Position numbers and translations under genes: made by a program. From positions 1-64,000 of the forward strand of contig JADGNZ010000009.1 in the NCBI GenBank assembly GCA_017883205.1: a DNA stretch of 64,000 bases, given 5' to 3'. How positions within the stretch are numbered: position 1 is the stretch's first letter; the number at the start of each line of letters is the position of its first letter. The DNA comes from Thermoanaerobaculia bacterium. Lineage in GTDB: Bacteria > Acidobacteriota > Thermoanaerobaculia > Gp7-AA8. This document shows positions 1 through 64,000 of this stretch, piece by piece. The notes beneath the pieces were generated by a model. The model saw nothing but the letters and a program-made list of their open reading frames with translations. It searched no databases and was not told the origin of the DNA.

Positions 1-1
1 C

Positions 2-403
2 GAGCGCGGAAAGGCGACGCTTCAAGCCGAATACGCCCTCCGCCCCGTCGCACACCGCCTCTCCGCCCTTCTCGACGGCTTCGCATTCACGCTCGACAGC
101 AACCTCGCCGATGGCGGCACCGAAGCTCTCCACGGCTACGCATGGGTCAAGCATTTTGCGAAAAGCCGCGCGGGCGCCGGTATCCGCCCATTCCTGGCCA
201 TCATCCAGACCGCGGTCCGCAAGGTCATCAACCTCCGTAAAGCCCCCGCCAAGAAGCCCGCCCCGCCCACCATCCCACCCGGCGCCCAGGGATTCCTGGC
301 CCCGAACCTCGCCAACCGCAACACCGCCCCCACCATCACCGACGACGACCTCCCCGAGGATTTCCGCAAGGCCCTCGACGCCGTCAGCGACGACGAGGAG
401 TAA
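2..403 (+). CDS. C-terminal part of an unknown protein (5' end outside window)
   Basis: The frame is open from base 2 to a TAA at 401-403, giving 133 residues with no start in the window. The visible protein has a globular first half, then a Pro/Ala/Lys-rich linker and an acidic tail ending DAVSDDEE. Codons almost always end in C, so coding bias is strong and matches the high-GC background, unlike the gene that follows. No family was recognised. A 13-bp stem hairpin begins 30 bases after the stop. Confidence 0.6.
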   Translation, partial: ERGKATLQAEYALRPVAHRLSALLDGFAFTLDSNLADGGTEALHGYAWVKHFAKSRAGAGIRPFLAIIQTAVRKVINLRKAPAKKPAPPTIPPGAQGFLAPNLANRNTAPTITDDDLPEDFRKALDAVSDDEE

Positions 404-432
404 CAACTTCTCGCTTAGCTCTCAATCGAGCG

Positions 433-466
433 CCTTCTCCCCATCGCTTTTCAGATGGGGAGAAGG
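433..466. repeat. 13-bp perfect hairpin in intergenic DNA
   Basis: CCTTCTCCCCATC at 433-445 is the exact reverse complement of 454-466, with an 8-base loop. It sits downstream of the first gene but lacks a T-run, so it may be a REP-like repeat or an RNA-stabilising structure rather than a classical terminator. Confidence 0.7.
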
Positions 467-492
467 TGGCCGCCCGTCGCCGAACGTGGCTG

Positions 493-609
493 CTACTGCG
501 TCGCCAGCGCCGGCGCAATCGTCGTTGCCACGGCCAGAACCTCGAAGGGGCCAATCGCGGCGAACGCGGGGAGGGCGAGGAGTGCTGCGGCAAGGAAGAG
601 GGATTTCAC
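493..609 (-). CDS. possible small exported peptide (38 aa)
   Basis: A GTG start at 609 opens a 38-residue frame. It begins with a lysine and a run of Ala/Leu ending PAFAA, which resembles a signal peptide, and stops 20 residues later. There is no clear ribosome site. It could be a small secreted peptide, a remnant of a truncated secreted protein, or chance. Low confidence. Confidence 0.2.
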   Translation of the reverse strand: MKSLFLAAALLALPAFAAIGPFEVLAVATTIAPALATQ

Positions 610-688
610 AGAGTAATTACGGCTCGCTACTGTTACGATACCATCCGCGCTTCGGCACTGAACATCATTAGTCGAGCGATACTCCAGA

Positions 689-2359
689 ATGATCAAGAGC
701 GTCAAACTCAAGTTCGGCCGGAGTCCGGCTAGCGCGCCTGAGCCGATCGAGACGACTCCAGTCACTGTCTTTGTGGGTCCGAACTACTCCGGCAAGAGTA
801 AGGTTCTTCAAGAGATTCAGCGCTTTGCATCCTCGGGTACGCCTAGCACGACCGACGTCATTCTGGGCGAGATGGAGTTCGTTGGAATGGCAGCCGATGT
901 TGCTGAGAGACGCGTCGAGGCGTTTACTCTAAAACCACACATTGGCGACACCTTGGCGCCCGGTGAAATCATCGTCGGTCGCCGAGGATCACGTTTCCAA
1001 ATTCCCCGGCTACGGCTCGTACAAGCACTCATCAATCCGGCAAGCGAGTCTGGAGTCGTTTGTGAATGGTTTCTCGCATACAACACGATGATGCTCGACG
1101 GCAAGAGCCGCATCGGTTTAGTCCAACAGCAGGCGGCTGGTGACTTACAGTCGCCAGCGCACACCAGCTTCCAGGTACTCTTTCGGGACGACGCGAAAAG
1201 ATATGAACTGCAACGGATTATCCACGAAGCGTTCGGGATCTATCTCGTCATTGATCCGACTAACCTTGGATACCTTCGGCTGCGAATGTCTGCGACTGCG
1301 GCTCGATCACCTATAGTTGAGCGCGGTATTCACGATGAATCAGTGCGGTTCCACGGCGCAGCGCTTCCAATAGAAATCGGCAGCGACGGGTTGAAGGCAT
1401 TCACGGGGATGATGACTGAAATCATCGCGGGTGATCCCGCGATCCTGCTAGTTGACGAGCCGGAGGCATTCCTTCATCCAGCTCTAGCCTTTCTGCTTGG
1501 AAAGGAAGTAGCCCGCGCCACGGCTGGCTCCGAGAAACGTCTTTTCGTGTCTACTCACAGCGCGAATTTTCTCATGGGCTGCATTCAGTCGGGCGTACCA
1601 ATCACCGTAATTCGCCTGACATACCGCGACGGCGTCGCTACGGGCCGAACTCTGCCAAACGCTGAGATCTTTCGCCTTATGCGTAATCCACTGCTTAGGT
1701 CAACGGGCGTACTGAGTGGTCTGTTCTACGAGAACGTAGTTGTCACCGAATCCGACGCGGATCGAGCGTTCTATCAAGAGATCAATGAGCGTTTGCTACG
1801 AGACCGTCCGACGAGCGGGATCCCGAACTGTCTCTTCTTGAACGCTCAGAACAAACAAACAGTACCGACGATCATGCGACCGCTTCGGCAACTTGGCATT
1901 CCGACAGCGGGCATTGTAGACGTGGACGTGTTGAAGGATGGTGGATCAACGTGGACGTCGTTCATGACGGGAGCGTACATTCCCGAAGTCGAGCAGCAGC
2001 CGACAGCAACCCTGAGAGGTTCCCTGAAAGCGAAGTTGGAGGCGACCTTCAGAGACATGAAACGGGATGGCGGCATCGCGCTACTCTCGGGAACAGATCG
2101 AGAAGCAGCCGAGAACCTACTACAGAAGCTTGCTGACTACGGCCTATTTGTCGTTCCGGGCGGCGAGCTTGAATCGTGGTTAAGAAATCTTGGAGCAACG
2201 AGCCATGGCCCGCAGTGGTTGATAAACGTTTTCGAGAAGTTAGGCGAGGACCCTGAGAGCCAGAGTTACGTTCACGCCGGTTCAGGCGACGTGTGGACCT
2301 TCATCGAGGGAGTGAAAACATGGTTCACAACCCCCGACAGACGCGGCATCCCAAGTTGA
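689..2359 (+). CDS. OLD-like protein: AAA (ABC-type) ATPase with C-terminal TOPRIM-like domain
   Basis: 556 residues. The N-terminal ATPase has a P-loop (GPNYSGKSK, about residues 30-38), a Walker B (ILLVDEPEAFLHP, about 252-264) and an H-loop (STHSANFL, about 287). The C-terminal part has TOPRIM-like acidic motifs: VVVTESDADRAFY (about 352), IVDVDVLKDGG and, later, GGELESWL. This order is that of OLD-family ATPase/nucleases, which act on DNA and often serve in phage defence. Codons here often end in A or T and GC is visibly lower than in both neighbours, which suggests acquisition by transfer. No partner gene (for example a UvrD-like GajB) lies beside it, so if it is defensive it probably acts alone. 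ATPase identity is secure; nuclease activity is inferred. Confidence 0.8.
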   Translation: MIKSVKLKFGRSPASAPEPIETTPVTVFVGPNYSGKSKVLQEIQRFASSGTPSTTDVILGEMEFVGMAADVAERRVEAFTLKPHIGDTLAPGEIIVGRRGSRFQIPRLRLVQALINPASESGVVCEWFLAYNTMMLDGKSRIGLVQQQAAGDLQSPAHTSFQVLFRDDAKRYELQRIIHEAFGIYLVIDPTNLGYLRLRMSATAARSPIVERGIHDESVRFHGAALPIEIGSDGLKAFTGMMTEIIAGDPAILLVDEPEAFLHPALAFLLGKEVARATAGSEKRLFVSTHSANFLMGCIQSGVPITVIRLTYRDGVATGRTLPNAEIFRLMRNPLLRSTGVLSGLFYENVVVTESDADRAFYQEINERLLRDRPTSGIPNCLFLNAQNKQTVPTIMRPLRQLGIPTAGIVDVDVLKDGGSTWTSFMTGAYIPEVEQQPTATLRGSLKAKLEATFRDMKRDGGIALLSGTDREAAENLLQKLADYGLFVVPGGELESWLRNLGATSHGPQWLINVFEKLGEDPESQSYVHAGSGDVWTFIEGVKTWFTTPDRRGIPS

Positions 2360-2552
2360 GCCACCCGCCAACGCTCGAAATGGTGCGTGAGCGTCGTCAC
2401 ATCGCTTCGTGACCTTCCTCCTCCGAGGCACGCCCCTCCCCCTGCTACCGTCCACCCTGTTTCAGGGACGGTGTCCTTCGACCGTCCTTCGGCACTTCGT
2501 GTTCTCCGGCGGCTCTGGATGACGGTGAAGATTTTCGGTGTTGGAGCGAATT

Positions 2553-5500
2553 GTGAAACTAGGAATTGAAGACTTCGAGTACTCGCATCTGTACGACAAC
2601 CACCGTTTGCAGGATCTGGCGCTGGCGTTTGACCGGTTTCTGGAACGGAGCGACGCTGGCCTTTTGCAGCGCTTCGAGTCGTATCGCGTCGGCGTGCAGA
2701 GCGGGATCGCCGGCGGGGGGCTGACCAATCCGGAAGAGTCGGCACTGCTGGTCGCGGTCAGCCGGCCGCTGGGGACGTTTCTGGAGCAGCTCTTCCGGAC
2801 GGATTCTGCTTCGGTCGTGGCACGCACGCAGCGGGATGCCGAGGTGGCGCGGTTCAAGAAAGAGTTCGTGGCCAAGCGGGTGGCCAAGGTTCAGGATGTC
2901 GCGGCCGTTGATTCGAAGCGTGCCATTGACATCCTCGTGCATGCGATCGCTGGCGGGCAAGAGCGCGATCTGGAGTTCGCGGTCGCCGTCACCGCCAACC
3001 GCCTCCTCGACTTCGAGCGCGAGTACCCGCGCGGCACGAAGACGCCTGCGCCGTCGCCGCAGACACGGGCCGCGCTCGGGCAGTTGCGCGACGAGCTGCG
3101 CGCATCGGGCGCGTTCGCGGAAGCAATCGTTTACAAGCAGTCGGTGGAGTCCCCCGAGGCGATTGCAAGGGAGGCCGCGGCAGTGCATGCCCTCGGCGAT
3201 CTTCTCGTCGACTGGCTGGCCGCGGAGTGGAAGGCTGGACACTTCGACGAGTGGACATCGTTCCGCCTGCCCAAGCCGATGAACTTCGATCACCTCGTCG
3301 AGACAGAGCGTGTCGACGAAAACACGGTGGTTGGCCCGAGCGATGAGTACCGGCGCCGCGACGGATTCAAGCTCACCGATGCGCGCATGACGTCGCGCGA
3401 GATCACCGACGAGGCCAACTACTGCATCTACTGCCACGAGCGGAAGAAAGACTCCTGCAAGACGGGCCTCGTCGAAAAGGACGAACGCGTCAAGGTCAAT
3501 CCCCTCGGCGTGCCGCTGGGGGGCTGCCCGCTCGACGAGCGCATCGGCGAGATGAACGCGCTGCGCAAAGACGGCGACTCCATCGCCGCGCTGGCCATCG
3601 TCATGATCGACAACCCGATGTGCCCGGGCACCGGCCACCGCATCTGCAACGACTGCATGAAGTCGTGCATCTTCCAGAAGCAGGATCCGGTGAACATCCC
3701 GCAGATCGAGACCGGCGCGCTGACGGACGTGCTCTGGCTGCCGTGGGGCTTCGAGATCTATTCGCTGCTGACGCGCTGGAACCCGCTGAACGTGCGCCGG
3801 CCGATGGCGCTCCCCTACAACGGCAAGAACGTTCTGATTGTCGGCCTCGGGCCGGCCGGCTACACGCTGGCGCACTACCTCGCCAACGAAGGCTTCGGCG
3901 TGGTGGGGATCGATGGGCTGAAGATCGAGCCAATCGATAAAAATTGGCTACGTCAGCCAATTCGCGACGCGCACACCACATTGTGGGAGGAGCTCGACGA
4001 GCGCATCCTGGCCGGCTTCGGCGGCGTGTCGGAGTACGGCATCACCGTCCGCTGGGACAAGAACTTCCTCAAAGTCATCCGCATCGCCCTGGAGCGCAAG
4101 AACAACATCCGGGTCTACGGCGGCGTACGCTTCGGCGGGACGCTGACGATCGAAGACGCCTTCGACAAGCTCGGCTTCGATCACATCGCCATCGCTACCG
4201 GCGCCGGCACGCCGACTCTGGTGCGCATGAAGAACAACCTCATTCGCGGTATCCGCAAAGCGAGCGATTTCCTGATGGCGTTGCAGCTCACCGGCGCCGG
4301 CAAGCAGGCGGCCATGGCCAACCTGCAGGTGCGGCTGCCGGCGCTCGTGATCGGCGGAGGCTTGACCGCGATCGACACGGCAACGGAGCTTTTCGCCTAC
4401 TACCCGCTGCAGGTGGGGAAGATCCTCAGCCGCTACGAGACGCTCTCCTCCGAGATCGGCGAGACAACCGTCCGCAGCGGCTACGACAAAGAAGAACTGA
4501 TCATCCTCGACGAGTTTCTCGATCACGGCCGCGCCATTCGCGCGGAGCGTGAGCGGGCTGCGTCGATTGGCGAGAAACCAAACTTCATCCCCCTCGTTCG
4601 CTCCTGGGGCGGCGTGACGATCGCCTATCGCAAATCGATCATCGACGCGCCCGCGTACCGCCTCAATCACGAAGAAGTGATCAAAGCACTCGAGGAAGGG
4701 ATCGCCTACTCCGAAAGCCTCTCGCCGATCGAAGCGATCGCCGACGAGTTCGGCCACGTGAAGTCGCTCCTCTTCGAAAAACAGACCAACGAAGACGGCC
4801 GCTGGAAAGATACGGGTAACGTGATCGAGCTTGCCGCGCGCAGCGTGATGGTGGCCGCGGGAACGAGCCCGAACGTGATCTACGAGAAGGAACATCCGGG
4901 CACGTTCAAGCTCGACAAGTACGGACAGTTCTTCCAGAGCTTCGCGGTCTCGGCGGCCGATGCCGGCCCCGAGCTGATCGAAGTCGACGGCAACCGCGAG
5001 CTCGGATTCTTCACGTCGTATCAGCATCCGGCATCGCGCGAAAAAGTGATCTCGTTCTACGGCGACAACCACCCACGCTACGCCGGCAATGTCGTCAAAG
5101 CGATGGCCTCGGCGAAGGATGGCTATCAACACGTCGCCCGCCTCTTCACGCGAGAGTTGATGCAGCTCGATCGGTCATCCGAGGCGCAGGCTGGGCGCGA
5201 TTCGCAGTGGAGCAAGCTGCTGCATACGCTCGACGACGGTTTGCTCGCAGTCGTGTCGCAGATCAATCGCCTGACACCGACGATCATCGAAGTGGTCATC
5301 CGCGCACCATTCGCGTCGCAGCATTTCGAGCCCGGCCAGTTCTTCCGCCTGCAGAACTTCGAAGCGAACGCGCCGTTGATCGACGGCACCCGCTTGACGA
5401 TGGAAGGCATCGCGCTGACCGGCGCCTGGACCGATCCCGAGCGCGGCCTGCTCTCGCTGATCGTCCTCGAGCTCGGCGGCTCCTCGCGTCTCGTGGCCGA

Positions 5501-6227
5501 GCTGAAACCGGGCGAGCCAGTCGTGGTCATGGGCCCGACTGGTGCTCCCACCGAGATTCCGCACAACGAGACCGTCCTCCTCGCGGGCGGCGGGCTCGGC
5601 AACGCTGTCCTCTTCTCAATTGCCCGCGCGTTCAAACTGAACGGCTGCAAGGTCGTTTACTTCGCCGGCTACAAGAAGAAGGACGACGTCTTCAAACGCG
5701 ATGAGATCGAAGCGGGCACCGATCAGGTGATCTGGTCCGTCGACGCCGGCGATCCGATCCAGCCACGCCGCCCGCAGGACCGCGGCTTCACCGGCAATAT
5801 CGTGCAGTCGATGCTGACGTACGCGCAGACATCTCCGGAATTCGATCTCCGCAACGTGCAGCGCCTCATCGCCATCGGCTCCGACGGCATGATGCGTGCG
5901 GTGAAAGACGCACGGCACGGCGTGCTCGCGCCTTTCCTCAACGACCACCACGTCGGCATCGGCTCGATCAACTCGCCAATGCAATGCATGATGAAACAGG
6001 TCTGCGCGCAGTGCCTCCAACGCCACGTCGACCCAATCACCGGCAAGGAATCATTCATCTTCAGTTGCTTCAACCAGGACCAACCCCTCGACTCCGTCGA
6101 TTTCACGAACCTGCGCGCGCGGCTGCGGCAGAACACGGTGGTGGAAAAGATGACGAATCTGTGGCTGACAAGGCTGCTGGCTAAACAACAGGCCAAGCCG
6201 GCCGAGGTATCATTAGAGATGTCGTGA
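2553..6227 (+). CDS. giant FAD/Fe-S pyridine-nucleotide oxidoreductase (GltD-like plus PyrK/FNR-like fusion)
   Basis: About 1,224 residues. An unrecognised N-terminal region of about 280 residues is followed by cysteine clusters (NYCIYCHERKKDSC near 290, GGCPLDE near 323, CPGTGHRICNDCMKSC near 357), as in the Fe-S domain of GltD. Next come a dinucleotide-binding motif (VLIVGLGPAGY, about 428) and a second one (VIGGGLTAIDTATE, about 600). Residues 890-1130 look like an FNR/PyrK flavin reductase (FEPGQFFRL; LAGGGLGNAV), and the C-terminus has a CMMKQVCAQC cluster with a later Cys, like the PyrK 2Fe-2S site. It probably moves electrons between NAD(P)H, flavins and Fe-S centres; the partner is unknown. 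GTG at 2553 is preferred because GGAG lies 6 bases upstream; GTG 2538 is also in frame. Confidence 0.85.
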   Translation: MKLGIEDFEYSHLYDNHRLQDLALAFDRFLERSDAGLLQRFESYRVGVQSGIAGGGLTNPEESALLVAVSRPLGTFLEQLFRTDSASVVARTQRDAEVARFKKEFVAKRVAKVQDVAAVDSKRAIDILVHAIAGGQERDLEFAVAVTANRLLDFEREYPRGTKTPAPSPQTRAALGQLRDELRASGAFAEAIVYKQSVESPEAIAREAAAVHALGDLLVDWLAAEWKAGHFDEWTSFRLPKPMNFDHLVETERVDENTVVGPSDEYRRRDGFKLTDARMTSREITDEANYCIYCHERKKDSCKTGLVEKDERVKVNPLGVPLGGCPLDERIGEMNALRKDGDSIAALAIVMIDNPMCPGTGHRICNDCMKSCIFQKQDPVNIPQIETGALTDVLWLPWGFEIYSLLTRWNPLNVRRPMALPYNGKNVLIVGLGPAGYTLAHYLANEGFGVVGIDGLKIEPIDKNWLRQPIRDAHTTLWEELDERILAGFGGVSEYGITVRWDKNFLKVIRIALERKNNIRVYGGVRFGGTLTIEDAFDKLGFDHIAIATGAGTPTLVRMKNNLIRGIRKASDFLMALQLTGAGKQAAMANLQVRLPALVIGGGLTAIDTATELFAYYPLQVGKILSRYETLSSEIGETTVRSGYDKEELIILDEFLDHGRAIRAERERAASIGEKPNFIPLVRSWGGVTIAYRKSIIDAPAYRLNHEEVIKALEEGIAYSESLSPIEAIADEFGHVKSLLFEKQTNEDGRWKDTGNVIELAARSVMVAAGTSPNVIYEKEHPGTFKLDKYGQFFQSFAVSAADAGPELIEVDGNRELGFFTSYQHPASREKVISFYGDNHPRYAGNVVKAMASAKDGYQHVARLFTRELMQLDRSSEAQAGRDSQWSKLLHTLDDGLLAVVSQINRLTPTIIEVVIRAPFASQHFEPGQFFRLQNFEANAPLIDGTRLTMEGIALTGAWTDPERGLLSLIVLELGGSSRLVAELKPGEPVVVMGPTGAPTEIPHNETVLLAGGGLGNAVLFSIARAFKLNGCKVVYFAGYKKKDDVFKRDEIEAGTDQVIWSVDAGDPIQPRRPQDRGFTGNIVQSMLTYAQTSPEFDLRNVQRLIAIGSDGMMRAVKDARHGVLAPFLNDHHVGIGSINSPMQCMMKQVCAQCLQRHVDPITGKESFIFSCFNQDQPLDSVDFTNLRARLRQNTVVEKMTNLWLTRLLAKQQAKPAEVSLEMS

Positions 6228-6435
6228 AACAGCGGCCCGCAGTCGACGTGAACTCAGTCGGGGTGCCTCCTACCGAGGTCTCCTACGAGCTCACGCTGGA
6301 ACAAGAAGACGCCCTCGAAGAATCGATTGCACAGATCGCGCGGGTGAATTCGTGACGGCTAAGACGCTGTTTGACGAGTTGCGCGAAATACGTGAGCGAG
6401 CGTCTCGTGGCCGTTCTCCATCGGAGGTCCCATGA
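6224..6435 (+). pseudogene. antitoxin-like small gene broken by a frameshift
   Basis: GTG at 6224 overlaps the TGA of the flavoprotein (GTGA). This frame gives 43 residues (ending ALEESIAQIARVNS) and stops at 6353-6355. In the next frame, opening at the same place, the protein continues RGEFVTAKTLFDELREI to a stop at 6433-6435. Joined, SIAQIA-RGEFVTAKTLFDELR matches the typical C-terminus of small ParD/RHH-type antitoxins. One missing G in the GGG run near 6346 would explain the break. The fused product would be about 70 residues. It could be a real mutation or an assembly indel. No toxin gene is adjacent. Confidence 0.55.
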
Positions 6436-6596
6436 CCCAACATCCCGTTGGGACCGAAGAAGGGGTAGAACTGAGTCAGGACGAACTCGCTGAAGTCAAT
6501 GCCGGCATTGAAGAAGCGGAGCGCGGCGAGGGAATGGATGGGTTCGAATTCCTCAAACAACTCCGTGAAGGAACGTGGCGCGATAGGTCTTCATAA
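6432..6596 (+). CDS. small antitoxin-like protein (54 aa)
   Basis: ATG at 6432 overlaps the preceding TGA (ATGA) and GGAGGT lies 4 bases upstream, so translation is probably coupled. The core ELSQDELAEVNAGIEEAERG followed by a Leu/Arg-rich tail resembles short antitoxins (helix, then 'eeaeRGe' and 'FLKQLR'). It looks like a divergent paralogue of the broken gene just upstream. No ParE/RelE-type toxin follows; the next gene is convergent. The antitoxin role is inferred from pattern only. Confidence 0.5.
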   Translation: MTQHPVGTEEGVELSQDELAEVNAGIEEAERGEGMDGFEFLKQLREGTWRDRSS

Positions 6597-6605
6597 CGAG
6601 CGCAC

Positions 6606-7227
6606 TTATTCGGAGAGCCACGCCTCGATGAAGTCGATGTATTCCGGAATCGGCATCATGTTCAGATCGCGGTCCGTAAAACCATCGGCGAGTCGCGCAT
6701 CGTAGAACGCAAACGTGAAGGCAATAAACCGACGCCAGATTCGAGTCGCACTGTGTACACGCCGTAAACCGACCGTCTCTACAAACCAATCGCGAACCGC
6801 TCTGACGATTCCTTCTGGCTCGTTGCCGTGATGCTTGATATCAATGCCGGACACATCGGAGATCGCTTTGCGAAACTCGTGCTGATCCTTCTCGAGCACA
6901 GCGCTTCTCGGTCAGAGGCCCTGCGCCGAACAAACGGCAGCCGTACTCGATACCGAACTCGAACGGCATGTTCATCCGCGATATCTCGCCGATTTCGCCT
7001 GCACGTAAGCGGGAGAGATCGTGGACGCCGTATCGGCACTCGCGGATCAACGAGCAGATCTTGTCGATCCTGCTCTCCCCGGAATCGGAACGTTCGGACG
7101 CAATGCGCGGCGTAAACCGCAGATAGAGGATCGTGAAAAGCAAAGGACGCAAAAGGGGCAGATAGTCGCCATCGAAGGGGCAGTTGACGAATACGCTCCG
7201 CTCGAAGGCGTGCGGTTGTTGCTCCAC
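6606..7227 (-). pseudogene. frameshifted 'FVNCPFD' family protein (TIR/deoxyribosyltransferase-like fold suspected)
   Basis: Two overlapping frames make one protein. From GTG 7227 the first reads VFVNCPFDGDYLPLLR..., then IHDLS-like (VHDLSRLRAG) and NMPFEFGIEYG. After LTEKRC it loses the family pattern near 6900. The second frame resumes VLEKDQHEFRKAISDVSG, then NEPEGIVRAVRDWFVE and a tail to 6606. I recall a widespread family of about 200 residues with this motif order, usually called hypothetical; its N-terminal layout recalls TIR-like or nucleoside-deoxyribosyltransferase-like folds, but that is inference. A 1-2 base indel near 6898-6902 causes the break. The start abuts the stop of the DUF2188 gene, so the two are probably co-transcribed. 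Confidence 0.6.
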
Positions 7228-7470
7228 TTAAGGTTTCCGAGCGCGCGGAGGATGAGGACCGTTCCCGTAGGAATTCATCTCAGCAACGGTGCCGTCTCTC
7301 CGATGGATCACGAGAACCGTGCGCTCTTTGATACTTCGCGCGCGAGCCCACGATTCGGCTTCTTCTTTGGTGGGGAAACGCTTCAAGGCGCGGTTTGCGC
7401 CACCCTTCGCGACGCTCCACCCTCCGCCCATCGTGGGAAAGACCTGGAAGAACTTACCGAGCTTGTTCAT
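7228..7470 (-). CDS. DUF2188 domain protein
   Basis: 80 residues from ATG 7470. The sequence has GGGWSVAKGGANRALKRF, then TKEEAESWARARSI and VLVIHRRDGTVAEMNSYGN, which is the DUF2188 pattern: a short strand-rich protein ending in 'H..DG.i....sYG.dP'. Function of the family is unknown. The upstream extension to 7569 lacks conservation and was dropped. TATCAT lies 8 bases before the ATG and there is no ribosome site, so it may start its own short-leader transcript. It lies between the TIR-STAND gene and the FVNCPFD gene on the same strand. Confidence 0.75.
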   Translation of the reverse strand: MNKLGKFFQVFPTMGGGWSVAKGGANRALKRFPTKEEAESWARARSIKERTVLVIHRRDGTVAEMNSYGNGPHPPRARKP

Positions 7471-7523
7471 CGCTGGGAATGATAACACTTCGGCTGCCCA
7501 CGGCGCGGTCACGGGAACAAGGA

Positions 7524-10500
7524 CTACCCCAACTTCTCCATCAACGCCCTCGCCCGCCGCACATCCCACGATTCGAAACCTTCGCTAAGACGCGCAATGA
7601 CTGCGCCGAGCCGATCACGGGCGGCGGCGGCGTCCGTCTTATTGATGAATTCGCAGTAACTGACTTCGGTCCGCAGCTCGAACGCAAGCGCCGACTGCTC
7701 GCGGGCGATTGCGAGCGATTGCTGAAACCACTTGTGGGCTTGCTCCTCCGACTGACCGCGAGCCACAGCCAGCTCTCCCAGCAACCGATAAGGCTCCGAC
7801 CGGTAATAGCCCTCGGTGCACTCGGCGTTGTCGCGCAGGCCGGTGCGCAGCCACTCGCCCGCCTCGTCGAATTTGCCGATCGACATGTATCCCTCGGCGA
7901 TGAGCGACGGCCACTGGCTCGAATGCAGCCGGCCGCCTGTGGCACGCCATCCTTCGCGTCCGGCCTTCATCATGGCAATCCCCTGCTCCACCTCGCCCAT
8001 CGTCGTCAGCGCCCATCCCCGCATCGGCGTGGCGATGCCGATCCATGACGGGAAGCGGTGCTCGTTCGCGATGGCCAGCAGTTTCTCGCTCAACTGCATC
8101 ACCCGCTCCGGCCGGCGCATCTGAAGATTGGCAAACAAGAGGCCGGCCAGGAGATAGCAGCGGCTGTGTACGTGCGTGAAGATCTCGTAATCGATCAATG
8201 CCTGCTCGTTGATGTGCTGCGCCTGGTCCTCCAGCCCCATCACCGCCAGCGACATTGCCGTGAACGTGTACAAAAGGGCGCCGGGATCCTCCGCGAACAA
8301 CGCCACATGTTCGACGTGATGCGTGGCAGCATCGTAGGAGAGCAGCCCTTCGCTGCCGTTGCTCACCGAATCGACGTGGTGTCCGCGCCAGAAGTCGACG
8401 CAGCACTTCGACGCCAGCGCCTCCAGTTCGAGAGGCAGACTCTGCTCGGCTCTCGCCTTCTGCAACAGGTCATCGGCCAGCGCGCCGGCTTCGACGAGCC
8501 GCGCGGAAGAGTGGTTGTAGACGATCAGCCCCTTAATGACCTGCGTTCGTTCGGGAACGTCGCCGAGCACATCGCACAACGCAAGCGCCCGCGTGAAGCA
8601 CGCCGCGGCTTCGTCGGAGGCCCAGCCGCGTGTGGAGACGAGCGCGCTTCCCTGCACGCATCGCACGGCCAGTTCGAGCCGGCCGCGCTCCTCGGATTGA
8701 GGGCGGCGCTCGATCATGGTCAGCGCATTCGCGACATGGCCAAGCGTTTCGAGATTCGCGGACGAGGCAAGCGCTTTGCGGGCTGCCGCGAGGTAGTAGT
8801 GCGCCGCTTTCTCACCCATCTCCGCTTCCGCGAAGTGGCGCGCCACGAGCTCCGGCTCCTCTCGCATGACGTCCGGAAACTTCTCCTCGAGCACTTCGGC
8901 GACGAGCTTGTGATACTGCTTGCGCTGCCGCTTGAGCAGCGATTCATGCAGCGCTTCCTGCACGAGCGCGTGCTTGAAAATGTACTTGGCCCGGCTGAGC
9001 AGTCCGCGCCGGTAGAGCAGCCCGGCGGCAACGAGCCGGTCCAGCTCGCGCTTGAGGCTCTCGTCGTCGAGCGCAGCCACCGCACGCAACATCTCGTAGA
9101 CGAACTCGCGGCCGATCGCTGCGCCGATCTGCGCGACCGGCTTCGCCGTTGCCAGCTTCGCCAGGCGCGCCATGATCGTCTCGTATAGCGTGGCCGGAAT
9201 CGAGAGCGACTGAAACGGTCCTACGAGCTCGTACCTGTCGTCGCGCTCGCGTAGGAGATCGGACTCGACCACCATCCTCGTCAGATCCTCGACGAACAGC
9301 GGGAAGCCCTCGGTCTTTGCATAGATCTCGTCGGCGACCGCGGCCGGCAGCGGCTTTCCGTTCGTCAGGTGCAAAACCATCTGCTCGACGCTTTGACGAT
9401 CGAGCGTCGAGATCGCTACCTGGCTTACCCATTCGTTGCCCATCCACGCGGACGGCGGCGCGAACTCCGGCCGGTACGTCAGGAGCACCAGCAACGGCAG
9501 CGAGGGCGCCTGCCCGATGATCAGCTCGATCAGGTCGGATGTCGTCGGATCGATCCAGTGCAGATCTTCGATGACGAGAACGGTCGGGCTCATCCCCGCC
9601 TTCAGCTCGACGTACGCGGCCAGCCCTTCGAGCATCAACGCCTTTTGTTCTTGTGGTGACGTGCCGGCGGACGCGGTTGATTGGAGGGAGAGCACCGGGG
9701 CGATGCGTGGCACGAGGCTCATACCGTCGCTGCCGTATTCCAAAAGAGCCTTCGTCAGCAGAGCGAGCTTCTCGTCGTCCGAGGTCGTGTGGGTGATACC
9801 GAGTGCGTCCTTCATCGCATCGATGACCGGATGGAGCGCGGAGTCGCGGTAGTAGGGCGAGCATCGCCACTCCAGCCAGACATGCGGCTCGCCGGCGACG
9901 TGCGTACGAATCTGTTTGAGCAGCCGCGATTTTCCGACCCCTGCTTCCGCGTTGAGCATCACGACGCTTCCCTTGCCGCGGCAGGCCTGTGCCCATTTGC
10001 CGAGGAGAAGGTTCATTTCTTTCTCGCGGCCGACGATCGGTGTGAGCGTGCGGCTCGACATCGCTTCGAAGCGCGTCTCGAAGCCTTTGTCGGCGACGAC
10101 GCGGCTGTATTCGATCGGATCCGCCGAGCCCGGAATCCGAAGCGATCCAGCGCGCGCGAGCTCGAAGAACGGCTCGACGAGACGCAGCGTGGAGGAGGAG
10201 ATCATCACCGAGCCGGGTGGCGCCTCCTGTTGCAAATACATCGCCGCCATCGATGCGTCGGCGCGCCCGAGGTCATCGTCCGCGTGGTCGGCGGCCATCA
10301 CGACTGTTCCGGTATGCACTGCGGCGCGCGTGGCCAGCGCAACGCCCATCTCGGCTTCGAAGCGGGGGCTGAGCGCGGCGACGCGGGCGACGAGCTCGAG
10401 CCCGGCACGCACCGCGCGGCGGCTGTCGTCTTCCGCGGTATCGGGATAGCCGAAGCAGACGAGCGATCCACCTGTGCCTGAACGGACGATGTATCCCCCA

Positions 10501-11210
10501 TGCTTCGCGAAGATCTCGCGACTGGCTTTGTCGAACTCGGGCGTCAGCTCGTGCAGCACCTCGCCGGCGTCGCCGGGATCGAGAGCCGATCCGTCGGGCT
10601 CGCGCGGCAGCAGGTCGCAGCGCAGAAAGGTCACTTGCCGCTTTTCCGCGTACGCCGCCTCGCCGCGTGCGGCCGGAGCGGCCGCCGCGGCGGCACGCGC
10701 CTGACGGACACTTTCGATGGCCTGACGAAGCTCCTTCCGAATGCGAAGGAAAAGCCGCTTCTGCTTCCCAGGATCGGTGTAGTGCTCCTCGATCGTTTCG
10801 CTGCCTCCGGGAAGGAACTGCCGCGTGGCGATCCACGAGTGGCGTTCCCATTCGCACGGCGACAGCACGATCGGAAAGATCACGAGCCCGCGCTGGCGGC
10901 AGGCAGTCAGGAAGTTCTCAATCTCGATCTGCGTGCAGAAAGGAGAATCGAGGAAAGCCTGACTGACGAGAACGAGGGCGATGTCGCTCGACTCCAGTTG
11001 CTTGCGGATCTCATCGTTCCAGAGCGAGCTTGCCGCGATCCGCTCGTCGGTCCAGAAATCGACATTCGCTTCCGCGGAGAGGCCTTTCAGAAACCCGAGA
11101 AGCGAGTCATCAGCGAGATATTGCGGGTCGCGATGACTGTAACTGACGAAGATCCTGACTTTATCCGCCGGAGGTCCGGACGCCGAGATTGAGGACGTGG
11201 CTGTGTCCAT
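7524..11210 (-). CDS. TIR / degenerate class III cyclase / STAND ATPase / TPR protein
   Basis: About 1,228 residues. Near residues 18-160 is a TIR domain (KVRIFVSYSHRDPQYL; acidic residues in FCTQIEIENFL where NADase TIRs carry the catalytic Glu). At about 190-345 is a class III nucleotide-cyclase fold (KRQVTFLRCDLL, then CFGYPDTAEDDSRRAVRAG), but the second metal Asp of the usual GDG is replaced (SGTGGSLVCFG), so the cyclase is probably inactive. A STAND/AAA ATPase follows: AEAGVGKSRL (about 422) and VIEDLHWIDPT. The last 500 residues look like TPR-type helices. This layout suits a signal sensor that fires a TIR effector, as in some antiphage STANDs, or a regulator. ATG 11210 was chosen; GTG 11222 is also possible. 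Confidence 0.85.
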   Translation of the reverse strand: MDTATSSISASGPPADKVRIFVSYSHRDPQYLADDSLLGFLKGLSAEANVDFWTDERIAASSLWNDEIRKQLESSDIALVLVSQAFLDSPFCTQIEIENFLTACRQRGLVIFPIVLSPCEWERHSWIATRQFLPGGSETIEEHYTDPGKQKRLFLRIRKELRQAIESVRQARAAAAAAPAARGEAAYAEKRQVTFLRCDLLPREPDGSALDPGDAGEVLHELTPEFDKASREIFAKHGGYIVRSGTGGSLVCFGYPDTAEDDSRRAVRAGLELVARVAALSPRFEAEMGVALATRAAVHTGTVVMAADHADDDLGRADASMAAMYLQQEAPPGSVMISSSTLRLVEPFFELARAGSLRIPGSADPIEYSRVVADKGFETRFEAMSSRTLTPIVGREKEMNLLLGKWAQACRGKGSVVMLNAEAGVGKSRLLKQIRTHVAGEPHVWLEWRCSPYYRDSALHPVIDAMKDALGITHTTSDDEKLALLTKALLEYGSDGMSLVPRIAPVLSLQSTASAGTSPQEQKALMLEGLAAYVELKAGMSPTVLVIEDLHWIDPTTSDLIELIIGQAPSLPLLVLLTYRPEFAPPSAWMGNEWVSQVAISTLDRQSVEQMVLHLTNGKPLPAAVADEIYAKTEGFPLFVEDLTRMVVESDLLRERDDRYELVGPFQSLSIPATLYETIMARLAKLATAKPVAQIGAAIGREFVYEMLRAVAALDDESLKRELDRLVAAGLLYRRGLLSRAKYIFKHALVQEALHESLLKRQRKQYHKLVAEVLEEKFPDVMREEPELVARHFAEAEMGEKAAHYYLAAARKALASSANLETLGHVANALTMIERRPQSEERGRLELAVRCVQGSALVSTRGWASDEAAACFTRALALCDVLGDVPERTQVIKGLIVYNHSSARLVEAGALADDLLQKARAEQSLPLELEALASKCCVDFWRGHHVDSVSNGSEGLLSYDAATHHVEHVALFAEDPGALLYTFTAMSLAVMGLEDQAQHINEQALIDYEIFTHVHSRCYLLAGLLFANLQMRRPERVMQLSEKLLAIANEHRFPSWIGIATPMRGWALTTMGEVEQGIAMMKAGREGWRATGGRLHSSQWPSLIAEGYMSIGKFDEAGEWLRTGLRDNAECTEGYYRSEPYRLLGELAVARGQSEEQAHKWFQQSLAIAREQSALAFELRTEVSYCEFINKTDAAAARDRLGAVIARLSEGFESWDVRRARALMEKLG

Positions 11211-11303
11211 GGATTCTGCCACCAGAAATATGAGGGTGGAGTGACAGAATAGCTGGATTTCGGAGTGCGGTCACCCAAAGTTTTGCAGGCGAGACTTGCG
11301 ACG

Positions 11304-11417
11304 TCAGGCCGGCGGAACCGAGGAGATCGCGAGCTTGAAACCGTCGGGGTCCTGCACGCGGAACACGCGCGCGCCCCACGGCATGTCGGCTGGCTCCGAT
11401 AAAACTGAAAGTCTCAC
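11304..11417 (-). pseudogene. C-terminal remnant of a VOC (glyoxalase) protein
   Basis: A 37-residue frame contains DMPWGARVFRVQDPDGFKLA, which is the typical last strand region of VOC-family proteins. The N-terminal three quarters are missing. GTG 11417 overlaps the stop of the upstream gene (GTGA), so the fragment could still be translated, but a functional VOC fold needs more sequence. Probably a deletion relic. Confidence 0.55.
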
Positions 11418-11905
11418 ATCTTCGCGCGCAAGAGCGACAGCAGCGAGGCGTGCGAATGGTAGGCAATGTCGTGAATGCGCCACCCGTCTTTGGTCTTCGT
11501 CATGTGATACGAAAGCTCCATGACCTCGCCGCTTCCAGGGTAACGAAACGTCACGCGCACGACGCTCGGATCCTTGGTCGCGGATACCTTCAGCCCGCTC
11601 GCGCCCGGATCCTCCGAATCCCAGATCGGCGAGAAGTCGAGCCGACAGATCTCATGAGTCCGCTCGGCACAGGCGCGATCTTCGAGGATGAGGTTCGTGA
11701 GGCCGTCATCGAAATAGCGGCGAAGAACCGCTCGCGGCTGGTCGATCAGTCCCGGCTTCTCCGCATGATCGGGCACCGTTTCCCACGCGAAGTCTTTGTA
11801 CAGTTGCGACACAACGGCGTCCGCGCCGGCTGGAGGCGGCGCGGCGGAGAGAGTGGCGATCGAAATCGTGAGAACCGCGAACAGGAACACCTTATATGAG
11901 CGCAT
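11414..11905 (-). CDS. exported DUF3828-like protein
   Basis: 163 residues. It begins MRSYKVFLFAVLTISIATLS, a signal peptide likely cut after AAP or nearby. The mature part has VVSQLYKDFAWE, a 'DGLTNLILED' segment and a strand-rich end (VVRVTFRYPGSGEVMELSYH; GWRIHDIAY), matching the layout of DUF3828 / NTF2-like secreted proteins with unknown role. ATG 11905 has GGGAAG 7 bases upstream, which rules out the longer frame starting at 12025. Family assignment is tentative. Confidence 0.6.
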   Translation of the reverse strand: MRSYKVFLFAVLTISIATLSAAPPPAGADAVVSQLYKDFAWETVPDHAEKPGLIDQPRAVLRRYFDDGLTNLILEDRACAERTHEICRLDFSPIWDSEDPGASGLKVSATKDPSVVRVTFRYPGSGEVMELSYHMTKTKDGWRIHDIAYHSHASLLSLLRAKM

Positions 11906-12045
11906 CTGATTCTTCCCAACGCCCGAAGGACTCAGGCGTATCGGTAGTCTGACTGATATACGGCCGCCGCGAACGCCGCGGACTTGCCACATGGTAATGC
12001 ACAGTCGCAGCGACCTTCCGCCCACTCCTGTGAAACAATTCGCCC

Positions 12046-12537
12046 ATGCTCCTCCCTCCTGATCAGGTGATCGAGATCGCCATCCGCCTTCTGGCGGCGG
12101 TGCTGATCGGCGGATGTATCGGGCTCGATCGGGAGATCCGGCGGAAGCCGGCGGGGATGCGGACGCATGCGCTCGTCTCGCTCGGCGCGGCGCTGGTCAT
12201 GCTGATCGTGGTGCGTACCGGACCGGGCATCATCGAGCATGTTGATGCCGTCAGCCGGGTCATTCAGGGGATCATCGCCGGTGTCGGATTCCTCGGCGGC
12301 GGAGCGATCCTCAAGAGCAGCGAGCACGACATCGTCCACGGGCTTACCACCGCGGCTTCGATCTGGCTCGTGGCGTCGCTGGGGATCGCGTGCGGCGTAG
12401 GGCAGTGGGTGGCCGCGCTCATCGCGCTGGCGCTAGCACTTCTCGTCCTCATCGTCGGCGAGCCGATCGAAAGGCTCGTGCATCGGATCGCGAATCGAGA
12501 AAGCGGCAATGTAACGGGCGACGAGCGGCGCGAGTAG
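12046..12537 (+). CDS. MgtC/SapB family membrane protein
   Basis: 163 residues, mostly hydrophobic. Motifs of MgtC are clear: LIGGCIGLDREIRRKPAGMR, THALVSLGAALVM, GVGFLGGGAIL and HGLTTAASIWLVASLG. It should have four to five membrane helices in the inner membrane. MgtC proteins help survival under magnesium limitation and acid stress by inhibiting ATP synthase or affecting ion balance. This one is the short form without the C-terminal ACT-like domain. It is monocistronic; AACAAT lies 7 bases before the ATG and no ribosome site is visible. Confidence 0.9.
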   Translation: MLLPPDQVIEIAIRLLAAVLIGGCIGLDREIRRKPAGMRTHALVSLGAALVMLIVVRTGPGIIEHVDAVSRVIQGIIAGVGFLGGGAILKSSEHDIVHGLTTAASIWLVASLGIACGVGQWVAALIALALALLVLIVGEPIERLVHRIANRESGNVTGDERRE

Positions 12538-12557
12538 GCGTCGCTCGATCCCGCATA

Positions 12558-12920
12558 TCACGAAGGCAAAGAGCGAACACGAATTCGGGTCTCGTCAACG
12601 ATCCAGAGCTCGTGACTCAACTCGTTTTGACGAAGAGCCGCGATCAAGCGGGTGGAAACCGAAAGCACGTGCGCTTTGTCCTGGCTCTTGAGCCGGAAAA
12701 CGATGAAGCCCGGGTGTAACTCCGGCGGGTACGCTTTGATGTTCGAGAAGCCTCGATCGAACGTCACAAGAATCCGATTCTCGGCATCGCAGATTTCGCT
12801 CACTCGAGGATCGACGGAGCCGCCCAGTTCTTGCTCCACGACAGTCGCCGCATCCCAACCGGCATATCGAAGAAGTTCAGCCAACTCCTCCGGAAGATTC
12901 TCGTCGACCTTGAACCGCAT
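12558..12920 (-). CDS. DUF5615 PIN-like toxin candidate
   Basis: 120 residues from ATG 12920 (GTG 12926 adds two). MRFKVDENLPEELAELLR has the first conserved Asp, and ILVTFDRGFSNI has the second, as in DUF5615 'mut7-C/PIN-like' proteins that pair with DUF433. The family is predicted to be a ribonuclease toxin. It follows the DUF433 gene with only a few bases between them, the usual antitoxin-toxin order. The C-terminus ends RIRVRSLPS. Confidence 0.85.
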   Translation of the reverse strand: MRFKVDENLPEELAELLRYAGWDAATVVEQELGGSVDPRVSEICDAENRILVTFDRGFSNIKAYPPELHPGFIVFRLKSQDKAHVLSVSTRLIAALRQNELSHELWIVDETRIRVRSLPS

Positions 12921-12929
12921 GGTCACGAG

Positions 12930-13157
12930 CTACGCCGGCAGGGCCAGAACTTCTTCGCGAACAACGTCGGCGGCGTAGGCGATGCACGCCTGAACGGCAT
13001 CATGAGAGAGGCGCGGATAGCTGTGGAGAATCTCAGCCTCGGAGATTCCGGCCGCGAGATTGTCAAGGACGACGGAGACAAGAATCCGTGTCCCTGCCAC
13101 GCAGGCCTGACCATGACAAATGTTCGGGTCAACGCTGATGTGCTGATGCCAGTCCAT
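12930..13157 (-). CDS. DUF433 protein, antitoxin candidate
   Basis: 75 residues. ISVDPNICHGQACVAGTRILVSVVLDNLAAG is the standard DUF433 core (a small winged-helix-like fold), followed by EAEILHSYPRLSHDAVQACIAYAAD. ATG 13157 has a perfect AGGAGG 7 bases upstream, so the longer frame to 13220 is not used. Together with the DUF5615 gene it forms a predicted toxin-antitoxin pair; DNA binding and autorepression are expected for the family but not shown here. Confidence 0.85.
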   Translation of the reverse strand: MDWHQHISVDPNICHGQACVAGTRILVSVVLDNLAAGISEAEILHSYPRLSHDAVQACIAYAADVVREEVLALPA

Positions 13158-13253
13158 GGGCAACCTCCTGTCAATTTTACGCGCAGTTCTGTCTTTGCGA
13201 TCTCGAGGGAACCGTTTCACGCGGAGGCGCGGAGGACGCGGAGGTAAGAGTTA

Positions 13254-13697
13254 CTACCTTCGATGCCGCCCCTCTTCCACCATCAGACACCGGTCTTGCA
13301 CCACCTTGATCCCTGCCTCGGCCAGCTTCTGCGCGGCTTCGTCGTTGCGGATGCCGAGCTGGAACCAGACGCTCTTCGGCTTTGCCGCGAGGATGTCGTC
13401 GACATGCGCCGGAATGTCGGATGGCTTGCGGAAAACGTTGACCATGTCGATCGGACGGCCGATCGCGGCGAGCGTTCGAACGACTGGCACGCCGAGGATC
13501 TCGGTGACTTCGGGGTAGTAAACGGGAACGGGGATGATCTCGTAGCCGGCCTGTGCCATGTGGGCGGGGACGTAATAGCCTGCCTGCGCTGCGTGCGACT
13601 CCGGTTTGATGCCCAGCACGGCGATCGTTTTCGTGTCGCGCAGCAGCGCGTCGATGCCTTCGTTGTCGTTAATCAGGTTCGTTTTCCACTCTGTCAT
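13254..13697 (-). CDS. CoA-binding protein (YccU type)
   Basis: 147 residues. A Rossmann-like CoA-binding domain fills the protein: TIAVLGIKPESHAAQAGYYVPAHM, then YEIIPVPVYYPEV and the end KSVWFQLGIRNDEAAQKLAEAGI...VQDRCLMVE. Family members bind CoA and may be regulators; no enzymatic role is known. TACCCT stands 8 bases before the ATG and there is no Shine-Dalgarno, so a leaderless message is possible. Confidence 0.88.
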   Translation of the reverse strand: MTEWKTNLINDNEGIDALLRDTKTIAVLGIKPESHAAQAGYYVPAHMAQAGYEIIPVPVYYPEVTEILGVPVVRTLAAIGRPIDMVNVFRKPSDIPAHVDDILAAKPKSVWFQLGIRNDEAAQKLAEAGIKVVQDRCLMVEEGRHRR

Positions 13698-13824
13698 GGT
13701 GGCGGAGGGTAGCAAATAGCGGACAACCGCGGCGCGATGATACGATCGAGTTACACGGAATAACCCCTGGCGGCATCTCCTTTTTACGCGACAAGTCCAA
13801 ATAACAAGCGAGGTCTATCGTCGT

Positions 13825-15495
13825 ATGAAACGTGCAGCTCTGACCGTGCTTCTGTTGGTTGTTCCGTTCACCGCGTTCGCCTCCTCGGCGCCGACGCAGG
13901 CCGTCATCGTGATGATGAAGCAAACAGGCCGGCTCACCGTCAAATCGCTCGCCGTGAATCTCGATCCAGCCGTTTCGGACGACGAGCGCGACGTTCGCGA
14001 CCTGCCCGGCATTCACGGATTCGCGGCCAACCTCACCGCCGGCGAGATCGCATCGCTCAAGGCTTCGGGCAAGGTCATCTCGATCGATCCGGACCTGGAG
14101 CGCCACGCCTTCGCCGACTCCGTCAGCGTGGGCCAGCAGACCACACCATACGGAGTGACGAACATCGATGCGCCGCCGGTGTGGCCAGTCACGCGCGGCA
14201 GGTCGCTGTCGAACGGTCCGGCCATTCACGTGGCCATCATCGACACCGGCATCGACTACAACTATTCCGAGCTCGCGGCGGCCTTCAAGGCCGGCTTCAA
14301 CTACATCAACCGCACCGCCGATCCTCTCGACGATAACGGACATGGTACCCACGTCGCCGGGACCATCGCTGCGGCGAATGACGGCGCAGGAGTCGTAGGC
14401 ATCGCGTCGGATGTCGACATCTATTCGCTGAAAGTGCTCGACACCTGCGGCAGCGGCCGGGTGAGCGACATCATCCAGGCGCTCCAGTGGGTTGAGGATA
14501 AGAAAAAAGAGATCGGCGGAAACTGGATCATCAACCTCTCGCTCGGATCCGACACTGCGTCCACGCCGGAACAGACTGCGTTCGACGCCGCCAGCAATGC
14601 AGGCATCCTCATCTTTGCCGCGGCCGGAAACAGTTACGATGGGACCGACGGACTGTCGTATCCGGCCGGATATCCATCGGTCGTTTCGGTAGGCGCGGTC
14701 GACTCCAACAATGTCATCGCCTCCTTCTCGCAGCGGGGTGCCGATCTCAAGCTCGTCGCGCCGGGGGTGAACGTGATTTCCACGTTCCTCAACGGCCGCG
14801 TGGCCACGGACGACGGCCGGAAGATTCCGGCGAATTTTGCCGACGGCACGCTGAGCAGCGGCGACGCCGCATGCCTGTCCAAAGGCCCGGTCACCGCCAA
14901 GTTTGTATCCGGCGGCACCGGCAACGTGACGGAAATCCCGGCAAGCGTCAGCGGAAAGCTTGCGCTGATCGAACGCGGTGGTACCGATCCGGCCGGCACA
15001 AGTCTCACGTTCCTGGCGAAAACACGCAACGCTCTGGCCAAGGGCGCAATCGGCGTCGTGGTCTACAGCAATGCAAACCCCGTCGTCACACCCGGCTTCA
15101 ACGACTTGACACAGGCGGACGTGAACACCCTCCCACCGATGGCGCTGATCGAGCGCGCGGACGGTCTGGCTCTGCTGGCCACACCGAATGTGACGTTAAC
15201 CATGAGCTTCGACAGTCACGGCCTCACTGAGCTCTTTGCGCTCCTGAACGGCACATCGATGGCGTCCCCGCATGCTGTAGGAGCGGCGGCTCTGGTGTGG
15301 GCGGTCTCACCAAACTCCACAGCGACGAACGTCGCCACGGCGCTCGAACAAACCGCGAAGGATCTCGGCACCGCTGGACAAGACACAACCTATGGCTATG
15401 GTCTCGTAGACGCCCTCGCCGCAGCAAAGCAGCTCAACCCGGCGGCCTTCGCGCCCGGGCCCGTGAAGGGTCGCCTGCCGGGCCGGCGACGATGA
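13825..15495 (+). CDS. secreted subtilisin-like serine protease (S8) with inserted PA domain
   Basis: 556 residues. A signal peptide (MKRAALTVLLLVVPFTAFAS) and an inhibitor-like propeptide precede the S8 domain. The triad is visible: Asp in AIIDTGIDYNY (about 139), His in NGHGTHVAGT (about 173) and Ser in NGTSMASPHAVG (about 480). A protease-associated insert lies between His and Ser (about 345-450; KLALIERGG, GAIGVVVYSN). The tail is a short basic stretch (GRLPGRRR). It should be an extracellular protease. A strong hairpin with TGTTTT follows the gene, so it is probably monocistronic. Confidence 0.93.
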   Translation: MKRAALTVLLLVVPFTAFASSAPTQAVIVMMKQTGRLTVKSLAVNLDPAVSDDERDVRDLPGIHGFAANLTAGEIASLKASGKVISIDPDLERHAFADSVSVGQQTTPYGVTNIDAPPVWPVTRGRSLSNGPAIHVAIIDTGIDYNYSELAAAFKAGFNYINRTADPLDDNGHGTHVAGTIAAANDGAGVVGIASDVDIYSLKVLDTCGSGRVSDIIQALQWVEDKKKEIGGNWIINLSLGSDTASTPEQTAFDAASNAGILIFAAAGNSYDGTDGLSYPAGYPSVVSVGAVDSNNVIASFSQRGADLKLVAPGVNVISTFLNGRVATDDGRKIPANFADGTLSSGDAACLSKGPVTAKFVSGGTGNVTEIPASVSGKLALIERGGTDPAGTSLTFLAKTRNALAKGAIGVVVYSNANPVVTPGFNDLTQADVNTLPPMALIERADGLALLATPNVTLTMSFDSHGLTELFALLNGTSMASPHAVGAAALVWAVSPNSTATNVATALEQTAKDLGTAGQDTTYGYGLVDALAAAKQLNPAAFAPGPVKGRLPGRRR

Positions 15496-15520
15496 GTCCG
15501 AGGTTCCGAATCAAGAATTC

Positions 15521-15556
15521 AACGCGGCGCCCTTCGGACGCGCCGCGTTCTGTTTT
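15521..15556 (+). terminator. intrinsic terminator after the subtilase gene
   Basis: AACGCGGCGC at 15521-15530 pairs perfectly with 15540-15549, with a 9-base loop containing CTTCGG, followed by CTGTTTTG. This is a good rho-independent terminator 26 bases after the stop codon. Confidence 0.85.
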
Positions 15557-15639
15557 GTGAACCTTGGGGGCCGACCGAACAATCGGGTTTTCAGTCGAAC
15601 GTCACCGTCCCGACTCCGGCCCCTGAACTTTCACTTTGC

Positions 15640-15645
15640 TAGAAT
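15640..15645 (+). promoter_or_regulatory. probable -10 element (TGCTAGAAT)
   Basis: TAGAAT at 15640-15645 is preceded by TGC, giving an extended -10. It lies 48 bases before the start of the small exported protein, whose ribosome site CAGGAG is at about 15681. The same TAGAAT word occurs before several other genes in the window. No good -35 is visible. Confidence 0.45.
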
Positions 15646-15693
15646 TCGTTCACGCCCTTCGATCCAGACAACCACACACACAGGAGCTTATCC

Positions 15694-16038
15694 ATGAAAC
15701 GAATCCTTGTCGCTGCACTCATCCTCACCTTCGTTACCGGCGGCGCTTTCTCCGCACCAAAGTCGAAGAAGGCGACGGCGTTGAAACAACCTTCCGCGAA
15801 ACAAGCAGTCGTCAGCTCCGTGCCCCTGAGCTCGCTCTTTCCGGCTTCCACCGAAGAGAGTGTTCCGGACGCCAAGGGAATGGTCTCGATGGCTGCGCCG
15901 AATCATGAGGTCGTCATCGTCCGCATCAACGCAGACGGCACCCGATCGCACGCGTGCGTCGACAACGAGACCGCCGCCCGCGCTTTCATGGCAAATCAGA
16001 AGAACGCTGCGGCAACGGCAGCCAAACAGGCGCAGTGA
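15694..16038 (+). CDS. small exported protein of unknown function (114 aa)
   Basis: A signal peptide (MKRILVAALILTFVTGG, cut near AFSA) leads into a Lys/Ala-rich stretch and a short conserved-looking domain: EVVIVRINADGTRSHACVDNETAARAFM. The single Cys sits in that domain. The tail is Ala/Gln-rich. Its stop overlaps the start of the metalloprotease gene (TGATG), so the two are translationally coupled and may work together, for example as propeptide, chaperone or inhibitor. That role is inference. No family was recognised. Confidence 0.75.
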   Translation: MKRILVAALILTFVTGGAFSAPKSKKATALKQPSAKQAVVSSVPLSSLFPASTEESVPDAKGMVSMAAPNHEVVIVRINADGTRSHACVDNETAARAFMANQKNAAATAAKQAQ

Positions 16039-17480
16039 TGATCATGAGAAAACTGACCGTATTCTTTGCCGCTTCACTCCTTCTTGCGGCGACGCAGACC
16101 TTCGCCGGCGCTCACATCATCATCCGCAACACGAACGCCGCGGGCGTCGGATTCAACGACACCACTCCGGTTGCTCCGCTGCCCGGCAATTCCGGAACGA
16201 CGATCGGCCAGCAGCGCCTGATCGTTTTTCAGCGCGCCGCCGCCATCTGGGGCTCGCTGCTCGAATCCAAGGTGGACATCCTGGTCGACGCCAGCTTCGC
16301 CAACCTCACGTGCGACTCGAGCTCCGCAGTCCTTGGTCAGGCCAGCGCCTCGACGATCTTTCGCAACTTCGATGGCGCGCCGCAACAGAACGTCTGGTAT
16401 CCGGCTGCCTTGGCCGACGCGATCTCAGGCAAAGATCTCGTCAACCCCACGAAGCCAATTACCGACCCGACGAGCAAGGCCCACATCACGGCGCAATTTA
16501 GCAGTTCGGTCGACTTGCCCACTTGCCTCAGCGGCAGCCTGGCCTGGTATTACGGCCTCGACGGCAATCACGGCGCAAAAGAAGACTTTCTCGTCGTGCT
16601 CCTGCACGAGCTCGGGCACGGTCTCGGCTTCATCGGCGTCACCAACGGCACTACGGGCGCCATGAGCAGCAACTTTCCCAGCGTCTTCGAACAGCACATG
16701 TTCGATTCGACGGCTGGACTTCATTGGAATCAGATGACCAACGCGCAGCGCGTAACCTCATCGACCAACGATCAGAAGGTCGTGTGGGATGGCACCTCGA
16801 CGACCGCGGCTGCACTCAAATTCCTGGGCGGCACCCCGACGCTCCGTATCAGCGCACCGGCGTCCCTGGCCAAAACGTATCAGATCAACACCGCGGGGTT
16901 CGGTCCGAAGGTAACTGTTGCCGGTGTCAATGGAACAGTCGCCGCGACGCAGCCAATCGACGGCTGCGCGGCAATCACGAGCGGGGGCTTGATCAGCGGA
17001 CGCATCGCCTTGATCGACCGCGGCACCTGCAATTTCACCGTGAAAGTGAAGAACGCGCAGCTCGCCGGCGCCACCGCCGTGATCATCGCCGACAACGTAC
17101 CCGCCAGCATCCCGCCGCTGGGCGGCACGGACGACACGATCTCGATTCCGACCATCGGTGTCAGTCAGACGGACGGTGCCGCGATTCGCGCGGCGCTGGG
17201 CTCTAACGTAACGGCACTCATCTTCGCCGACTCCTCACTTCTCGCAGGCGCCGACACTTCCGGTCATCCGAAGCTCTACGTTCCAACGACATTCGCCGAC
17301 GGATCGTCGATGTACCACTTCGACGTTTCGGCCTCGCCAAACCTGCTGATGGAGCCGAATATCAGCTCCGACCTTCCGTCCAACTCGGTCGATCTCACAC
17401 TTAACGAGATGCTCGACATCGGCTGGACGCTGGCAACACAGACACCGAACGGGCGAATCGCAGGACGGAGAGGACACTAG
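16038..17480 (+). CDS. secreted PA-domain zinc metalloprotease
   Basis: 480 residues with a signal peptide (KLTVFFAASLLLAATQTFAG). The zinc motif HELGHGLGF is near residue 191. A PA domain follows (GRIALIDRGTCNFTVKVKNAQ; ATAVIIADN, about 325-360). The C-terminal part has LLMEPNISSDLPSNSVDLT and DIGWTL, as in secreted metalloproteases whose Met-turn and third ligand lie after the PA insert. It ends in a short basic tail (RIAGRRGH), like the neighbouring subtilase. ATG 16038 overlaps the upstream stop; the in-frame extension upstream belongs to another gene's sequence. Substrate unknown. Confidence 0.85.
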   Translation: MIMRKLTVFFAASLLLAATQTFAGAHIIIRNTNAAGVGFNDTTPVAPLPGNSGTTIGQQRLIVFQRAAAIWGSLLESKVDILVDASFANLTCDSSSAVLGQASASTIFRNFDGAPQQNVWYPAALADAISGKDLVNPTKPITDPTSKAHITAQFSSSVDLPTCLSGSLAWYYGLDGNHGAKEDFLVVLLHELGHGLGFIGVTNGTTGAMSSNFPSVFEQHMFDSTAGLHWNQMTNAQRVTSSTNDQKVVWDGTSTTAAALKFLGGTPTLRISAPASLAKTYQINTAGFGPKVTVAGVNGTVAATQPIDGCAAITSGGLISGRIALIDRGTCNFTVKVKNAQLAGATAVIIADNVPASIPPLGGTDDTISIPTIGVSQTDGAAIRAALGSNVTALIFADSSLLAGADTSGHPKLYVPTTFADGSSMYHFDVSASPNLLMEPNISSDLPSNSVDLTLNEMLDIGWTLATQTPNGRIAGRRGH

Positions 17481-17501
17481 ACAGCGCTGGTGAGGTCGCT
17501 G

Positions 17502-17547
17502 GGTCTCGCGGTCTCGGGTGGGGGTGTGCCCTTGAGACCGCGAGACC
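17502..17547. repeat. 14-bp perfect inverted repeat
   Basis: GGTCTCGCGGTCTC (17502-17515) is exactly complementary to 17534-17547. The arm itself is made of the repeated word GGTCTC. It lies in the gap between the metalloprotease and ald; no T-run follows. Confidence 0.75.
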
Positions 17548-17578
17548 ACCGCAACCGCGAATCCGCTTTGTTCGGAGC

Positions 17579-17584
17579 TAGAAT
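17579..17584 (+). promoter_or_regulatory. probable -10 element (TAGAAT) for ald
   Basis: TAGAAT at 17579-17584 lies 62 bases before the ald start, preceded by GC as at 15640. AACGGAG near 17630 is the ribosome site. No convincing -35 was seen. Confidence 0.4.
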
Positions 17585-17646
17585 ACGCGCCCTGCCGCGT
17601 GGAGACTCCTCCGCGCGCAATCACCTTCTAACGGAGAACGAAGCTC

Positions 17647-18759
17647 ATGCGTATCGGTGTACCGACTGAGATCAAGAACAACGAATATCGCGTAGGGATG
17701 ACGCCCTCGGGGGCGCAGGACCTGACCTCGGACGGTCACAAGGTATACGTGCAGTCAGGCGCCGGCGCCGGGAGCGGTTTTGCCGACGACGAATATGCCG
17801 CCGCGGGCGCCACCATCCTCGGCACGGCCGACGCCGTTTACGAGCAGGCCGAGATGATCGTGAAGGTGAAGGAACCGATCGAGGCCGACCTTGCCCGGCT
17901 CAAAGACGGACAACTGCTCTTCACCTACCTTCATCTCGCACCGGTCCCCGATCTCACGGCCGCATTGTTGAAGAAGAAGATCACCGGCATCGCCTACGAG
18001 ACGATCACCGACGATCGCAAGCGCACGCTGCCGCTGCTGACACCGATGTCCGAGGTGGCGGGGCGCATGTCGGTGCACGTGGGAGCCTACTACCTGCACA
18101 AGCCCAACAACGGACGCGGCGTCCTGCTCGGCGGTGTGCCGGGAACGCTGCCCAGCGACGTCGTCATCATCGGCGGAGGCGTCGTCGGAACCAACGCCGC
18201 GAAGATGGCCGTCGGACTCGGCGCACGCGTCACGATTCTCGACACGAACCTCGATCGCCTTCGCCAGCTCGACGACATCTTCCGCGGTACCGTGCAGACC
18301 CTCGCGTCGAACAAGGCGCATCTCACCGATGCCTGCCGCCACGCCGATCTCCTCATCGGCGGCGTTCTCATTCCCGGCGCCTCCGCACCGAAGCTCGTGA
18401 CGCGGGCCATGGTCAGCGAGATGAAGAAAGGCTCCGTCATCGTCGATGTGGCCATCGACCAGGGAGGCTGCGTCGAAACGGCGCACGCCACGACGCACTC
18501 CGATCCCGTCTACGAAGTCGACGGAGTCATCCATTATTGTGTCGCAAATATGCCGGGCGCCGTGCCGCGCACGTCGACGATCGCATTGACCAACGCCACG
18601 CTGCCGTACACACGCAAGATTGCGTCGCTCGGTTTCAAGAAAGCGATCGCCGATGCCGGACTCGCAGAAGGCGTCAATGTTTATGACGGAAAAATCACTT
18701 ATGAAGCGGTCGCGAATTCACAGGGCCGCGAGTACGTATCACTCGGCAAATTGCTGTAA
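17647..18759 (+). CDS. ald: alanine dehydrogenase
   Basis: 370 residues, full length for the family. It starts [20 protein letters not shown], the standard N-terminus with the catalytic Arg region; Lys in IVKVKEP and His in YLHLAP are the expected pyruvate/catalytic residues. The NAD-binding motif is [17 protein letters not shown] (about 172). The end has [20 protein letters not shown]. It interconverts L-alanine with pyruvate and ammonia using NAD in the cytoplasm. ATG 17647 has GGAGAACG upstream. The DUF11 gene follows 12 bases later, but the functions seem unrelated. Confidence 0.96.
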
Positions 18760-18771
18760 TCTAAGGACGTG

Positions 18772-21309
18772 ATGCGACGAATTGTTCTTCTTCCTGCCAT
18801 CTTTCTCATTCTCACTTTCGTACCCGCTCTCCAGGCCGCTAATCCCAGCTGGATCATCGCGGCAGGAACCGGCAATATCGCCGACCTGTCAGTCGTGAAG
18901 AACGGTCCGTTCAACTCTGCAGCTGACACCGACGTCTCGTTTGACGTGACGATCGTCAACAACGGACCTGATGACGCGCTGACCGTTTCGCTCAACGACC
19001 CGCTCCCGGCGTCGATGACGTTCGTCTCGCGTAATCAGAATACCGGCCTGGCGTTCTCCTGCACGGATCCCGGCGCCGGCAACACGGGGACGATCAACTG
19101 CACGATCGCCACACTGCCGGCCGGGTCCAGCGCCGACTTCACGTTCGTGGCCCACATCCCGCCGGCCACGCCCGCGGGAACCACGTTCACGAACATCGCG
19201 ACGGCGTCCGCCAGCGGAAGCACCGACCCCAACTCGGAGAACGACTCGGGCGTGACGTCCGTGACGGTTCCGGTTCTCCAGGCCGATATCGGCGTTCAAA
19301 AGGTCGGCCCGAACAGCGCGGCGCCCAACACTGACGTTGCCTATGCGATCACGGTGAACAATTCCGGCCCCGACCCGGCCGTCAGCTTCTCACTCACCGA
19401 CACCCTGCCTGGAACGATGACGTTTGTCTCGATCGCGCAGAACAGCGGACCGGCTTTCGATTGCAGCAGCCACCCCTCGGTCGGATCCGGAGGGACCGTT
19501 ACCTGCACGATCGCCAGCCTGGCTGCCGGAGCGACCGCGACCTTTACGCTCACCGGCCACATTCCGCCCGGAACCGCCAGCGGCACGTCATTCTCGAACA
19601 CCGCCAGCGTTTCGTCGTCAACCACCGACCCCAATCCCGACAACAACAGCAGTCTGTTCGCCTTTATCGTAGCATCGAGCGATCTCGCCATCACGAAGAC
19701 CGGACCTCCGACCGCTACCTCGGGAGGCACGATCTCCTGGACCATTACCGCCTCGAACAACGGCCCCGATGCGTCATCGCCCGCCGCGTTCGACGATCCT
19801 CTGCCGGCCGGTACGACCTTCGCCTCGATCGTGCAGAACAGCGGCCCCACGTTTGTCTGCGCGAGCCCAGGCGCAGGCAACAACGGCGACGTGAACTGCT
19901 CAATCGGAAATTTCGCCTCCGGTGCAAGCGCCCAGTTCACGCTCACGGCAAACATTAATCCGAGCTTCACCGGAACCCTGAGCAACACCGCCACAATCTT
20001 CGGCCCGAATGCCGATACGAACCCCGGCAACGATAGCGCCACCGCAATCACGACGGTCACCGCCAGTGCCGACCTGTCGGTCAACAAGACCGGACCAGCA
20101 TCCGCGAATGCCGGAACGGACATCACCTACACGATCACACTGACGAACAACGGCCCGTCGAACGCAGCAAGCGTCGCATTCACCGATGTCGTGCCTGCGA
20201 ATACGACGTTCGTCTCCGAGTCGCAGACTACCGGCCCGACTTTCTCCTGTACGAAGCCTTCCGTGGGCGGCACCGGCACCGTCAACTGTTCGCTCGCCTC
20301 GTTTGCCCCCGGCTCGGCAACGTTCTCGATCACCGTCCACATCAGCCCGGGCGCCGCCGGCGCGGTGATCTCCAATACGGCTAACGCCTCAACGACGACC
20401 ACCGATCCGAATCCGGGCAACAACACGTTCACGGCGTTAACGAACGCTACCGCCAGCGCGGACGTCTCGATCGTCAAGACCGCGCCCGCGGCTGCGGCCA
20501 CCGGATCGAACCTCACCTACAGCATCAATGTCACAAACAACGGCCCGTCCGATGCGGCGAGCGTCACGATGGCTGACACACTGCCACCGAACACGACGTT
20601 CGTCTCCGAGTCGCAGTTGACCGGGCCGGCCTTCATCTGCACGAACCCCTCGGTGGGCGGGACCGGTGCCGTCTCCTGCTCCATCGCGACGCTCACGGCC
20701 GGCACCTCCGCCACGTTCTCCATCGTCGTGCAGGTCGCCGTGGCAGCACCGCTCGGACCGAGCAGCAACACAGCGACGGTGACCGCATCATCCGCTGATC
20801 CAAATCCGGCCAACAACAGTTCCACGGCGGTCACCTCGATCGTGCTGGCAACAGCCGATCTGTCGATCACCAAGACTCCCGCTCCCGGCCCTTACGGCAC
20901 AGGCCTACCGCTGACGTACACGCTCGTCGTTACAAACGGCGGTCCCAACACTGCTACCGCCGTCACCGTCACCGACGTCCTTCCGCCGGGTACGACGTTC
21001 CAGTCGGCCACGCCGGGCGGCGCCTGCAGCGGTACGACGACCATCACCTGCAACGCCGGTACGCTCACCAACGGCGCCTCTGCTACCTTCACATTGACGG
21101 TGACACTGCCTTCGTCGCCGGGCCCGGTTACGAACACGGCTTCCGTGACTGCTGCGGCCACGACTGCTGATCCGAATCCGGCGAACAACAGCGCTTCTTC
21201 GACCATCACGGTGATCCCGGCGGGCAACATTCCGGCGATCTCGCCACTCGCGCTTCTCATGCTCTGCATGGCCCTGGCCGCGGCAGGCGCGATCACGCTA
21301 CGACACTAA
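18772..21309 (+). CDS. surface protein with six or seven DUF11 repeats and an IPTL-like C-terminal anchor
   Basis: 845 residues. Signal peptide at the start (RRIVLLPAIFLILTFVPALQ). About 120-residue DUF11 repeats follow, each with an 'ADLSVNKTGP' opening, 'TYTITLTNNGPS', 'PANTTFVSESQ' and 'NPGNNTFTA' closing. The C-terminus NIPAISPLALLMLCMALAAAG followed by a basic end resembles IPTL-CTERM sorting signals processed by an exosortase/archaeosortase-like enzyme; no such enzyme is in the window. Probably an outer-surface or extracellular adhesive protein. ATG 18772 was preferred to GTG 18769 because AAGGA is then 5 bases away. Confidence 0.88.
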   Translation: MRRIVLLPAIFLILTFVPALQAANPSWIIAAGTGNIADLSVVKNGPFNSAADTDVSFDVTIVNNGPDDALTVSLNDPLPASMTFVSRNQNTGLAFSCTDPGAGNTGTINCTIATLPAGSSADFTFVAHIPPATPAGTTFTNIATASASGSTDPNSENDSGVTSVTVPVLQADIGVQKVGPNSAAPNTDVAYAITVNNSGPDPAVSFSLTDTLPGTMTFVSIAQNSGPAFDCSSHPSVGSGGTVTCTIASLAAGATATFTLTGHIPPGTASGTSFSNTASVSSSTTDPNPDNNSSLFAFIVASSDLAITKTGPPTATSGGTISWTITASNNGPDASSPAAFDDPLPAGTTFASIVQNSGPTFVCASPGAGNNGDVNCSIGNFASGASAQFTLTANINPSFTGTLSNTATIFGPNADTNPGNDSATAITTVTASADLSVNKTGPASANAGTDITYTITLTNNGPSNAASVAFTDVVPANTTFVSESQTTGPTFSCTKPSVGGTGTVNCSLASFAPGSATFSITVHISPGAAGAVISNTANASTTTTDPNPGNNTFTALTNATASADVSIVKTAPAAAATGSNLTYSINVTNNGPSDAASVTMADTLPPNTTFVSESQLTGPAFICTNPSVGGTGAVSCSIATLTAGTSATFSIVVQVAVAAPLGPSSNTATVTASSADPNPANNSSTAVTSIVLATADLSITKTPAPGPYGTGLPLTYTLVVTNGGPNTATAVTVTDVLPPGTTFQSATPGGACSGTTTITCNAGTLTNGASATFTLTVTLPSSPGPVTNTASVTAAATTADPNPANNSASSTITVIPAGNIPAISPLALLMLCMALAAAGAITLRH

Positions 21310-22071
21310 CGTTTAACACTCGCTCAAAACACGGCGCCATCCGCAAGGGTGGCGCCGTTCTGAGTCAATGGACAATGGACAATGGACAATTGACAACGGA
21401 ACGGAGATCAGACTCTGATCTCTGATACCCAGCATAGTGGATGCGAACCGCAGCATCGTGGGTGCAAAACCCAGCATCGTGGGTGCAAAACCCAGCATCG
21501 TGGGTGCAAAACCTAGCATCGTGGCTGCAAGACCTAGCGTCGTGGGTGCGAAACCTAGCACCGGAGCTACAAAACCTAGCATCGGCGGTACAAAACCTAG
21601 CACCGGCGCTACAGAACCTAGCACCGGCGCTGCGAAACCTAGCACCGGCGCTACAAAACCTAGCACCGGCGCTGCGAAACCTAGCACCGGCGCTACAAAA
21701 CCCAGCACCGGCGCTGCAAAACCTAGCATCGGCGCTACAAAACCTTGCATCGGTGCTACAAAACCTAGCACCGGGACTGCGAAACCTAGCACCGGGGGTG
21801 TGAAACCCATCATCGGGGCTGCGAAGCGCACCATCGATGGATCGAAATACAACGTCGATGGTTCAGAATGCACCATCGATGGATCAAAACGCATCGTCGA
21901 TGATTCCAAACGCACAGTCGATGGGTCGAAACCACTCATCAATGATTCAAACCAATCTCTGATCTCCGTTTCTGATCTCTGATCTCTGCTCCTGATCTCT
22001 GATTCACTCCCTTCAACGCTACAGCTTTGTAACCGTAGCAACTCCTGCATCTGTTGGAATCCACTTCGGTA
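21310..22071. other. 762-bp gene-free stretch holding repeat array A
   Basis: Between the DUF11 gene and the efflux operon. It contains a short direct repeat of ATGGACA words (about 21367-21396), GATCTCTGAT words on both flanks (21404-21427 and 21954-22005), and the 25-unit array. Long frames exist on both strands only because the unit has few stops; I see no real gene. Confidence 0.8.
21428..21952. repeat. array A: 25 tandem units of exactly 21 bp with imperfect palindrome
   Basis: 525 bases divide into 25 consecutive 21-bp units with no insertion or deletion. The units drift along the array: early ones have the core AGCATCGTGGGTGC followed by AAAA; middle ones TAGCACCGGCGCTA (palindrome with one mismatch pair) followed by CAAAA; the last six have cores such as CCATCGATGG (perfect palindrome). 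Spacers stay A-rich. Copies are not identical, so the period is kept while sequence changes. Possible roles are phased protein-binding sites or an RNA hairpin series. The + frame would encode a KPSTGAT-type heptad repeat without a convincing start. Confidence 0.92.
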
Positions 22072-23499
22072 ATGCTCAAACAAACACTCGTCCTGATTAC
22101 GGTCCTCTTTCTCGCCGCGTGCGCGAACGTGCGTGACATCGAGACCGTCACCAATCCTTCTCTTCACGGCGTCGGTACTCCCGCCGCTCCCTCCGCGCAA
22201 TGGACGCCTCCGGCGAAGGCGATTCCTCCGGCCGTGCCGCCGCCGAACGATCTCGCCCTTCCGCCTCCCGGCGCTCCGCTGGAGTTGGCGGAAATCGTCA
22301 GTCTGGCGCTGTCCAACAATCCGTTGACGAGAACGACCTGGCTCAACGCGCGCGTCTCCGAGGCGCACTTCGGCAGCGCGCGCGCGGCGTATCTGCCAAC
22401 CGTCGACCTCGACGCCTCGCTGGCGCGCGCACGCACCACCGCCGGCGCCGCCACCGCCACTACACTCGTCGCGCCGAGTCTGTCGCTCGACTATCTCCTC
22501 TTCGATTTCGGAGGCCGCAATGCGGCGACCGAGGCGGCGCGGCAGACGCTCATCGCTGCGGACTACACGCACAACCAGGCCATTCAGGACGTCATCCTGC
22601 GCGTCGAGCAGGCCTACTACGACTATCTCGATGCCAAGGCGCTGCTTACTGCGCAGGCCTCGACGATCAAGGAACGGCAGACCAGCCTCGATTCGGCGGA
22701 GGCGAGGCATCGAGCCGGCGTCGCCACAATCGCGGATGAGCTGCAGGCCAGGACCGCTCTCTCGCAAGCGCAACTGACGTACGAAACGATCGACGGGAAC
22801 CTTCATAAGCTGCGCGGCACGATCGCCACGGCGATGGGCTTGCCGGCGACGACGCCGTTCGAAGTGGGCGAGCTTCCTCGCGACATTCCCGCGCAGCAAG
22901 TCAGCGATGCCGTCGACGCGCTGATCGCGAATGCGGTCACCGAGCGGCCCGATCTCGCGGCCTCACGGGCCGCGGTCGAGCAGGCGCGCGCGCGCGTCAA
23001 GGTCGTGCGGTCGCAGGGATTGCCGACGCTCGGCCTCGGCGCCAACGTCGCGCCCGTTTTCGCGAACGGGCTGCAACGTCAGTTGACGTCCTACTCCGCA
23101 GGCATCTCGTTTCGCTTCCCGCTTTTCACAGGCTTTCGCAACACGTACGACATCCGTGCGGCCGAGCTCGAGACAAAGCTGGCTTCCGAGAACGCGCGCG
23201 GTCTCGAACAGCAGATCGGCCTGCAGGTCTGGACGAGCTACTACGATCTGCAGACGGCAGTGAAGAGATTAGCGACCAGCCGCAGTCTTCTCCGCGACGC
23301 GCAGGAGTCCGCCGACGTCGCCCAGGGCCGTTACCGCGCCGGCATCGGCAGCATCCTCGACCTCCTCACCGCCGAGTCCGCACTGGAAAATGCGCGGGCT
23401 GAGGAAGTTCAGGCGCGTGCGGATTGGTTCCTCACAGTTGCACAGCTCGCACACGACACTGGCACGCTCACACCGACGGGCGCGCCGCAAGGAAAATGA
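22072..23499 (+). CDS. TolC/OprM-family outer membrane efflux lipoprotein
   Basis: 475 residues. MLKQTLVLITVLFLAACAN is a lipoprotein signal with lipobox LAAC. Two OEP repeats follow, with long helical stretches (for example LSNNPLTRTTWLNARVSEA and TERPDLAASRAAVEQARARV) and 'YRAGIGSILDLLTAESALENAR' near the C-terminus, as in OprM/NodT factors. It forms the outer membrane channel of the pump encoded next. Its stop overlaps the start of the adaptor gene (ATGA). ATG 22072 is chosen so that the signal peptide starts the protein. Confidence 0.93.
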   Translation: MLKQTLVLITVLFLAACANVRDIETVTNPSLHGVGTPAAPSAQWTPPAKAIPPAVPPPNDLALPPPGAPLELAEIVSLALSNNPLTRTTWLNARVSEAHFGSARAAYLPTVDLDASLARARTTAGAATATTLVAPSLSLDYLLFDFGGRNAATEAARQTLIAADYTHNQAIQDVILRVEQAYYDYLDAKALLTAQASTIKERQTSLDSAEARHRAGVATIADELQARTALSQAQLTYETIDGNLHKLRGTIATAMGLPATTPFEVGELPRDIPAQQVSDAVDALIANAVTERPDLAASRAAVEQARARVKVVRSQGLPTLGLGANVAPVFANGLQRQLTSYSAGISFRFPLFTGFRNTYDIRAAELETKLASENARGLEQQIGLQVWTSYYDLQTAVKRLATSRSLLRDAQESADVAQGRYRAGIGSILDLLTAESALENARAEEVQARADWFLTVAQLAHDTGTLTPTGAPQGK

Positions 23500-24611
23500 T
23501 CACGATGATCTCAATGAAGTTGACCGGCATTCGTGCCATTACGACGGCCACGATCGTGGCCACGCTCCTCGGCTGCGCGGAGAAAAAAGAGAAACAGGCA
23601 GAGGAGCGCATTCCCGTCACGGTTGCCCTCGCCGAACAACGAGACGTACCGGTGGACGTGCGCGTCATCGGCAGCGTGCAACCGATTTCCAGCGTGGCCG
23701 TGCGCGCGCTCGTGGCCGGCCAGCTTCAGCGCGTCTGGTTTCGCGAGGGCGATGACGTCCGCAAAGGCCAGCGCCTTTTCACCATCGATGAGAGGCCGTA
23801 TCAGTCCGCGCTGGACCAGGCGGAAGCGAACCTGAACCGCGATGAGGCGCAGGCGAAGAATGCCGATGCCGAGGCCAAGCGCTACGCGGAGCTCGTGAAA
23901 AAGGACTACGTCACGCGTGAGGATTACGACAAGTTCTTGTCAGGCGCCGAGGCCGCGCGTGCGGTCGTCGCGGCGGACCGCGCTGCGGCCGAGAATGCCC
24001 GTCTCCAGCTCGCCTACTGCGACATCCGCTCGCCGCTGGATGGCCGGACAGGCAGCCTGCAGGTGCAGGCCGGCAATCTCGTCAAAGCGAACGACACGAC
24101 GCCGTTGGTCGCGATCAACCAGATCACGCCGGTGTACGTCACTTTCTCCGTTCCCGAATCACAACTTGGCGACGTGCGCGCCCGAGGACTCGGCAATGTG
24201 CCCGTGTCCGCTTCGCCGCAACAGGGCGGCGGCGCGGCTCAAAATGGCAAGCTGACGTTCATCGACAACGCCGTCGACGCGCAGACCGGGACGATCACGC
24301 TCAAAGCGACCTTCACGAACGAGGGTCGAGTCCTCTGGCCCGGCGAGTTTGTCAACGTAGCGATGACGCTGTCCAACCGCCACAACGCGACCGTAGTACC
24401 CGTGCAAGCCGTGCAGAACGGCCAGAAAGGGCAGTACGTCTATGTCGTCACCGAGGGCAACGGAATCCAGATGCGTCCCGTCACCGTCATTCAGCAGGTT
24501 GATAACCAGGCCGTCATCGGCAAGGGCGTAAATCCCGGCGACACCGTCGTCACCGACGGCCAGATCCGACTGACACCGAAGAGCAAAGTGGAAGTAAAGA
24601 AGTCGTTGTGA
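23496..24611 (+). CDS. RND efflux periplasmic adaptor (AcrA/MexA type)
   Basis: 371 residues. A lipoprotein signal (IVATLLGCAEKK) is followed by the lipoyl/barrel-sandwich half (AVRALVAGQLQRVWFREGDDVRKGQRLFTID), a coiled-coil hairpin (LNRDEAQAKNADAEAKRYAEL; DYVTREDYDK), the second half (CDIRSPLDGRTGSLQVQAGN) and the beta-barrel and membrane-proximal domains (GTITLKATFTNEGRVLWPGEFV; VVPVQAVQNGQKGQYVYVV). It links the inner membrane pump to the TolC-like channel. ATG 23496 overlaps the upstream TGA and AAGGAAA is its ribosome site. Confidence 0.95.
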   Translation: MITMISMKLTGIRAITTATIVATLLGCAEKKEKQAEERIPVTVALAEQRDVPVDVRVIGSVQPISSVAVRALVAGQLQRVWFREGDDVRKGQRLFTIDERPYQSALDQAEANLNRDEAQAKNADAEAKRYAELVKKDYVTREDYDKFLSGAEAARAVVAADRAAAENARLQLAYCDIRSPLDGRTGSLQVQAGNLVKANDTTPLVAINQITPVYVTFSVPESQLGDVRARGLGNVPVSASPQQGGGAAQNGKLTFIDNAVDAQTGTITLKATFTNEGRVLWPGEFVNVAMTLSNRHNATVVPVQAVQNGQKGQYVYVVTEGNGIQMRPVTVIQQVDNQAVIGKGVNPGDTVVTDGQIRLTPKSKVEVKKSL

Positions 24612-24634
24612 ACTGACCCCGAGTAACCCACACC

Positions 24635-27600
24635 ATGAACATCGCCGCCATCTTCATCCGCCGTCCCGTCATGACGACGTTGGTCATGCTCGCAATCGTC
24701 CTGTTCGGAATCATGGCCTACCGGCAGTTGCCGGTCAGCGATCTGCCGAACGTCGACTTCCCGACGATCAATGTGAACGCATCGCTGCCGGGAGCGAGCC
24801 CTGAAACCATGGCCGCTTCGGTGGCCACGCCTCTGGAGCGGCAGTTCTCGACAATCGCCGGCCTCGACTCCATGGTCTCGTCGTCATCGCTCGGATCGAC
24901 GTCGATCACGCTGCAATTCGCCCTGAACCGCAATCTCGACGCCGCCGCGCAGGACGTGCAGGCCGCCATTGCCGCCGCCGGCCGCCAGTTGCCGCCGAAC
25001 ATGCCGGCACCGCCGTCGTACAACAAGGTCAATCCCGCCGACACGCCCGTCCTTTACCTCGCCATCACGTCCGAGAACATGCCGCTGTACCAGCTCGACG
25101 AGTACGCCGAGACGATGATGGCTCTTCGCATCTCCGCGATCGAAGGCGTGGCGCAGGTGCAGGTTTATGGCGCGCAAAAGTACGCCGTGCGCACGCAGCT
25201 CGACCCGCGACAACTTGCAAGCCGGGGCGTTGGCATCGACGAGGTGGCGAAGGCCATCAGCAACAACAACGTGAACCTGCCCGGCGGTGTACTCACGGGT
25301 CCCTTCACGAACTACACGGTGCAGGCGAACGGTCAGCTCTACAAAGCCGCCGACTACGCGAAGATCATTGTCGCCTACCGCAACGGCCGGCCTGTGCGCC
25401 TCGGCGAACTTGGCAACGTACTCGACGACGTCGAGAACAACCAGACCATGGCCTGGTTCCGCGGAAAGCCCGGCTTCATCCTGGCGGTGCAGAAGCAGCC
25501 GGGAACGAATGCCGTCGAAGTCTCCGACCGGGTTCGCGCGCTGCTGCCGCTGTTCCGCAGTCAGATCCCAGCTTCCGTCGATCTGCAGGTGCATCGCGAC
25601 CGCGCCGATTCCATCCGCGCCTCGGTCAATGACGTTAAGTTCACGCTGCTCCTCACCCTCTTCCTCGTCATCCTGGTCATCTTCCTCTTCCTGCGAAACG
25701 TCTCGGCCACGATCATTCCCAGTCTGGCGCTACCGCTTTCGATCGTCGGCACGTTCGCCGTGATGTACCTGTTCAACTACTCCCTCGACAATCTTTCGCT
25801 GATGGCGCTCACGCTGTCCGTCGGCTTCGTCGTCGACGATGCCATCGTCATGCTGGAGAACATCGTCCGGCACATGGAGATGGGCGAGAAGCCGATGGAA
25901 GCGGCGTTCAATGGATCGAGGGAGATCGGCTTCACGATCATCTCCATGACGATCTCGCTGACTGCCGTCTTCATCCCCATCCTCTTCATGGGCGGCATCC
26001 TCGGACGGCTCTTCCACGAGTTCGCCGTGACGATCGGATCAGCGATCCTCGTTTCCGGTTTCGTCTCGCTCACACTCACGCCCCTGCTGAGCGCGAAGTT
26101 CCTACGAGCACACAAAGGGGAGAAGCACGGCAGGTTCTACCAGGCCACTGAAAAGATGTTCGATGGCATGCTCTCGCTCTACGAAAGCGGCCTCCGCTTC
26201 GCCCTGCGCCAGCGCGCCATGACCTTGATGTTGTCGCTGGCCATCCTCGCCGCGACGGTCTGGCTCTTCATTATCATTCCGAAGGGTTTCATTCCAAACG
26301 AAGACCAGAATGAGGTGCGCATCAGCCTCGAGGCAGCGCAGGGAACATCGTTTCCTGAGCTCGTGCGGCACCAGCGCATGGCCATGGACATCGTGAACCA
26401 GGACAAGCGCGTGGCCGCGTTCTTTTCGTTCGTCGGCCGCGGCGGCGCCAACAACAGCAGCGTCATCTCCCTCCGCCTCGTACCGAAAGGGGAGCGCAAG
26501 GCGTCGATCGACGACGTGATGAACGATTTGCGTCCGAAGTTGAACGCGATCCCAGGTTTCCGCGTCTCGCTGCAGAACCCGCCCCCGATCCGTCTCGGCG
26601 GACGGCAGTCGAACTCGCAGTATCAATACACGCTGCAGTCCCCGGACACGGCAACGCTCTACGACGCCTCGCAAAAGATGATGCTGAAGATGCAAACGCT
26701 GCCCGGATTCGTCGACGTGAGCAGCGATCTCTTCCTGCGCAATCCCACCGTAAACGTGGAGATCAACCGCGACCGTGCCGCAACGCTCGGCCTCACGCCG
26801 AACCAGGTCGAAGACGCGCTCTACTCCTCGTATGCGACGAGACAGGTGTCGCAGATCTACGCGCCCAACAACACGTACCAGGTCATCATGGAGCTCGATC
26901 CCGAGTACATGAAGAACCCCCAGGCGCTGTCGATGCTGTACGTCCGCTCCATCTCGGGTGATCTCGTACCGCTCGATGCCGTGGCGAAACTCATCCCGAC
27001 GGTTGGTCCGCTCGCGGTCAATCACTCCGGCCAGGCGCCGTCCGTGACGCTGTCATTCAACCTCAAACCCGGAACGTCGCTCGGCGCCGCCGTGAGCGAG
27101 GTCAACGACGCTGCCAAGATCACGCTGCCGGCAAACGTCACCACGTCCTTCCAGGGCACCGCACAAGCCTTCCAGTCATCGATGCAGGGACTCGGTCTGC
27201 TGCTTCTCATCGCCGTCGCCGTCATCTACATGGTGCTCGGCATCCTCTACGAGAGCTTCATCCATCCGCTGACGATTCTCTCGGCGCTTCCCTTTGCCGG
27301 GTTCGGCGCGCTCCTGACGCTGCTCGTCTTCAAAGTCGATCTGTCGATCTACGCTTTCGTCGGCATCATCATGCTCGTCGGCCTCGTCAAGAAGAACGGC
27401 ATCATGATGGTCGACTTCGCGCTCGAAGCGCAGAAGCAGGGAAAGAGCTCGCTCGATGCCATCTACGAAGCGTGCGTCGTTCGTTTCCGGCCCATCATGA
27501 TGACGACGATGGCCGCGCTGATGGGCACGATCCCGATCGCCCTCGGCTTCGGTGCCGGTGCCGAATCGCGCCGGCCGCTCGGACTGGCCGTCGTCGGCGG

Positions 27601-27799
27601 TCTCCTCTTCTCGCAGACGCTGACACTCTTCGTGACGCCCGTCTTCTACGTCTACATGGACAAGCTGCGTAAGAAACCCAGCGGCGAAGTTCCCAGCGAT
27701 AGCACGACGATCGAAGACGAGTTTGCTGCCCTCACGCCCGTTGAAGAACAGCCGGTGGGCGTGATGTTCAACACAGTCAAACCGGAACCTGCGCTATAA
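24635..27799 (+). CDS. RND multidrug efflux permease (AcrB/MdtB type, HAE1)
   Basis: 1,054 residues, full length. The N-terminus MNIAAIFIRRPVMTTLVMLA is the standard first helix. The proton-relay aspartates are in TM4 (GFVVDDAIVMLENIV, about 405), and the signature of the second half is present (FVGIIMLVGLVKKNGIMMVDFA). Two large periplasmic loops carry drug-binding subdomains. It exports toxic compounds using the proton gradient. It is 23 bases after the adaptor gene and forms the third part of the pump. The substrate range cannot be told from sequence. Confidence 0.96.
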   Translation: MNIAAIFIRRPVMTTLVMLAIVLFGIMAYRQLPVSDLPNVDFPTINVNASLPGASPETMAASVATPLERQFSTIAGLDSMVSSSSLGSTSITLQFALNRNLDAAAQDVQAAIAAAGRQLPPNMPAPPSYNKVNPADTPVLYLAITSENMPLYQLDEYAETMMALRISAIEGVAQVQVYGAQKYAVRTQLDPRQLASRGVGIDEVAKAISNNNVNLPGGVLTGPFTNYTVQANGQLYKAADYAKIIVAYRNGRPVRLGELGNVLDDVENNQTMAWFRGKPGFILAVQKQPGTNAVEVSDRVRALLPLFRSQIPASVDLQVHRDRADSIRASVNDVKFTLLLTLFLVILVIFLFLRNVSATIIPSLALPLSIVGTFAVMYLFNYSLDNLSLMALTLSVGFVVDDAIVMLENIVRHMEMGEKPMEAAFNGSREIGFTIISMTISLTAVFIPILFMGGILGRLFHEFAVTIGSAILVSGFVSLTLTPLLSAKFLRAHKGEKHGRFYQATEKMFDGMLSLYESGLRFALRQRAMTLMLSLAILAATVWLFIIIPKGFIPNEDQNEVRISLEAAQGTSFPELVRHQRMAMDIVNQDKRVAAFFSFVGRGGANNSSVISLRLVPKGERKASIDDVMNDLRPKLNAIPGFRVSLQNPPPIRLGGRQSNSQYQYTLQSPDTATLYDASQKMMLKMQTLPGFVDVSSDLFLRNPTVNVEINRDRAATLGLTPNQVEDALYSSYATRQVSQIYAPNNTYQVIMELDPEYMKNPQALSMLYVRSISGDLVPLDAVAKLIPTVGPLAVNHSGQAPSVTLSFNLKPGTSLGAAVSEVNDAAKITLPANVTTSFQGTAQAFQSSMQGLGLLLLIAVAVIYMVLGILYESFIHPLTILSALPFAGFGALLTLLVFKVDLSIYAFVGIIMLVGLVKKNGIMMVDFALEAQKQGKSSLDAIYEACVVRFRPIMMTTMAALMGTIPIALGFGAGAESRRPLGLAVVGGLLFSQTLTLFVTPVFYVYMDKLRKKPSGEVPSDSTTIEDEFAALTPVEEQPVGVMFNTVKPEPAL

Positions 27800-27812
27800 A
27801 CGTTGGTAGCTC

Positions 27813-29783
27813 ATGCGCAACCAACTCGCGGTCCTGGCCTTCTGTGCCGCCGTCTTCACGGCCGCAAACGCGGAAGCACAGAGCGCAGACCTCGTGATCT
27901 CCAAAAGCGGCACCGAATCCGCGTCGGCCGGCGACACGATCGCGTACTCGATCTTCGTCTTCAACAACGGCCCTGATGCAGCGTCGAACGTGACGGTGAC
28001 CGACTCTCTGCCGGCCGGCACCACCTTCGTCTCGCTTGATGCCTCGGATGGCACGTTCAACTGCAATACGCCCGCTGCGGGATCCGGCGGAACGGTTACT
28101 TGTACCGCCGCGACGATGCCGGTTGAAGGGACAGTCCGATTCACACTGTCCGTGAAGACATCGTCCGCTGCACCCAGCGGCTCGATCACCAACACCGCCA
28201 CGATCACCTCTCCCACGCCCGATCCGAACACCTCGGACAACAGCAGCAGCGCTTCCACCGGCATCGTCGGCTCATCGACCGCCTCCGCCGATCTCTCCAT
28301 CGACTCGATGGATCGAGCGACAGCCGTCAGCGCCGGTGCGACGGCAAGTTTTCAGGTCGCCATCTCCAACAAAGGCCCGTCCACCGCGAACCACCCGCGG
28401 CTCACCAATGCTGTTCCCGCGAATACAACGTTTCTCTCCGCCAGTGTTGCCGATCCGATCGGTGATTTCCACTGCGCAACGCCGGCAGTCGGCACGACCG
28501 GCGACATCATCTGTACGGCACCGAAGTTCGATGTGCGCGGCGGCGACCAGCCGGTGTTCACGTTCACGTTCCGCGTCAACAATGGTGTTTCGCAAGAGAC
28601 GACGCTGACCAACAGCGCGAGCCTTGCGGCCGATGAAACCGATCCGAACACTTCGAACAACACGGCCAGCCGGACGACAGCGATCACGACGGCGGCGCCA
28701 TCGACCGATGTCTCCGTGGCCGTATCCGGCGGCGGCCCAACCTTCAGCATCGTCGTGCGCAACGCAGGCCCGAACGATGCCGCGAGCGTGACCCTGACCG
28801 ACTCCGTCCCTTCGGGCAGCACGTTTGTCAGTTGGTCGCAGAACAGCGGACCGGCCTTCAACTGCAGCACGCCCGCCCCAGGCGCAACCGGAACCATCAA
28901 CTGCACGATCGGCGTCCTGCCCGGGCTCGAGGGAAAGACGACCACTGCCGAGTTCGCGCTGACAGTCGATACGGCCACGCAGGTTACGAACACGGCATCA
29001 GTGTCGAGCAGCACGGCCGACCCGAGGCCGGACAACAACACGTCTTCGTTCCCCGTCCTCGCGAAGATCAGCATCAATGACGTGAGCGTGGCGGAAGGCA
29101 ACAGCGGAACGACGCCGGCGGTCTTCACCGTCAATCTGCAGCCTGCGAACGCAACACTCACCGCGACCGTCGATTACCAGACTACGGGTGGGACGGCCAC
29201 CTCCGGCATCGATTTCCTCGCCACCGCAGGGACGCTGACCTTCCTCGCCGGCGAGACAACGAAGACCATCACGGTACCTGTCATCGGTGACTCCGTCGTC
29301 GAGGGAAACGAGTCCTTTAACGTGCAACTTTCGAATGCAGTCAACGCAACGTTCCAGGATACGGTCGGCGTCGGGACGATCATCGACGACGATCTGGGAG
29401 GACCGCCGGCGCCCTCCGTGCGGATCGGCAACCTCGCCTTCCCCGAGGGCAACAGCGGGACGTCCAACGTCACGTTCACGGCGACACTGTCGGGCGCGTC
29501 AACGAGCGTGAGCCGTGTGCGCTGGCAGACGCAGGATGGAACGGCCACCGCGGGATCGGACTACATCGCATCGAGCGGCGAGCTCGTCTTTCAGCCGGGC
29601 GACCTCACGAAAACCTTCACCGTTGGCATCATCGGCGACACGAATTTCGAGCCTGACGAGACCTTCAACATCCTCATCGTCAGCACGGACAACACCTCGA
29701 CGCCGCCGGGACCGGCGGCGGTGGCCACCATCGTCAACGACGATGTCCAGCCTCCTTCCCGCCACCGCGCTGCCCGTCATTGA
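27813..29783 (+). CDS. secreted DUF11 plus Calx-beta domain protein
   Basis: 656 residues. A signal peptide (NQLAVLAFCAAVFTAANAEA) is followed by three DUF11-type repeats (ADLVISKSG..., NNGPDAASNVTVTDSLP...) and two Calx-beta domains (about 415-535 and 537-645; VSVAEGNSGTTPAVFTVNL, FLAGETTKTITVPVIGD, GTIIDDD; the second ends ATIVNDD). It ends in a short basic tail (PPSRHRAARH) without a membrane anchor. Calx-beta domains bind calcium and support adhesion or matrix assembly. It starts 13 bases after the efflux permease, so it may be co-transcribed with the pump although a functional link is not obvious. Confidence 0.88.
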   Translation: MRNQLAVLAFCAAVFTAANAEAQSADLVISKSGTESASAGDTIAYSIFVFNNGPDAASNVTVTDSLPAGTTFVSLDASDGTFNCNTPAAGSGGTVTCTAATMPVEGTVRFTLSVKTSSAAPSGSITNTATITSPTPDPNTSDNSSSASTGIVGSSTASADLSIDSMDRATAVSAGATASFQVAISNKGPSTANHPRLTNAVPANTTFLSASVADPIGDFHCATPAVGTTGDIICTAPKFDVRGGDQPVFTFTFRVNNGVSQETTLTNSASLAADETDPNTSNNTASRTTAITTAAPSTDVSVAVSGGGPTFSIVVRNAGPNDAASVTLTDSVPSGSTFVSWSQNSGPAFNCSTPAPGATGTINCTIGVLPGLEGKTTTAEFALTVDTATQVTNTASVSSSTADPRPDNNTSSFPVLAKISINDVSVAEGNSGTTPAVFTVNLQPANATLTATVDYQTTGGTATSGIDFLATAGTLTFLAGETTKTITVPVIGDSVVEGNESFNVQLSNAVNATFQDTVGVGTIIDDDLGGPPAPSVRIGNLAFPEGNSGTSNVTFTATLSGASTSVSRVRWQTQDGTATAGSDYIASSGELVFQPGDLTKTFTVGIIGDTNFEPDETFNILIVSTDNTSTPPGPAAVATIVNDDVQPPSRHRAARH

Positions 29784-29802
29784 CGTCTCTCCGGCGTCCC
29801 TC

Positions 29803-29831
29803 TTGACAGAATAAAGCGCCGAACATATTGT
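29803..29831 (+). promoter_or_regulatory. sigma-70 type promoter of groESL
   Basis: TTGACA at 29803-29808, a 17-base spacer and TATTGT at 29826-29831. The -10 touches the CIRCE operator, so HrcA bound there would block initiation. Confidence 0.85.
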
Positions 29832-29857
29832 TAGCACTCACGAGGCTTGAGTGCTAA
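29831..29857. promoter_or_regulatory. CIRCE operator (HrcA binding site)
   Basis: TTAGCACTC, nine bases, GAGTGCTAA: a perfect match to the CIRCE consensus, 83 bases before groES. It predicts heat-shock control by the repressor HrcA, which must be encoded elsewhere. Confidence 0.97.
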
Positions 29858-29940
29858 GCGCTCACCTTCGAACGACAGAGTCATTTCGCGGCGTTCTGCC
29901 GCGAATCCATCCATGAAGCAAAGCGAAAGGAGAAGCACAG

Positions 29941-31906
<1,966 letters not shown>

Positions 31907-31931
31907 CCGCATCAAACACAACGTCGTTTCG

Positions 31932-31965
31932 AAACGGGCGGGCCGCAAGGTCCGCCCGTTTTGCG
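31932..31965 (+). terminator. intrinsic terminator of groESL
   Basis: AAACGGGCGG pairs with CCGCCCGTTT around a GCAA tetraloop (three further pairs GCC/GGT), followed by TTTTGCG. It starts about 25 bases after the groEL stop. Confidence 0.9.
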
Positions 31966-32393
31966 TTTGCGGACCTGGCTGCACCTGCACAGTTCGCAAA
32001 CTCCTCTTGAACATCTGGCGCTGACCATCAATCGGGCGCCGAAGGCGGATGAGGGGGTCTCCGATTCGCACGCCAGACATGATTCTCTGCAGCACCCGCC
32101 CGGACAACGTCCAAAGAGTCATCCACTGAGCTAGATAACGGCGTTTGGCCACCTTCCAGCGCGCCTGCACTTCCTGTCGACCCGAGGGAAGTGTAAATTC
32201 GCGAAACGTTGAAGAGAGCCATAAAGCAACGTAGGGCCCTTCGCTTCCAAAATTACGCTCCGCGACCACCGCCGCATCCGTCCACAACTGTTTCCTGGTT
32301 CGAGCCACGCAGGGGTAGGGAAACCTGCGTTGAACGACACTCCCTAGTAAGGACCATCGACGCGGCAATGCTCAGTCGACGAGGAGGCCACAT
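31966..32393. other. 428-bp stretch with no recognised gene
   Basis: I see no tRNA, no conserved frame and no clear promoter. Frames on both strands are rich in Arg, Pro and Trp codons and look random. Base composition falls toward that of the following lower-GC gene, so part of it may have come with that gene. Confidence 0.5.
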
Positions 32394-33167
32394 ATGCCTA
32401 ACTTGCACGAGACAGCGGAGTACATCGTCTATTTTCTCCAAAGATGGAGTGCTGCGATCTCTGACCCCAGACACTTATTGGCACCGCTCTTCCATCCTTC
32501 CGACGCCCAGACTATTGACGCGCTCGAATTCTACCTCGCTACGCTCACTTTCGCCTTCGCTCTTCAAGTCCCGTTCGTGCTCGGCCAAAAGGGTGAATTA
32601 GGCGAGAAAGCACGTCTCGCAGCAAGCAGCGTAGTTGGCTTGGTTTCCAGCGCGGTGATTGCCATGACGTGGCATTTTGCGTTTTCGTTGTTAGGTGGAG
32701 GTGCGAGCTTCGCAGGAACGTTCCTGGCATACGTTTACGCCGGCGCACCGTACATACCCCTGCTTTCATTGGCTTCTCTGATTGCCTTCGCTGCGTTACC
32801 GCTAGACTTACAGCATCTTGCGTTGAGTCCGGCGACCGCAAAGGCAGCAGCGCAGCGTGGCTGGACTGACCCTCGCACGAAAAGGGGGCTTCTTGGGCTC
32901 GGCAGCCTCGGCTTCACCTGCGTCTTGCTTTGGAGTGCAGTTGCTCAACTCCGGAGCATGAGCTTTGTTCATAAGCTCACGGGTTGGCGTCTCTTTTGGT
33001 GCATCGTAATCTCCCTGGTCATGGCGGCGATCGTCACGCCATTACTGAAAGCCATCGCATCTGTGTTTAACCAGCCCGCAGAGATTGCTTCGGTTGACGC
33101 TGCAGCTAGTACCGTCATTCCCACAGATCAGAACCCATTGCTCATTAGCCCCAACTTACTTAGGTAA
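32394..33167 (+). CDS. integral membrane protein, unknown (Yip1-like layout)
   Basis: 257 residues with about five hydrophobic segments: FYLATLTFAFALQVPFVLG, LAASSVVGLVSSAVIAMTW, ASFAGTFLAYVYAGAPYIP, LLSLASLIAFAALPL, LLGLGSLGFTCVLLWSAVA and a last one near IVISLVMAAIVTPLL. The order recalls Yip1-domain proteins but no signature was sure. AGGAGG lies about 8 bases before ATG 32394. GC is lower than in neighbouring genes and codons ending in A/T are common, which suggests transfer. No partner gene. Confidence 0.65.
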   Translation: MPNLHETAEYIVYFLQRWSAAISDPRHLLAPLFHPSDAQTIDALEFYLATLTFAFALQVPFVLGQKGELGEKARLAASSVVGLVSSAVIAMTWHFAFSLLGGGASFAGTFLAYVYAGAPYIPLLSLASLIAFAALPLDLQHLALSPATAKAAAQRGWTDPRTKRGLLGLGSLGFTCVLLWSAVAQLRSMSFVHKLTGWRLFWCIVISLVMAAIVTPLLKAIASVFNQPAEIASVDAAASTVIPTDQNPLLISPNLLR

Positions 33168-33350
33168 TGGACCGAGCAATTACGGTGATTCGGGGGGCTT
33201 CCCACCGCGAATTGCTTCAGCTCTAATTCCAAAATCGGTGGCAGCTGTGCCGTCATTCTTGGAATGCGTTCACGAATCCTTAAGTGACTGAAAAGCGCTA
33301 GAGCTGGAGGAGGCGGTTTCTCATCGCGGCGCCCATCGCGGTCGCCGCGC

Positions 33351-33969
33351 TTATTGCTCCAGGAACCGATAGCTCCCGTGGCTGTCGTAATCGATGCCGT
33401 GCTTCTCTTTCAGCTTCTCGATGTATCTGAGTGTGCTCTTCGTGTGCGGGCCGACGCCATCGAGCGTGTGCAGGAACGTCTCTTCGAACAGGCTCGTGAG
33501 GCTCACGTGGTTGTGCTCAGCGAGATCGTGAAGTAGCGCCTCCAGCCGCTTCTCGAGGCGCACGGGAACATCAACACGCTCGATCTCGATCGCGGGACCG
33601 GCGTTGTGAAGATGGTGTCCGAACGAGAGCTCGTAGCCCTGAAGATCTGTAGTCGCGCAGTCCATAGAACCTGTCCTCGGGCGGCACAACGATCTCGACG
33701 CCGCTGGCCCGCTGGAACTCGTAAAGCTCGTCGGCATCGCCAACTACGAAGTAAACCGAGCAGCCTTTGGGATTGGGCTCCCCTCCCACCAGGAACATCT
33801 GCACGTTGCCGAGGTTCATGCCCACGATATTCGGCGGATCGCCGAACATGAAGGCGATCTTGAATCCCAACTTCGTTTTGTAGAACTCGGCCGCAGCAGC
33901 GACGTCGCTGACCTTCAGCTCCGCATGCTCCTGCTCGCATTCGACCTCTGGAGGAACTGGAGTAGTCAT
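33351..33969 (-). pseudogene. VOC-family protein with C-terminal helical domain, interrupted by a frameshift
   Basis: From ATG 33969 (AAGGAGG upstream) the first frame reads a glyoxalase-like domain: AELKVSDVAAAAEFYKTKLG, NVQMFLVGGEPN, VVPPEDRFYGLRDYR. Near 33655 the pattern jumps to another frame, DLQGYELSFGHHLHN, then a helical region rich in Leu, Glu and His (VRLEKRLEALLHDLAEHNH; LHTLDGVGPHTKSTLRYIEKL) to the stop at 33351. A small indel separates them. Joined, the protein has about 205 residues. The DRFYG...D.qGyel signature fits dioxygenase-like VOC proteins. Mutation or assembly error cannot be told apart here. Confidence 0.65.
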
Positions 33970-33982
33970 GGCCCCTCCTTCC

Positions 33983-34372
33983 CTACGCCTGCGCGAACTG
34001 CGCGAACGTGATCACGTTGCCCGCGCCGTCCCGAATCACGATCTCCGTCGAGCCGTAGAACGTCTTTCTTCGCGCGACGACCACGTCGGTGCCGGAGGGG
34101 ATCAGCGCTGCCAGCGCCTCGATGTCATCGACTTCGATGAATACCGCCGCGGCGCCGATCGCGCGCGGTCCATCGAGCACTTTCGCTTCATCGCCGCGCA
34201 CGCTGTCGAAGGTCTGGTACATCACCTCGACGCTGTCGCGCGTCAGAATCACGAATCCGAGAACATCGTCATGCGGCACCTCGGCGGCGCGGGCGAAGCC
34301 GAGGGACTCCCATAGCGGGAGAAGAGGCTCGATGCTGTCGACGATCAGAACGGGCGTCACTTTCTTGATCAT
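33983..34372 (-). CDS. VOC (glyoxalase/bleomycin-resistance) family protein
   Basis: 129 residues. KKVTPVLIVDSIEPLLPLWESLGFARAAEV is the first beta-alpha-beta-beta-beta unit; the second has AVFIEVDDIEALAALIP and TFYGSTEIVIRDGAGNVITFAQF, as in VOC proteins. A Glu in 'TEIVIRDGAGN' is the usual metal ligand position. The substrate is unknown. It is upstream of, and 13 bases from, the frameshifted VOC gene on the same strand, so they form a two-gene unit. Confidence 0.85.
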   Translation of the reverse strand: MIKKVTPVLIVDSIEPLLPLWESLGFARAAEVPHDDVLGFVILTRDSVEVMYQTFDSVRGDEAKVLDGPRAIGAAAVFIEVDDIEALAALIPSGTDVVVARRKTFYGSTEIVIRDGAGNVITFAQFAQA

Positions 34373-34414
34373 CGGACAACGATAGCGTCACAGGCGTTGC
34401 CATACAATTCGGGA

Positions 34415-36034
34415 ATGAAGAAAGCGCTTTGCCTCGCGGCTCTGACCTTGTCCGCACTCCCGCTCTTCGCCCAATCGCCGGAAGCCGCTCCGAACCGTCA
34501 GCCGGCACCGCCCAGCCCGCGGCGCGAGACTGCCGCCGCGCCGGATAGCGATGAGCGAGGCGATAGGCCGGAGACAGCGAAGTTGGGCGACGACGCGAAG
34601 AGCGGCAAGCCTCCCGCCGACGCGAAGGACAAGATCTCGACCACGCAGCACACCGTCACCATCGGCGGCCAGACCATCAGCTACACGGCTCGCGCCGGCA
34701 CGATGATCATGAAAGATGAGGAAGGGAAGCCGCGCGCCAGCTTCTTCTTCACGTCCTACACGAAAGACGGCGCCGATCCCGCGCGCCGTCCGATCACCTA
34801 CACCTTCAACGGCGGCCCCGGATCGTCGTCGGTATGGCTGCACATGGGCGCGTTTGGGCCCAAACGAGTTGCTTACGCGGATGACATGGGCAACGCTGCC
34901 CGGCCGCCCTATCGCACCGTCGACAACGAGGGAAGCATTCTCGACGTCACCGATCTCGTGTTCATCGATCCGGTCACGACCGGCTACAGCCGCGCCATTC
35001 CGTTTGCCGACGCGAGCAAGTTTCATGGCGTCGATGCCGACATCCAGTCCGTCGGCGAATTCATCCGCCTCTGGACGACGCGCTACGGCCGCTGGTCGTC
35101 GCCGAAGTTCCTCGCCGGCGAAAGCTACGGCACCACGCGCGCCGCGGGCCTTTCCGGCTGGCTCGCATCGCAGGGCTTCTACCTCAACGGTATCGTCCTG
35201 ATCTCCTCGATCCTCAACTTCGAGACCGCCTCGTTCGACAGCGGCAACGACCTTGCCTACGAGCTGTTTCTCCCGACGTACACTGCCATCGCCTGGTACC
35301 ACAAGCGTCTCCCCTCGGATCTGCAAAGCGGCACGCTGGAGCACGCCGTCGCCGAGTCCGAGCAGTTCGCCCTTGGCGATTACACGCACGCGCTCATGCA
35401 GAGCGACCGGATCAGCGATCAGGAGCGCCGCGACGTCGCCGCGAAACTGGCCCGGCTGACCGGGCTCTCGCCGGAGTATATCGACCGCGCGAATCTTCGC
35501 GTCCGCATCGACCGCTTCGACAAGGAGCTCCTGCGCAGCCAGCGCCGCGTCGTCGGCCGCCTCGATGGCCGCTTCATCGGCATCGACAAAGACGCCGCAG
35601 GCGAATCGACCGAGCAGGACCCGTCGTATTCCGCCATTTTCGGCGAGTACACCGCCGTCGTGAACGACTACGTCCGCCGCGAGCTGAAGTTCGACACCGA
35701 CCTGCCCTACGAGATCCTCACCGGCAAGGTGCGTCCCTGGAGCTACGACCGCGCATCCAATCGCTACGTCGACGTCGCCGAAACGCTCCGCGGCGCCATC
35801 GCCCAGAACCCGTACATGAAGGTCTTCGTCGCCAACGGCTACTACGACCTGGCCACACCCTTCGCCGCCACGCGCTACACCTTCGCCCGCATGCAACTCG
35901 ATCCCGATCTGCGCAAGAACGTGTCGATGGACTACTTCGAGACCGGCCACATGGTCTACATCGACCGCAAAGCGCAGGCACGGCTGAAGAAGGATGTGGA
36001 CGAGTTCATCCGGGCGAACGCAAACGTGCAGTAG
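34415..36034 (+). CDS. secreted serine carboxypeptidase (peptidase S10)
   Basis: 539 residues with a signal peptide (KKALCLAALTLSALPLFAQ) and a Pro/Ala-rich linker. S10 motifs: FNGGPGSSSVWLHMGAFGP (oxyanion region), catalytic Ser in AGESYGTTRAAG (about 234), Asp in ANGYYDLATPF (about 479) and His in ETGHMVYID (about 515). It removes C-terminal residues from peptides outside the cytoplasm. ATG 34415 has TACAAT 6 bases upstream and no ribosome site, which suggests a leaderless message. A hairpin repeat follows the gene. Confidence 0.93.
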   Translation: MKKALCLAALTLSALPLFAQSPEAAPNRQPAPPSPRRETAAAPDSDERGDRPETAKLGDDAKSGKPPADAKDKISTTQHTVTIGGQTISYTARAGTMIMKDEEGKPRASFFFTSYTKDGADPARRPITYTFNGGPGSSSVWLHMGAFGPKRVAYADDMGNAARPPYRTVDNEGSILDVTDLVFIDPVTTGYSRAIPFADASKFHGVDADIQSVGEFIRLWTTRYGRWSSPKFLAGESYGTTRAAGLSGWLASQGFYLNGIVLISSILNFETASFDSGNDLAYELFLPTYTAIAWYHKRLPSDLQSGTLEHAVAESEQFALGDYTHALMQSDRISDQERRDVAAKLARLTGLSPEYIDRANLRVRIDRFDKELLRSQRRVVGRLDGRFIGIDKDAAGESTEQDPSYSAIFGEYTAVVNDYVRRELKFDTDLPYEILTGKVRPWSYDRASNRYVDVAETLRGAIAQNPYMKVFVANGYYDLATPFAATRYTFARMQLDPDLRKNVSMDYFETGHMVYIDRKAQARLKKDVDEFIRANANVQ

Positions 36035-36050
36035 TTTGAAAGGCAATTCA

Positions 36051-36103
36051 CCACAGAGACACAGAGATCGCAGAGACTCTCTGTGTCCTCTGTGTCTCTG
36101 TGG
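36051..36103. repeat. hairpin built of CACAGAGA words
   Basis: CCACAGAGACACAGAG (36051-36066) pairs perfectly with 36088-36103. The inside holds further CAGAGA/TCTCTG words. A close relative is at 49375-49439. It lies after the S10 gene. Confidence 0.85.
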
Positions 36104-36136
36104 TCGAAGGGTTTCTCCGTAGACTTCGTCCCGAGG

Positions 36137-36379
36137 TCATAGTTTCTGCCCTTTCGCGGCCTGACCTTGAAGCAGGAATGTCTTCGGGAACTTTCCTTCG
36201 CCGCAGATCTTGAACGAACCGAAGTCTTTAACCCACTGTCCCTCCGGCGCCTCCGGCTCTGACTCTCGCCAGAGTTTGAGCTTGTAGAGATCGTCGACGG
36301 TGATCTGGCGATCGCGCAAGCGGTCTAAGAGATGATCGCGCAACGGAGGCGGAAGGTTGGTCCACTGGATCCGCGGCAC
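36137..36379 (-). CDS. conserved small protein of unknown function
   Basis: 80 residues from GTG 36379. It has PRIQWTNLPPPLRDHLLDRL, then TVDDLYKLKLWRES, and a Gly/Lys/Phe-rich end (GQWVKDFGSFKICGEG; FPKTFLLQGQAAKGQKL). No known family could be named with confidence. It follows an RHH protein gene by 7 bases on the same strand, the usual layout of an antitoxin-toxin pair, so it may be a small toxin. That is inference from context only. Confidence 0.6.
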   Translation of the reverse strand: MPRIQWTNLPPPLRDHLLDRLRDRQITVDDLYKLKLWRESEPEAPEGQWVKDFGSFKICGEGKFPKTFLLQGQAAKGQKL

Positions 36380-36386
36380 GAGATTC

Positions 36387-36647
36387 CTAGGGCTCTCCGA
36401 AGGTCATACGAGCCAGCTCTTCTTTGAGCCGTTTCTGCTCCGTGCGGTCGGAGGTTTGGACCAGCCGGTCAGCGAGGTCGAAAAACGCGACCTTCTCGCG
36501 TTCCTTCGCCTCGAGACCGCTTTCAATCAGATCGACGATGACCCGATTCGCGCTGGTTCGGCTGCGCTTTGCGAGCGCCTGGACACGCCGCGCGACTGTC
36601 GATGGGAGGGTGACGCTCTGCCGGACGCTCTTCTGTGATTGGGCCAT
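36387..36647 (-). CDS. ribbon-helix-helix (CopG-like) protein
   Basis: 86 residues. SVRQSVTLPSTVARRVQALAKRSRTSANRVIVDLIESGLEAKE is a ribbon-helix-helix fold: a short strand, then two helices with a turn at RTSAN. The C-terminal half is helical and charged (DRTEQKRLKEELARM), as in antitoxins that bind a toxin there. Probably a DNA-binding antitoxin or transcription regulator of its two-gene unit. Confidence 0.7.
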   Translation of the reverse strand: MAQSQKSVRQSVTLPSTVARRVQALAKRSRTSANRVIVDLIESGLEAKEREKVAFFDLADRLVQTSDRTEQKRLKEELARMTFGEP

Positions 36648-36787
36648 GACTCATGCTACACCGATGCGCACCACACTGCACCAGATGCCTCCGAAGGGCG
36701 CGCAGGAGATGAGTCGCCGGAGAGCCGCTGGTGGTCGGGCCGGCGAGCCGCCAGCGCAAGCGGGCAATGCGCTACCATGCGCGCGCC

Positions 36788-37552
36788 ATGGCTCGCATCC
36801 TGGTCACCAACGACGACGGCATATACAGCGAAGGACTGCGCACGCTTGCGGACGCCTGCCGGCGCATCGATGGCGTCGAGGTGCTGGTCGTCGCCCCCGA
36901 TCGTGAGCAGAGCGCGGCATCGCACGCACTGACGCTGAACCGGCCGCTGCGATTGCTCAAACTGCGCGAGAGCGAATACATCATCGACGGCACGCCCGCC
37001 GACTGCGTGAATCTGGCCATCCTCAAGCTGATGAAGGACGACCGCCCCGATCTCGTCGTCTCCGGCATCAACTTCGGCCCCAACCTCGGCGATGACGTCA
37101 CCTACTCGGGTACGATCTCTGCTGCCTTTGAGGGTGCGCTGCTCGGCATTCCTTCCATCGCATTCTCCACGCTCGTCGGCGAAGGATTCTCATTCGAGCG
37201 CTGCGGCGTCGTGGCGGAGACGCTCATTCGCTGGGCGCTCGAGTCGCAACGCGATCCGCACATCATCCTGAACGTCAACTTCCCGGTGGCGTTCACCGGC
37301 GTGCGCGTGGCCCGGCTCGGCACCCGCATCTACTCCGAGGGAATCATCGAGCGGAAGGACCCACGCGGGCGGACGTACTACTGGATCGGCGGTGGCGAGC
37401 CGACCTGGCATCCTGCCGAGGGGACGGACTTCGAGGCGGTGGAGAGTGGATTCATCGCCATCACGCCGCTGCACCTCGACCTCACCCATCACGCATCCAT
37501 CCCGCGGCTCAAATTGCTCGAGGAGCTCCTTGGCGACGACGCGAAAGGATGA
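36788..37552 (+). CDS. surE: 5'/3'-nucleotidase SurE
   Basis: 254 residues. MARILVTNDDGIYSEGLRTL has the metal-binding DD; APDREQSAASHALT and VSGINFGPNLGDDVTYSGTISAAFEG are the remaining family motifs. It removes phosphate from nucleoside monophosphates and possibly short polyphosphate; the gene is often found beside pcm, as here. ATG 36788 fits the family N-terminus; TACCAT lies 9 bases before it. The end overlaps the likely start of pcm by 23 bases. Confidence 0.95.
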   Translation: MARILVTNDDGIYSEGLRTLADACRRIDGVEVLVVAPDREQSAASHALTLNRPLRLLKLRESEYIIDGTPADCVNLAILKLMKDDRPDLVVSGINFGPNLGDDVTYSGTISAAFEGALLGIPSIAFSTLVGEGFSFERCGVVAETLIRWALESQRDPHIILNVNFPVAFTGVRVARLGTRIYSEGIIERKDPRGRTYYWIGGGEPTWHPAEGTDFEAVESGFIAITPLHLDLTHHASIPRLKLLEELLGDDAKG

Positions 37553-38210
37553 TCACGCCACGCAGGACCGCGAGCTCGCGCACCAGCGCGCGCTCATGGT
37601 CCAACGGCACGTCGCCGAGCGCGGCATCAAAGACGAGCGCGTGCTGCAGGCCATGCGTGAGGTGCCGCGGCATCTCTTCGTCCCGGCGCTCATGGCAGCG
37701 AAAGCGTACGGAGCAGGAGCGCTGCCGATCGGCGCGAAACAAACCATCTCGCAGCCGTACATCGTCGCGCGGATGATCGAGCTCCTCGACCTGACCGGCA
37801 AAGAGAAGGTCCTCGAGATCGGCACAGGTACCGGCTATCAGGCGGTCGTGCTCTCGAAGCTCTGCGCGAAAGTCTTTTCGATCGAGCGCATCAACGAGCT
37901 GGCGTTGCGCGCGGTTGAATTGATCCGCACGCTCAAGATTCACAACGCCTCGGTGAAGGTATTCGACGGCACCTACGGCTGGTCCGATCAGGCACCCTTC
38001 GATCGCATCATCGTCGCCGCCGCGGCGCCCGAAGTACCCGAGCCGCTGTTGCAGCAACTCTCGCGCACCGGCAAGCTGGTCATCCCGATCGGCCCCGAGG
38101 GGAAGCAGCGGCTTGCGAGAGTGATGCGGGTCGGGACAAGCCTCAAGGTGGAAGACTGCGGCACCGCCGAGTTCGTGCCCCTGGTCGGGAAGTTCGGCTG
38201 GAAAGAGTAG
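37530..38210 (+). CDS. pcm: protein-L-isoaspartate O-methyltransferase
   Basis: 226 residues if started at TTG 37530, which has AGGAG 5 bases upstream; ATG 37596 would give 204 residues but has no ribosome site. VQRHVAERGIKDERVLQAMREVPRHLFVP is the N-terminal motif, VLEIGTGTGYQAVVLSKL the SAM-binding motif, and FDRIIVAAAAPEVPEPLLQQL the third. It repairs isoaspartate in ageing proteins using SAM. The overlap with surE suggests coupling and joint survival roles. Confidence 0.93.
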   Translation: MATTRKDDHATQDRELAHQRALMVQRHVAERGIKDERVLQAMREVPRHLFVPALMAAKAYGAGALPIGAKQTISQPYIVARMIELLDLTGKEKVLEIGTGTGYQAVVLSKLCAKVFSIERINELALRAVELIRTLKIHNASVKVFDGTYGWSDQAPFDRIIVAAAAPEVPEPLLQQLSRTGKLVIPIGPEGKQRLARVMRVGTSLKVEDCGTAEFVPLVGKFGWKE

Positions 38211-38890
38211 CGGCCGGAACCGCTCGTGGATCGCGATGACCACCAGGCAATCGAGCCACGTCACGGCAACCGGGCAACCGCGTCGCCATCCTCCTGCCGC
38301 GAGTGCGGAGTCAGACTTTCTTGAGTCCGGACTTAAAACCGATGAATCGGGACTCACGCCTTTTGAGTTGGTACTCACATCATCCGAGTCCGTACTCACG
38401 CCCGGTGAGTCGGTACTCACATCTCGTGAGTCGGTACTCACGTCCGGTGAGTCGGTACTCAAGTGACGTGAGTCCGGACTCACAACGTTTGAGCCGGTAC
38501 TCACATTTTGTGAGTCCGTACTCATATTCTTTGAGTCGCGACTCATATTTTTTGAGTCCGTACTCAAGTTCGGCGAGTCCGTACTCAAGTTCGGTGAGTC
38601 CGTACTCAAGTTCGGTGAATCCGTACTCATATTTTTTGAGTACGTACTCATATTTTTTGAGTCGGTACTCAAATTTGAAATCGACCGGGGGGCCGTCGGA
38701 GGGTCAGAATCATCTGATTTTGGTAGAAAACTGGCCAGAATCGACAGAGTGGTGCCCCAACTGACCTCAGTTATTCCAGCGAGTGACTGTTTCATCGCCT
38801 CTAGCGTAGCCAGCAGCGGCGTTGCGATCCCAAGCTGGAGCCGGCCAAGGATCGCGGCTGAGCTGGCGCCGCTCTTGAAGCACCCGGCTC
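38211..38890. other. 680-bp gene-free stretch holding repeat array B
   Basis: Between pcm and the membrane-anchored TPR-like gene. Besides the array (38323-38679) it has about 110 and 210 bases of ordinary-looking DNA on the two sides. The long minus-strand frame crossing it and pcm is a by-product of the stop-poor repeat and of pcm codon bias. Confidence 0.8.
38323..38679. repeat. array B: 17 tandem units of exactly 21 bp with the palindrome GAGT-N4-ACTC
   Basis: 357 bases divide into 17 units of 21 bp. Each starts with a 12-bp dyad, mostly GAGTCCGTACTC or GAGTCGGTACTC, once the perfect palindrome GAGTACGTACTC and once GAGTCGCGACTC; then nine variable bases (such as ATATTTTTT, AAGTTCGGT or ACGTCCGGT). 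A degenerate 22-base unit precedes the array. The arms are kept while spacers vary, as expected for binding sites or hairpins rather than coding sequence; one + frame is broken by a stop in unit 7. Confidence 0.93.
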
Positions 38891-39340
38891 ATGCGTATGC
38901 GCCGATTCCTTCTGATCGCTACGGCGATCGTCTCTGCCCTTCTCGGCGCTGTGGTGGCCTGGTTGGTGCTCACGATACCGAATGACTTGCAGGCCGGCGC
39001 GCTACTCCGGACGGCGCGAAACGACATCGAAGCGGGACGCAACGACAGAGCGCGCCAGCAGTACTCGCGCATCATCCAGCAGTATCCGCGAACCGACGCC
39101 GCGGCAGCAGCAACCGTCGCCCTCGCCTCGATTGCCGACAGCGAGCGGCACATCCTCGCCGCTGCGCTCGACCAGCAGCGGCGCATCCTGGCCGCGCAAC
39201 AGAAGCAGATCACCGACCTGGCCGCGCAGATCAACGCCATTCGAACCGCGCCGCCGCCGGCACCGGTCGTCATTCAGGCACCACCGCCGCCGGCAAAGAA
39301 AACGCGCCCGCAACACTCGCCCCGCAAACGGCACCGGTAA
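38891..39340 (+). CDS. membrane-anchored TPR-like small protein
   Basis: 149 residues. One N-terminal membrane helix (RRFLLIATAIVSALLGAVVAWLV) is followed by a TPR-like helix pair (LRTARNDIEAGRNDRARQQYSRII; YPRTDAAAAATVALASIA), a short coiled-coil (LDQQRRILAAQQKQITDLAAQI) and a Pro/Lys-rich tail. The layout suits a periplasm-facing scaffold protein, like YbgF/BamD relatives, but no family was assigned. It is 21 bases before the acylphosphatase gene. Confidence 0.65.
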   Translation: MRMRRFLLIATAIVSALLGAVVAWLVLTIPNDLQAGALLRTARNDIEAGRNDRARQQYSRIIQQYPRTDAAAAATVALASIADSERHILAAALDQQRRILAAQQKQITDLAAQINAIRTAPPPAPVVIQAPPPPAKKTRPQHSPRKRHR

Positions 39341-39361
39341 TTGCGTACAATCTGCGCGCAC

Positions 39362-39640
39362 ATGGCCAGGGAACAGAGAATCATCCGCATTCACGGCAAG
39401 GTCCAGGGCGTTGGTTACCGCTTTTTCGCCACGCGCGTCGCGCGCCGCCTCGGGCTCAAAGGCTCGATCGAGAACAGCCGCGACGGCTATGTCGAAGCGA
39501 TCGTCGAAGGCGAAAAGGGCGTCATCGACGAATGGATCGAAGAGCTGAAGGAAGGTCCGCGTTACGCGGAAGTCACCAGCATCGATCAGGAATCGAAGGA
39601 CTTCACCGGCCGCCTCGGTGACTTCGACGTGAAGTTCTGA
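39362..39640 (+). CDS. acyP: acylphosphatase
   Basis: 92 residues. RIHGKVQGVGYRFFATRVARRLGLKG has the catalytic Arg (GVGYR), and VEAIVEGEKGVIDEWIEELKEGP the rest of the fold; the usual catalytic Asn is in SIENSRDGYVEA. It hydrolyses acyl phosphates. ATG 39362 is chosen over TTG 39341 because the family starts just before the first strand; TACAAT lies 10 bases before it. Its stop overlaps the ATG of apt. Confidence 0.93.
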   Translation: MAREQRIIRIHGKVQGVGYRFFATRVARRLGLKGSIENSRDGYVEAIVEGEKGVIDEWIEELKEGPRYAEVTSIDQESKDFTGRLGDFDVKF

Positions 39641-40152
39641 TGGACCTGCGACCGTACATCCGCGACGTTCCGGACTTTCCGAAGCCCGGCATCGTCTTCA
39701 AAGACATCACGCCGCTCCTTCGATCGCACGCGGCGCTCGACTACGTCTCGCACTCTCTCGCCGAGCCGTTCATGGACGCCGGCATCACCAGCGTCGTTGC
39801 CATCGAGTCGCGCGGCTTCATCTTCGGCAGCGGCGTAGCGCGCGTGCTCGGCGCCGGCTTCGTGCCGATCCGCAAGCCCGGCAAGCTGCCCGCCAAAACG
39901 CGCCGCAGCGAATACACGCTCGAATACGGCAGCGGCATCCTGGAGATTCACGATGATGCACTCACCGCCGACGACCGTGTCCTGATCATCGACGACGTGC
40001 TCGCCACCGGCGGAACCGCCGCCTGCTCCGTAACGCTCGTGCGCGAATGCGGCGCCACCGTCGTCGCCGCCGGATTCGTGATCGAGTTGACGTTCCTCGA
40101 TGGACGGGCCAAACTCGACGGCACGCCTGTTCATTCGTTGCTAGCTTACTGA
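39640..40152 (+). CDS. apt: adenine phosphoribosyltransferase
   Basis: 170 residues. DLRPYIRDVPDFPKPGIVFKDITPLL is the family N-terminus; VAIESRGFIFGSGVA and VPIRKPGKLPAKT follow, and the PRPP motif is VLIIDDVLATGGTAAC. It makes AMP from adenine and PRPP in purine salvage. It begins within the stop codon of the acylphosphatase gene (TGATG). Confidence 0.97.
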   Translation: MDLRPYIRDVPDFPKPGIVFKDITPLLRSHAALDYVSHSLAEPFMDAGITSVVAIESRGFIFGSGVARVLGAGFVPIRKPGKLPAKTRRSEYTLEYGSGILEIHDDALTADDRVLIIDDVLATGGTAACSVTLVRECGATVVAAGFVIELTFLDGRAKLDGTPVHSLLAY

Positions 40153-40156
40153 GGGT

Positions 40157-40366
40157 ATGGGGAGTTGGGGGTGGGGGGTGGGAGATCAAATCGCGATCTA
40201 TCTCCAAGTGCAAGAAAAGCGTTTCACGCGGAGACGCGGAGCACGCAGAGAAAACCTCCGTGGTCTCCGCGCCTCCGCGTGAAATGGTTTTGAAGAGTTG
40301 GGTCGTAGCGAGTAGGAGACTCGATCGCGAAGTTCTTTCTCCCACCCCCCACCCCCTACTCCCCAC
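40157..40366. repeat. nested pair of hairpins between apt and sthA
   Basis: The outer arms are a G-rich tract (40157-40184, with TGGGGGTGGGG words) and its C-rich complement (40339-40366). Inside, GTTTCACGCGGAGACGCGGA (40221-40240) faces TCCGCGCCTCCGCGTGAAAT near 40265-40285, a second hairpin of a different type. The inner type also occurs at 43551-43620. Confidence 0.8.
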
Positions 40367-40377
40367 AACCCAACACC

Positions 40378-41790
40378 ATGTACGACCTGATCGTCATCGG
40401 CTCCGGACCGGCCGGCGAAAAAGGGGCTGCGCAGGCGGCCTACTTCGGCAAGAGCGTCGCTCTCATCGAGCGTGAGCCGGTGCTCGGCGGCGCATGCGTC
40501 AACACCGGCACGATTCCTTCCAAGACGCTCCGCGAGTCCGCTCTCCACCTCTCTGGCTTCCGCCAGCGCGGATTCCGCGAGGGATCGATCGAAGTCACCA
40601 TCAACTGCATCACGGTCGCCGATTTCATGTACCGCAAAGACCGCGTGATCGCGCACGAGTGGAAGCGGATCGACGACAACCTGCGGCGGCACAAGATCGA
40701 CCGCTACGAGGGCGACGCTCGCTTCGTTTCGCCGACGCGCATCGCCATCAAGAACGCCGTCGGCGAGGAAGTCATCGACGGCAATGTCGTGCTCATCGCC
40801 ACCGGCTCTTCGCCGCACCGGCCGGATCACGTTCCGTTCGACAGTGAGGTGATCTGCGACAGCGACACCATCCTCGGCATCGGGCGCATTCCGGAGCGCA
40901 TGGCCGTCGTCGGCGCCGGCATCATCGGCGTCGAGTACGCGTCGATCTTCGCGGCGCTGGGCGTGGAAGTACACCTGATCGACGGCCGGACCGCCCTTCT
41001 CCCCAACATCGACCGCGAGATCGTGCGCATCCTTCTCGGCGAGTTTCAGAACCGGCTCGGCATCACCATGCACCTCGGCATGGACGTCGACTCCATCGAG
41101 CGTTGCGACCACCAGGCTTCGTTGACGCTCAAGGGCGGCGAGTGCATGGTCGTCGACAATGTGCTCTACGCCGCCGGCCGGTCGAGCAACGTCGAAGGGC
41201 TCAATCTCGACGGCGTGGGAGTGAAGACCGGCGCGCGCGGCCTCGTCGCCGTCGACGAGAACTACCAGACATCGGTGCCGAACATCTACGCCGCCGGCGA
41301 CGTGATCGGCTTCCCCGCGCTGGCGTCGACGTCGATGGAGCAGGCGCGCGTGGCCATGGTTCACGCGTTCAACCTCAAATACAAGACGCGCGTGGCCTCG
41401 ATCCTCCCCTACGCCATCTATACGATCCCCGAGGTGGCGACGGTGGGGCTCAATGAAGACGATTGCCGCAAGGCCGGGACGGCCTGTGCGGTGGGGCGCG
41501 CGTACTACCGCGACAACGCGCGCGGCGAGATCATCGGCGACCTCAAAGGGCTGATCAAGCTCGTCTTCGATCCCGATTCGCTCAAACTCTTCGGCGTGCA
41601 CATCATCGGCGAGAACGCGTCCGAGCATCTGCACATCGGCATGATGGTCATGCAGTTCAATGGAACCATCAACGCCTTCATCGACTGCGTGTTCAACTTC
41701 CCAACCCTGAGCGAGGCCTACAAGTACGCCGCGTACGACGGTCTCGGCAGCATCAACCGCAAGAGGACTCTCGAACAGGAGCTCGTATGA
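40378..41790 (+). CDS. sthA: Si-specific NAD(P)+ transhydrogenase (soluble)
   Basis: 470 residues. YDLIVIGSGPAGEKGAAQAAYFG is the FAD motif. GGACVNTGTIPSKTLRE is typical of SthA: the redox disulfide of related enzymes is lost, with Thr in place of the second Cys. MAVVGAGIIGVEYASIFAALG binds NAD(P). It transfers hydride between NADPH and NAD+. The end overlaps the CBS-domain gene (ATGA), so the two are coupled. Confidence 0.94.
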   Translation: MYDLIVIGSGPAGEKGAAQAAYFGKSVALIEREPVLGGACVNTGTIPSKTLRESALHLSGFRQRGFREGSIEVTINCITVADFMYRKDRVIAHEWKRIDDNLRRHKIDRYEGDARFVSPTRIAIKNAVGEEVIDGNVVLIATGSSPHRPDHVPFDSEVICDSDTILGIGRIPERMAVVGAGIIGVEYASIFAALGVEVHLIDGRTALLPNIDREIVRILLGEFQNRLGITMHLGMDVDSIERCDHQASLTLKGGECMVVDNVLYAAGRSSNVEGLNLDGVGVKTGARGLVAVDENYQTSVPNIYAAGDVIGFPALASTSMEQARVAMVHAFNLKYKTRVASILPYAIYTIPEVATVGLNEDDCRKAGTACAVGRAYYRDNARGEIIGDLKGLIKLVFDPDSLKLFGVHIIGENASEHLHIGMMVMQFNGTINAFIDCVFNFPTLSEAYKYAAYDGLGSINRKRTLEQELV

Positions 41791-42227
41791 AACTGATCGG
41801 CGAGATCATCCAGGGACGTACGCTCGTACACGCGAAACCATCGGACAGCGTCCGGGAGGTGGCCCGAACGATGAACGACTGCAACATCGGCGCGATCGCG
41901 GTGCTCGATGCCGGGAAACTCGTAGGCATTTTCTCGGAGCGCGACGTCGTGACCCGCATCGTCGCCGAGGGCCGCAATCCCGATGAGACGCGCGTCGATA
42001 GCGTGATGACGAAGGACTTGATGGTTGCCAGCCCGAACGACGACATCAACGACGCCCTGCAGAAGATGCACGAATGCAACTGCCGCCATCTGCCGGTCGT
42101 GCATCGCGGCAACCTCGTCGGCATGATCGCGATCCGCGACCTGCTCAAAGTCGACGACGACGCCAATCGGGCAAGGGCGACCTTCCTGAATGAGCTGGTG
42201 ACGTACTCGCCGGATTACGAGACGTGA
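41787..42227 (+). CDS. CBS-domain pair protein
   Basis: 146 residues: two CBS domains (about 10-65 and 73-130; SVREVARTMNDCNIGAIAVLD, IFSERDVVTRIV; DDINDALQKMHECNCRHLPVV, GMIAIRDLLK). CBS pairs bind adenosyl ligands and sense energy state. It overlaps sthA and has AGGAG 6 bases before ATG 41787, so it may act on or with the transhydrogenase, but this is inferred from position. Confidence 0.92.
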   Translation: MKLIGEIIQGRTLVHAKPSDSVREVARTMNDCNIGAIAVLDAGKLVGIFSERDVVTRIVAEGRNPDETRVDSVMTKDLMVASPNDDINDALQKMHECNCRHLPVVHRGNLVGMIAIRDLLKVDDDANRARATFLNELVTYSPDYET

Positions 42228-42229
42228 TC

Positions 42230-42309
42230 GGGGCGGGAGTCGGGAGTCGGGGGTCGGAGCGGACGAGAAGTCTCTAGACCCCCGACACCCGATCACCGGC
42301 TCCCGCCCG
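42230..42309. repeat. hairpin built of GGGAGTCGG words between two convergent genes
   Basis: A left arm with GGGCGGGAGTCGG and GGGGGTC (42230-42255) faces GACCCCCGAC...GGCTCCCGCCC (42277-42309). It lies between the CBS gene and the minus-strand cupredoxin-like gene and could terminate both. A relative is at 59991-60099. Confidence 0.75.
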
Positions 42310-42316
42310 TGAAAAA

Positions 42317-43426
42317 TCAATACCCCGGCGGATCTTGTGACGCCTTGCCCACGATGAAGGAGCCCTGCATGTTGAGGTGGCCCGGGCTGCACGTTGTGAT
42401 CGTGCAGTAGTAAACGTACGTTCCCTGGACACTCATCGTAAGCGTTCTTTCGATCGGTGCGGCGTCCTGAGCGACCGTGAGATCGAGGAGGATGACGCCG
42501 TTCGGATCGAGGAGGCGGAAGCCGTGCGTGCTTTCGCGGGCGCTGATCTGGAATGTAACTACATCGTCGGGCTTGATCGACGTTGACGTAATCGCCGGCG
42601 TGATGTCGATGGCGGAACTGGTGCTCGTTCCGCCGTGCTCCGCTACGACAAATACTTTTCCGCTCGGTGTCGTTGACTGCGCGACTCCGGTGTCCTCGGA
42701 TGCTGGGATGTACGTGGGATCGGTCGTGCCGTTGTCGATGACCGATCCGTAGGCGACGATCGGCTGGTCGGAGCTGTAGCTGAGCCACGCGTCACTCAGG
42801 TCGGCGCCGGCGCTGCCGACTGCGTAGCCGGCCAGACCACTCGGCGAGATGACGGCGTAGGGCGGCATCGTCACGACGAACGGGGTGCCGACGACGACGT
42901 TGTTCTTGTCGTACAGATGCCACGTCACCGTCGCGGCGGTTGCGTTCGGATTGGCGGCGCCGACGTTCGTACGGAACGCACTACCAGCCGCCAACTGAAT
43001 GATGACGCCTTTCGTCTTCGCGCTCGTTGCATCGACGCCGCCGACAAACTGACCAAGGCTGCCGTTGGCTGCCACGGCATAAATGCGCTGCGTGGCGACG
43101 AAGTCGTCATCCGACTTCAAGCGGATCGCGCCCAGACCACTGCTGTGAAAGAGCGAGGCCACGACGTCGTTGTAAACCACCATCTGCCGCTTCAGCACCG
43201 TGATCGGCGTCAACGGTTGCACGGCCGAATTGTCGACGTTGCCGACCGGAAGGTAGTACGCCTGAATCTGGATGTCCTTCGTCGTCGAGGGATTGAAGAT
43301 GCGTGCATCGGTGCGGAAGGTCCCGCCGGCCGTCGTCCCACCGATACTCAGCCAGACTTCCTTCGCCGACAGCACGCCGGTGAAGGCGATGAGAAGGGCG
43401 GTGATGAACAGAATTCGAATGCGCAT
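42317..43426 (-). CDS. secreted protein with C-terminal cupredoxin (CuA-like) domain
   Basis: 369 residues with a signal peptide (MRIRILFITALLIAFTGVLS). The first 250 residues form a strand-rich, repeated domain (GGTTAGGTFRTDARIFNP; TNVGAANPNATAATVTWHLYD), of the type that reports 'sensor/adhesin-like' modules in this phylum. The last 100 residues form a cupredoxin: ESTHGFRLLD holds the first His, and YYCTITTCSPGHLNMQG holds Cys, Cys, His and Met, similar to CuA sites of COX2/NosZ but with four residues between the cysteines instead of three. It could bind a copper centre in the periplasm. GGAGGATC precedes the ATG and TAGAAT (43451-43456, reverse) is a likely -10. Confidence 0.75.
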   Translation of the reverse strand: MRIRILFITALLIAFTGVLSAKEVWLSIGGTTAGGTFRTDARIFNPSTTKDIQIQAYYLPVGNVDNSAVQPLTPITVLKRQMVVYNDVVASLFHSSGLGAIRLKSDDDFVATQRIYAVAANGSLGQFVGGVDATSAKTKGVIIQLAAGSAFRTNVGAANPNATAATVTWHLYDKNNVVVGTPFVVTMPPYAVISPSGLAGYAVGSAGADLSDAWLSYSSDQPIVAYGSVIDNGTTDPTYIPASEDTGVAQSTTPSGKVFVVAEHGGTSTSSAIDITPAITSTSIKPDDVVTFQISARESTHGFRLLDPNGVILLDLTVAQDAAPIERTLTMSVQGTYVYYCTITTCSPGHLNMQGSFIVGKASQDPPGY

Positions 43427-43550
43427 GTGATCCTCCGAGACCTGGCGATGATTCTACATGGTGGAAGTTGCAAAAGTGAGCTGCGTCACGTGCGTAACCA
43501 AAGTGTTTCTGGCGAGGGGGTCGGTGATCGGGGGTCGGAGGGGAAACGGT

Positions 43551-43620
43551 TTCACGCGGAGACGCGGAGACGCGGAGATCGCGGAGAAAACCCTCTGCGT
43601 CCTCCGCGTCTCCGCGTGAA
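43551..43620. repeat. 19-bp perfect hairpin built of CGCGGAG words
   Basis: TTCACGCGGAGACGCGGAG pairs exactly with 43602-43620; two more CGCGGAG words sit between. It lies upstream of the decarboxylase gene and its right end runs into the -35 region. Inner hairpin at 40221-40285 is the same type, and a single unpaired arm is near 13208-13241. Confidence 0.88.
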
Positions 43621-43639
43621 CAGCTTCTAAACGTACGAA

Positions 43640-43645
43640 TAGAAT
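43640..43645 (+). promoter_or_regulatory. probable -10 (TAGAAT) giving a leaderless transcript
   Basis: TAGAAT at 43640-43645, with GTGAAC at 43617-43622 as a weak -35 (17-base spacer). Transcription would start at or next to GTG 43652, so the message would be leaderless. Confidence 0.45.
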
Positions 43646-43651
43646 CCAGTT

Positions 43652-45085
43652 GTGACCACATATCCGCTTGAGCCTGACAGTAACGAAATGCACCGCCTCG
43701 TTGACGACGCCATGCAGCGCATCGTCGCGCACATCGAATCGCTGCCTTCCCAACCGGCGTCGAATGTGGAGGGAGCGACGGACCGGGCCCGGACGCTGAT
43801 CGAGCCGCTCCCGATGAATCCGACTCCGTACACGCGGCTCCTCGACTTCCTTTTCGATGAGGCAATCCCGCGCTCGTTCAATGCCGCCGGCCCCGGCTAT
43901 CTCGCCTTCATCCCGGGCGGCGGGATCTTCCACGCGGCCGTCGCCGATCTGATCGCCGATGCGGTGAATCGCTACGTCGGCGTCTGCGCCGCGGCTCCGC
44001 TGCTCGCCCAACTCGAAGCAAATGTCGTCCGCTGGTTCTGCGAGATCATCGGCTACGGCGAGGGCAGCGGCGGCGTTCTCACGAGCGGCGGCTCGCTCGC
44101 CAATCTCACCGCCATCATCGCCGCCCGCCGCGCCCTCCTAGGCGACGATTTCCAGCGAGCAACGCTCTACTGCGGCGATCAAACCCACCACGCCTTCCAG
44201 AAGGCCGCCATCCTGGCCGGCTTCCCCGCGGCCAACATCCGCGAGATTCACAGCGACGCGATGTTTCGCGTACGCACCGACCCTCTCGTTGAAGCCATCG
44301 CGCACGACCGCGCCGCCGGCCTCACGCCGTTCATGATCTGCGGCAGCGCGGGAACGACCGCGACAGGCGCTGTCGATGACCTGGCTGCTCTTGCCCGAAT
44401 TGCAAAGGAAGAATCGCTCTGGTTTCACGTCGACGGCGCGTACGGGGCATTCTTCCTGCTGACCGAGCGCGGACGCACTGCCATGCGCGGCATCGAGCAG
44501 GCCGATTCCGTCATCCTCGATCCGCACAAAACGCTCTTCCTCCCCTTCGGCACCGGAGCTCTCGTCGTTCGTGACGCCGCCACACTTCGCCGCGCGTTCA
44601 GCATGCACGCCGACTACCTTCCGCAGTACCAGGAGAGCGCCGAGCTGATCGACTTCTGCGAGCTCTCCCCCGAGTTGTCGCGCGACTTCCGCGGACTGCG
44701 CGTCTGGCTGCCGTTGAAGCTGTTCGGTATCGAGCCCTTCCGCCAGCAACTCGAGGAGAAACTCGATCTGACCGAGTGGGCCGCCGCACAGTTGCACACG
44801 ATCGACGGGCTCGAAGTCATCGCCGAGCCCCAGCTCAGCATCACCGCGTTTCGCATGACACGACCCGGCCTCGATGACGCCGCGCTCGATGCGCTCAACC
44901 GCGATCTGATCGCACGCATCAATGCCCGGCAACGCGTCATGCTGACCGGCGCAACCGTCGACGGCCGCTTCGTCATCCGCATCTGCGTGGTCTCCCACCG
45001 CACGCATCGCGAGCGGATGGAGATGTGCATGGAGGATATCCGCGCAGCGGTTGCGGAGATGGATCCGCAGATGAACGCAGATTAG
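43652..45085 (+). CDS. PLP-dependent group II decarboxylase (aromatic amino acid type)
   Basis: 477 residues. The fold-type I decarboxylase pattern is clear: FIPGGGIFHAAVADLI, VLTSGGSLANLTAIIAAR, HHAFQKAAILAGF, and the PLP motifs HVDGAYGAFF and DPHKTLFLPFGTG, where Lys carries PLP. The family includes aromatic-L-amino-acid, histidine and glutamate decarboxylases and some cysteine sulfinate ones; the substrate here is open. It starts with GTG 43652 and has no ribosome site. Its last residues (DPQMNAD) are encoded by the arm of a hairpin repeat. Confidence 0.88.
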   Translation: MTTYPLEPDSNEMHRLVDDAMQRIVAHIESLPSQPASNVEGATDRARTLIEPLPMNPTPYTRLLDFLFDEAIPRSFNAAGPGYLAFIPGGGIFHAAVADLIADAVNRYVGVCAAAPLLAQLEANVVRWFCEIIGYGEGSGGVLTSGGSLANLTAIIAARRALLGDDFQRATLYCGDQTHHAFQKAAILAGFPAANIREIHSDAMFRVRTDPLVEAIAHDRAAGLTPFMICGSAGTTATGAVDDLAALARIAKEESLWFHVDGAYGAFFLLTERGRTAMRGIEQADSVILDPHKTLFLPFGTGALVVRDAATLRRAFSMHADYLPQYQESAELIDFCELSPELSRDFRGLRVWLPLKLFGIEPFRQQLEEKLDLTEWAAAQLHTIDGLEVIAEPQLSITAFRMTRPGLDDAALDALNRDLIARINARQRVMLTGATVDGRFVIRICVVSHRTHRERMEMCMEDIRAAVAEMDPQMNAD

Positions 45086-45124
45086 GACGGTTCTATCTGC
45101 GTCCCATCTGCGTCATCTGCGGAT
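45063..45124. repeat. hairpin of GCAGAT words overlapping a gene end
   Basis: ATCCGCAGATGAACGCAGAT (45063-45082) pairs with ATCTGCGTCATCTGCGGAT (45106-45124) apart from one extra A. The left arm encodes the end of the decarboxylase and its stop lies in the loop. It lies between two convergent genes. Confidence 0.85.
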
Positions 45125-45132
45125 GTCCTCAA

Positions 45133-47214
45133 CTACCAGATCGAACAGCGCTTCGCTGGGTCGCGCACCATCTTGTCGCCATCGTTGCAGTGATACGCCT
45201 TCCAAAACTCGGGCATGTTCTGGACGGTGCCGTTGACGCGGAACGGGCCCTGTGCGTGGGCATCGGTCAGCGCGCGGCGGGTTGCTTCCTGCGCGGCCAT
45301 GTTCTCGCCCCAGACCTGGGCGAAGCCGAGGAAGAAGCGCTGCTCGGGTGAGAAACCGTCGATCGTCTTGCGGTCCTTTCCTTCGAGTGACTTCTCGTAT
45401 GCGCGCAACGCGATCGTTGCGCCGCCGAGGTCGGCGACTGATTCGCCGTTGACGAGCTTGCCGTTGATGTTGATTCCGGGCGCCACATTGAACTCGCTGT
45501 ATTCGGTGGCGACGCAGTCTGTGCGCGCCTGGAACGCCTTCAGATCCTCAGGCGTGAACCAGTTGCGCAGATTCCCCTGCGGGTCGAACTTCGCACCCTG
45601 ATCGTCGAAGCCGTGCGTCATCTCGTGACCGATGACCGTGCCGATGCCGCCGTAGTTGTAGGCATCGTCGGCGTTCGGATCGAAGAAGGGAGGTTGCAGG
45701 ATGCCGGCAGGGAACGTGATGTTGTTCTGCGGCGGGTTGTAGCTGGCGTTCACGGTCGGCGGCGTGAAACCGCCCCACTCGCTCGGATCGTCCGGATGGC
45801 CGATGCGCTCGATGTTGTGGTGATAGGCCCATGCGCGCGATGCCTGCACATTCGCCGCGTACGAGGCGCGGCTGATCGTGAGCGCCGAGTAATCGCGCCA
45901 CTTGTCGGGATAGCCGATGCGGCGCTGGAACGCGTTCAACTTCGCCAGCGCGGCGGCCTTCGTCTCCGGACCCATCCAGGTCAGCGTCGGAATGTCCTCG
46001 CGCAACGCACCGACGAGGTTATCGATCAGCGCGTTCATCTTCGCCTTGGCTTCGGGTGTGAAGTTGCGGCGGATGTACTCCTGGCCGAGAAGCTGGCCGA
46101 TGTTGCCGTCGGCCGAGCGCACGCAGCGTTTCCAACGCTCCTGCTGTTCTTTCGTGCCGGAGAGCACCCGGCCGCTGAAGTTGAAATCTTCCGTGACGAA
46201 CGCGCTCGAAAGCGACGGGGCGGCGCCTTCCACGACCTGCCAGCGCAGGAGAGCCTTCCAGTCATCGAGCGGAACCTCGTTGAGGAGCTGGCTGACCGAC
46301 TGGATGTATTTCGGCTGCGAGACGTTGATCGATGTCTCGTTGACACCGAGGGTGTGAAGGTACGAGGGCCAATCAACTGCCGGCGCCATCGAAGCAAGGT
46401 CGGCAACCTTGGTCGGGTGATAGGTGTTCTCGGGACTGCGCAGCTCGACGCGGGGAAGCTGCGCCGTGGCCAGCTTCGTCTCGAGCACGAGGATTCGCTG
46501 CGCGTCGGCTTTGGCCTGATCAGGATTCACGCCGGCGAGGCTGAGCATCTTCGTGACGTGATCGACATATTGCGTGCGAATCGTCTTGAAGTTGTCGGCG
46601 TCGCGCAGGTAGTAGTCGCGGTCGGGAAGGCCGAGGGATCCCGTGCCGAGGCCGGCGATGATCATCTTGCTGTTCTTCAAATCGTTCTGCCCGCCGACGC
46701 GGAAGAGCGGCGCGTAACCTGCGGTCTGCATGTGAGTGATCTCGGCGAGGAGCGATGCGCGGTCGCTGATGGCATTGATCCGATCGAGCTCCGGCTGGAT
46801 CGGCGTGACGCCGGCAGCTTCGATCGCGGTTTCATTCATACAGGAGGCGTAGAAGTCGCCGACTTTCTGCTCCGCGCTGCCGGGGGCGGCGGTGGTGAGC
46901 GCCGCATCCTGCTCGACGATCTGGTGCAGCACGTCGCGGTTGCGCTCAGAGACCTCTTCGAAGCGGCCGTAGCGGGAGTACTGCGCCGGAAGCGGATGCG
47001 TGTCGCGCCACTTGCCGACGGCAAATCGATAAAAGTCGTCGCAGGCCTTTACGCTCGGATCCATGGCATTCAGATCGAAGCCATGCGGCGCGAAGTAGGC
47101 GGCAACCGGCGGCGCGGGTGCAGCGGCAACGGGTGCGGCAGAGTGTGACGATCCGCATCCGGCCTGGATTGCAGCCAATCCGGCGAACGCGATCAGAGGT
47201 AGAGAACGGCGCAT
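45133..47214 (-). CDS. M13-family (neprilysin-like) zinc metallopeptidase, lipoprotein
   Basis: 693 residues. The start MRRSLPLIAFAGLAAIQAGC gives a lipobox (QAGC), so it is membrane anchored on the periplasmic or outer side. The zinc site is VIGHEMTHGFDDQGAKFD; ENMAAQEATRR and NGESVADLGGATIALRAY carry the third ligand and family motif (GESVADLGG). NAFYNPPQNNI-type motif is seen as NASYNPPQNNITFPAGIL. It cleaves short peptides. GGAGGAAC precedes ATG 47214; the longer frame up to 47472 is not needed. Confidence 0.95.
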   Translation of the reverse strand: MRRSLPLIAFAGLAAIQAGCGSSHSAAPVAAAPAPPVAAYFAPHGFDLNAMDPSVKACDDFYRFAVGKWRDTHPLPAQYSRYGRFEEVSERNRDVLHQIVEQDAALTTAAPGSAEQKVGDFYASCMNETAIEAAGVTPIQPELDRINAISDRASLLAEITHMQTAGYAPLFRVGGQNDLKNSKMIIAGLGTGSLGLPDRDYYLRDADNFKTIRTQYVDHVTKMLSLAGVNPDQAKADAQRILVLETKLATAQLPRVELRSPENTYHPTKVADLASMAPAVDWPSYLHTLGVNETSINVSQPKYIQSVSQLLNEVPLDDWKALLRWQVVEGAAPSLSSAFVTEDFNFSGRVLSGTKEQQERWKRCVRSADGNIGQLLGQEYIRRNFTPEAKAKMNALIDNLVGALREDIPTLTWMGPETKAAALAKLNAFQRRIGYPDKWRDYSALTISRASYAANVQASRAWAYHHNIERIGHPDDPSEWGGFTPPTVNASYNPPQNNITFPAGILQPPFFDPNADDAYNYGGIGTVIGHEMTHGFDDQGAKFDPQGNLRNWFTPEDLKAFQARTDCVATEYSEFNVAPGININGKLVNGESVADLGGATIALRAYEKSLEGKDRKTIDGFSPEQRFFLGFAQVWGENMAAQEATRRALTDAHAQGPFRVNGTVQNMPEFWKAYHCNDGDKMVRDPAKRCSIW

Positions 47215-48201
47215 AGTTCCTCCATTGGGGGTCCTAAAATTTTCGGCAGGCGATCGTACGCAAGGTAATTGGAATCTTACGTGAACGAATGGTGCCAGCG
47301 TTGGGTTGCCGGGCTGCTGGAGGTCGCGGGTGTGGGTGTCGGGGGTCCCGGTCGAAATGCTCGCTACCCCATCAAGCCAGCCCCCAGGACGGTCAGGACG
47401 TCCGTTCATCGCTGACGCAATCGTCGCGTCTAGGGGCGGCGTTTGAGGGTTCGATCTACGAATAACTACCATCCCGATGCAATCGCCGGTTGCGGAGATC
47501 GCAAGTCATGATCATTCAATAGGTTACGAGTGCCAAACGAACGAAGGTCTGACCCCGCTGCTTTCAGGCTGCTTTCATGACACCGCCATTCGAAGACACG
47601 AAGCGTTCGTACAGCTTCATGCTCTCGGAAACGCGAGGCCAGAATCCCTCACGAGCAAGATTCGCCTTCCGCGGCGAGGAGTCCCCGACTCTCTTGCGAG
47701 AAGTGCCGGGCTTCTTGCGAGAGGTGCCGGGGCTTCTTGCGAGAAGTGCCGGGGCTTCTTGCGAGAAGCGCCGGGCTTCTTGCGAGAAGCGCCGGGCTTC
47801 TTGCGAGAAGTGCAGGGACTTCTTGCGAGAAGCGCCGGGCTTCTTGCGAGAAGTGCCGGGGCTTCTTGCGAGAAGTGCCGGGCTTCTTGCGAGAAGTGCC
47901 GGGCTTCTTGCGAGAAGTGCCGGGCTTCTTGCGAGAAGCGCCGGGCTTCTTGCGAGAAGCGCCGGGCTTCTTGCGAGAAGCGCCGGGCTTCTTGCGAGAA
48001 GTGCCGGGCTTCTTGCGAGAAGCGCCGGGCTTCTTGCGAGAAGTGCCGGGCTTCTTGCGAGAAGTGCCGGGGGTTCTTGCGAGAAGCGCCGGGCTTCTTG
48101 CGAGAAGTGCCGGGGGTTCTTGCGAGAAGCCCGGAGTCTCTTGCGAGAACTACGTGAGTGAGAACACAAGGGTTCGCAAGACACAGCTTCCTTAGCCTCT
48201 C
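47215..48201. other. 987-bp gene-free stretch holding repeat array C
   Basis: Between the M13 gene and the XRE regulator, both on the minus strand. The first 475 bases show no recognised gene; frames there are not conserved-looking. The rest is the array. Long frames exist in three + frames and one minus frame through the array because the unit lacks stops. Confidence 0.8.
47691..48151. repeat. array C: 22 tandem units of about 21 bp with palindromic CTTCTTGCGAGAAG core
   Basis: The word TTGCGAG occurs 22 times at a step of 21 bp, or 22 bp where an extra G is present. The 14-bp core CTTCTTGCGAGAAG is a palindrome with one wobble pair; the rest of the unit is GC-rich (TGCCGGG or CGCCGGG). Copies are nearly identical, so the array is young or homogenised, unlike arrays A and B. 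The first, second and last units are degenerate. Confidence 0.95.
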
Positions 48202-49011
48202 CTACCGAACCCGCACGATCGCGTTGATCGCAGCCATCACCTTCAGTGCACGCTTTGACGCCGTCCCGCCTGTCGTCACCTCGGACAAGCCGTCCGTCAT
48301 GAGCGATTTGCGGCCGTGTTTCTGCCACCAATGGCCGACATAGAGCAGGTCGCCTGCCTTCACGATCACGAGCTCACCCGAAGCGGCGCGTCCGGTCGGA
48401 CGTAACTCGACGATCAGGAGATCGCCGTCGTCGATTCCAACCGCTTGCAGGAGATCGCCGCGAGCGCGGAAGACTTTCTCACCTGCCGCGATCCATGACG
48501 AGGGCAACGGGGCGTTCTCGCCGGAAAGCTCCACAACCTCTGCGCCTTGCCGGATTTCGCCTGCGATCGGGACCCGCGATTCGCCGGGACGATCGGCGAT
48601 GGCATTTCCCCCACGCCGCCGCCTCTTCCCATCGATCCGCAGAGGCTGCATCTTCGGGAAACGCATGTCGATGGACGAGGGAACGGCCTCGTCATCGCCG
48701 AGAATCGATCCGGCGCGGGCAAGGAGCACCTGCGCGCGAAGGGTGCCTGCGTGCGCCTCGCGGATCGTCTCGGCCAGCACCGGCATATTGACGGACGTCG
48801 ACGTCGATTGGGCCGTCCGGACGGTCAGCTCGCCCAGGCTGATCTCGGCCAACTGAAGCACGGCCGCTACCTTGCGCAAGACCGCGACCGAGACGTTTGC
48901 ACCTTTCTCCAGGGCAGCAAGATGCCGCCGGCTGACACCCGCCAGGCGGGCCAGCCGATCCTGAGTCAGGCCTCGCTCGAGGCGGGCCGCACGTACGGTT
49001 TCTCCGAGCAT
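48202..49011 (-). CDS. XRE-family regulator with S24/LexA-like C-terminal domain lacking the catalytic Ser
   Basis: 269 residues. Residues 1-60 are a helix-turn-helix (GLTQDRLARLAGVSRRHLAALEKGANVS). The C-terminal domain is S24-like (VGIDDGDLLIVELRPTGRAASGELVIVK), but the usual GDSM is GDLLQ, and the catalytic Lys is not where expected, so self-cleavage is unlikely. The middle region is basic (KRRRRGGN). It probably binds ligand or dimerises without cleavage. ATG 49011 is preferred to TTG 49020. GTAAC-TTATAC-GTTAC just upstream is a possible own operator. Confidence 0.75.
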   Translation of the reverse strand: MLGETVRAARLERGLTQDRLARLAGVSRRHLAALEKGANVSVAVLRKVAAVLQLAEISLGELTVRTAQSTSTSVNMPVLAETIREAHAGTLRAQVLLARAGSILGDDEAVPSSIDMRFPKMQPLRIDGKRRRRGGNAIADRPGESRVPIAGEIRQGAEVVELSGENAPLPSSWIAAGEKVFRARGDLLQAVGIDDGDLLIVELRPTGRAASGELVIVKAGDLLYVGHWWQKHGRKSLMTDGLSEVTTGGTASKRALKVMAAINAIVRVR

Positions 49012-49020
49012 GGGTGCCAA

Positions 49021-49036
49021 GTAACTTATACGTTAC
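49021..49036. promoter_or_regulatory. possible operator GTAAC-N6-GTTAC upstream of the XRE/S24 gene
   Basis: GTAAC at 49021-49025 and its complement GTTAC at 49032-49036 flank TTATAC. It lies 10 bases before the ATG of the minus-strand regulator, suiting self-repression. Confidence 0.45.
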
Positions 49037-49087
49037 TAGGTTCGCGTAATCTAAGCAACTCATCTAGGAGTGCTCCGCACCTACCGA

Positions 49088-49116
49088 TTGACACCCATCA
49101 TGCCGTGGATTATGAT
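49088..49116 (+). promoter_or_regulatory. near-consensus sigma-70 promoter
   Basis: TTGACA (49088-49093), exactly 17 bases, TATGAT (49111-49116). The best promoter match in the window. It drives the small HTH gene and predicts a start of transcription about 8 bases before its ATG. Confidence 0.8.
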
Positions 49117-49129
49117 GCACTATATTGCA
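49116..49129. promoter_or_regulatory. operator-like palindrome TGCA-C-TATA-T-TGCA
   Basis: 14 bp with one mismatched pair, overlapping the end of the -10 and the likely transcription start, and ending one base before the ATG at 49131. Position suits autorepression by the HTH protein. Confidence 0.55.
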
Positions 49130-49130
49130 C

Positions 49131-49373
49131 ATGTACACGCGACTGGAACAGTTTCTCAAGAGCCACAGGATCAAACCAGCCCACCTGGCGCGGGAATCCG
49201 GCTACAGCCGCCAGCACCTCCTGCGCATCCGGATGGGGCGGATGGAGCCCACCCGCCGCTGCATCGCCGCCATCGTCGCCGCCTGCCGCCACCTGGCGAA
49301 CGAGCCGGTGCTGGCGAGCGACCTCTTCGAGCTTGGCGAAGAGGAGCGGCAGCCGAAGGTCGCTGACATTTGA
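49131..49373 (+). CDS. small helix-turn-helix (XRE-like) protein
   Basis: 80 residues from ATG 49131. LKSHRIKPAHLARESGYSRQHLLRIRMGRMEPTRRC is a helix-turn-helix with recognition helix SRQHLLRIRMGR; the end is acidic (DLFELGEEERQ). It lies divergent from the XRE/S24 gene, so the pair forms a small switch-like module. The message has almost no leader (promoter at 49088-49116), and there is no ribosome site. A CACAGAG-type hairpin follows. Confidence 0.75.
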   Translation: MYTRLEQFLKSHRIKPAHLARESGYSRQHLLRIRMGRMEPTRRCIAAIVAACRHLANEPVLASDLFELGEEERQPKVADI

Positions 49374-49374
49374 T

Positions 49375-49439
49375 CACCACAGAGGCGCAGAGGTCACAGA
49401 GAAACAGTTCACCTCTGTGCTCGCTGCGTCTCTGTGGTG
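49375..49439. repeat. hairpin built of CACAGAG words
   Basis: CACCACAGAG (from 49375) pairs with CTCTGTGGTG (ending 49439), with matching GCGCAG/CTGCGT words inside. Related to the element at 36051-36103. It lies between the HTH gene and the convergent M20 gene. Confidence 0.75.
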
Positions 49440-49445
49440 CAACCT

Positions 49446-50816
49446 TTACTTCATCGCCGCGATCTCCTCGAAGTACTTCACGAACGCCACCATCCCGCCG
49501 CTGGCCTGCTGCCAGTCGTAATTCTCGTTCGGGGCGTGGTAGCCGTGTTCGGGGAGGGAGAGGCCGAGAAAGAGGACCGGGGCTTTGAGGACCTGTTCCA
49601 TCGAGACGACGGCGCCGATCGAGCCGCCTTCGCGAACGAAGACCGGCTCGATGCCGAAGGCGAACTTCATCGCGCTGCGGACGGCGTTGGCGAGCGGGCC
49701 GGTAGTGGGCGCTTTGTACGCTTCCATCGACGCCTCGAAACTGATCTTCACGTCGGGGTTGTGCCGCTTGACGAAATCGCGGACGAGCTTCTTGATCTTC
49801 TTCGGATCCTGATTCGGCACCAGGCGGCAGGAGATCTTGACCGTGGCCCGCGGCGGAACCACCGTTTTGATGCCGGCGCCGGTGTAGCCGCCAACGAGGC
49901 CGTGCACTTCCATCGTCGGCAGCGCCCAGATCCGCTTCATCACTTCCATCGGATCTTCGGTGCGGATCGATTTGAAACCGTGGTCCTTCTTGAACTTCTT
50001 CACCGTGAAGCCTGAGTTCTTGAAGTCGTTCAGCTCCTTCTTCGACGGCTGCATGACGTCGTCGTAGAACCCTTTGATCTTCACTTTGCCGGTCGTGGCG
50101 TTGTACATCTTCGTGACCAGCTTCATCAGCTCGCCGATCGGATTGCGCGCCGCGCCGCCGACGACGCCGGAATGCTGATCGGTCTTCGCCGTCTCCAGCG
50201 ACAGCTCGAAACCTTGCAGACCACGTAGCCCCGCAGGACAGGCAGGCCGTTCGCGCGAGACCCAGATCGTGTCGGAGACGATAACGGAGTTGGTGGCGAG
50301 CTGCTCCGCGTACTTTTTCATCGCCCCTTCGAAGTTCGGCGAGCCAATCTCTTCCTCGAGCTCCCAGATCGTGTGAATGTTCACGCGCACGCCCGCCTCA
50401 TGCGCGGCGCGAATCGCGAACAGCGCGGTCAGGGCCGGACCTTTGTCGTCGGTGGTACCGCGCCCGAGGTAACGGTCACCTTCTTTGATGAAGGTGAAGG
50501 GATCGGTCTTCCACGGCTCGGTCTCGGCTGATGCTGGCTGCACGTCGAGGTGGTTGTAGACGGTAACCGTGGGAAGCGACGGATCGACATCGAAACGGCC
50601 GTGCACGATCGGATTGCCTTCCGTTTCGAGGATCGACGCCACGCCGCCGAATCCGCGGATCTTCGCCGCGGCCAACTCGGCGCAGCGGCGGATGTCGGCA
50701 GCGCGCTCGGGCTCGGAGGAGACCGATGGGACTTCGACGAACTGCTGCAGCGTCGATTCAAAATCAGCGCGATGATCCTGCGCCCATGCGAGAAGGGATT
50801 TCTTATCGAGATTCAT
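49446..50816 (-). CDS. M20-family dipeptidase (CNDP-like)
   Basis: 456 residues. Metal-binding motifs: YNHLDVQPA (His, Asp bridging region), GTTDDKGPALTAL (bridging Asp) and ELEEEIGSPNF (catalytic and metal Glu); the last His is in LPEHGYHAPNE. The dimerisation domain lies between about 190 and 370. It hydrolyses dipeptides or peptide-like amides in the cytoplasm. TAGAAT stands 8 bases before ATG 50816 with no ribosome site, suggesting a leaderless message. It follows the ggt gene on the other side but on the same strand. Confidence 0.92.
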   Translation of the reverse strand: MNLDKKSLLAWAQDHRADFESTLQQFVEVPSVSSEPERAADIRRCAELAAAKIRGFGGVASILETEGNPIVHGRFDVDPSLPTVTVYNHLDVQPASAETEPWKTDPFTFIKEGDRYLGRGTTDDKGPALTALFAIRAAHEAGVRVNIHTIWELEEEIGSPNFEGAMKKYAEQLATNSVIVSDTIWVSRERPACPAGLRGLQGFELSLETAKTDQHSGVVGGAARNPIGELMKLVTKMYNATTGKVKIKGFYDDVMQPSKKELNDFKNSGFTVKKFKKDHGFKSIRTEDPMEVMKRIWALPTMEVHGLVGGYTGAGIKTVVPPRATVKISCRLVPNQDPKKIKKLVRDFVKRHNPDVKISFEASMEAYKAPTTGPLANAVRSAMKFAFGIEPVFVREGGSIGAVVSMEQVLKAPVLFLGLSLPEHGYHAPNENYDWQQASGGMVAFVKYFEEIAAMK

Positions 50817-50832
50817 AGCGGTGGATTCTATG

Positions 50833-52524
50833 TCAGTAGCCGGCCGCCACGCCGCTGCGGCGCGCATCCGATCCGCCTTGGCGCAGGCCCGTTCTCGGAT
50901 CGATCATGACGGCGTTGGCGTCGGAAATGTGGTCCAGCCCCTTCTCGCGAAACTTGTGGCCCATCTGCTCCAGCTTTGCACGCGTGTCGGGATTCGTCCC
51001 GTCCGGCTCCCAATAGATCTCGTCCGGCATCCACTGATGATGAATGCGGCCACCGTCGACGGCCTGCTGGATGTTGATGTGAAAGTCGACGACAGAGAGC
51101 ACGATCTCGAGCACCGTACTGATGATGCGCGGCCCGCCTGCGGCCCCGACCACGAACCACGGCTTGCCGTTGTCGAGCATGATCAGCGGCGTCATCGACG
51201 AGAGCGGCCGCTTCTTCGGCTCGATCGCGTTCTTCGCGCTCTGAATGAGTTGATATTCGTTCGCCACGCCGGGACGCGAGGTGAAGTCGTCCATCTCGTT
51301 GTTCAGCAAAACGCCTGTCCCTTTCGCGGCGACGCCGCTGCCGAACCAGTCGTTCAGCGTGTACGTGTTGCTGACCATACTGCCGTCGGCGTCGACGATC
51401 GAAAAGTGCGTAGTGTCGGTCTTCTCGAACGGCGCGGGGTCGCCGGCACGAATATCTTTCGATGACGATGCATGCTCCAGATCAATCGTCTTGCGCCGCT
51501 CTTCGGCATAGGCAGCCGATGTCAGCGCGGCAATCGGCATCGTGTTGAAATCGGGATCACCGAGAAACTCCGCTCGATCGGCGAACGCGCGCCGCATCAC
51601 TTCGGTCAACAGATGGAGGTACCGCGCCGACTGCCAGCCCATCGACCCGACGTCGTAGTGCTCGAGCATGTGCAGCATTTCGATGATGGCCACGCTGCCG
51701 GACGACGGCGGCGGCATGACGATGAATTCGTGGCCGCGATACGTGCCATGCAGCGGCGTGCGGATCACCGGCTTGTACTCGCGCAGGTCCTTCATCGTGA
51801 TCAGACCGCCGTGAGCACGCATGTCCGCGACGATACGCCGCGCGGTGATGCCTTCGTAGAAATCGCGCGGATTGGTTTGGATGCGCGCCAGCGTCGCCGC
51901 GAGCTCCGGCTGTTTGAAGCGCTCACCCATCGTGTAGATGTGCCCATCGCGCAGAAAGATGCGGCGGCTCTCCGGCCACGGATTCATCTTCTTCAACGTG
52001 TCGGCATCGTGGAGAACGCCGTCGAGAAACGGTGTGACGATGAAACCGTCAGCGGCGAGTTTGCGCGCCGGCTCGACCAGCTCACTCCACTTCAGTTTCC
52101 CGTGACGCTTGTGGACCAGCATCAGCCCCGCGATCGTGCCCGGAACGCCGACGGCCTTGTAGCCATTAGTCGATGCGCCTTTGATCACGTTGCCTTTGGC
52201 GTCGAGGTACATCTCACGCGATGCAGCGAGCGGCGCAACTTCGCGATAGTCGATCGCTTCGCTCGTTCCGTCCGCCATGCGAATGAGCATGAAACCGCCG
52301 CCCCCGAGGTTGCCGGCCGCGGGCCAGGTAACGGCCATGGTGAGCGCGACGGCGACCGCAGCATCGACCGCGTTGCCACCTTTCTTCATCACGTCGGCGC
52401 CAACACGCGACGCGATGCCGCTCGTCGAAGCGACCATGCCGTGGCGTGCAACGACCGGATCGCGCAGAACGGCGAACGCGCTGGTGGTGGCGAAGAGAAC
52501 GAGAGTGGCGAGGATCTTCCGCAT
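50833..52524 (-). CDS. ggt: gamma-glutamyltranspeptidase, secreted
   Basis: 563 residues with a signal peptide (RKILATLVLFATTSAFA). The large subunit holds HGMVASTSGIASRVGADVMKKGGNAVDAAVA and the oxyanion region; the self-cleavage site and nucleophile Thr are in KTDTTHFSIVDADGSMV (about residue 376), and NSYTLND-like sequence (NTYTLNDWFGSG) follows. It processes glutathione and other gamma-glutamyl compounds in the periplasm. The M20 dipeptidase gene comes 16 bases downstream and could split the released Cys-Gly, so the pair may recycle glutathione. Confidence 0.95.
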   Translation of the reverse strand: MRKILATLVLFATTSAFAVLRDPVVARHGMVASTSGIASRVGADVMKKGGNAVDAAVAVALTMAVTWPAAGNLGGGGFMLIRMADGTSEAIDYREVAPLAASREMYLDAKGNVIKGASTNGYKAVGVPGTIAGLMLVHKRHGKLKWSELVEPARKLAADGFIVTPFLDGVLHDADTLKKMNPWPESRRIFLRDGHIYTMGERFKQPELAATLARIQTNPRDFYEGITARRIVADMRAHGGLITMKDLREYKPVIRTPLHGTYRGHEFIVMPPPSSGSVAIIEMLHMLEHYDVGSMGWQSARYLHLLTEVMRRAFADRAEFLGDPDFNTMPIAALTSAAYAEERRKTIDLEHASSSKDIRAGDPAPFEKTDTTHFSIVDADGSMVSNTYTLNDWFGSGVAAKGTGVLLNNEMDDFTSRPGVANEYQLIQSAKNAIEPKKRPLSSMTPLIMLDNGKPWFVVGAAGGPRIISTVLEIVLSVVDFHINIQQAVDGGRIHHQWMPDEIYWEPDGTNPDTRAKLEQMGHKFREKGLDHISDANAVMIDPRTGLRQGGSDARRSGVAAGY

Positions 52525-52629
52525 AAGGGAAGAGTATCGCGTCTATCAGTTGGCTCAGAACCGCCAGCGGGCCGCTGGCGATACAGCCGACGGGCCGTCG
52601 GCGCTACGCTTGGTAGCGCTACGTCTCGC

Positions 52630-53802
52630 CTAGCTCCGATAATCCGTATTCAGCGAGATGTAGTCGTGGCCGAAGTCGGAGGCGAGGATGATCGTTCTCG
52701 CGTTACCGGCGCCGAGGTCGAGGACGATGGGGACGCGCTCGCGAGCGAAGACTTTGGCGGCCTCTTTTTCCTGATAGACAGCGGGCGCGCCGTCTTTGAC
52801 GAGTTGCACGCGGCCGGCCCAGAGTGAAACGCGCTTGACGTTGAAGCGCGCGCCGCTGCGGCCGAGGGCGGCGAGCATGCGGCCCCAGTTCGGATCGCCG
52901 CCGTGCAGCGCGGTCTTCACGAGCGGCGAGGTGCCAATGGCGTGCGCGGCGAGGCGGGCATCGCGCTCGCTCTTCGCGCCGCGCACTTCCAGCTCCATCA
53001 CGCGTGTGGCGCCTTCGCCGTCGCGCACGATCAGCCAAGCCAGGTCGCGGCAGACGGCGTCGAGCGCGCGCTGGAAGTCGGTCGTGTCGGAACGCGGCGC
53101 GTTGCCGAGTTTGCCGGAGGCCATGACGAGGACGGTGTCGTTCGTCGATGTGTCGCCATCGACGGTGATGGCGTTGAAACTTTGATCGACTGACGTCCGC
53201 AACGCCTTCTGCAGCGTGGCGGAATCGAGCGCTGCGTCGGTCATGACGAAGCCGAGCATCGTGGCCATGTTCGGATGGATCATGCCGGCGCCCTTGGCGA
53301 CGCCGACGATGCGTCCGCGTTTGCCGCCGAGCGTGAAGGTTGCCTGCGCAATCTTCGGTCCGACGTCGGTGGTGAGAATGGCGTGCGAAAACGCGTCGAT
53401 GCCGCTCGTCGAAAGGCGTGCGATCGAATCAGGGAGCGCCTCGCGAACCTTCTGATCGGGAAGCACGACACCGATCACTCCGGTCGATGCAATGAAGACT
53501 TCGTCGGCGGGACAGGTCAACAGTTCGGCAGCGCGCGAACGGACGCGTTTCGCGGCATCATTCCCCGGTTTGCCGGTCACCGCATTCGCGCAGCCGGCGT
53601 TGACGACGACGGCTTTGACACGTCCGCCGGTTTTCTTCAGCGCGTTCTTCGATAGCGTGACGGGCGCGGCCAGAAAGCGATTCTTCGTGAAGACGGCAGC
53701 CGCGTTCGCACCCTCGGGCGCGACGATGAGGCCGAGGTCGGGCCGCTTCTTGCGGATGCCCGCGCGGATGCCGGATGCGAGAAAACCTTTCGGGAGTTTC
53801 AT
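52630..53802 (-). CDS. argJ: bifunctional glutamate N-acetyltransferase / ornithine acetyltransferase
   Basis: 390 residues. The self-cleavage region HPNMATMLGFVMTDAALD holds the nucleophile Thr; NAGCANAVTGKPG and TVDGDTSTNDTVLVMASG are family signatures. It recycles acetyl groups from N-acetylornithine to glutamate. ATG 53802 overlaps the argH stop (ATGA), so it is coupled as the last gene of the cluster. Whether it also uses acetyl-CoA (bifunctional) cannot be told, but no argA is in the window. Confidence 0.96.
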   Translation of the reverse strand: MKLPKGFLASGIRAGIRKKRPDLGLIVAPEGANAAAVFTKNRFLAAPVTLSKNALKKTGGRVKAVVVNAGCANAVTGKPGNDAAKRVRSRAAELLTCPADEVFIASTGVIGVVLPDQKVREALPDSIARLSTSGIDAFSHAILTTDVGPKIAQATFTLGGKRGRIVGVAKGAGMIHPNMATMLGFVMTDAALDSATLQKALRTSVDQSFNAITVDGDTSTNDTVLVMASGKLGNAPRSDTTDFQRALDAVCRDLAWLIVRDGEGATRVMELEVRGAKSERDARLAAHAIGTSPLVKTALHGGDPNWGRMLAALGRSGARFNVKRVSLWAGRVQLVKDGAPAVYQEKEAAKVFARERVPIVLDLGAGNARTIILASDFGHDYISLNTDYRS

Positions 53803-55096
53803 GATCTGTCGCTGCACTCCAACAGCGCGGCGTTCGCCGCTTCCTTCACTCGCTCCGGCGCGGTGCCGCCGAAGGCATTCTTCTTCGCGAGCATGCCGTC
53901 GAGCGTGACGCCGTGTTCTTTCACCAGCGACCCGAGGTTTGCCAGATTGCGGCTGACCTGATCGTGCGCTTCGCGGAAGGGCATGCCGGTCGCGGCCAGC
54001 GCGTCCGCGACGGCGGTGGCGATGAGCGCCTCACTTCCGGCGGCGGCACGCATGCGATCGCGATCGAGCGACAGCCCGGCCACCAACTCGCGCAAGGCGG
54101 GAACCAGCGTGGCGATTACGCGGCGCGTGCGGAAAAGCGGCTCTTTGTCGAGCTGCAAGTCTTTGTCGTACGCGAGAGGCAGACCCTTGAGCAGCGCAAG
54201 AAATCCCGTCAGTTCGCCGATGCAGCGCGCCGCGTAGCCGCGGGCGAGCTCGAGAACATCCGGATTCTTCTTCTGCGGCATGCGCGAGGAGCCGGTGGCC
54301 ATCGCGTCGGGAAGCTCGGCGTACGACGCTTCGTCGCTGGTGAAGAAGATCAGGTCTTCGGCCATGCGCGACACATGCGTCAGCATCAGTGACGACGCGA
54401 AGAGATACTCCGCCGCGAAGTCGCGGTCGGAAACGCCGTCGAGCGAGTTCGCGTTCGCGCGTGCAAAGCCGAGGGAGCGCGCGAGTGCATCGCGATCGAT
54501 CGCCAGCGGCGTGCCGGCGAGCGCGCCCGATCCGAGTGGGCATTCGTCGCCGCGCTCGGTAGCGCTGACAAAGCGTGAACGGTCGCGGCGCAGCATCTCG
54601 ACGTACGCCAGGCACCAGTGCCCGAACGTGACCGGCTCGGCCTGTTTCGAGTGCGTGTAGCCGGGCATCGGCGTCGCCGCTTCTTCGAGCGCACGTGTTG
54701 CCAGCGTCGTCGCGAGCGCGCTCACGATCTCGATCGCTTCGCCGCAGGCGCGCTTCAGCCACAGCTTCAGATCGGTCGCAACTTGGTCGTTCCGCGAACG
54801 GCCGGTGTGCAGTTTTCCCGCGCCCGCTCCGATCAGTTCGTAGAGCTTCGCCTCGACGTATGAGTGCACGTCCTCGTAGTCGCCATCAGCCGGCGGTTCG
54901 ATCCGCGCCAGCGCGCCGAGAATGGCGTCAAGCTCATCATCGGACAGCACGCCGGCTTCCGCGATTGCGCGCGCCCAGGCGATCGAGCCCTCGACGTCCT
55001 CATCGAACAACTCGCGGTCGAACGCAAACGAGTCATTGAGCCTCCGCAGCACCTGCGATGGCTCCGACACGAAACGCCCGCCCCACAGTTTCTGCG

Positions 55097-55100
<4 letters not shown>
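53799..55100 (-). CDS. argH: argininosuccinate lyase
   Basis: 433 residues. HTGRSRNDQVATDLKLW, GYTHSKQAEPVTFGHW and the signature GSSRMPQKKNPDVLELARG are intact. It splits argininosuccinate into arginine and fumarate. It starts with TTG 55100, which overlaps the argG stop; AAGGCGG is a weak ribosome site, so coupling with argG is likely. Confidence 0.97.
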
Positions 55101-56362
<1,262 letters not shown>

Positions 56363-56394
56363 TGCTGGGTTCCTTTGGATCTGTCTGCGATCTG

Positions 56395-57600
56395 CTAAGC
56401 GACTTTTCTTTCTAGTTTTCCGAGGATCTGTTCGAGTGCTTCGACGAATTCGGCGAATGCCTTCTTCGGCGTGACGTACGGCGGCAGCAGGCGGATGACG
56501 TTCTCGCGCGCGCTTCCGACAACGAAGCCTTTCGCGAGCAACTCCGCAACGACCGGCTTGGCCGGGCCGTCGAGCTCGATGCCCCACATGAAGCCGGAGC
56601 CGCGCACTTCGACGATCGATGCGTTGCGTTTCTTGAGCTTGGCGAGCTGCGTGCCGAACCACGCGCCGAGGGTGTTCACGCGCTCGAGAAGTTTCGATTC
56701 TTCGATCTCGTCGAGCACGGCGAGACCGAGACGGCAGGCAACCGGATTGCCGCCGAAGGTCGTGCCGTGATGTCCCGGCTTCACGAGCCCTTCGATTGCA
56801 GGACCGGTGATGACCGCGCCGAGCGGCAAGCCGCCGCCCAGCGGTTTGGCCAGCGTGATGATGTCGGGAACGATGCCGCTCTGCTGAAACGCGAAGAGTG
56901 TTCCGGTGCGGCCGAGGCCGCACTGGATCTCATCGAACACGAGAATGGCGCCGGTGCGATCGGCTACGCGCCGTGCCGCAGCGAGGAACTCGTGGGTGAG
57001 AGGGATGATGCCGCCCTCACCCATCACCGGCTCGAGGAAAATCGCGCTGGTCGTCTCGTCGACCGCGGCTTCGAGCGCGGCAACATCATTCGGCTCGACG
57101 AAGGTCACACCCGGCATCAGCGGCTCGAACGGTTTGCGATACGCCTCATGGCCGGTCATCGACAAAGAGCCGAGCGTCCGTCCGTGAAAGCTCTCGTTCA
57201 GTGCGACGACGCCGGCGCGGCCAGGATTGGCGAGTCGCGCGAACTTCAGCGCCGCCTCATTCGCTTCCGTTCCGCTGTTACAGAAGAACGCGCGGCAGAG
57301 CCCCGAGGCGCGCACGAGGCGCTCCGCGAGGAGACCTTGCGACGGGTGATAGTAGAGGTTCGAGAGGTGCAGCAACGCGTTCGACTCGTCGCGCAACGCT
57401 TTCACGAGGCGCGGATGACGATGACCGAGCGCGTTGACGGCGATGCCGCCGAGCAGATCCCAATATTCGCGGCCATCGGCGTCGGTGATCCGCGCACCTT
57501 TGCCGCTGCGCGGATGAAACGTCGTGCGTGCGTAGGTGCCGAGGATGAACGCTTTCTCGCGCTCTTCGACGGCGGCGGGCGATTCGTCATGCAGCAACAA
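56395..57600 (-). CDS. argD: acetylornithine aminotransferase
   Basis: 401 residues if started at TTG 57600, for which AAGGAGG lies 8 bases upstream. GGIAVNALGHRHPRLVKAL, FFCNSGTEANEAALKFAR, SFHGRTLGSLSMTG and DEIQCGLGRTGTLFAF are the class III aminotransferase motifs; PLP binds Lys in ITLAKPLGGGLPLGA. It converts N-acetylglutamate semialdehyde to N-acetylornithine. It overlaps argB by 14 bases. Confidence 0.95.
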   Translation of the reverse strand: MLLHDESPAAVEEREKAFILGTYARTTFHPRSGKGARITDADGREYWDLLGGIAVNALGHRHPRLVKALRDESNALLHLSNLYYHPSQGLLAERLVRASGLCRAFFCNSGTEANEAALKFARLANPGRAGVVALNESFHGRTLGSLSMTGHEAYRKPFEPLMPGVTFVEPNDVAALEAAVDETTSAIFLEPVMGEGGIIPLTHEFLAAARRVADRTGAILVFDEIQCGLGRTGTLFAFQQSGIVPDIITLAKPLGGGLPLGAVITGPAIEGLVKPGHHGTTFGGNPVACRLGLAVLDEIEESKLLERVNTLGAWFGTQLAKLKKRNASIVEVRGSGFMWGIELDGPAKPVVAELLAKGFVVGSARENVIRLLPPYVTPKKAFAEFVEALEQILGKLERKVA

Positions 57601-58327
57601 GGTTCGTTCCTCCTTCTTCTCCAATCGTGATTCGTTGCACGCCCGATTCGAGCGCGTGCAACGCGGCCTGCAGTTTCGGACGCATGCCTCCGGTGACGAC
57701 TTCGCTGACGAGCAGCGCTTCCGCTTCCGGTGCGTGCAGTTCGGAAACGACGTTGCCTGTCTCATCGAGCAGGCCGGCAACGTCGGTGATGAAGACCAGC
57801 TTCTCCGCGCCTACCGCGATGGCGATCGCAGCGGCGGCAGTGTCTGCGTTCACGTTCAGGAGCGATCCGTTCGGACCTTCAGCAACCGAGGACAGAACGG
57901 GCATGATGCCGGCGCCGATCACGGCGTTGATGAGCGTTGGATCGCCGCCGGTGACGCGTCCGACGTGACCAAGCGCCACACCCTCGATCGGCTCATGCAG
58001 CTCCGCGACGAGCGTCGATGCGTCGCAACCGCTGAAGCCTGCCGCGCGAACGCCCATCGCCGTGAGCTCCGAGACGAGCATCTTGTTCACCGATCCCGCC
58101 AGCGTCGATACGACGACATCGAGCGTTGCATCGTCGGTGATGCGCAGACCGGCGTGCGTCCGCTTCGCGATGCCGAGGCGCTTGAGATTCGCATCGACAT
58201 GCTTGCCGCCGCCGTGCACGAGAACGATCTGCTCACCGCTCTTCCAGCGCTTCGCAATCGCGCGCAAGACTTCGGCGCGCCGCGACGGATCATCGAGAAG
58301 GCTCCCGCCGAGTTTGATGACGTTCAT
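57587..58327 (-). CDS. argB: acetylglutamate kinase (short form)
   Basis: 246 residues. NVIKLGGSLLDDP, VLVHGGGKHVDANLKRLG, SGCDASTL and NVNADTAAAAIAIAVGAEKLVFITDVAGLLD are the family motifs. It phosphorylates N-acetylglutamate. It lacks the N-terminal arginine-sensing helix found in arginine-inhibited kinases (about 295 residues), so feedback control by arginine may be absent; that is an inference from length. ATG overlaps the argC stop. Confidence 0.94.
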   Translation of the reverse strand: MNVIKLGGSLLDDPSRRAEVLRAIAKRWKSGEQIVLVHGGGKHVDANLKRLGIAKRTHAGLRITDDATLDVVVSTLAGSVNKMLVSELTAMGVRAAGFSGCDASTLVAELHEPIEGVALGHVGRVTGGDPTLINAVIGAGIMPVLSSVAEGPNGSLLNVNADTAAAAIAIAVGAEKLVFITDVAGLLDETGNVVSELHAPEAEALLVSEVVTGGMRPKLQAALHALESGVQRITIGEEGGTNLVAA

Positions 58328-59394
58328 CAGATCAAGGCCTCAGTTTCCGCGAAGTCGAACATCCGGTTGAAGTTCTGCACGGCCTGCGAGGCAGCGCCTT
58401 TGAGCAGGTTGTCGATGACCGAGACGATGACGGCGCGGCGGCCCCCCTGTAGAAGCTGGAAACCGATCTCCGCGCGCGGCGTGTTGACGACGTTCTTCAG
58501 TTCCGGCAGTTGGCCGGCCGGCAGCACGCGCACGAACGGCGCGTTTTCATAAACCCGCGCATATGCATCGGTGATCTGCTGCTCCGACATCGCATGCGTG
58601 AAGCCGACGTGTATCGTCGAGAGAATCCCGCGATGGACGGGCAGAAGATGCGCGACGAAGACGAGCGGCGCCCGGTCGCCGAGGTGAAGCTGCTGGCGGA
58701 TCTCCGGCTCGTGGCGGTGGTTGCCGACACCGTACGCTTTGAAGTTGCCGAACAGCTCCGCGAACGAGAAGTTGACGTCCGCTTTTTTTCCTGCTCCGGA
58801 GACGCCGCTCTTCGAATCGCAGATCACCGGCTGCTCGCGGTCGATCGCGAAATTGAGCGGGCGTAGCGCGAGAAGAATCGACGTCGGATAGCAGCCGGGA
58901 TTGGCAACGAGGCGCGCTTTCTTCAACTCGCCGTTGCAGTATTCAGTGAGTCCGTAAACAGCCTCGCCGAGAAGTTTCGGGTTCTCGTGCTCAAAGCCGT
59001 ACCACGTCGGATACATCGACGGCTCCTCGAGACGGAACGCGCCGGAGAGGTCGATGACGGTCATGCCGGCGTCGAGCAGCTTCGGCGCGAGCTCCGCGGA
59101 CACCTCGTTCGGCGTGCAGAGAAACACCACCTCGGGCCGCGCGGCGATTAGCGCCTCGAACGTGAACGGCTCGGCGATGAGCTTCGGGAGCGCCGGCGTG
59201 ACCGGACCGCGCGCGGTGCTGCTCGACGAGAAGAGCGCGACGAGGTCGACGCCGTGGTGGCGCGCCATGATTGCGGTCAGCTCCGCGCCGGAGTAGCCGG
59301 TGGCGCCGACGATGGCGACGCGCTTCTTCGGCGCGGCCGCAACGGGCGCCGCGGCGGCATCAACACGATCAGCAACTGGAACAGGTTCGTTCAT
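58327..59394 (-). CDS. argC: N-acetyl-gamma-glutamyl-phosphate reductase
   Basis: 355 residues. KRVAIVGATGYSGAELTAIM is the NADP motif; the catalytic Cys is in VANPGCYPTSILLALRPL; HRHEPEIRQQL and VFVAHLLPVHRGIL follow. It reduces acetylglutamyl phosphate. An Ala-rich N-terminal stretch of about 23 residues precedes the normal start of the family, so the true start might be internal. It lies 20 bases after argR. Confidence 0.95.
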   Translation of the reverse strand: MNEPVPVADRVDAAAAPVAAAPKKRVAIVGATGYSGAELTAIMARHHGVDLVALFSSSSTARGPVTPALPKLIAEPFTFEALIAARPEVVFLCTPNEVSAELAPKLLDAGMTVIDLSGAFRLEEPSMYPTWYGFEHENPKLLGEAVYGLTEYCNGELKKARLVANPGCYPTSILLALRPLNFAIDREQPVICDSKSGVSGAGKKADVNFSFAELFGNFKAYGVGNHRHEPEIRQQLHLGDRAPLVFVAHLLPVHRGILSTIHVGFTHAMSEQQITDAYARVYENAPFVRVLPAGQLPELKNVVNTPRAEIGFQLLQGGRRAVIVSVIDNLLKGAASQAVQNFNRMFDFAETEALI

Positions 59395-59414
59395 GGCAAT
59401 TCTCTTGGAACGGC

Positions 59415-59921
59415 TCAGCGGACGTTGCGGCGGCGGACGCCGATGATCCGGCGCAGCCGCTGCGCGAAGGAGGTGGCGGCGTCGGTGGTGCGGAAGGCGA
59501 CGAAGATCGTGTCGTCGCCGCCGATGGTGCCGAGGACGCCGTCGATCTGCGCGGCATCGATGGCGCTGGCGACCGGCTGCGCACTCGCGGCCGGAGTCTT
59601 GATCACGACGAGGTTGCCGGCGGTGTCGGCGCCGGTGACATATTCAGCGACAGCCTGTTCGAGCCGCGTCTCGACGACGTCACGCGGCGCGAAGGCGACG
59701 ACAGCGCCGACCGCGAACGCATCCTGCGTGACATAGCCGTTCGGCGACTTGGCCACGCCGAGCTCGCGCAGATCGCGGGAGAGCGTCGGCTGCGTGACGC
59801 GGAAGCCGCGTTTCTTCAGCAGCGCCAGCAACTCGTCCTGCGAATGAACGGACTGCTCCCGGACGATCCGCTGGATCTCATCGCGTCTCCGCAGTCCGTC
59901 GCCATGCGCATGATTATTCAT
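59415..59921 (-). CDS. argR: arginine repressor ArgR
   Basis: 168 residues. The N-terminal winged helix has RRRDEIQRIVREQSVHSQDELLALLKKRGFRVTQPTLSRDLRELG. The C-terminal arginine-binding domain has GNLVVIKTPAASAQPVASAIDA and VLGTIGGDDTIFVAF, with the GDD arginine-binding motif. It binds arginine and represses arg genes. An ARG-box-like site overlaps its upstream region, so it should control its own operon. Confidence 0.95.
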   Translation of the reverse strand: MNNHAHGDGLRRRDEIQRIVREQSVHSQDELLALLKKRGFRVTQPTLSRDLRELGVAKSPNGYVTQDAFAVGAVVAFAPRDVVETRLEQAVAEYVTGADTAGNLVVIKTPAASAQPVASAIDAAQIDGVLGTIGGDDTIFVAFRTTDAATSFAQRLRRIIGVRRRNVR

Positions 59922-59927
59922 CGGTAC

Positions 59928-59943
59928 GAATGTTTATTCATTC
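59928..59943. promoter_or_regulatory. ARG-box-like site upstream of argR
   Basis: On the minus strand TGAATAAACATTC matches the ARG box core (TGAAT-N4-ATTCA, one base off). A half site (TGATTATTCA) lies at 59911-59920, across the argR start. It predicts ArgR control of argR and the following arg genes. Confidence 0.7.
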
Positions 59944-59990
59944 CTCGGCGGATGTCAACAGTGTTGTGGGCTTGCTATTCCGTTTTCGGC

Positions 59991-60099
59991 GGGAGTCGGA
60001 GGGTGTCGAGGGTCGGGAGTCGGAGCGAGGGCCCGAGTCAGGGTGGAGCGGTTTCGGCGCAGGCTCCGACTCCCGACCCCCGCGTTCCTCCGACTCCCA
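59991..60099. repeat. nested hairpin built of GGGAGTCGG words
   Basis: GGGAGTCGGAGG (59991-60002) pairs with 60088-60099, and inside GGTCGGGAGTCGGAG (60011-60025) pairs exactly with 60064-60078. Related to the element at 42230-42309. It lies between argR and the GHKL operon, just before a TAGAAT at 60101. Confidence 0.85.
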
Positions 60100-60100
60100 A

Positions 60101-60106
60101 TAGAAT
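60101..60106 (+). promoter_or_regulatory. probable -10 (TAGAAT) of the GHKL operon
   Basis: TAGAAT 11 bases before ATG 60118, with the hairpin element directly upstream; no -35 match seen. The leader would be about 5 bases. Confidence 0.4.
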
Positions 60107-60117
60107 TGCCCCTTCGA

Positions 60118-61989
60118 ATGCCCTTCCCACGATGGCACTTTCGCGAGATGAGTCGCGGCGAGATCAATGTCGATCCGGTGCACGACGAGTTCTTCAAGGC
60201 CCAGGATCTCGCCGACGCATTGGTGCGGGAGGCGATCCAGAATTCGCTCGACGCGCGTGGACGCGGACGCTCGATCGTGCGCGTACGGTTCCGGCTGGCC
60301 GGCGGGGATCATGCGCTGGCGGCAGAGTCCGCGGCGCACTATCTTCGCGGCCTCGAGACACACCTTGATTTACCGTCATTCGCGGCGATGCCGTTCCTCG
60401 TGGTCGAGGACTCCGGAACGCGCGGCCTGGTCGGCGATCCGGGAGAAGATCCTGAGCTCGACGACCACGGCGGCGAGCGCAACGACTTCTACTATTTCTG
60501 GCGGAACGTCGGCCGCTCCGGCAAAGGTGAGATCGACCGCGGCCGTTGGGGTCTGGGAAAAGCGGTCTTCTCGGTTTCCTCGCGCATTCACACGATGTTC
60601 GGCCTCACACGCCGCGCCGACGATCACCGTCGCCTCCTCCTCGGCCAGTCTGTGCTCAAGACGCATGTAATCGGAGGACGCCGCTTCGCACCCTACGGAT
60701 TCTTTGCGAATACGGGCCGCGATGATTTTCCGCAGGCCATCGAAGAGCCACGGGAGCTGGAACGCTTCATCGCAGACTTCGGGTTGGAGCGCGACGACTC
60801 CGGGCTCTCGATCGTCATCCCCTTTCCTCGCGAGGAGGATCTTCGCTTCGAGGCGATCGTGGCATCGGCAATCCGCCAGTACTTCTACCCGATCACGCGC
60901 GGCGATCTGGTCGTGACAGTCGAGGAGCAGCACCGGAAAATCACGATCAACAGCCGCACGATCGAGGGAGATGCGAGCGATCCCGGAATCGCGAGACTCT
61001 GCGCGCTGGCCCGCTGGTCGATGACGCTGCCAGAGCACGAATGGATCGTCGTCAGCGAGCCAGCGGCTTCCGGCGTGCCGAAATGGCGTGACGACGCGCT
61101 TTCGGGCGCCGTTCTCGATGCAGTCCGCCGCCGTTTCGAACAGAGCGAGCGGCTCGCCTTTCGTGTGCGCGTTCCCGTGCGCCGTAGGCGCGGCCGCGCG
61201 ATCGCGCACTTCGATGTCGTGCTGGAGAAAGATGACGCGCTTCGGCGGGGCGAACATCACTTCATCCGCCGGGGAATCACGATTCCCGAGGTGAAGAGCG
61301 TGCGCGACAAACCGGTGCGCGCACTCCTCATCGCCGACGATGAAACACTCTCCACGTTTCTAGGCGACGCAGAGAATCCCGCGCACTCCGACTGGTCGGA
61401 GCGCAACGACAAAATCCGCAACCTCTACGAACAGGGCGCCTCGACGCTACGCTACGTGAAGAACGCCATCGCGCAGATCGCATCGATGCTGACCACGCCG
61501 GCGGCAGGACGCGCTACCGATCTCTTATCCGACATCTTTTCCATCGCCACTCCGGAAGAGGGCGACTCGATCGCGGCCGGTGAGCAATCGAATCGTGAGC
61601 TCGACCGCGGCGAAAACCCTGCACCTGGCGACAGCACAGCCGCGCCTCCAGGCGCGGTGCGCATCGTGCGAATCGCCGGCGGTTTTACTCTCCAGGGAAC
61701 TGGAAAGAACGGCGACGCAGCGAGACGCTGGATCGTTGACATGGCGTATCGGACCCGAAGCGGCGACCCTTTTCGCAAGTACAGTCGTTACGACTTTGCA
61801 ATGGGACGGAACGGTGTGACGTGGAAGAGCGATGGTGCCATCGTGGCAGTAGCACGCGACAATCGCCTGGAGCTCGCGCCGCAACGATCCGATTTCCAAT
61901 TGACCGTGACGGGGTTCGACCACCGACGCGATCTGGTAGTACGCGTTTCGAGAAAAGACGACGATGCTCCGGAAGCTGAACTTCACTGA
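60118..61989 (+). CDS. GHKL (Hsp90/MORC-like) ATPase
   Basis: 623 residues. The Bergerat ATP site is visible: LVREAIQNSLDARGRG (N box, about 37-52), LVVEDSGTRGL (G1 box, about 94-104) and DRGRWGLGKAVFS (G2 box, about 140-152). An S5-like region and a variable tail follow. MORC-like GHKL ATPases are known in predicted restriction and defence operons, where they are thought to move or loop DNA. It is the first of three overlapping genes: the next gene starts 26 bases before its stop. The defence role is inferred from family and layout. Confidence 0.85.
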   Translation: MPFPRWHFREMSRGEINVDPVHDEFFKAQDLADALVREAIQNSLDARGRGRSIVRVRFRLAGGDHALAAESAAHYLRGLETHLDLPSFAAMPFLVVEDSGTRGLVGDPGEDPELDDHGGERNDFYYFWRNVGRSGKGEIDRGRWGLGKAVFSVSSRIHTMFGLTRRADDHRRLLLGQSVLKTHVIGGRRFAPYGFFANTGRDDFPQAIEEPRELERFIADFGLERDDSGLSIVIPFPREEDLRFEAIVASAIRQYFYPITRGDLVVTVEEQHRKITINSRTIEGDASDPGIARLCALARWSMTLPEHEWIVVSEPAASGVPKWRDDALSGAVLDAVRRRFEQSERLAFRVRVPVRRRRGRAIAHFDVVLEKDDALRRGEHHFIRRGITIPEVKSVRDKPVRALLIADDETLSTFLGDAENPAHSDWSERNDKIRNLYEQGASTLRYVKNAIAQIASMLTTPAAGRATDLLSDIFSIATPEEGDSIAAGEQSNRELDRGENPAPGDSTAAPPGAVRIVRIAGGFTLQGTGKNGDAARRWIVDMAYRTRSGDPFRKYSRYDFAMGRNGVTWKSDGAIVAVARDNRLELAPQRSDFQLTVTGFDHRRDLVVRVSRKDDDAPEAELH

Positions 61990-62719
61990 AAGGACCAGAA
62001 TCCCTCGCTCGGAGTGCAGCGTCGAGCTGCGGCGCGAGCCGGACGGCGTCCTGGCCTTCGATCCGAAGTTCGATCTTGCAGGGATTGCTGCACCGGACGA
62101 AGCCCGCATCTACATCGAAGCGCAGTACCGCACGTCCTACATGCGCTTCGATTGCGGATCGATCGGCAACCCGGCCATCCCGCGGGAGCGCCGGCTGACG
62201 GAGATCGATTCCGACCGCGTCGTGCGATTCCGCATCAAGGTCGTCGGCCAGTCAGGCGGCGAGCATCGCATCATCGCGTCGTCCAATGACATGCTGATCT
62301 CGTGCGATCGGGGCGGCTCCGGCACCCGGCTTCCGCTTCTTCCGGTCAACTTCGACGACCTTGGCGATCAGGTCTGGCGAATCCACTTCGAGGCAGATCA
62401 GCCGGTCCTCGAGCTCAACAACCGCATCGACGCGATCGAGCGTTTGGCTCGCAGCGATCCTCAATTCTTCGCTCTGGTGTATCCGGCCGCGGTTCGCGAA
62501 GTGCTGACGCACTACGTCTTGATCGAACGGCGGGACGAGGGCGATGAGGAAAGCGAGTGGCCGGCATTCTGGATTCGTTGGGCGCGCGAACTGGCCGGAG
62601 AGTCTCTCCCCTCCGATGCGGATGACCGCAGTGCGTGGATCGATGATGTCGTCGTTGCTTTTTGCAGCTTGCACCGAGCGGCCGAAAAGATGCGGACGGG
62701 AACGGAGGAGCCGCAGTGA
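61964..62719 (+). CDS. unknown protein, second gene of the GHKL operon
   Basis: 251 residues. No signal peptide, no membrane helix, no motif I can name. The first half is strand-rich (EARIYIEAQYRTSYMRFDCG; VVRFRIKVVGQSGGEHRIIA), the second helical (LNNRIDAIERLARSDPQFF; FWIRWARELAGESL). It is likely a partner protein of the ATPase because the genes overlap. Its stop overlaps the GTG of the third gene (GTGA). Confidence 0.7.
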   Translation: MLRKLNFTERTRIPRSECSVELRREPDGVLAFDPKFDLAGIAAPDEARIYIEAQYRTSYMRFDCGSIGNPAIPRERRLTEIDSDRVVRFRIKVVGQSGGEHRIIASSNDMLISCDRGGSGTRLPLLPVNFDDLGDQVWRIHFEADQPVLELNNRIDAIERLARSDPQFFALVYPAAVREVLTHYVLIERRDEGDEESEWPAFWIRWARELAGESLPSDADDRSAWIDDVVVAFCSLHRAAEKMRTGTEEPQ

Positions 62720-63441
62720 CCGCGCTGCGGAAACTCAATCGGAAAGGGATCGCCGCGTTCCGCGAGTATCTCGCCAGCATTCGCGCGGGTGCCGAGTTTC
62801 AACCCAGCCTTGCAGTGCTGTATGTCGACGACTTCTCGACGCCGGTGCTGCCACGCATCGATGTAGAGCCTCGCGCGCTGAAGACCAAACTCGCCGCCGC
62901 GAAGTATCTGACATCGGTGCTCGAACCGCTCGAGAGTCCCTCGCTGAGTGCCGACGCCGAGCTATGGTCGTGGCTGGCGCTCTTCTTCTTCGATCAACTT
63001 TCTCCGATTCGGGGCGGGAAGCGGCGACCGCGCGAGGACTACTACTACATACCGAGCAGCCGGCGGCCGCAACGGCATCTCCTCGCCGGCGCCTACGGGC
63101 TCTATCGCCTCCACGGCGAGCATGCACGCGTGCTGCTGCATCCTTCGGTTCATCAGCACGGGCGGTTCCTCTTCGATCTCGATTACCGGCGCGATCTCCT
63201 GACCAACCGCGGCCTCATCGAGGTCGTCGATCGACTCTATTGGAACCCGGCCACCAGCCGTCCAAAACGCGGAGCTGCGAGCGACAACCAACCTGGAAGC
63301 CTCCGCCGCCTGATCGCCGTCGTCCAACAACTCGATCTCAACTACGACCTTTACGGCATGAGCGCGCCGGAGATCGAAGCGCTATTGCCCTCGGAGTTCG
63401 AAGCGTGGCGCAATGGAATTCCGCCGTCCGTGGCAGGGTGA
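62716..63441 (+). CDS. DUF6339-like protein, third gene of the GHKL operon
   Basis: 241 residues from GTG 62716, with AGGAG 6 bases upstream. The order 'DAELWSWLALFFFDQLSPI', 'PREDYYYIP', 'RHLLAGAYGLYRLHGEHARVLL', 'VQQLDLNYDLYGMSAPEIEALLP' fits my recollection of DUF6339, a family found in defence-type neighbourhoods; I cannot verify it here. It may act as a sensor or effector with the ATPase. No methylase or helicase is next to it in the window. Confidence 0.65.
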   Translation: MTALRKLNRKGIAAFREYLASIRAGAEFQPSLAVLYVDDFSTPVLPRIDVEPRALKTKLAAAKYLTSVLEPLESPSLSADAELWSWLALFFFDQLSPIRGGKRRPREDYYYIPSSRRPQRHLLAGAYGLYRLHGEHARVLLHPSVHQHGRFLFDLDYRRDLLTNRGLIEVVDRLYWNPATSRPKRGAASDNQPGSLRRLIAVVQQLDLNYDLYGMSAPEIEALLPSEFEAWRNGIPPSVAG

Positions 63442-63478
63442 CAGGCAGTCAGCGGAGCAAAAAAACTATCATTACTCC

Positions 63479-64000
63479 ATGCGCACATTGATTCTTGCGT
63501 CGCTCCTCGCGTTCACGGTCAACATCGGCGCGCAGACGCCGGAGACGCCGATCGGATTCATACCCGAGGCAATCGCTTTCAAAGACGGTCCGCCGACGCT
63601 GCCGCCGGGATCGAAAGTGTCCGTGCTCGAGGGCAACCCGGGCGCCGAGGGGATGTTCACGATGCGCGTGCGCATTCCGGCCGGCTCGGCGATTCCGCCG
63701 CATTGGCACCCGCGGCAGGAGCGCGTCACCGTTCTCGCCGGCGCCGTCGACCTCGGATTCGGCTCGGTTGCAAACAAGAGCTCCGTCACTCGCTATCGCG
63801 CCGGCAGTTTCTATCTGAACCCGCCGCGGATGGTGCACTACCTCTTCTTCCCTGAGAACACCGAGTTGCAGATCACGGGCGCCGGTCCGTGGGAGTTGAT
63901 GACGACCGACCCGAACGAGAAGCCGGCCGCGGCCGAAGGAACCTCGGTCAAGGTGCGAGACATCACTCCGGCTCCGGGCAGCGAGCTGACTCCAACAACA
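63479..64000 (+). CDS. exported cupin-domain protein (cut by window end)
   Basis: 174 residues are visible, with a signal peptide (RTLILASLLAFTVNIGAQ). The cupin core is IPPHWHPRQERVTVLAGAVDLGFG, with metal-binding His, His and Glu, and the second motif PPRMVHYLFFPENTELQI has the last His. It may be a periplasmic metal-binding sensor or enzyme; the substrate is unknown. The frame is still open at the last base. Confidence 0.85.
   Translation, partial: MRTLILASLLAFTVNIGAQTPETPIGFIPEAIAFKDGPPTLPPGSKVSVLEGNPGAEGMFTMRVRIPAGSAIPPHWHPRQERVTVLAGAVDLGFGSVANKSSVTRYRAGSFYLNPPRMVHYLFFPENTELQITGAGPWELMTTDPNEKPAAAEGTSVKVRDITPAPGSELTPTT

What the first reader, a model, noticed from the sequence alone, without database searches (positions are those of the whole stretch)
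21428..21952. Array A drifts in sequence but keeps an exact 21-bp frame and compensating palindromes
Across 25 units the core changes from AGCATCGTGGGTGC to TAGCACCGGCGCTA to CCATCGATGG, and in many units both arms change together. Paired change with fixed period suggests selection on structure or dyad symmetry. The flanks also carry GATCTCTGAT words on both sides.
Basis: seen in the sequence. Interest (0 to 1): 0.7.

Follow-up and report, generated by a model that had tools for sequence, protein, structure and literature searches.

The report
Genome-wide 21-bp palindromic satellite arrays
The repeat is one of probably about 200 short non-coding arrays in one bacterium's genome that share an exact 21-base step (two turns of DNA) but not a sequence; this is a known, unexplained class of bacterial satellite DNA, here unusually abundant and often palindromic.

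Summary
Window 21427-21951 is 25 contiguous 21-bp units with no length change. Each carries an imperfect 14-bp dyad. Arm covariation beats shuffled columns (72.7% paired cells against 67.0; 0/500 shuffles), but only 3 of 7 pairs show two-sided change, and most of the signal is the difference between three sequence blocks (units 1-6, 7-19, 20-25; within-block p=0.04).

The larger finding is the context. Array A is one of 38 period-21 hits in 1.04 Mb of this genome (one or two probably not genuine). Nearly all are intergenic. They differ in sequence and dyad strength, but not in period. Dyads are real across 48 arrays (21 at p<0.05, about 2.4 expected), yet about half lack one, and they show no strand preference. 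Two congeners have no array at this site: one is a clean empty site, the other holds a different palindromic element.

This matches the "constant repeat size, variable sequence" tandem repeats of Subirana and Messeguer (20-21 nt class), whose function is unknown. I read it as a fast-turnover non-coding satellite held at two helical turns. Paired arm changes can come from palindrome template switching as well as selection. A new, dense member of a known kind.

The parts
21427..21951 (.). Array A: 25 head-to-tail 21-bp units, each with an imperfect 14-bp dyad (columns 4-17) and a 7-bp A-rich spacer
21427..21552 (.). Block 1, units 1-6 (CCCAGCATCGTGGGTGCAAAA type)
21553..21825 (.). Block 2, units 7-19 (CCTAGCACCGGCGCTACAAAA type), the strongest dyad: 5.1 of 7 pairs
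21826..21951 (.). Block 3, units 20-25 (GCACCATCGATGGATCGAAAC type), the type that matches many other arrays of the same genome
21400..21412 (.). Left arm of a 13-bp perfect inverted repeat that brackets the array (AACGGAGATCAGA, GATCTCT heptamer material)
21958..21970 (.). Right arm of the bracketing inverted repeat (TCTGATCTCCGTT)
21366..21400 (+). 5 copies of the heptamer CAATGGA, part of the material absent from the empty site
   Evidence: comparison with L034
21331..21358 (+). Hairpin of the probable intrinsic terminator of the upstream DUF11 gene; a like hairpin is kept in both congeners, so the array is not the terminator
22021..22033 (+). ACAGCTTTGTAAC leader upstream of the OEP gene, conserved in both congeners; right-hand boundary of the inserted segment
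38323..38679 (.). Array B: about 17 units of 21 bp, dyad TGAGTCCGTACTCA, unrelated in sequence to A
47692..48149 (.). Array C: about 22 units of 21-22 bp, dyad CTTCTTGCGAGAAG, unrelated in sequence to A and B

Best explanation
Array A is a non-coding bacterial minisatellite, one of probably about 200 in this Thermoanaerobaculia genome that share a fixed 21-bp step and not a sequence. Shown here: it lies in the spacer between a terminated DUF11 gene and the OEP/HlyD/RND efflux operon; a congener has a clean empty site at the same place, so it was gained here or lost there; arrays are most alike in the middle and decay at the edges; some carry 2-unit (42-bp) higher-order repeats; indels that break the 21-bp frame are rare. 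Inferred: arrays grow locally by replication slippage or unequal exchange of whole units. The step stays at 21 bp because that is two helical turns (2 x 10.5), so every unit presents the same face and any intrinsic bend adds up; the likely reader is a low-specificity nucleoid or bending protein, or the DNA structure itself, rather than an RNA or a sequence-specific factor. The palindromes are made and kept partly by template switching between arms, which changes both arms together.
For: Many arrays with one period: 38 period-21 hits in 1.04 Mb, other periods nearly absent. Sequences mostly unrelated between loci, with one family of 16. Mean identity 0.676 at lag 21 against 0.28 and 0.27 at lags 20 and 22. 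Roughly 40 indels against roughly 1800 substitutions inside arrays, with 20- and 22-bp excursions equally common. Nearly all intergenic, with no strong gene-orientation bias. Adjacent-unit identity 0.81 in the centre, 0.66 at edges (p=1e-14), and ten arrays with 42-bp higher-order repeats. Empty site in L034/G001, and a different element at the same site in L033/G002. Dyad excess: 0.497 against 0.441 +/- 0.006, 21/48 arrays p<0.05. Folding z is equal on both strands (-1.70, -1.71), with no sense-strand preference. In array A the dyad runs through the centre (pair 9-12 covaries, pair 10-11 is kept), which a hairpin loop would not need. Model bend 85 degrees per 126 bp against 49 in ordinary spacers; it depends on the period, not on the sequence.
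Against: No protein, binding or expression data. The bend result follows from the period alone and is no independent proof. About half of the arrays have no dyad, and congener G002 and others also have 22-bp and 43-bp (21+22) arrays, so the step is 21 +/- 1, not exactly 21. The neutral indel rate of this lineage was not measured, so the size of the indel deficit is uncertain. The sampled contigs were partly chosen because they carry A-like arrays, so the density is somewhat inflated.
Confidence: 0.55

Rival explanations
1. Purely mutational satellite: slippage plus palindrome template switching, with a mutational bias to 21 bp and no function at all.
For: Edge decay and 42-bp higher-order repeats, absence from orthologous sites, patchy presence among congeners, covariation mainly between blocks. 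Template switching makes compensatory arm changes (PMC8794818).
Against: Slippage as usually understood does not single out 21 bp. Other periods are nearly absent and indels are rare in strongly diverged arrays.
Confidence: 0.27
2. RNA-level element: each unit is a short hairpin in a transcript (terminator chain, mRNA 3' stabiliser or small RNA / RNA sponge).
For: About half of the arrays fold better than column-permuted copies. 52-nt satellites of Bacillus coagulans are transcribed (PMC8625621, PMC8161180).
Against: No strand preference in folding. Array A follows a terminator hairpin kept in congeners without the array. No clear enrichment downstream of genes. In array A the innermost dyad pair, inside any hairpin loop, is conserved and the next one covaries. 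No Rfam match.
Confidence: 0.15
3. Tandem operators or iterons for a dedicated sequence-specific dimeric regulator of the downstream efflux operon.
For: Dyad sites spaced by two helical turns, next to an OEP/HlyD/RND operon.
Against: The unit sequence changes within the array and between loci. Similar arrays lie in many other spacers of the genome. Congeners keep the operon without the array. No plasmid match.
Confidence: 0.03

Closest known systems
Constant-size, variable-sequence tandem repeats of bacteria, 20-21 nt class (Subirana and Messeguer 2021, PMC8161180; satellites survey 2019, PMC6749651)
   Same: 20-21 bp step, several unrelated sequence families in one genome, species-specific, non-coding, patchy among relatives, function unknown; those authors note that the length is two helical turns
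   Different: Here in Thermoanaerobaculia (Acidobacteriota), at roughly 30-36 arrays per Mb and about 10% of non-coding DNA. Dyad symmetry of the units is measured here; the words palindrome and hairpin do not occur in that paper's main text, though it notes short sequences and their reverse within 52-nt repeats.
Tandem repeats of archaeal Borg elements (PMC9879509)
   Same: Abundant, rapidly changing tandem repeats, some with units of 18-21 nt, partly intergenic, virtually absent in the host genomes
   Different: Borg units vary in length and are almost perfect copies; here the length is fixed and adjacent units differ by about 25%
REP/BIME and REPIN palindromes (PMC3733652, PMC3116915)
   Same: Short extragenic palindromes present at many sites
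   Different: REPs are dispersed copies of a few sequence types; here the palindromes are in long head-to-tail arrays with array-specific sequence
Plasmid iterons (own knowledge)
   Same: Direct repeats of 17-22 bp, about two helical turns apart
   Different: No Rep gene next to array A, variable units, many chromosomal loci

Membership tests
Constant-size variable-sequence bacterial tandem repeats, 20-21 nt class | Constant 20-21 bp repeat size across many loci of one genome | tested here: met
Constant-size variable-sequence bacterial tandem repeats, 20-21 nt class | Different repeat sequence between arrays, several families per genome | tested here: met
   66 of 1128 pairs related, 5 families, the rest unrelated
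[quoted passage not shown]
   intergenic; no codon-phase pattern of variation; relatives also use 22- and 43-bp periods
Constant-size variable-sequence bacterial tandem repeats, 20-21 nt class | Species-specific repeat sequences | tested here: met
   array A matches 0 of 40 relatives by blastn
CRISPR array | Near-identical repeats separated by unique spacers | tested here: not met
   the spacer part is repeated as well as the dyad
Plasmid iterons / regulator operators | One conserved binding sequence next to a rep or regulator gene | tested here: not met
Intrinsic terminators / RNA hairpin elements | Strand-specific structure oriented with transcription | tested here: not met
REP/BIME | GTAG- or CGTC-tagged palindrome of a conserved sequence type | not tested
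   No search for the tags or for a REP-associated transposase was made

The most novel reading that the evidence does not exclude
The genome has a dedicated process that makes or reads DNA in steps of two helical turns regardless of sequence: a protein that polymerises along one face of the helix (or an enzyme that copies 21-nt steps), for which palindromic units are the preferred but not obligatory substrate. Gain and loss of this factor would explain why one congener is full of arrays and another shows none.
Probability: 0.2. Interest if true: 0.85.

Novelty: new member of a known kind. Interest (0 to 1): 0.5.

Why it matters
A repeat whose length is fixed while its sequence is free points to something in the cell that measures DNA by helical turns. 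This genome is a dense example, with two congeners that differ (one rich in arrays, one with none found), which makes the open question of why bacterial satellites keep 20-22 bp testable by comparing gene content and by binding assays.

Tried and rejected
Coding origin: array A has 2 fully open frames, but arrays show no codon-phase variation, the ORF has no Pfam hit above its curated cut-off, and relatives use 22 and 43 bp. Origin from heptamers (21 = 3 x 7): no excess identity at lags 7 or 14. The GATCTCT flanks as part of the array: the heptamer is dispersed independently. Selection for curved sequence: actual arrays bend no more than column-permuted ones. Conserved leader or mobile element carrying the array: some arrays share 80-150 bp of flank and an inverted-repeat element lies near several, but array A has neither and the copies of the element fetched from other genomes have no array beside them. 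Rfam gave nothing for the window or for two other loci. Plasmids gave no match.

Full report
What was checked. Window 21427-21951 holds 25 units of exactly 21 bp in one frame. With the dyad at columns 4-10 / 11-17, the count of structure pairs gives 72.7% paired cells against 67.0% in shuffled columns, 17 against 6.5 cells changed on both sides and a covariation score of 0.246 against 0.140, each reached by 0 of 500 shuffles. Structures slid by 1-3 columns score lower on these three measures. My own test with rotation of one arm, which keeps neighbour similarity, agrees. The strength is modest: three of seven pairs show two-sided change, and the array consists of three blocks (units 1-6, 7-19, 20-25), so much of the signal is two block boundaries; within blocks p=0.04.

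Context in the genome. The nearest named genomes are Thermoanaerobaculia / Acidobacteriota MAGs. A blastn search with array A found 39 matching stretches in its own genome and none in 40 relatives. An identity-at-lag scan of 1.04 Mb of the same genome (four complete contigs plus the window) found 38 period-21 hits, with other fundamental periods nearly absent. One hit (C31:109992) is a GC-rich coding-type repeat with a better lag of 24, and one or two others are weak. The contigs were partly chosen because they carry A-like arrays, so 30-36 arrays per Mb, or roughly 200 in the genome, is an estimate. Hits cover about 15 kb of 147 kb of non-coding DNA. The window itself holds three: A, B (38323-38679, dyad TGAGTCCGTACTCA) and C (47692-48149, dyad CTTCTTGCGAGAAG), unrelated in sequence.

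Phase. Mean identity inside arrays is 0.676 at lag 21, 0.648 at 42 and 0.587 at 63, but 0.28 and 0.27 at lags 20 and 22. A path model found 80 lag switches, roughly 40 indels because an indel usually makes two, against 3611 mismatching comparisons, roughly 1800 substitutions because most count twice. Lags 20 and 22 are used equally. Congener G002 and family member G009 have arrays of 21, 22 and 43 (21+22) bp; G016 has one of 43 bp; the own genome also has one of 43 bp (L220). The step is therefore 21 with a tolerance of one base.

Dyads. Across 48 arrays the best dyad score averages 0.497 against 0.441 +/- 0.006 after permuting columns, and 21 arrays pass p<0.05 where about 2.4 are expected. 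Covariation beyond column composition is positive in 30 of 41 arrays. RNA folding of six units is better than for column-permuted arrays by z=-1.70 on the plus and -1.71 on the minus strand, and there is no sense-strand preference among 18 arrays between co-directional genes. About half of the arrays show nothing. When the centre is chosen on the outer pairs only, inner pairs are weakly complementary overall (0.325 and 0.277 against about 0.253) and more so in the nine arrays with a significant outer dyad (0.42 and 0.45). This leans to a DNA-level symmetry, but is not decisive.

Dynamics. Adjacent units are more alike in array centres (0.81) than at edges (0.66, p=1e-14), and ten arrays have 42-bp higher-order repeats. 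This is the usual pattern of satellites that grow by exchange or slippage of whole units. Five groups of arrays share unit sequences, the largest with 16 members including A. The orthologous site was read in both congeners. L034 (100% identical to G001 over the compared stretch) has DUF11 gene, terminator hairpin, then directly the ACAGCTTTGTAAC leader of the OEP gene: an empty site. L033 (identical to G002) has a different palindromic element of about 300 bp there. G001 shows no 21-bp array in 246 kb sampled, G002 about ten of 21, 22 or 43 bp in 237 kb.

Function. The neighbours of array A are an alanine dehydrogenase, a DUF11 protein and an OEP/HlyD/RND efflux operon. The terminator hairpin and the leader are conserved without the array, so the array is needed for neither. 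Arrays show no strong gene-orientation bias and no codon-phase pattern. A wedge-model calculation (parameters from memory, Bolshoy type) predicts 85 degrees of cumulative bend per 126 bp, against 49 in ordinary spacers and 33-57 when the period is changed by one or two bases; permuting the columns does not lower it. So the period makes the bend and the sequence is not tuned for it. This fits a helical-phase explanation but does not prove it.

Known work. [quoted passage not shown] survey PMC6749651; transcription PMC8625621). All features of the 20-21 nt class that could be tested are met here. New here are the density in this lineage, the measured dyad symmetry and its lack of strand bias, the empty site, and the contrast between congeners. 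Compensatory arm changes without selection are documented for template switching (PMC8794818, PMC8604942; abstracts).

Limits. No expression or binding data were available. Arrays lie at some contig ends (C49 start, C57 end, near the C2 end), so long homogeneous arrays are probably under-represented. The neutral indel rate is not known.

Noticed in passing
G000 C1:215912-216020, C2:111322-111373, C2:160043 and 160793, C1:280575; loci L197-L226: A MITE-like inverted-repeat element with ends TAGCCCGCATTTCTCACA / TGTGAGAAATGCGGGCTA. At up to 2 mismatches: 40 ends in this genome, 85 in congener G002, none in congener G001. In 1.04 Mb, 5 of 7 ends lie within 206 bp of a 21-bp array, pointing outward, although the copies fetched from other genomes have no array beside them.
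   Followed up: partly
C2:160674-160829, C1:306678-306826, C54:15762-15881, C20:68329-68437: A flank of about 110-150 bp, 81-95% identical, at the same end of four arrays of the A-type family; it looks like a conserved array end or leader.
   Followed up: partly
window 21416-21425, 21973-22003; C1:16316, C2:165223, C49:128669: The heptamer GATCTCT forms its own dispersed short arrays, sometimes as inverted pairs.
   Followed up: partly
L033, between its DUF11 and OEP genes (upstream of 10001): In congener G002 the site of array A holds a different palindromic element of about 300 bp with nested inverted repeats (GCCGCGGAGCGGCG, CCCACAGCGTGAGCTGTGGG); partial copies elsewhere on the contig.
   Followed up: no
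L013 from about 10400 and L024 before about 9760: An upstream region of about 227 bp, 85% identical, beside two arrays, with a promoter-like TTGACA and a hairpin-rich leader; no Rfam family matches.
   Followed up: partly
C1:27211, C1:74452, C1:327430: C1:74452 and C1:327430 share 295 bp of flank at 92%, and C1:27211 shares the unit type of C1:74452, which suggests that a gene plus its array was duplicated.
   Followed up: no
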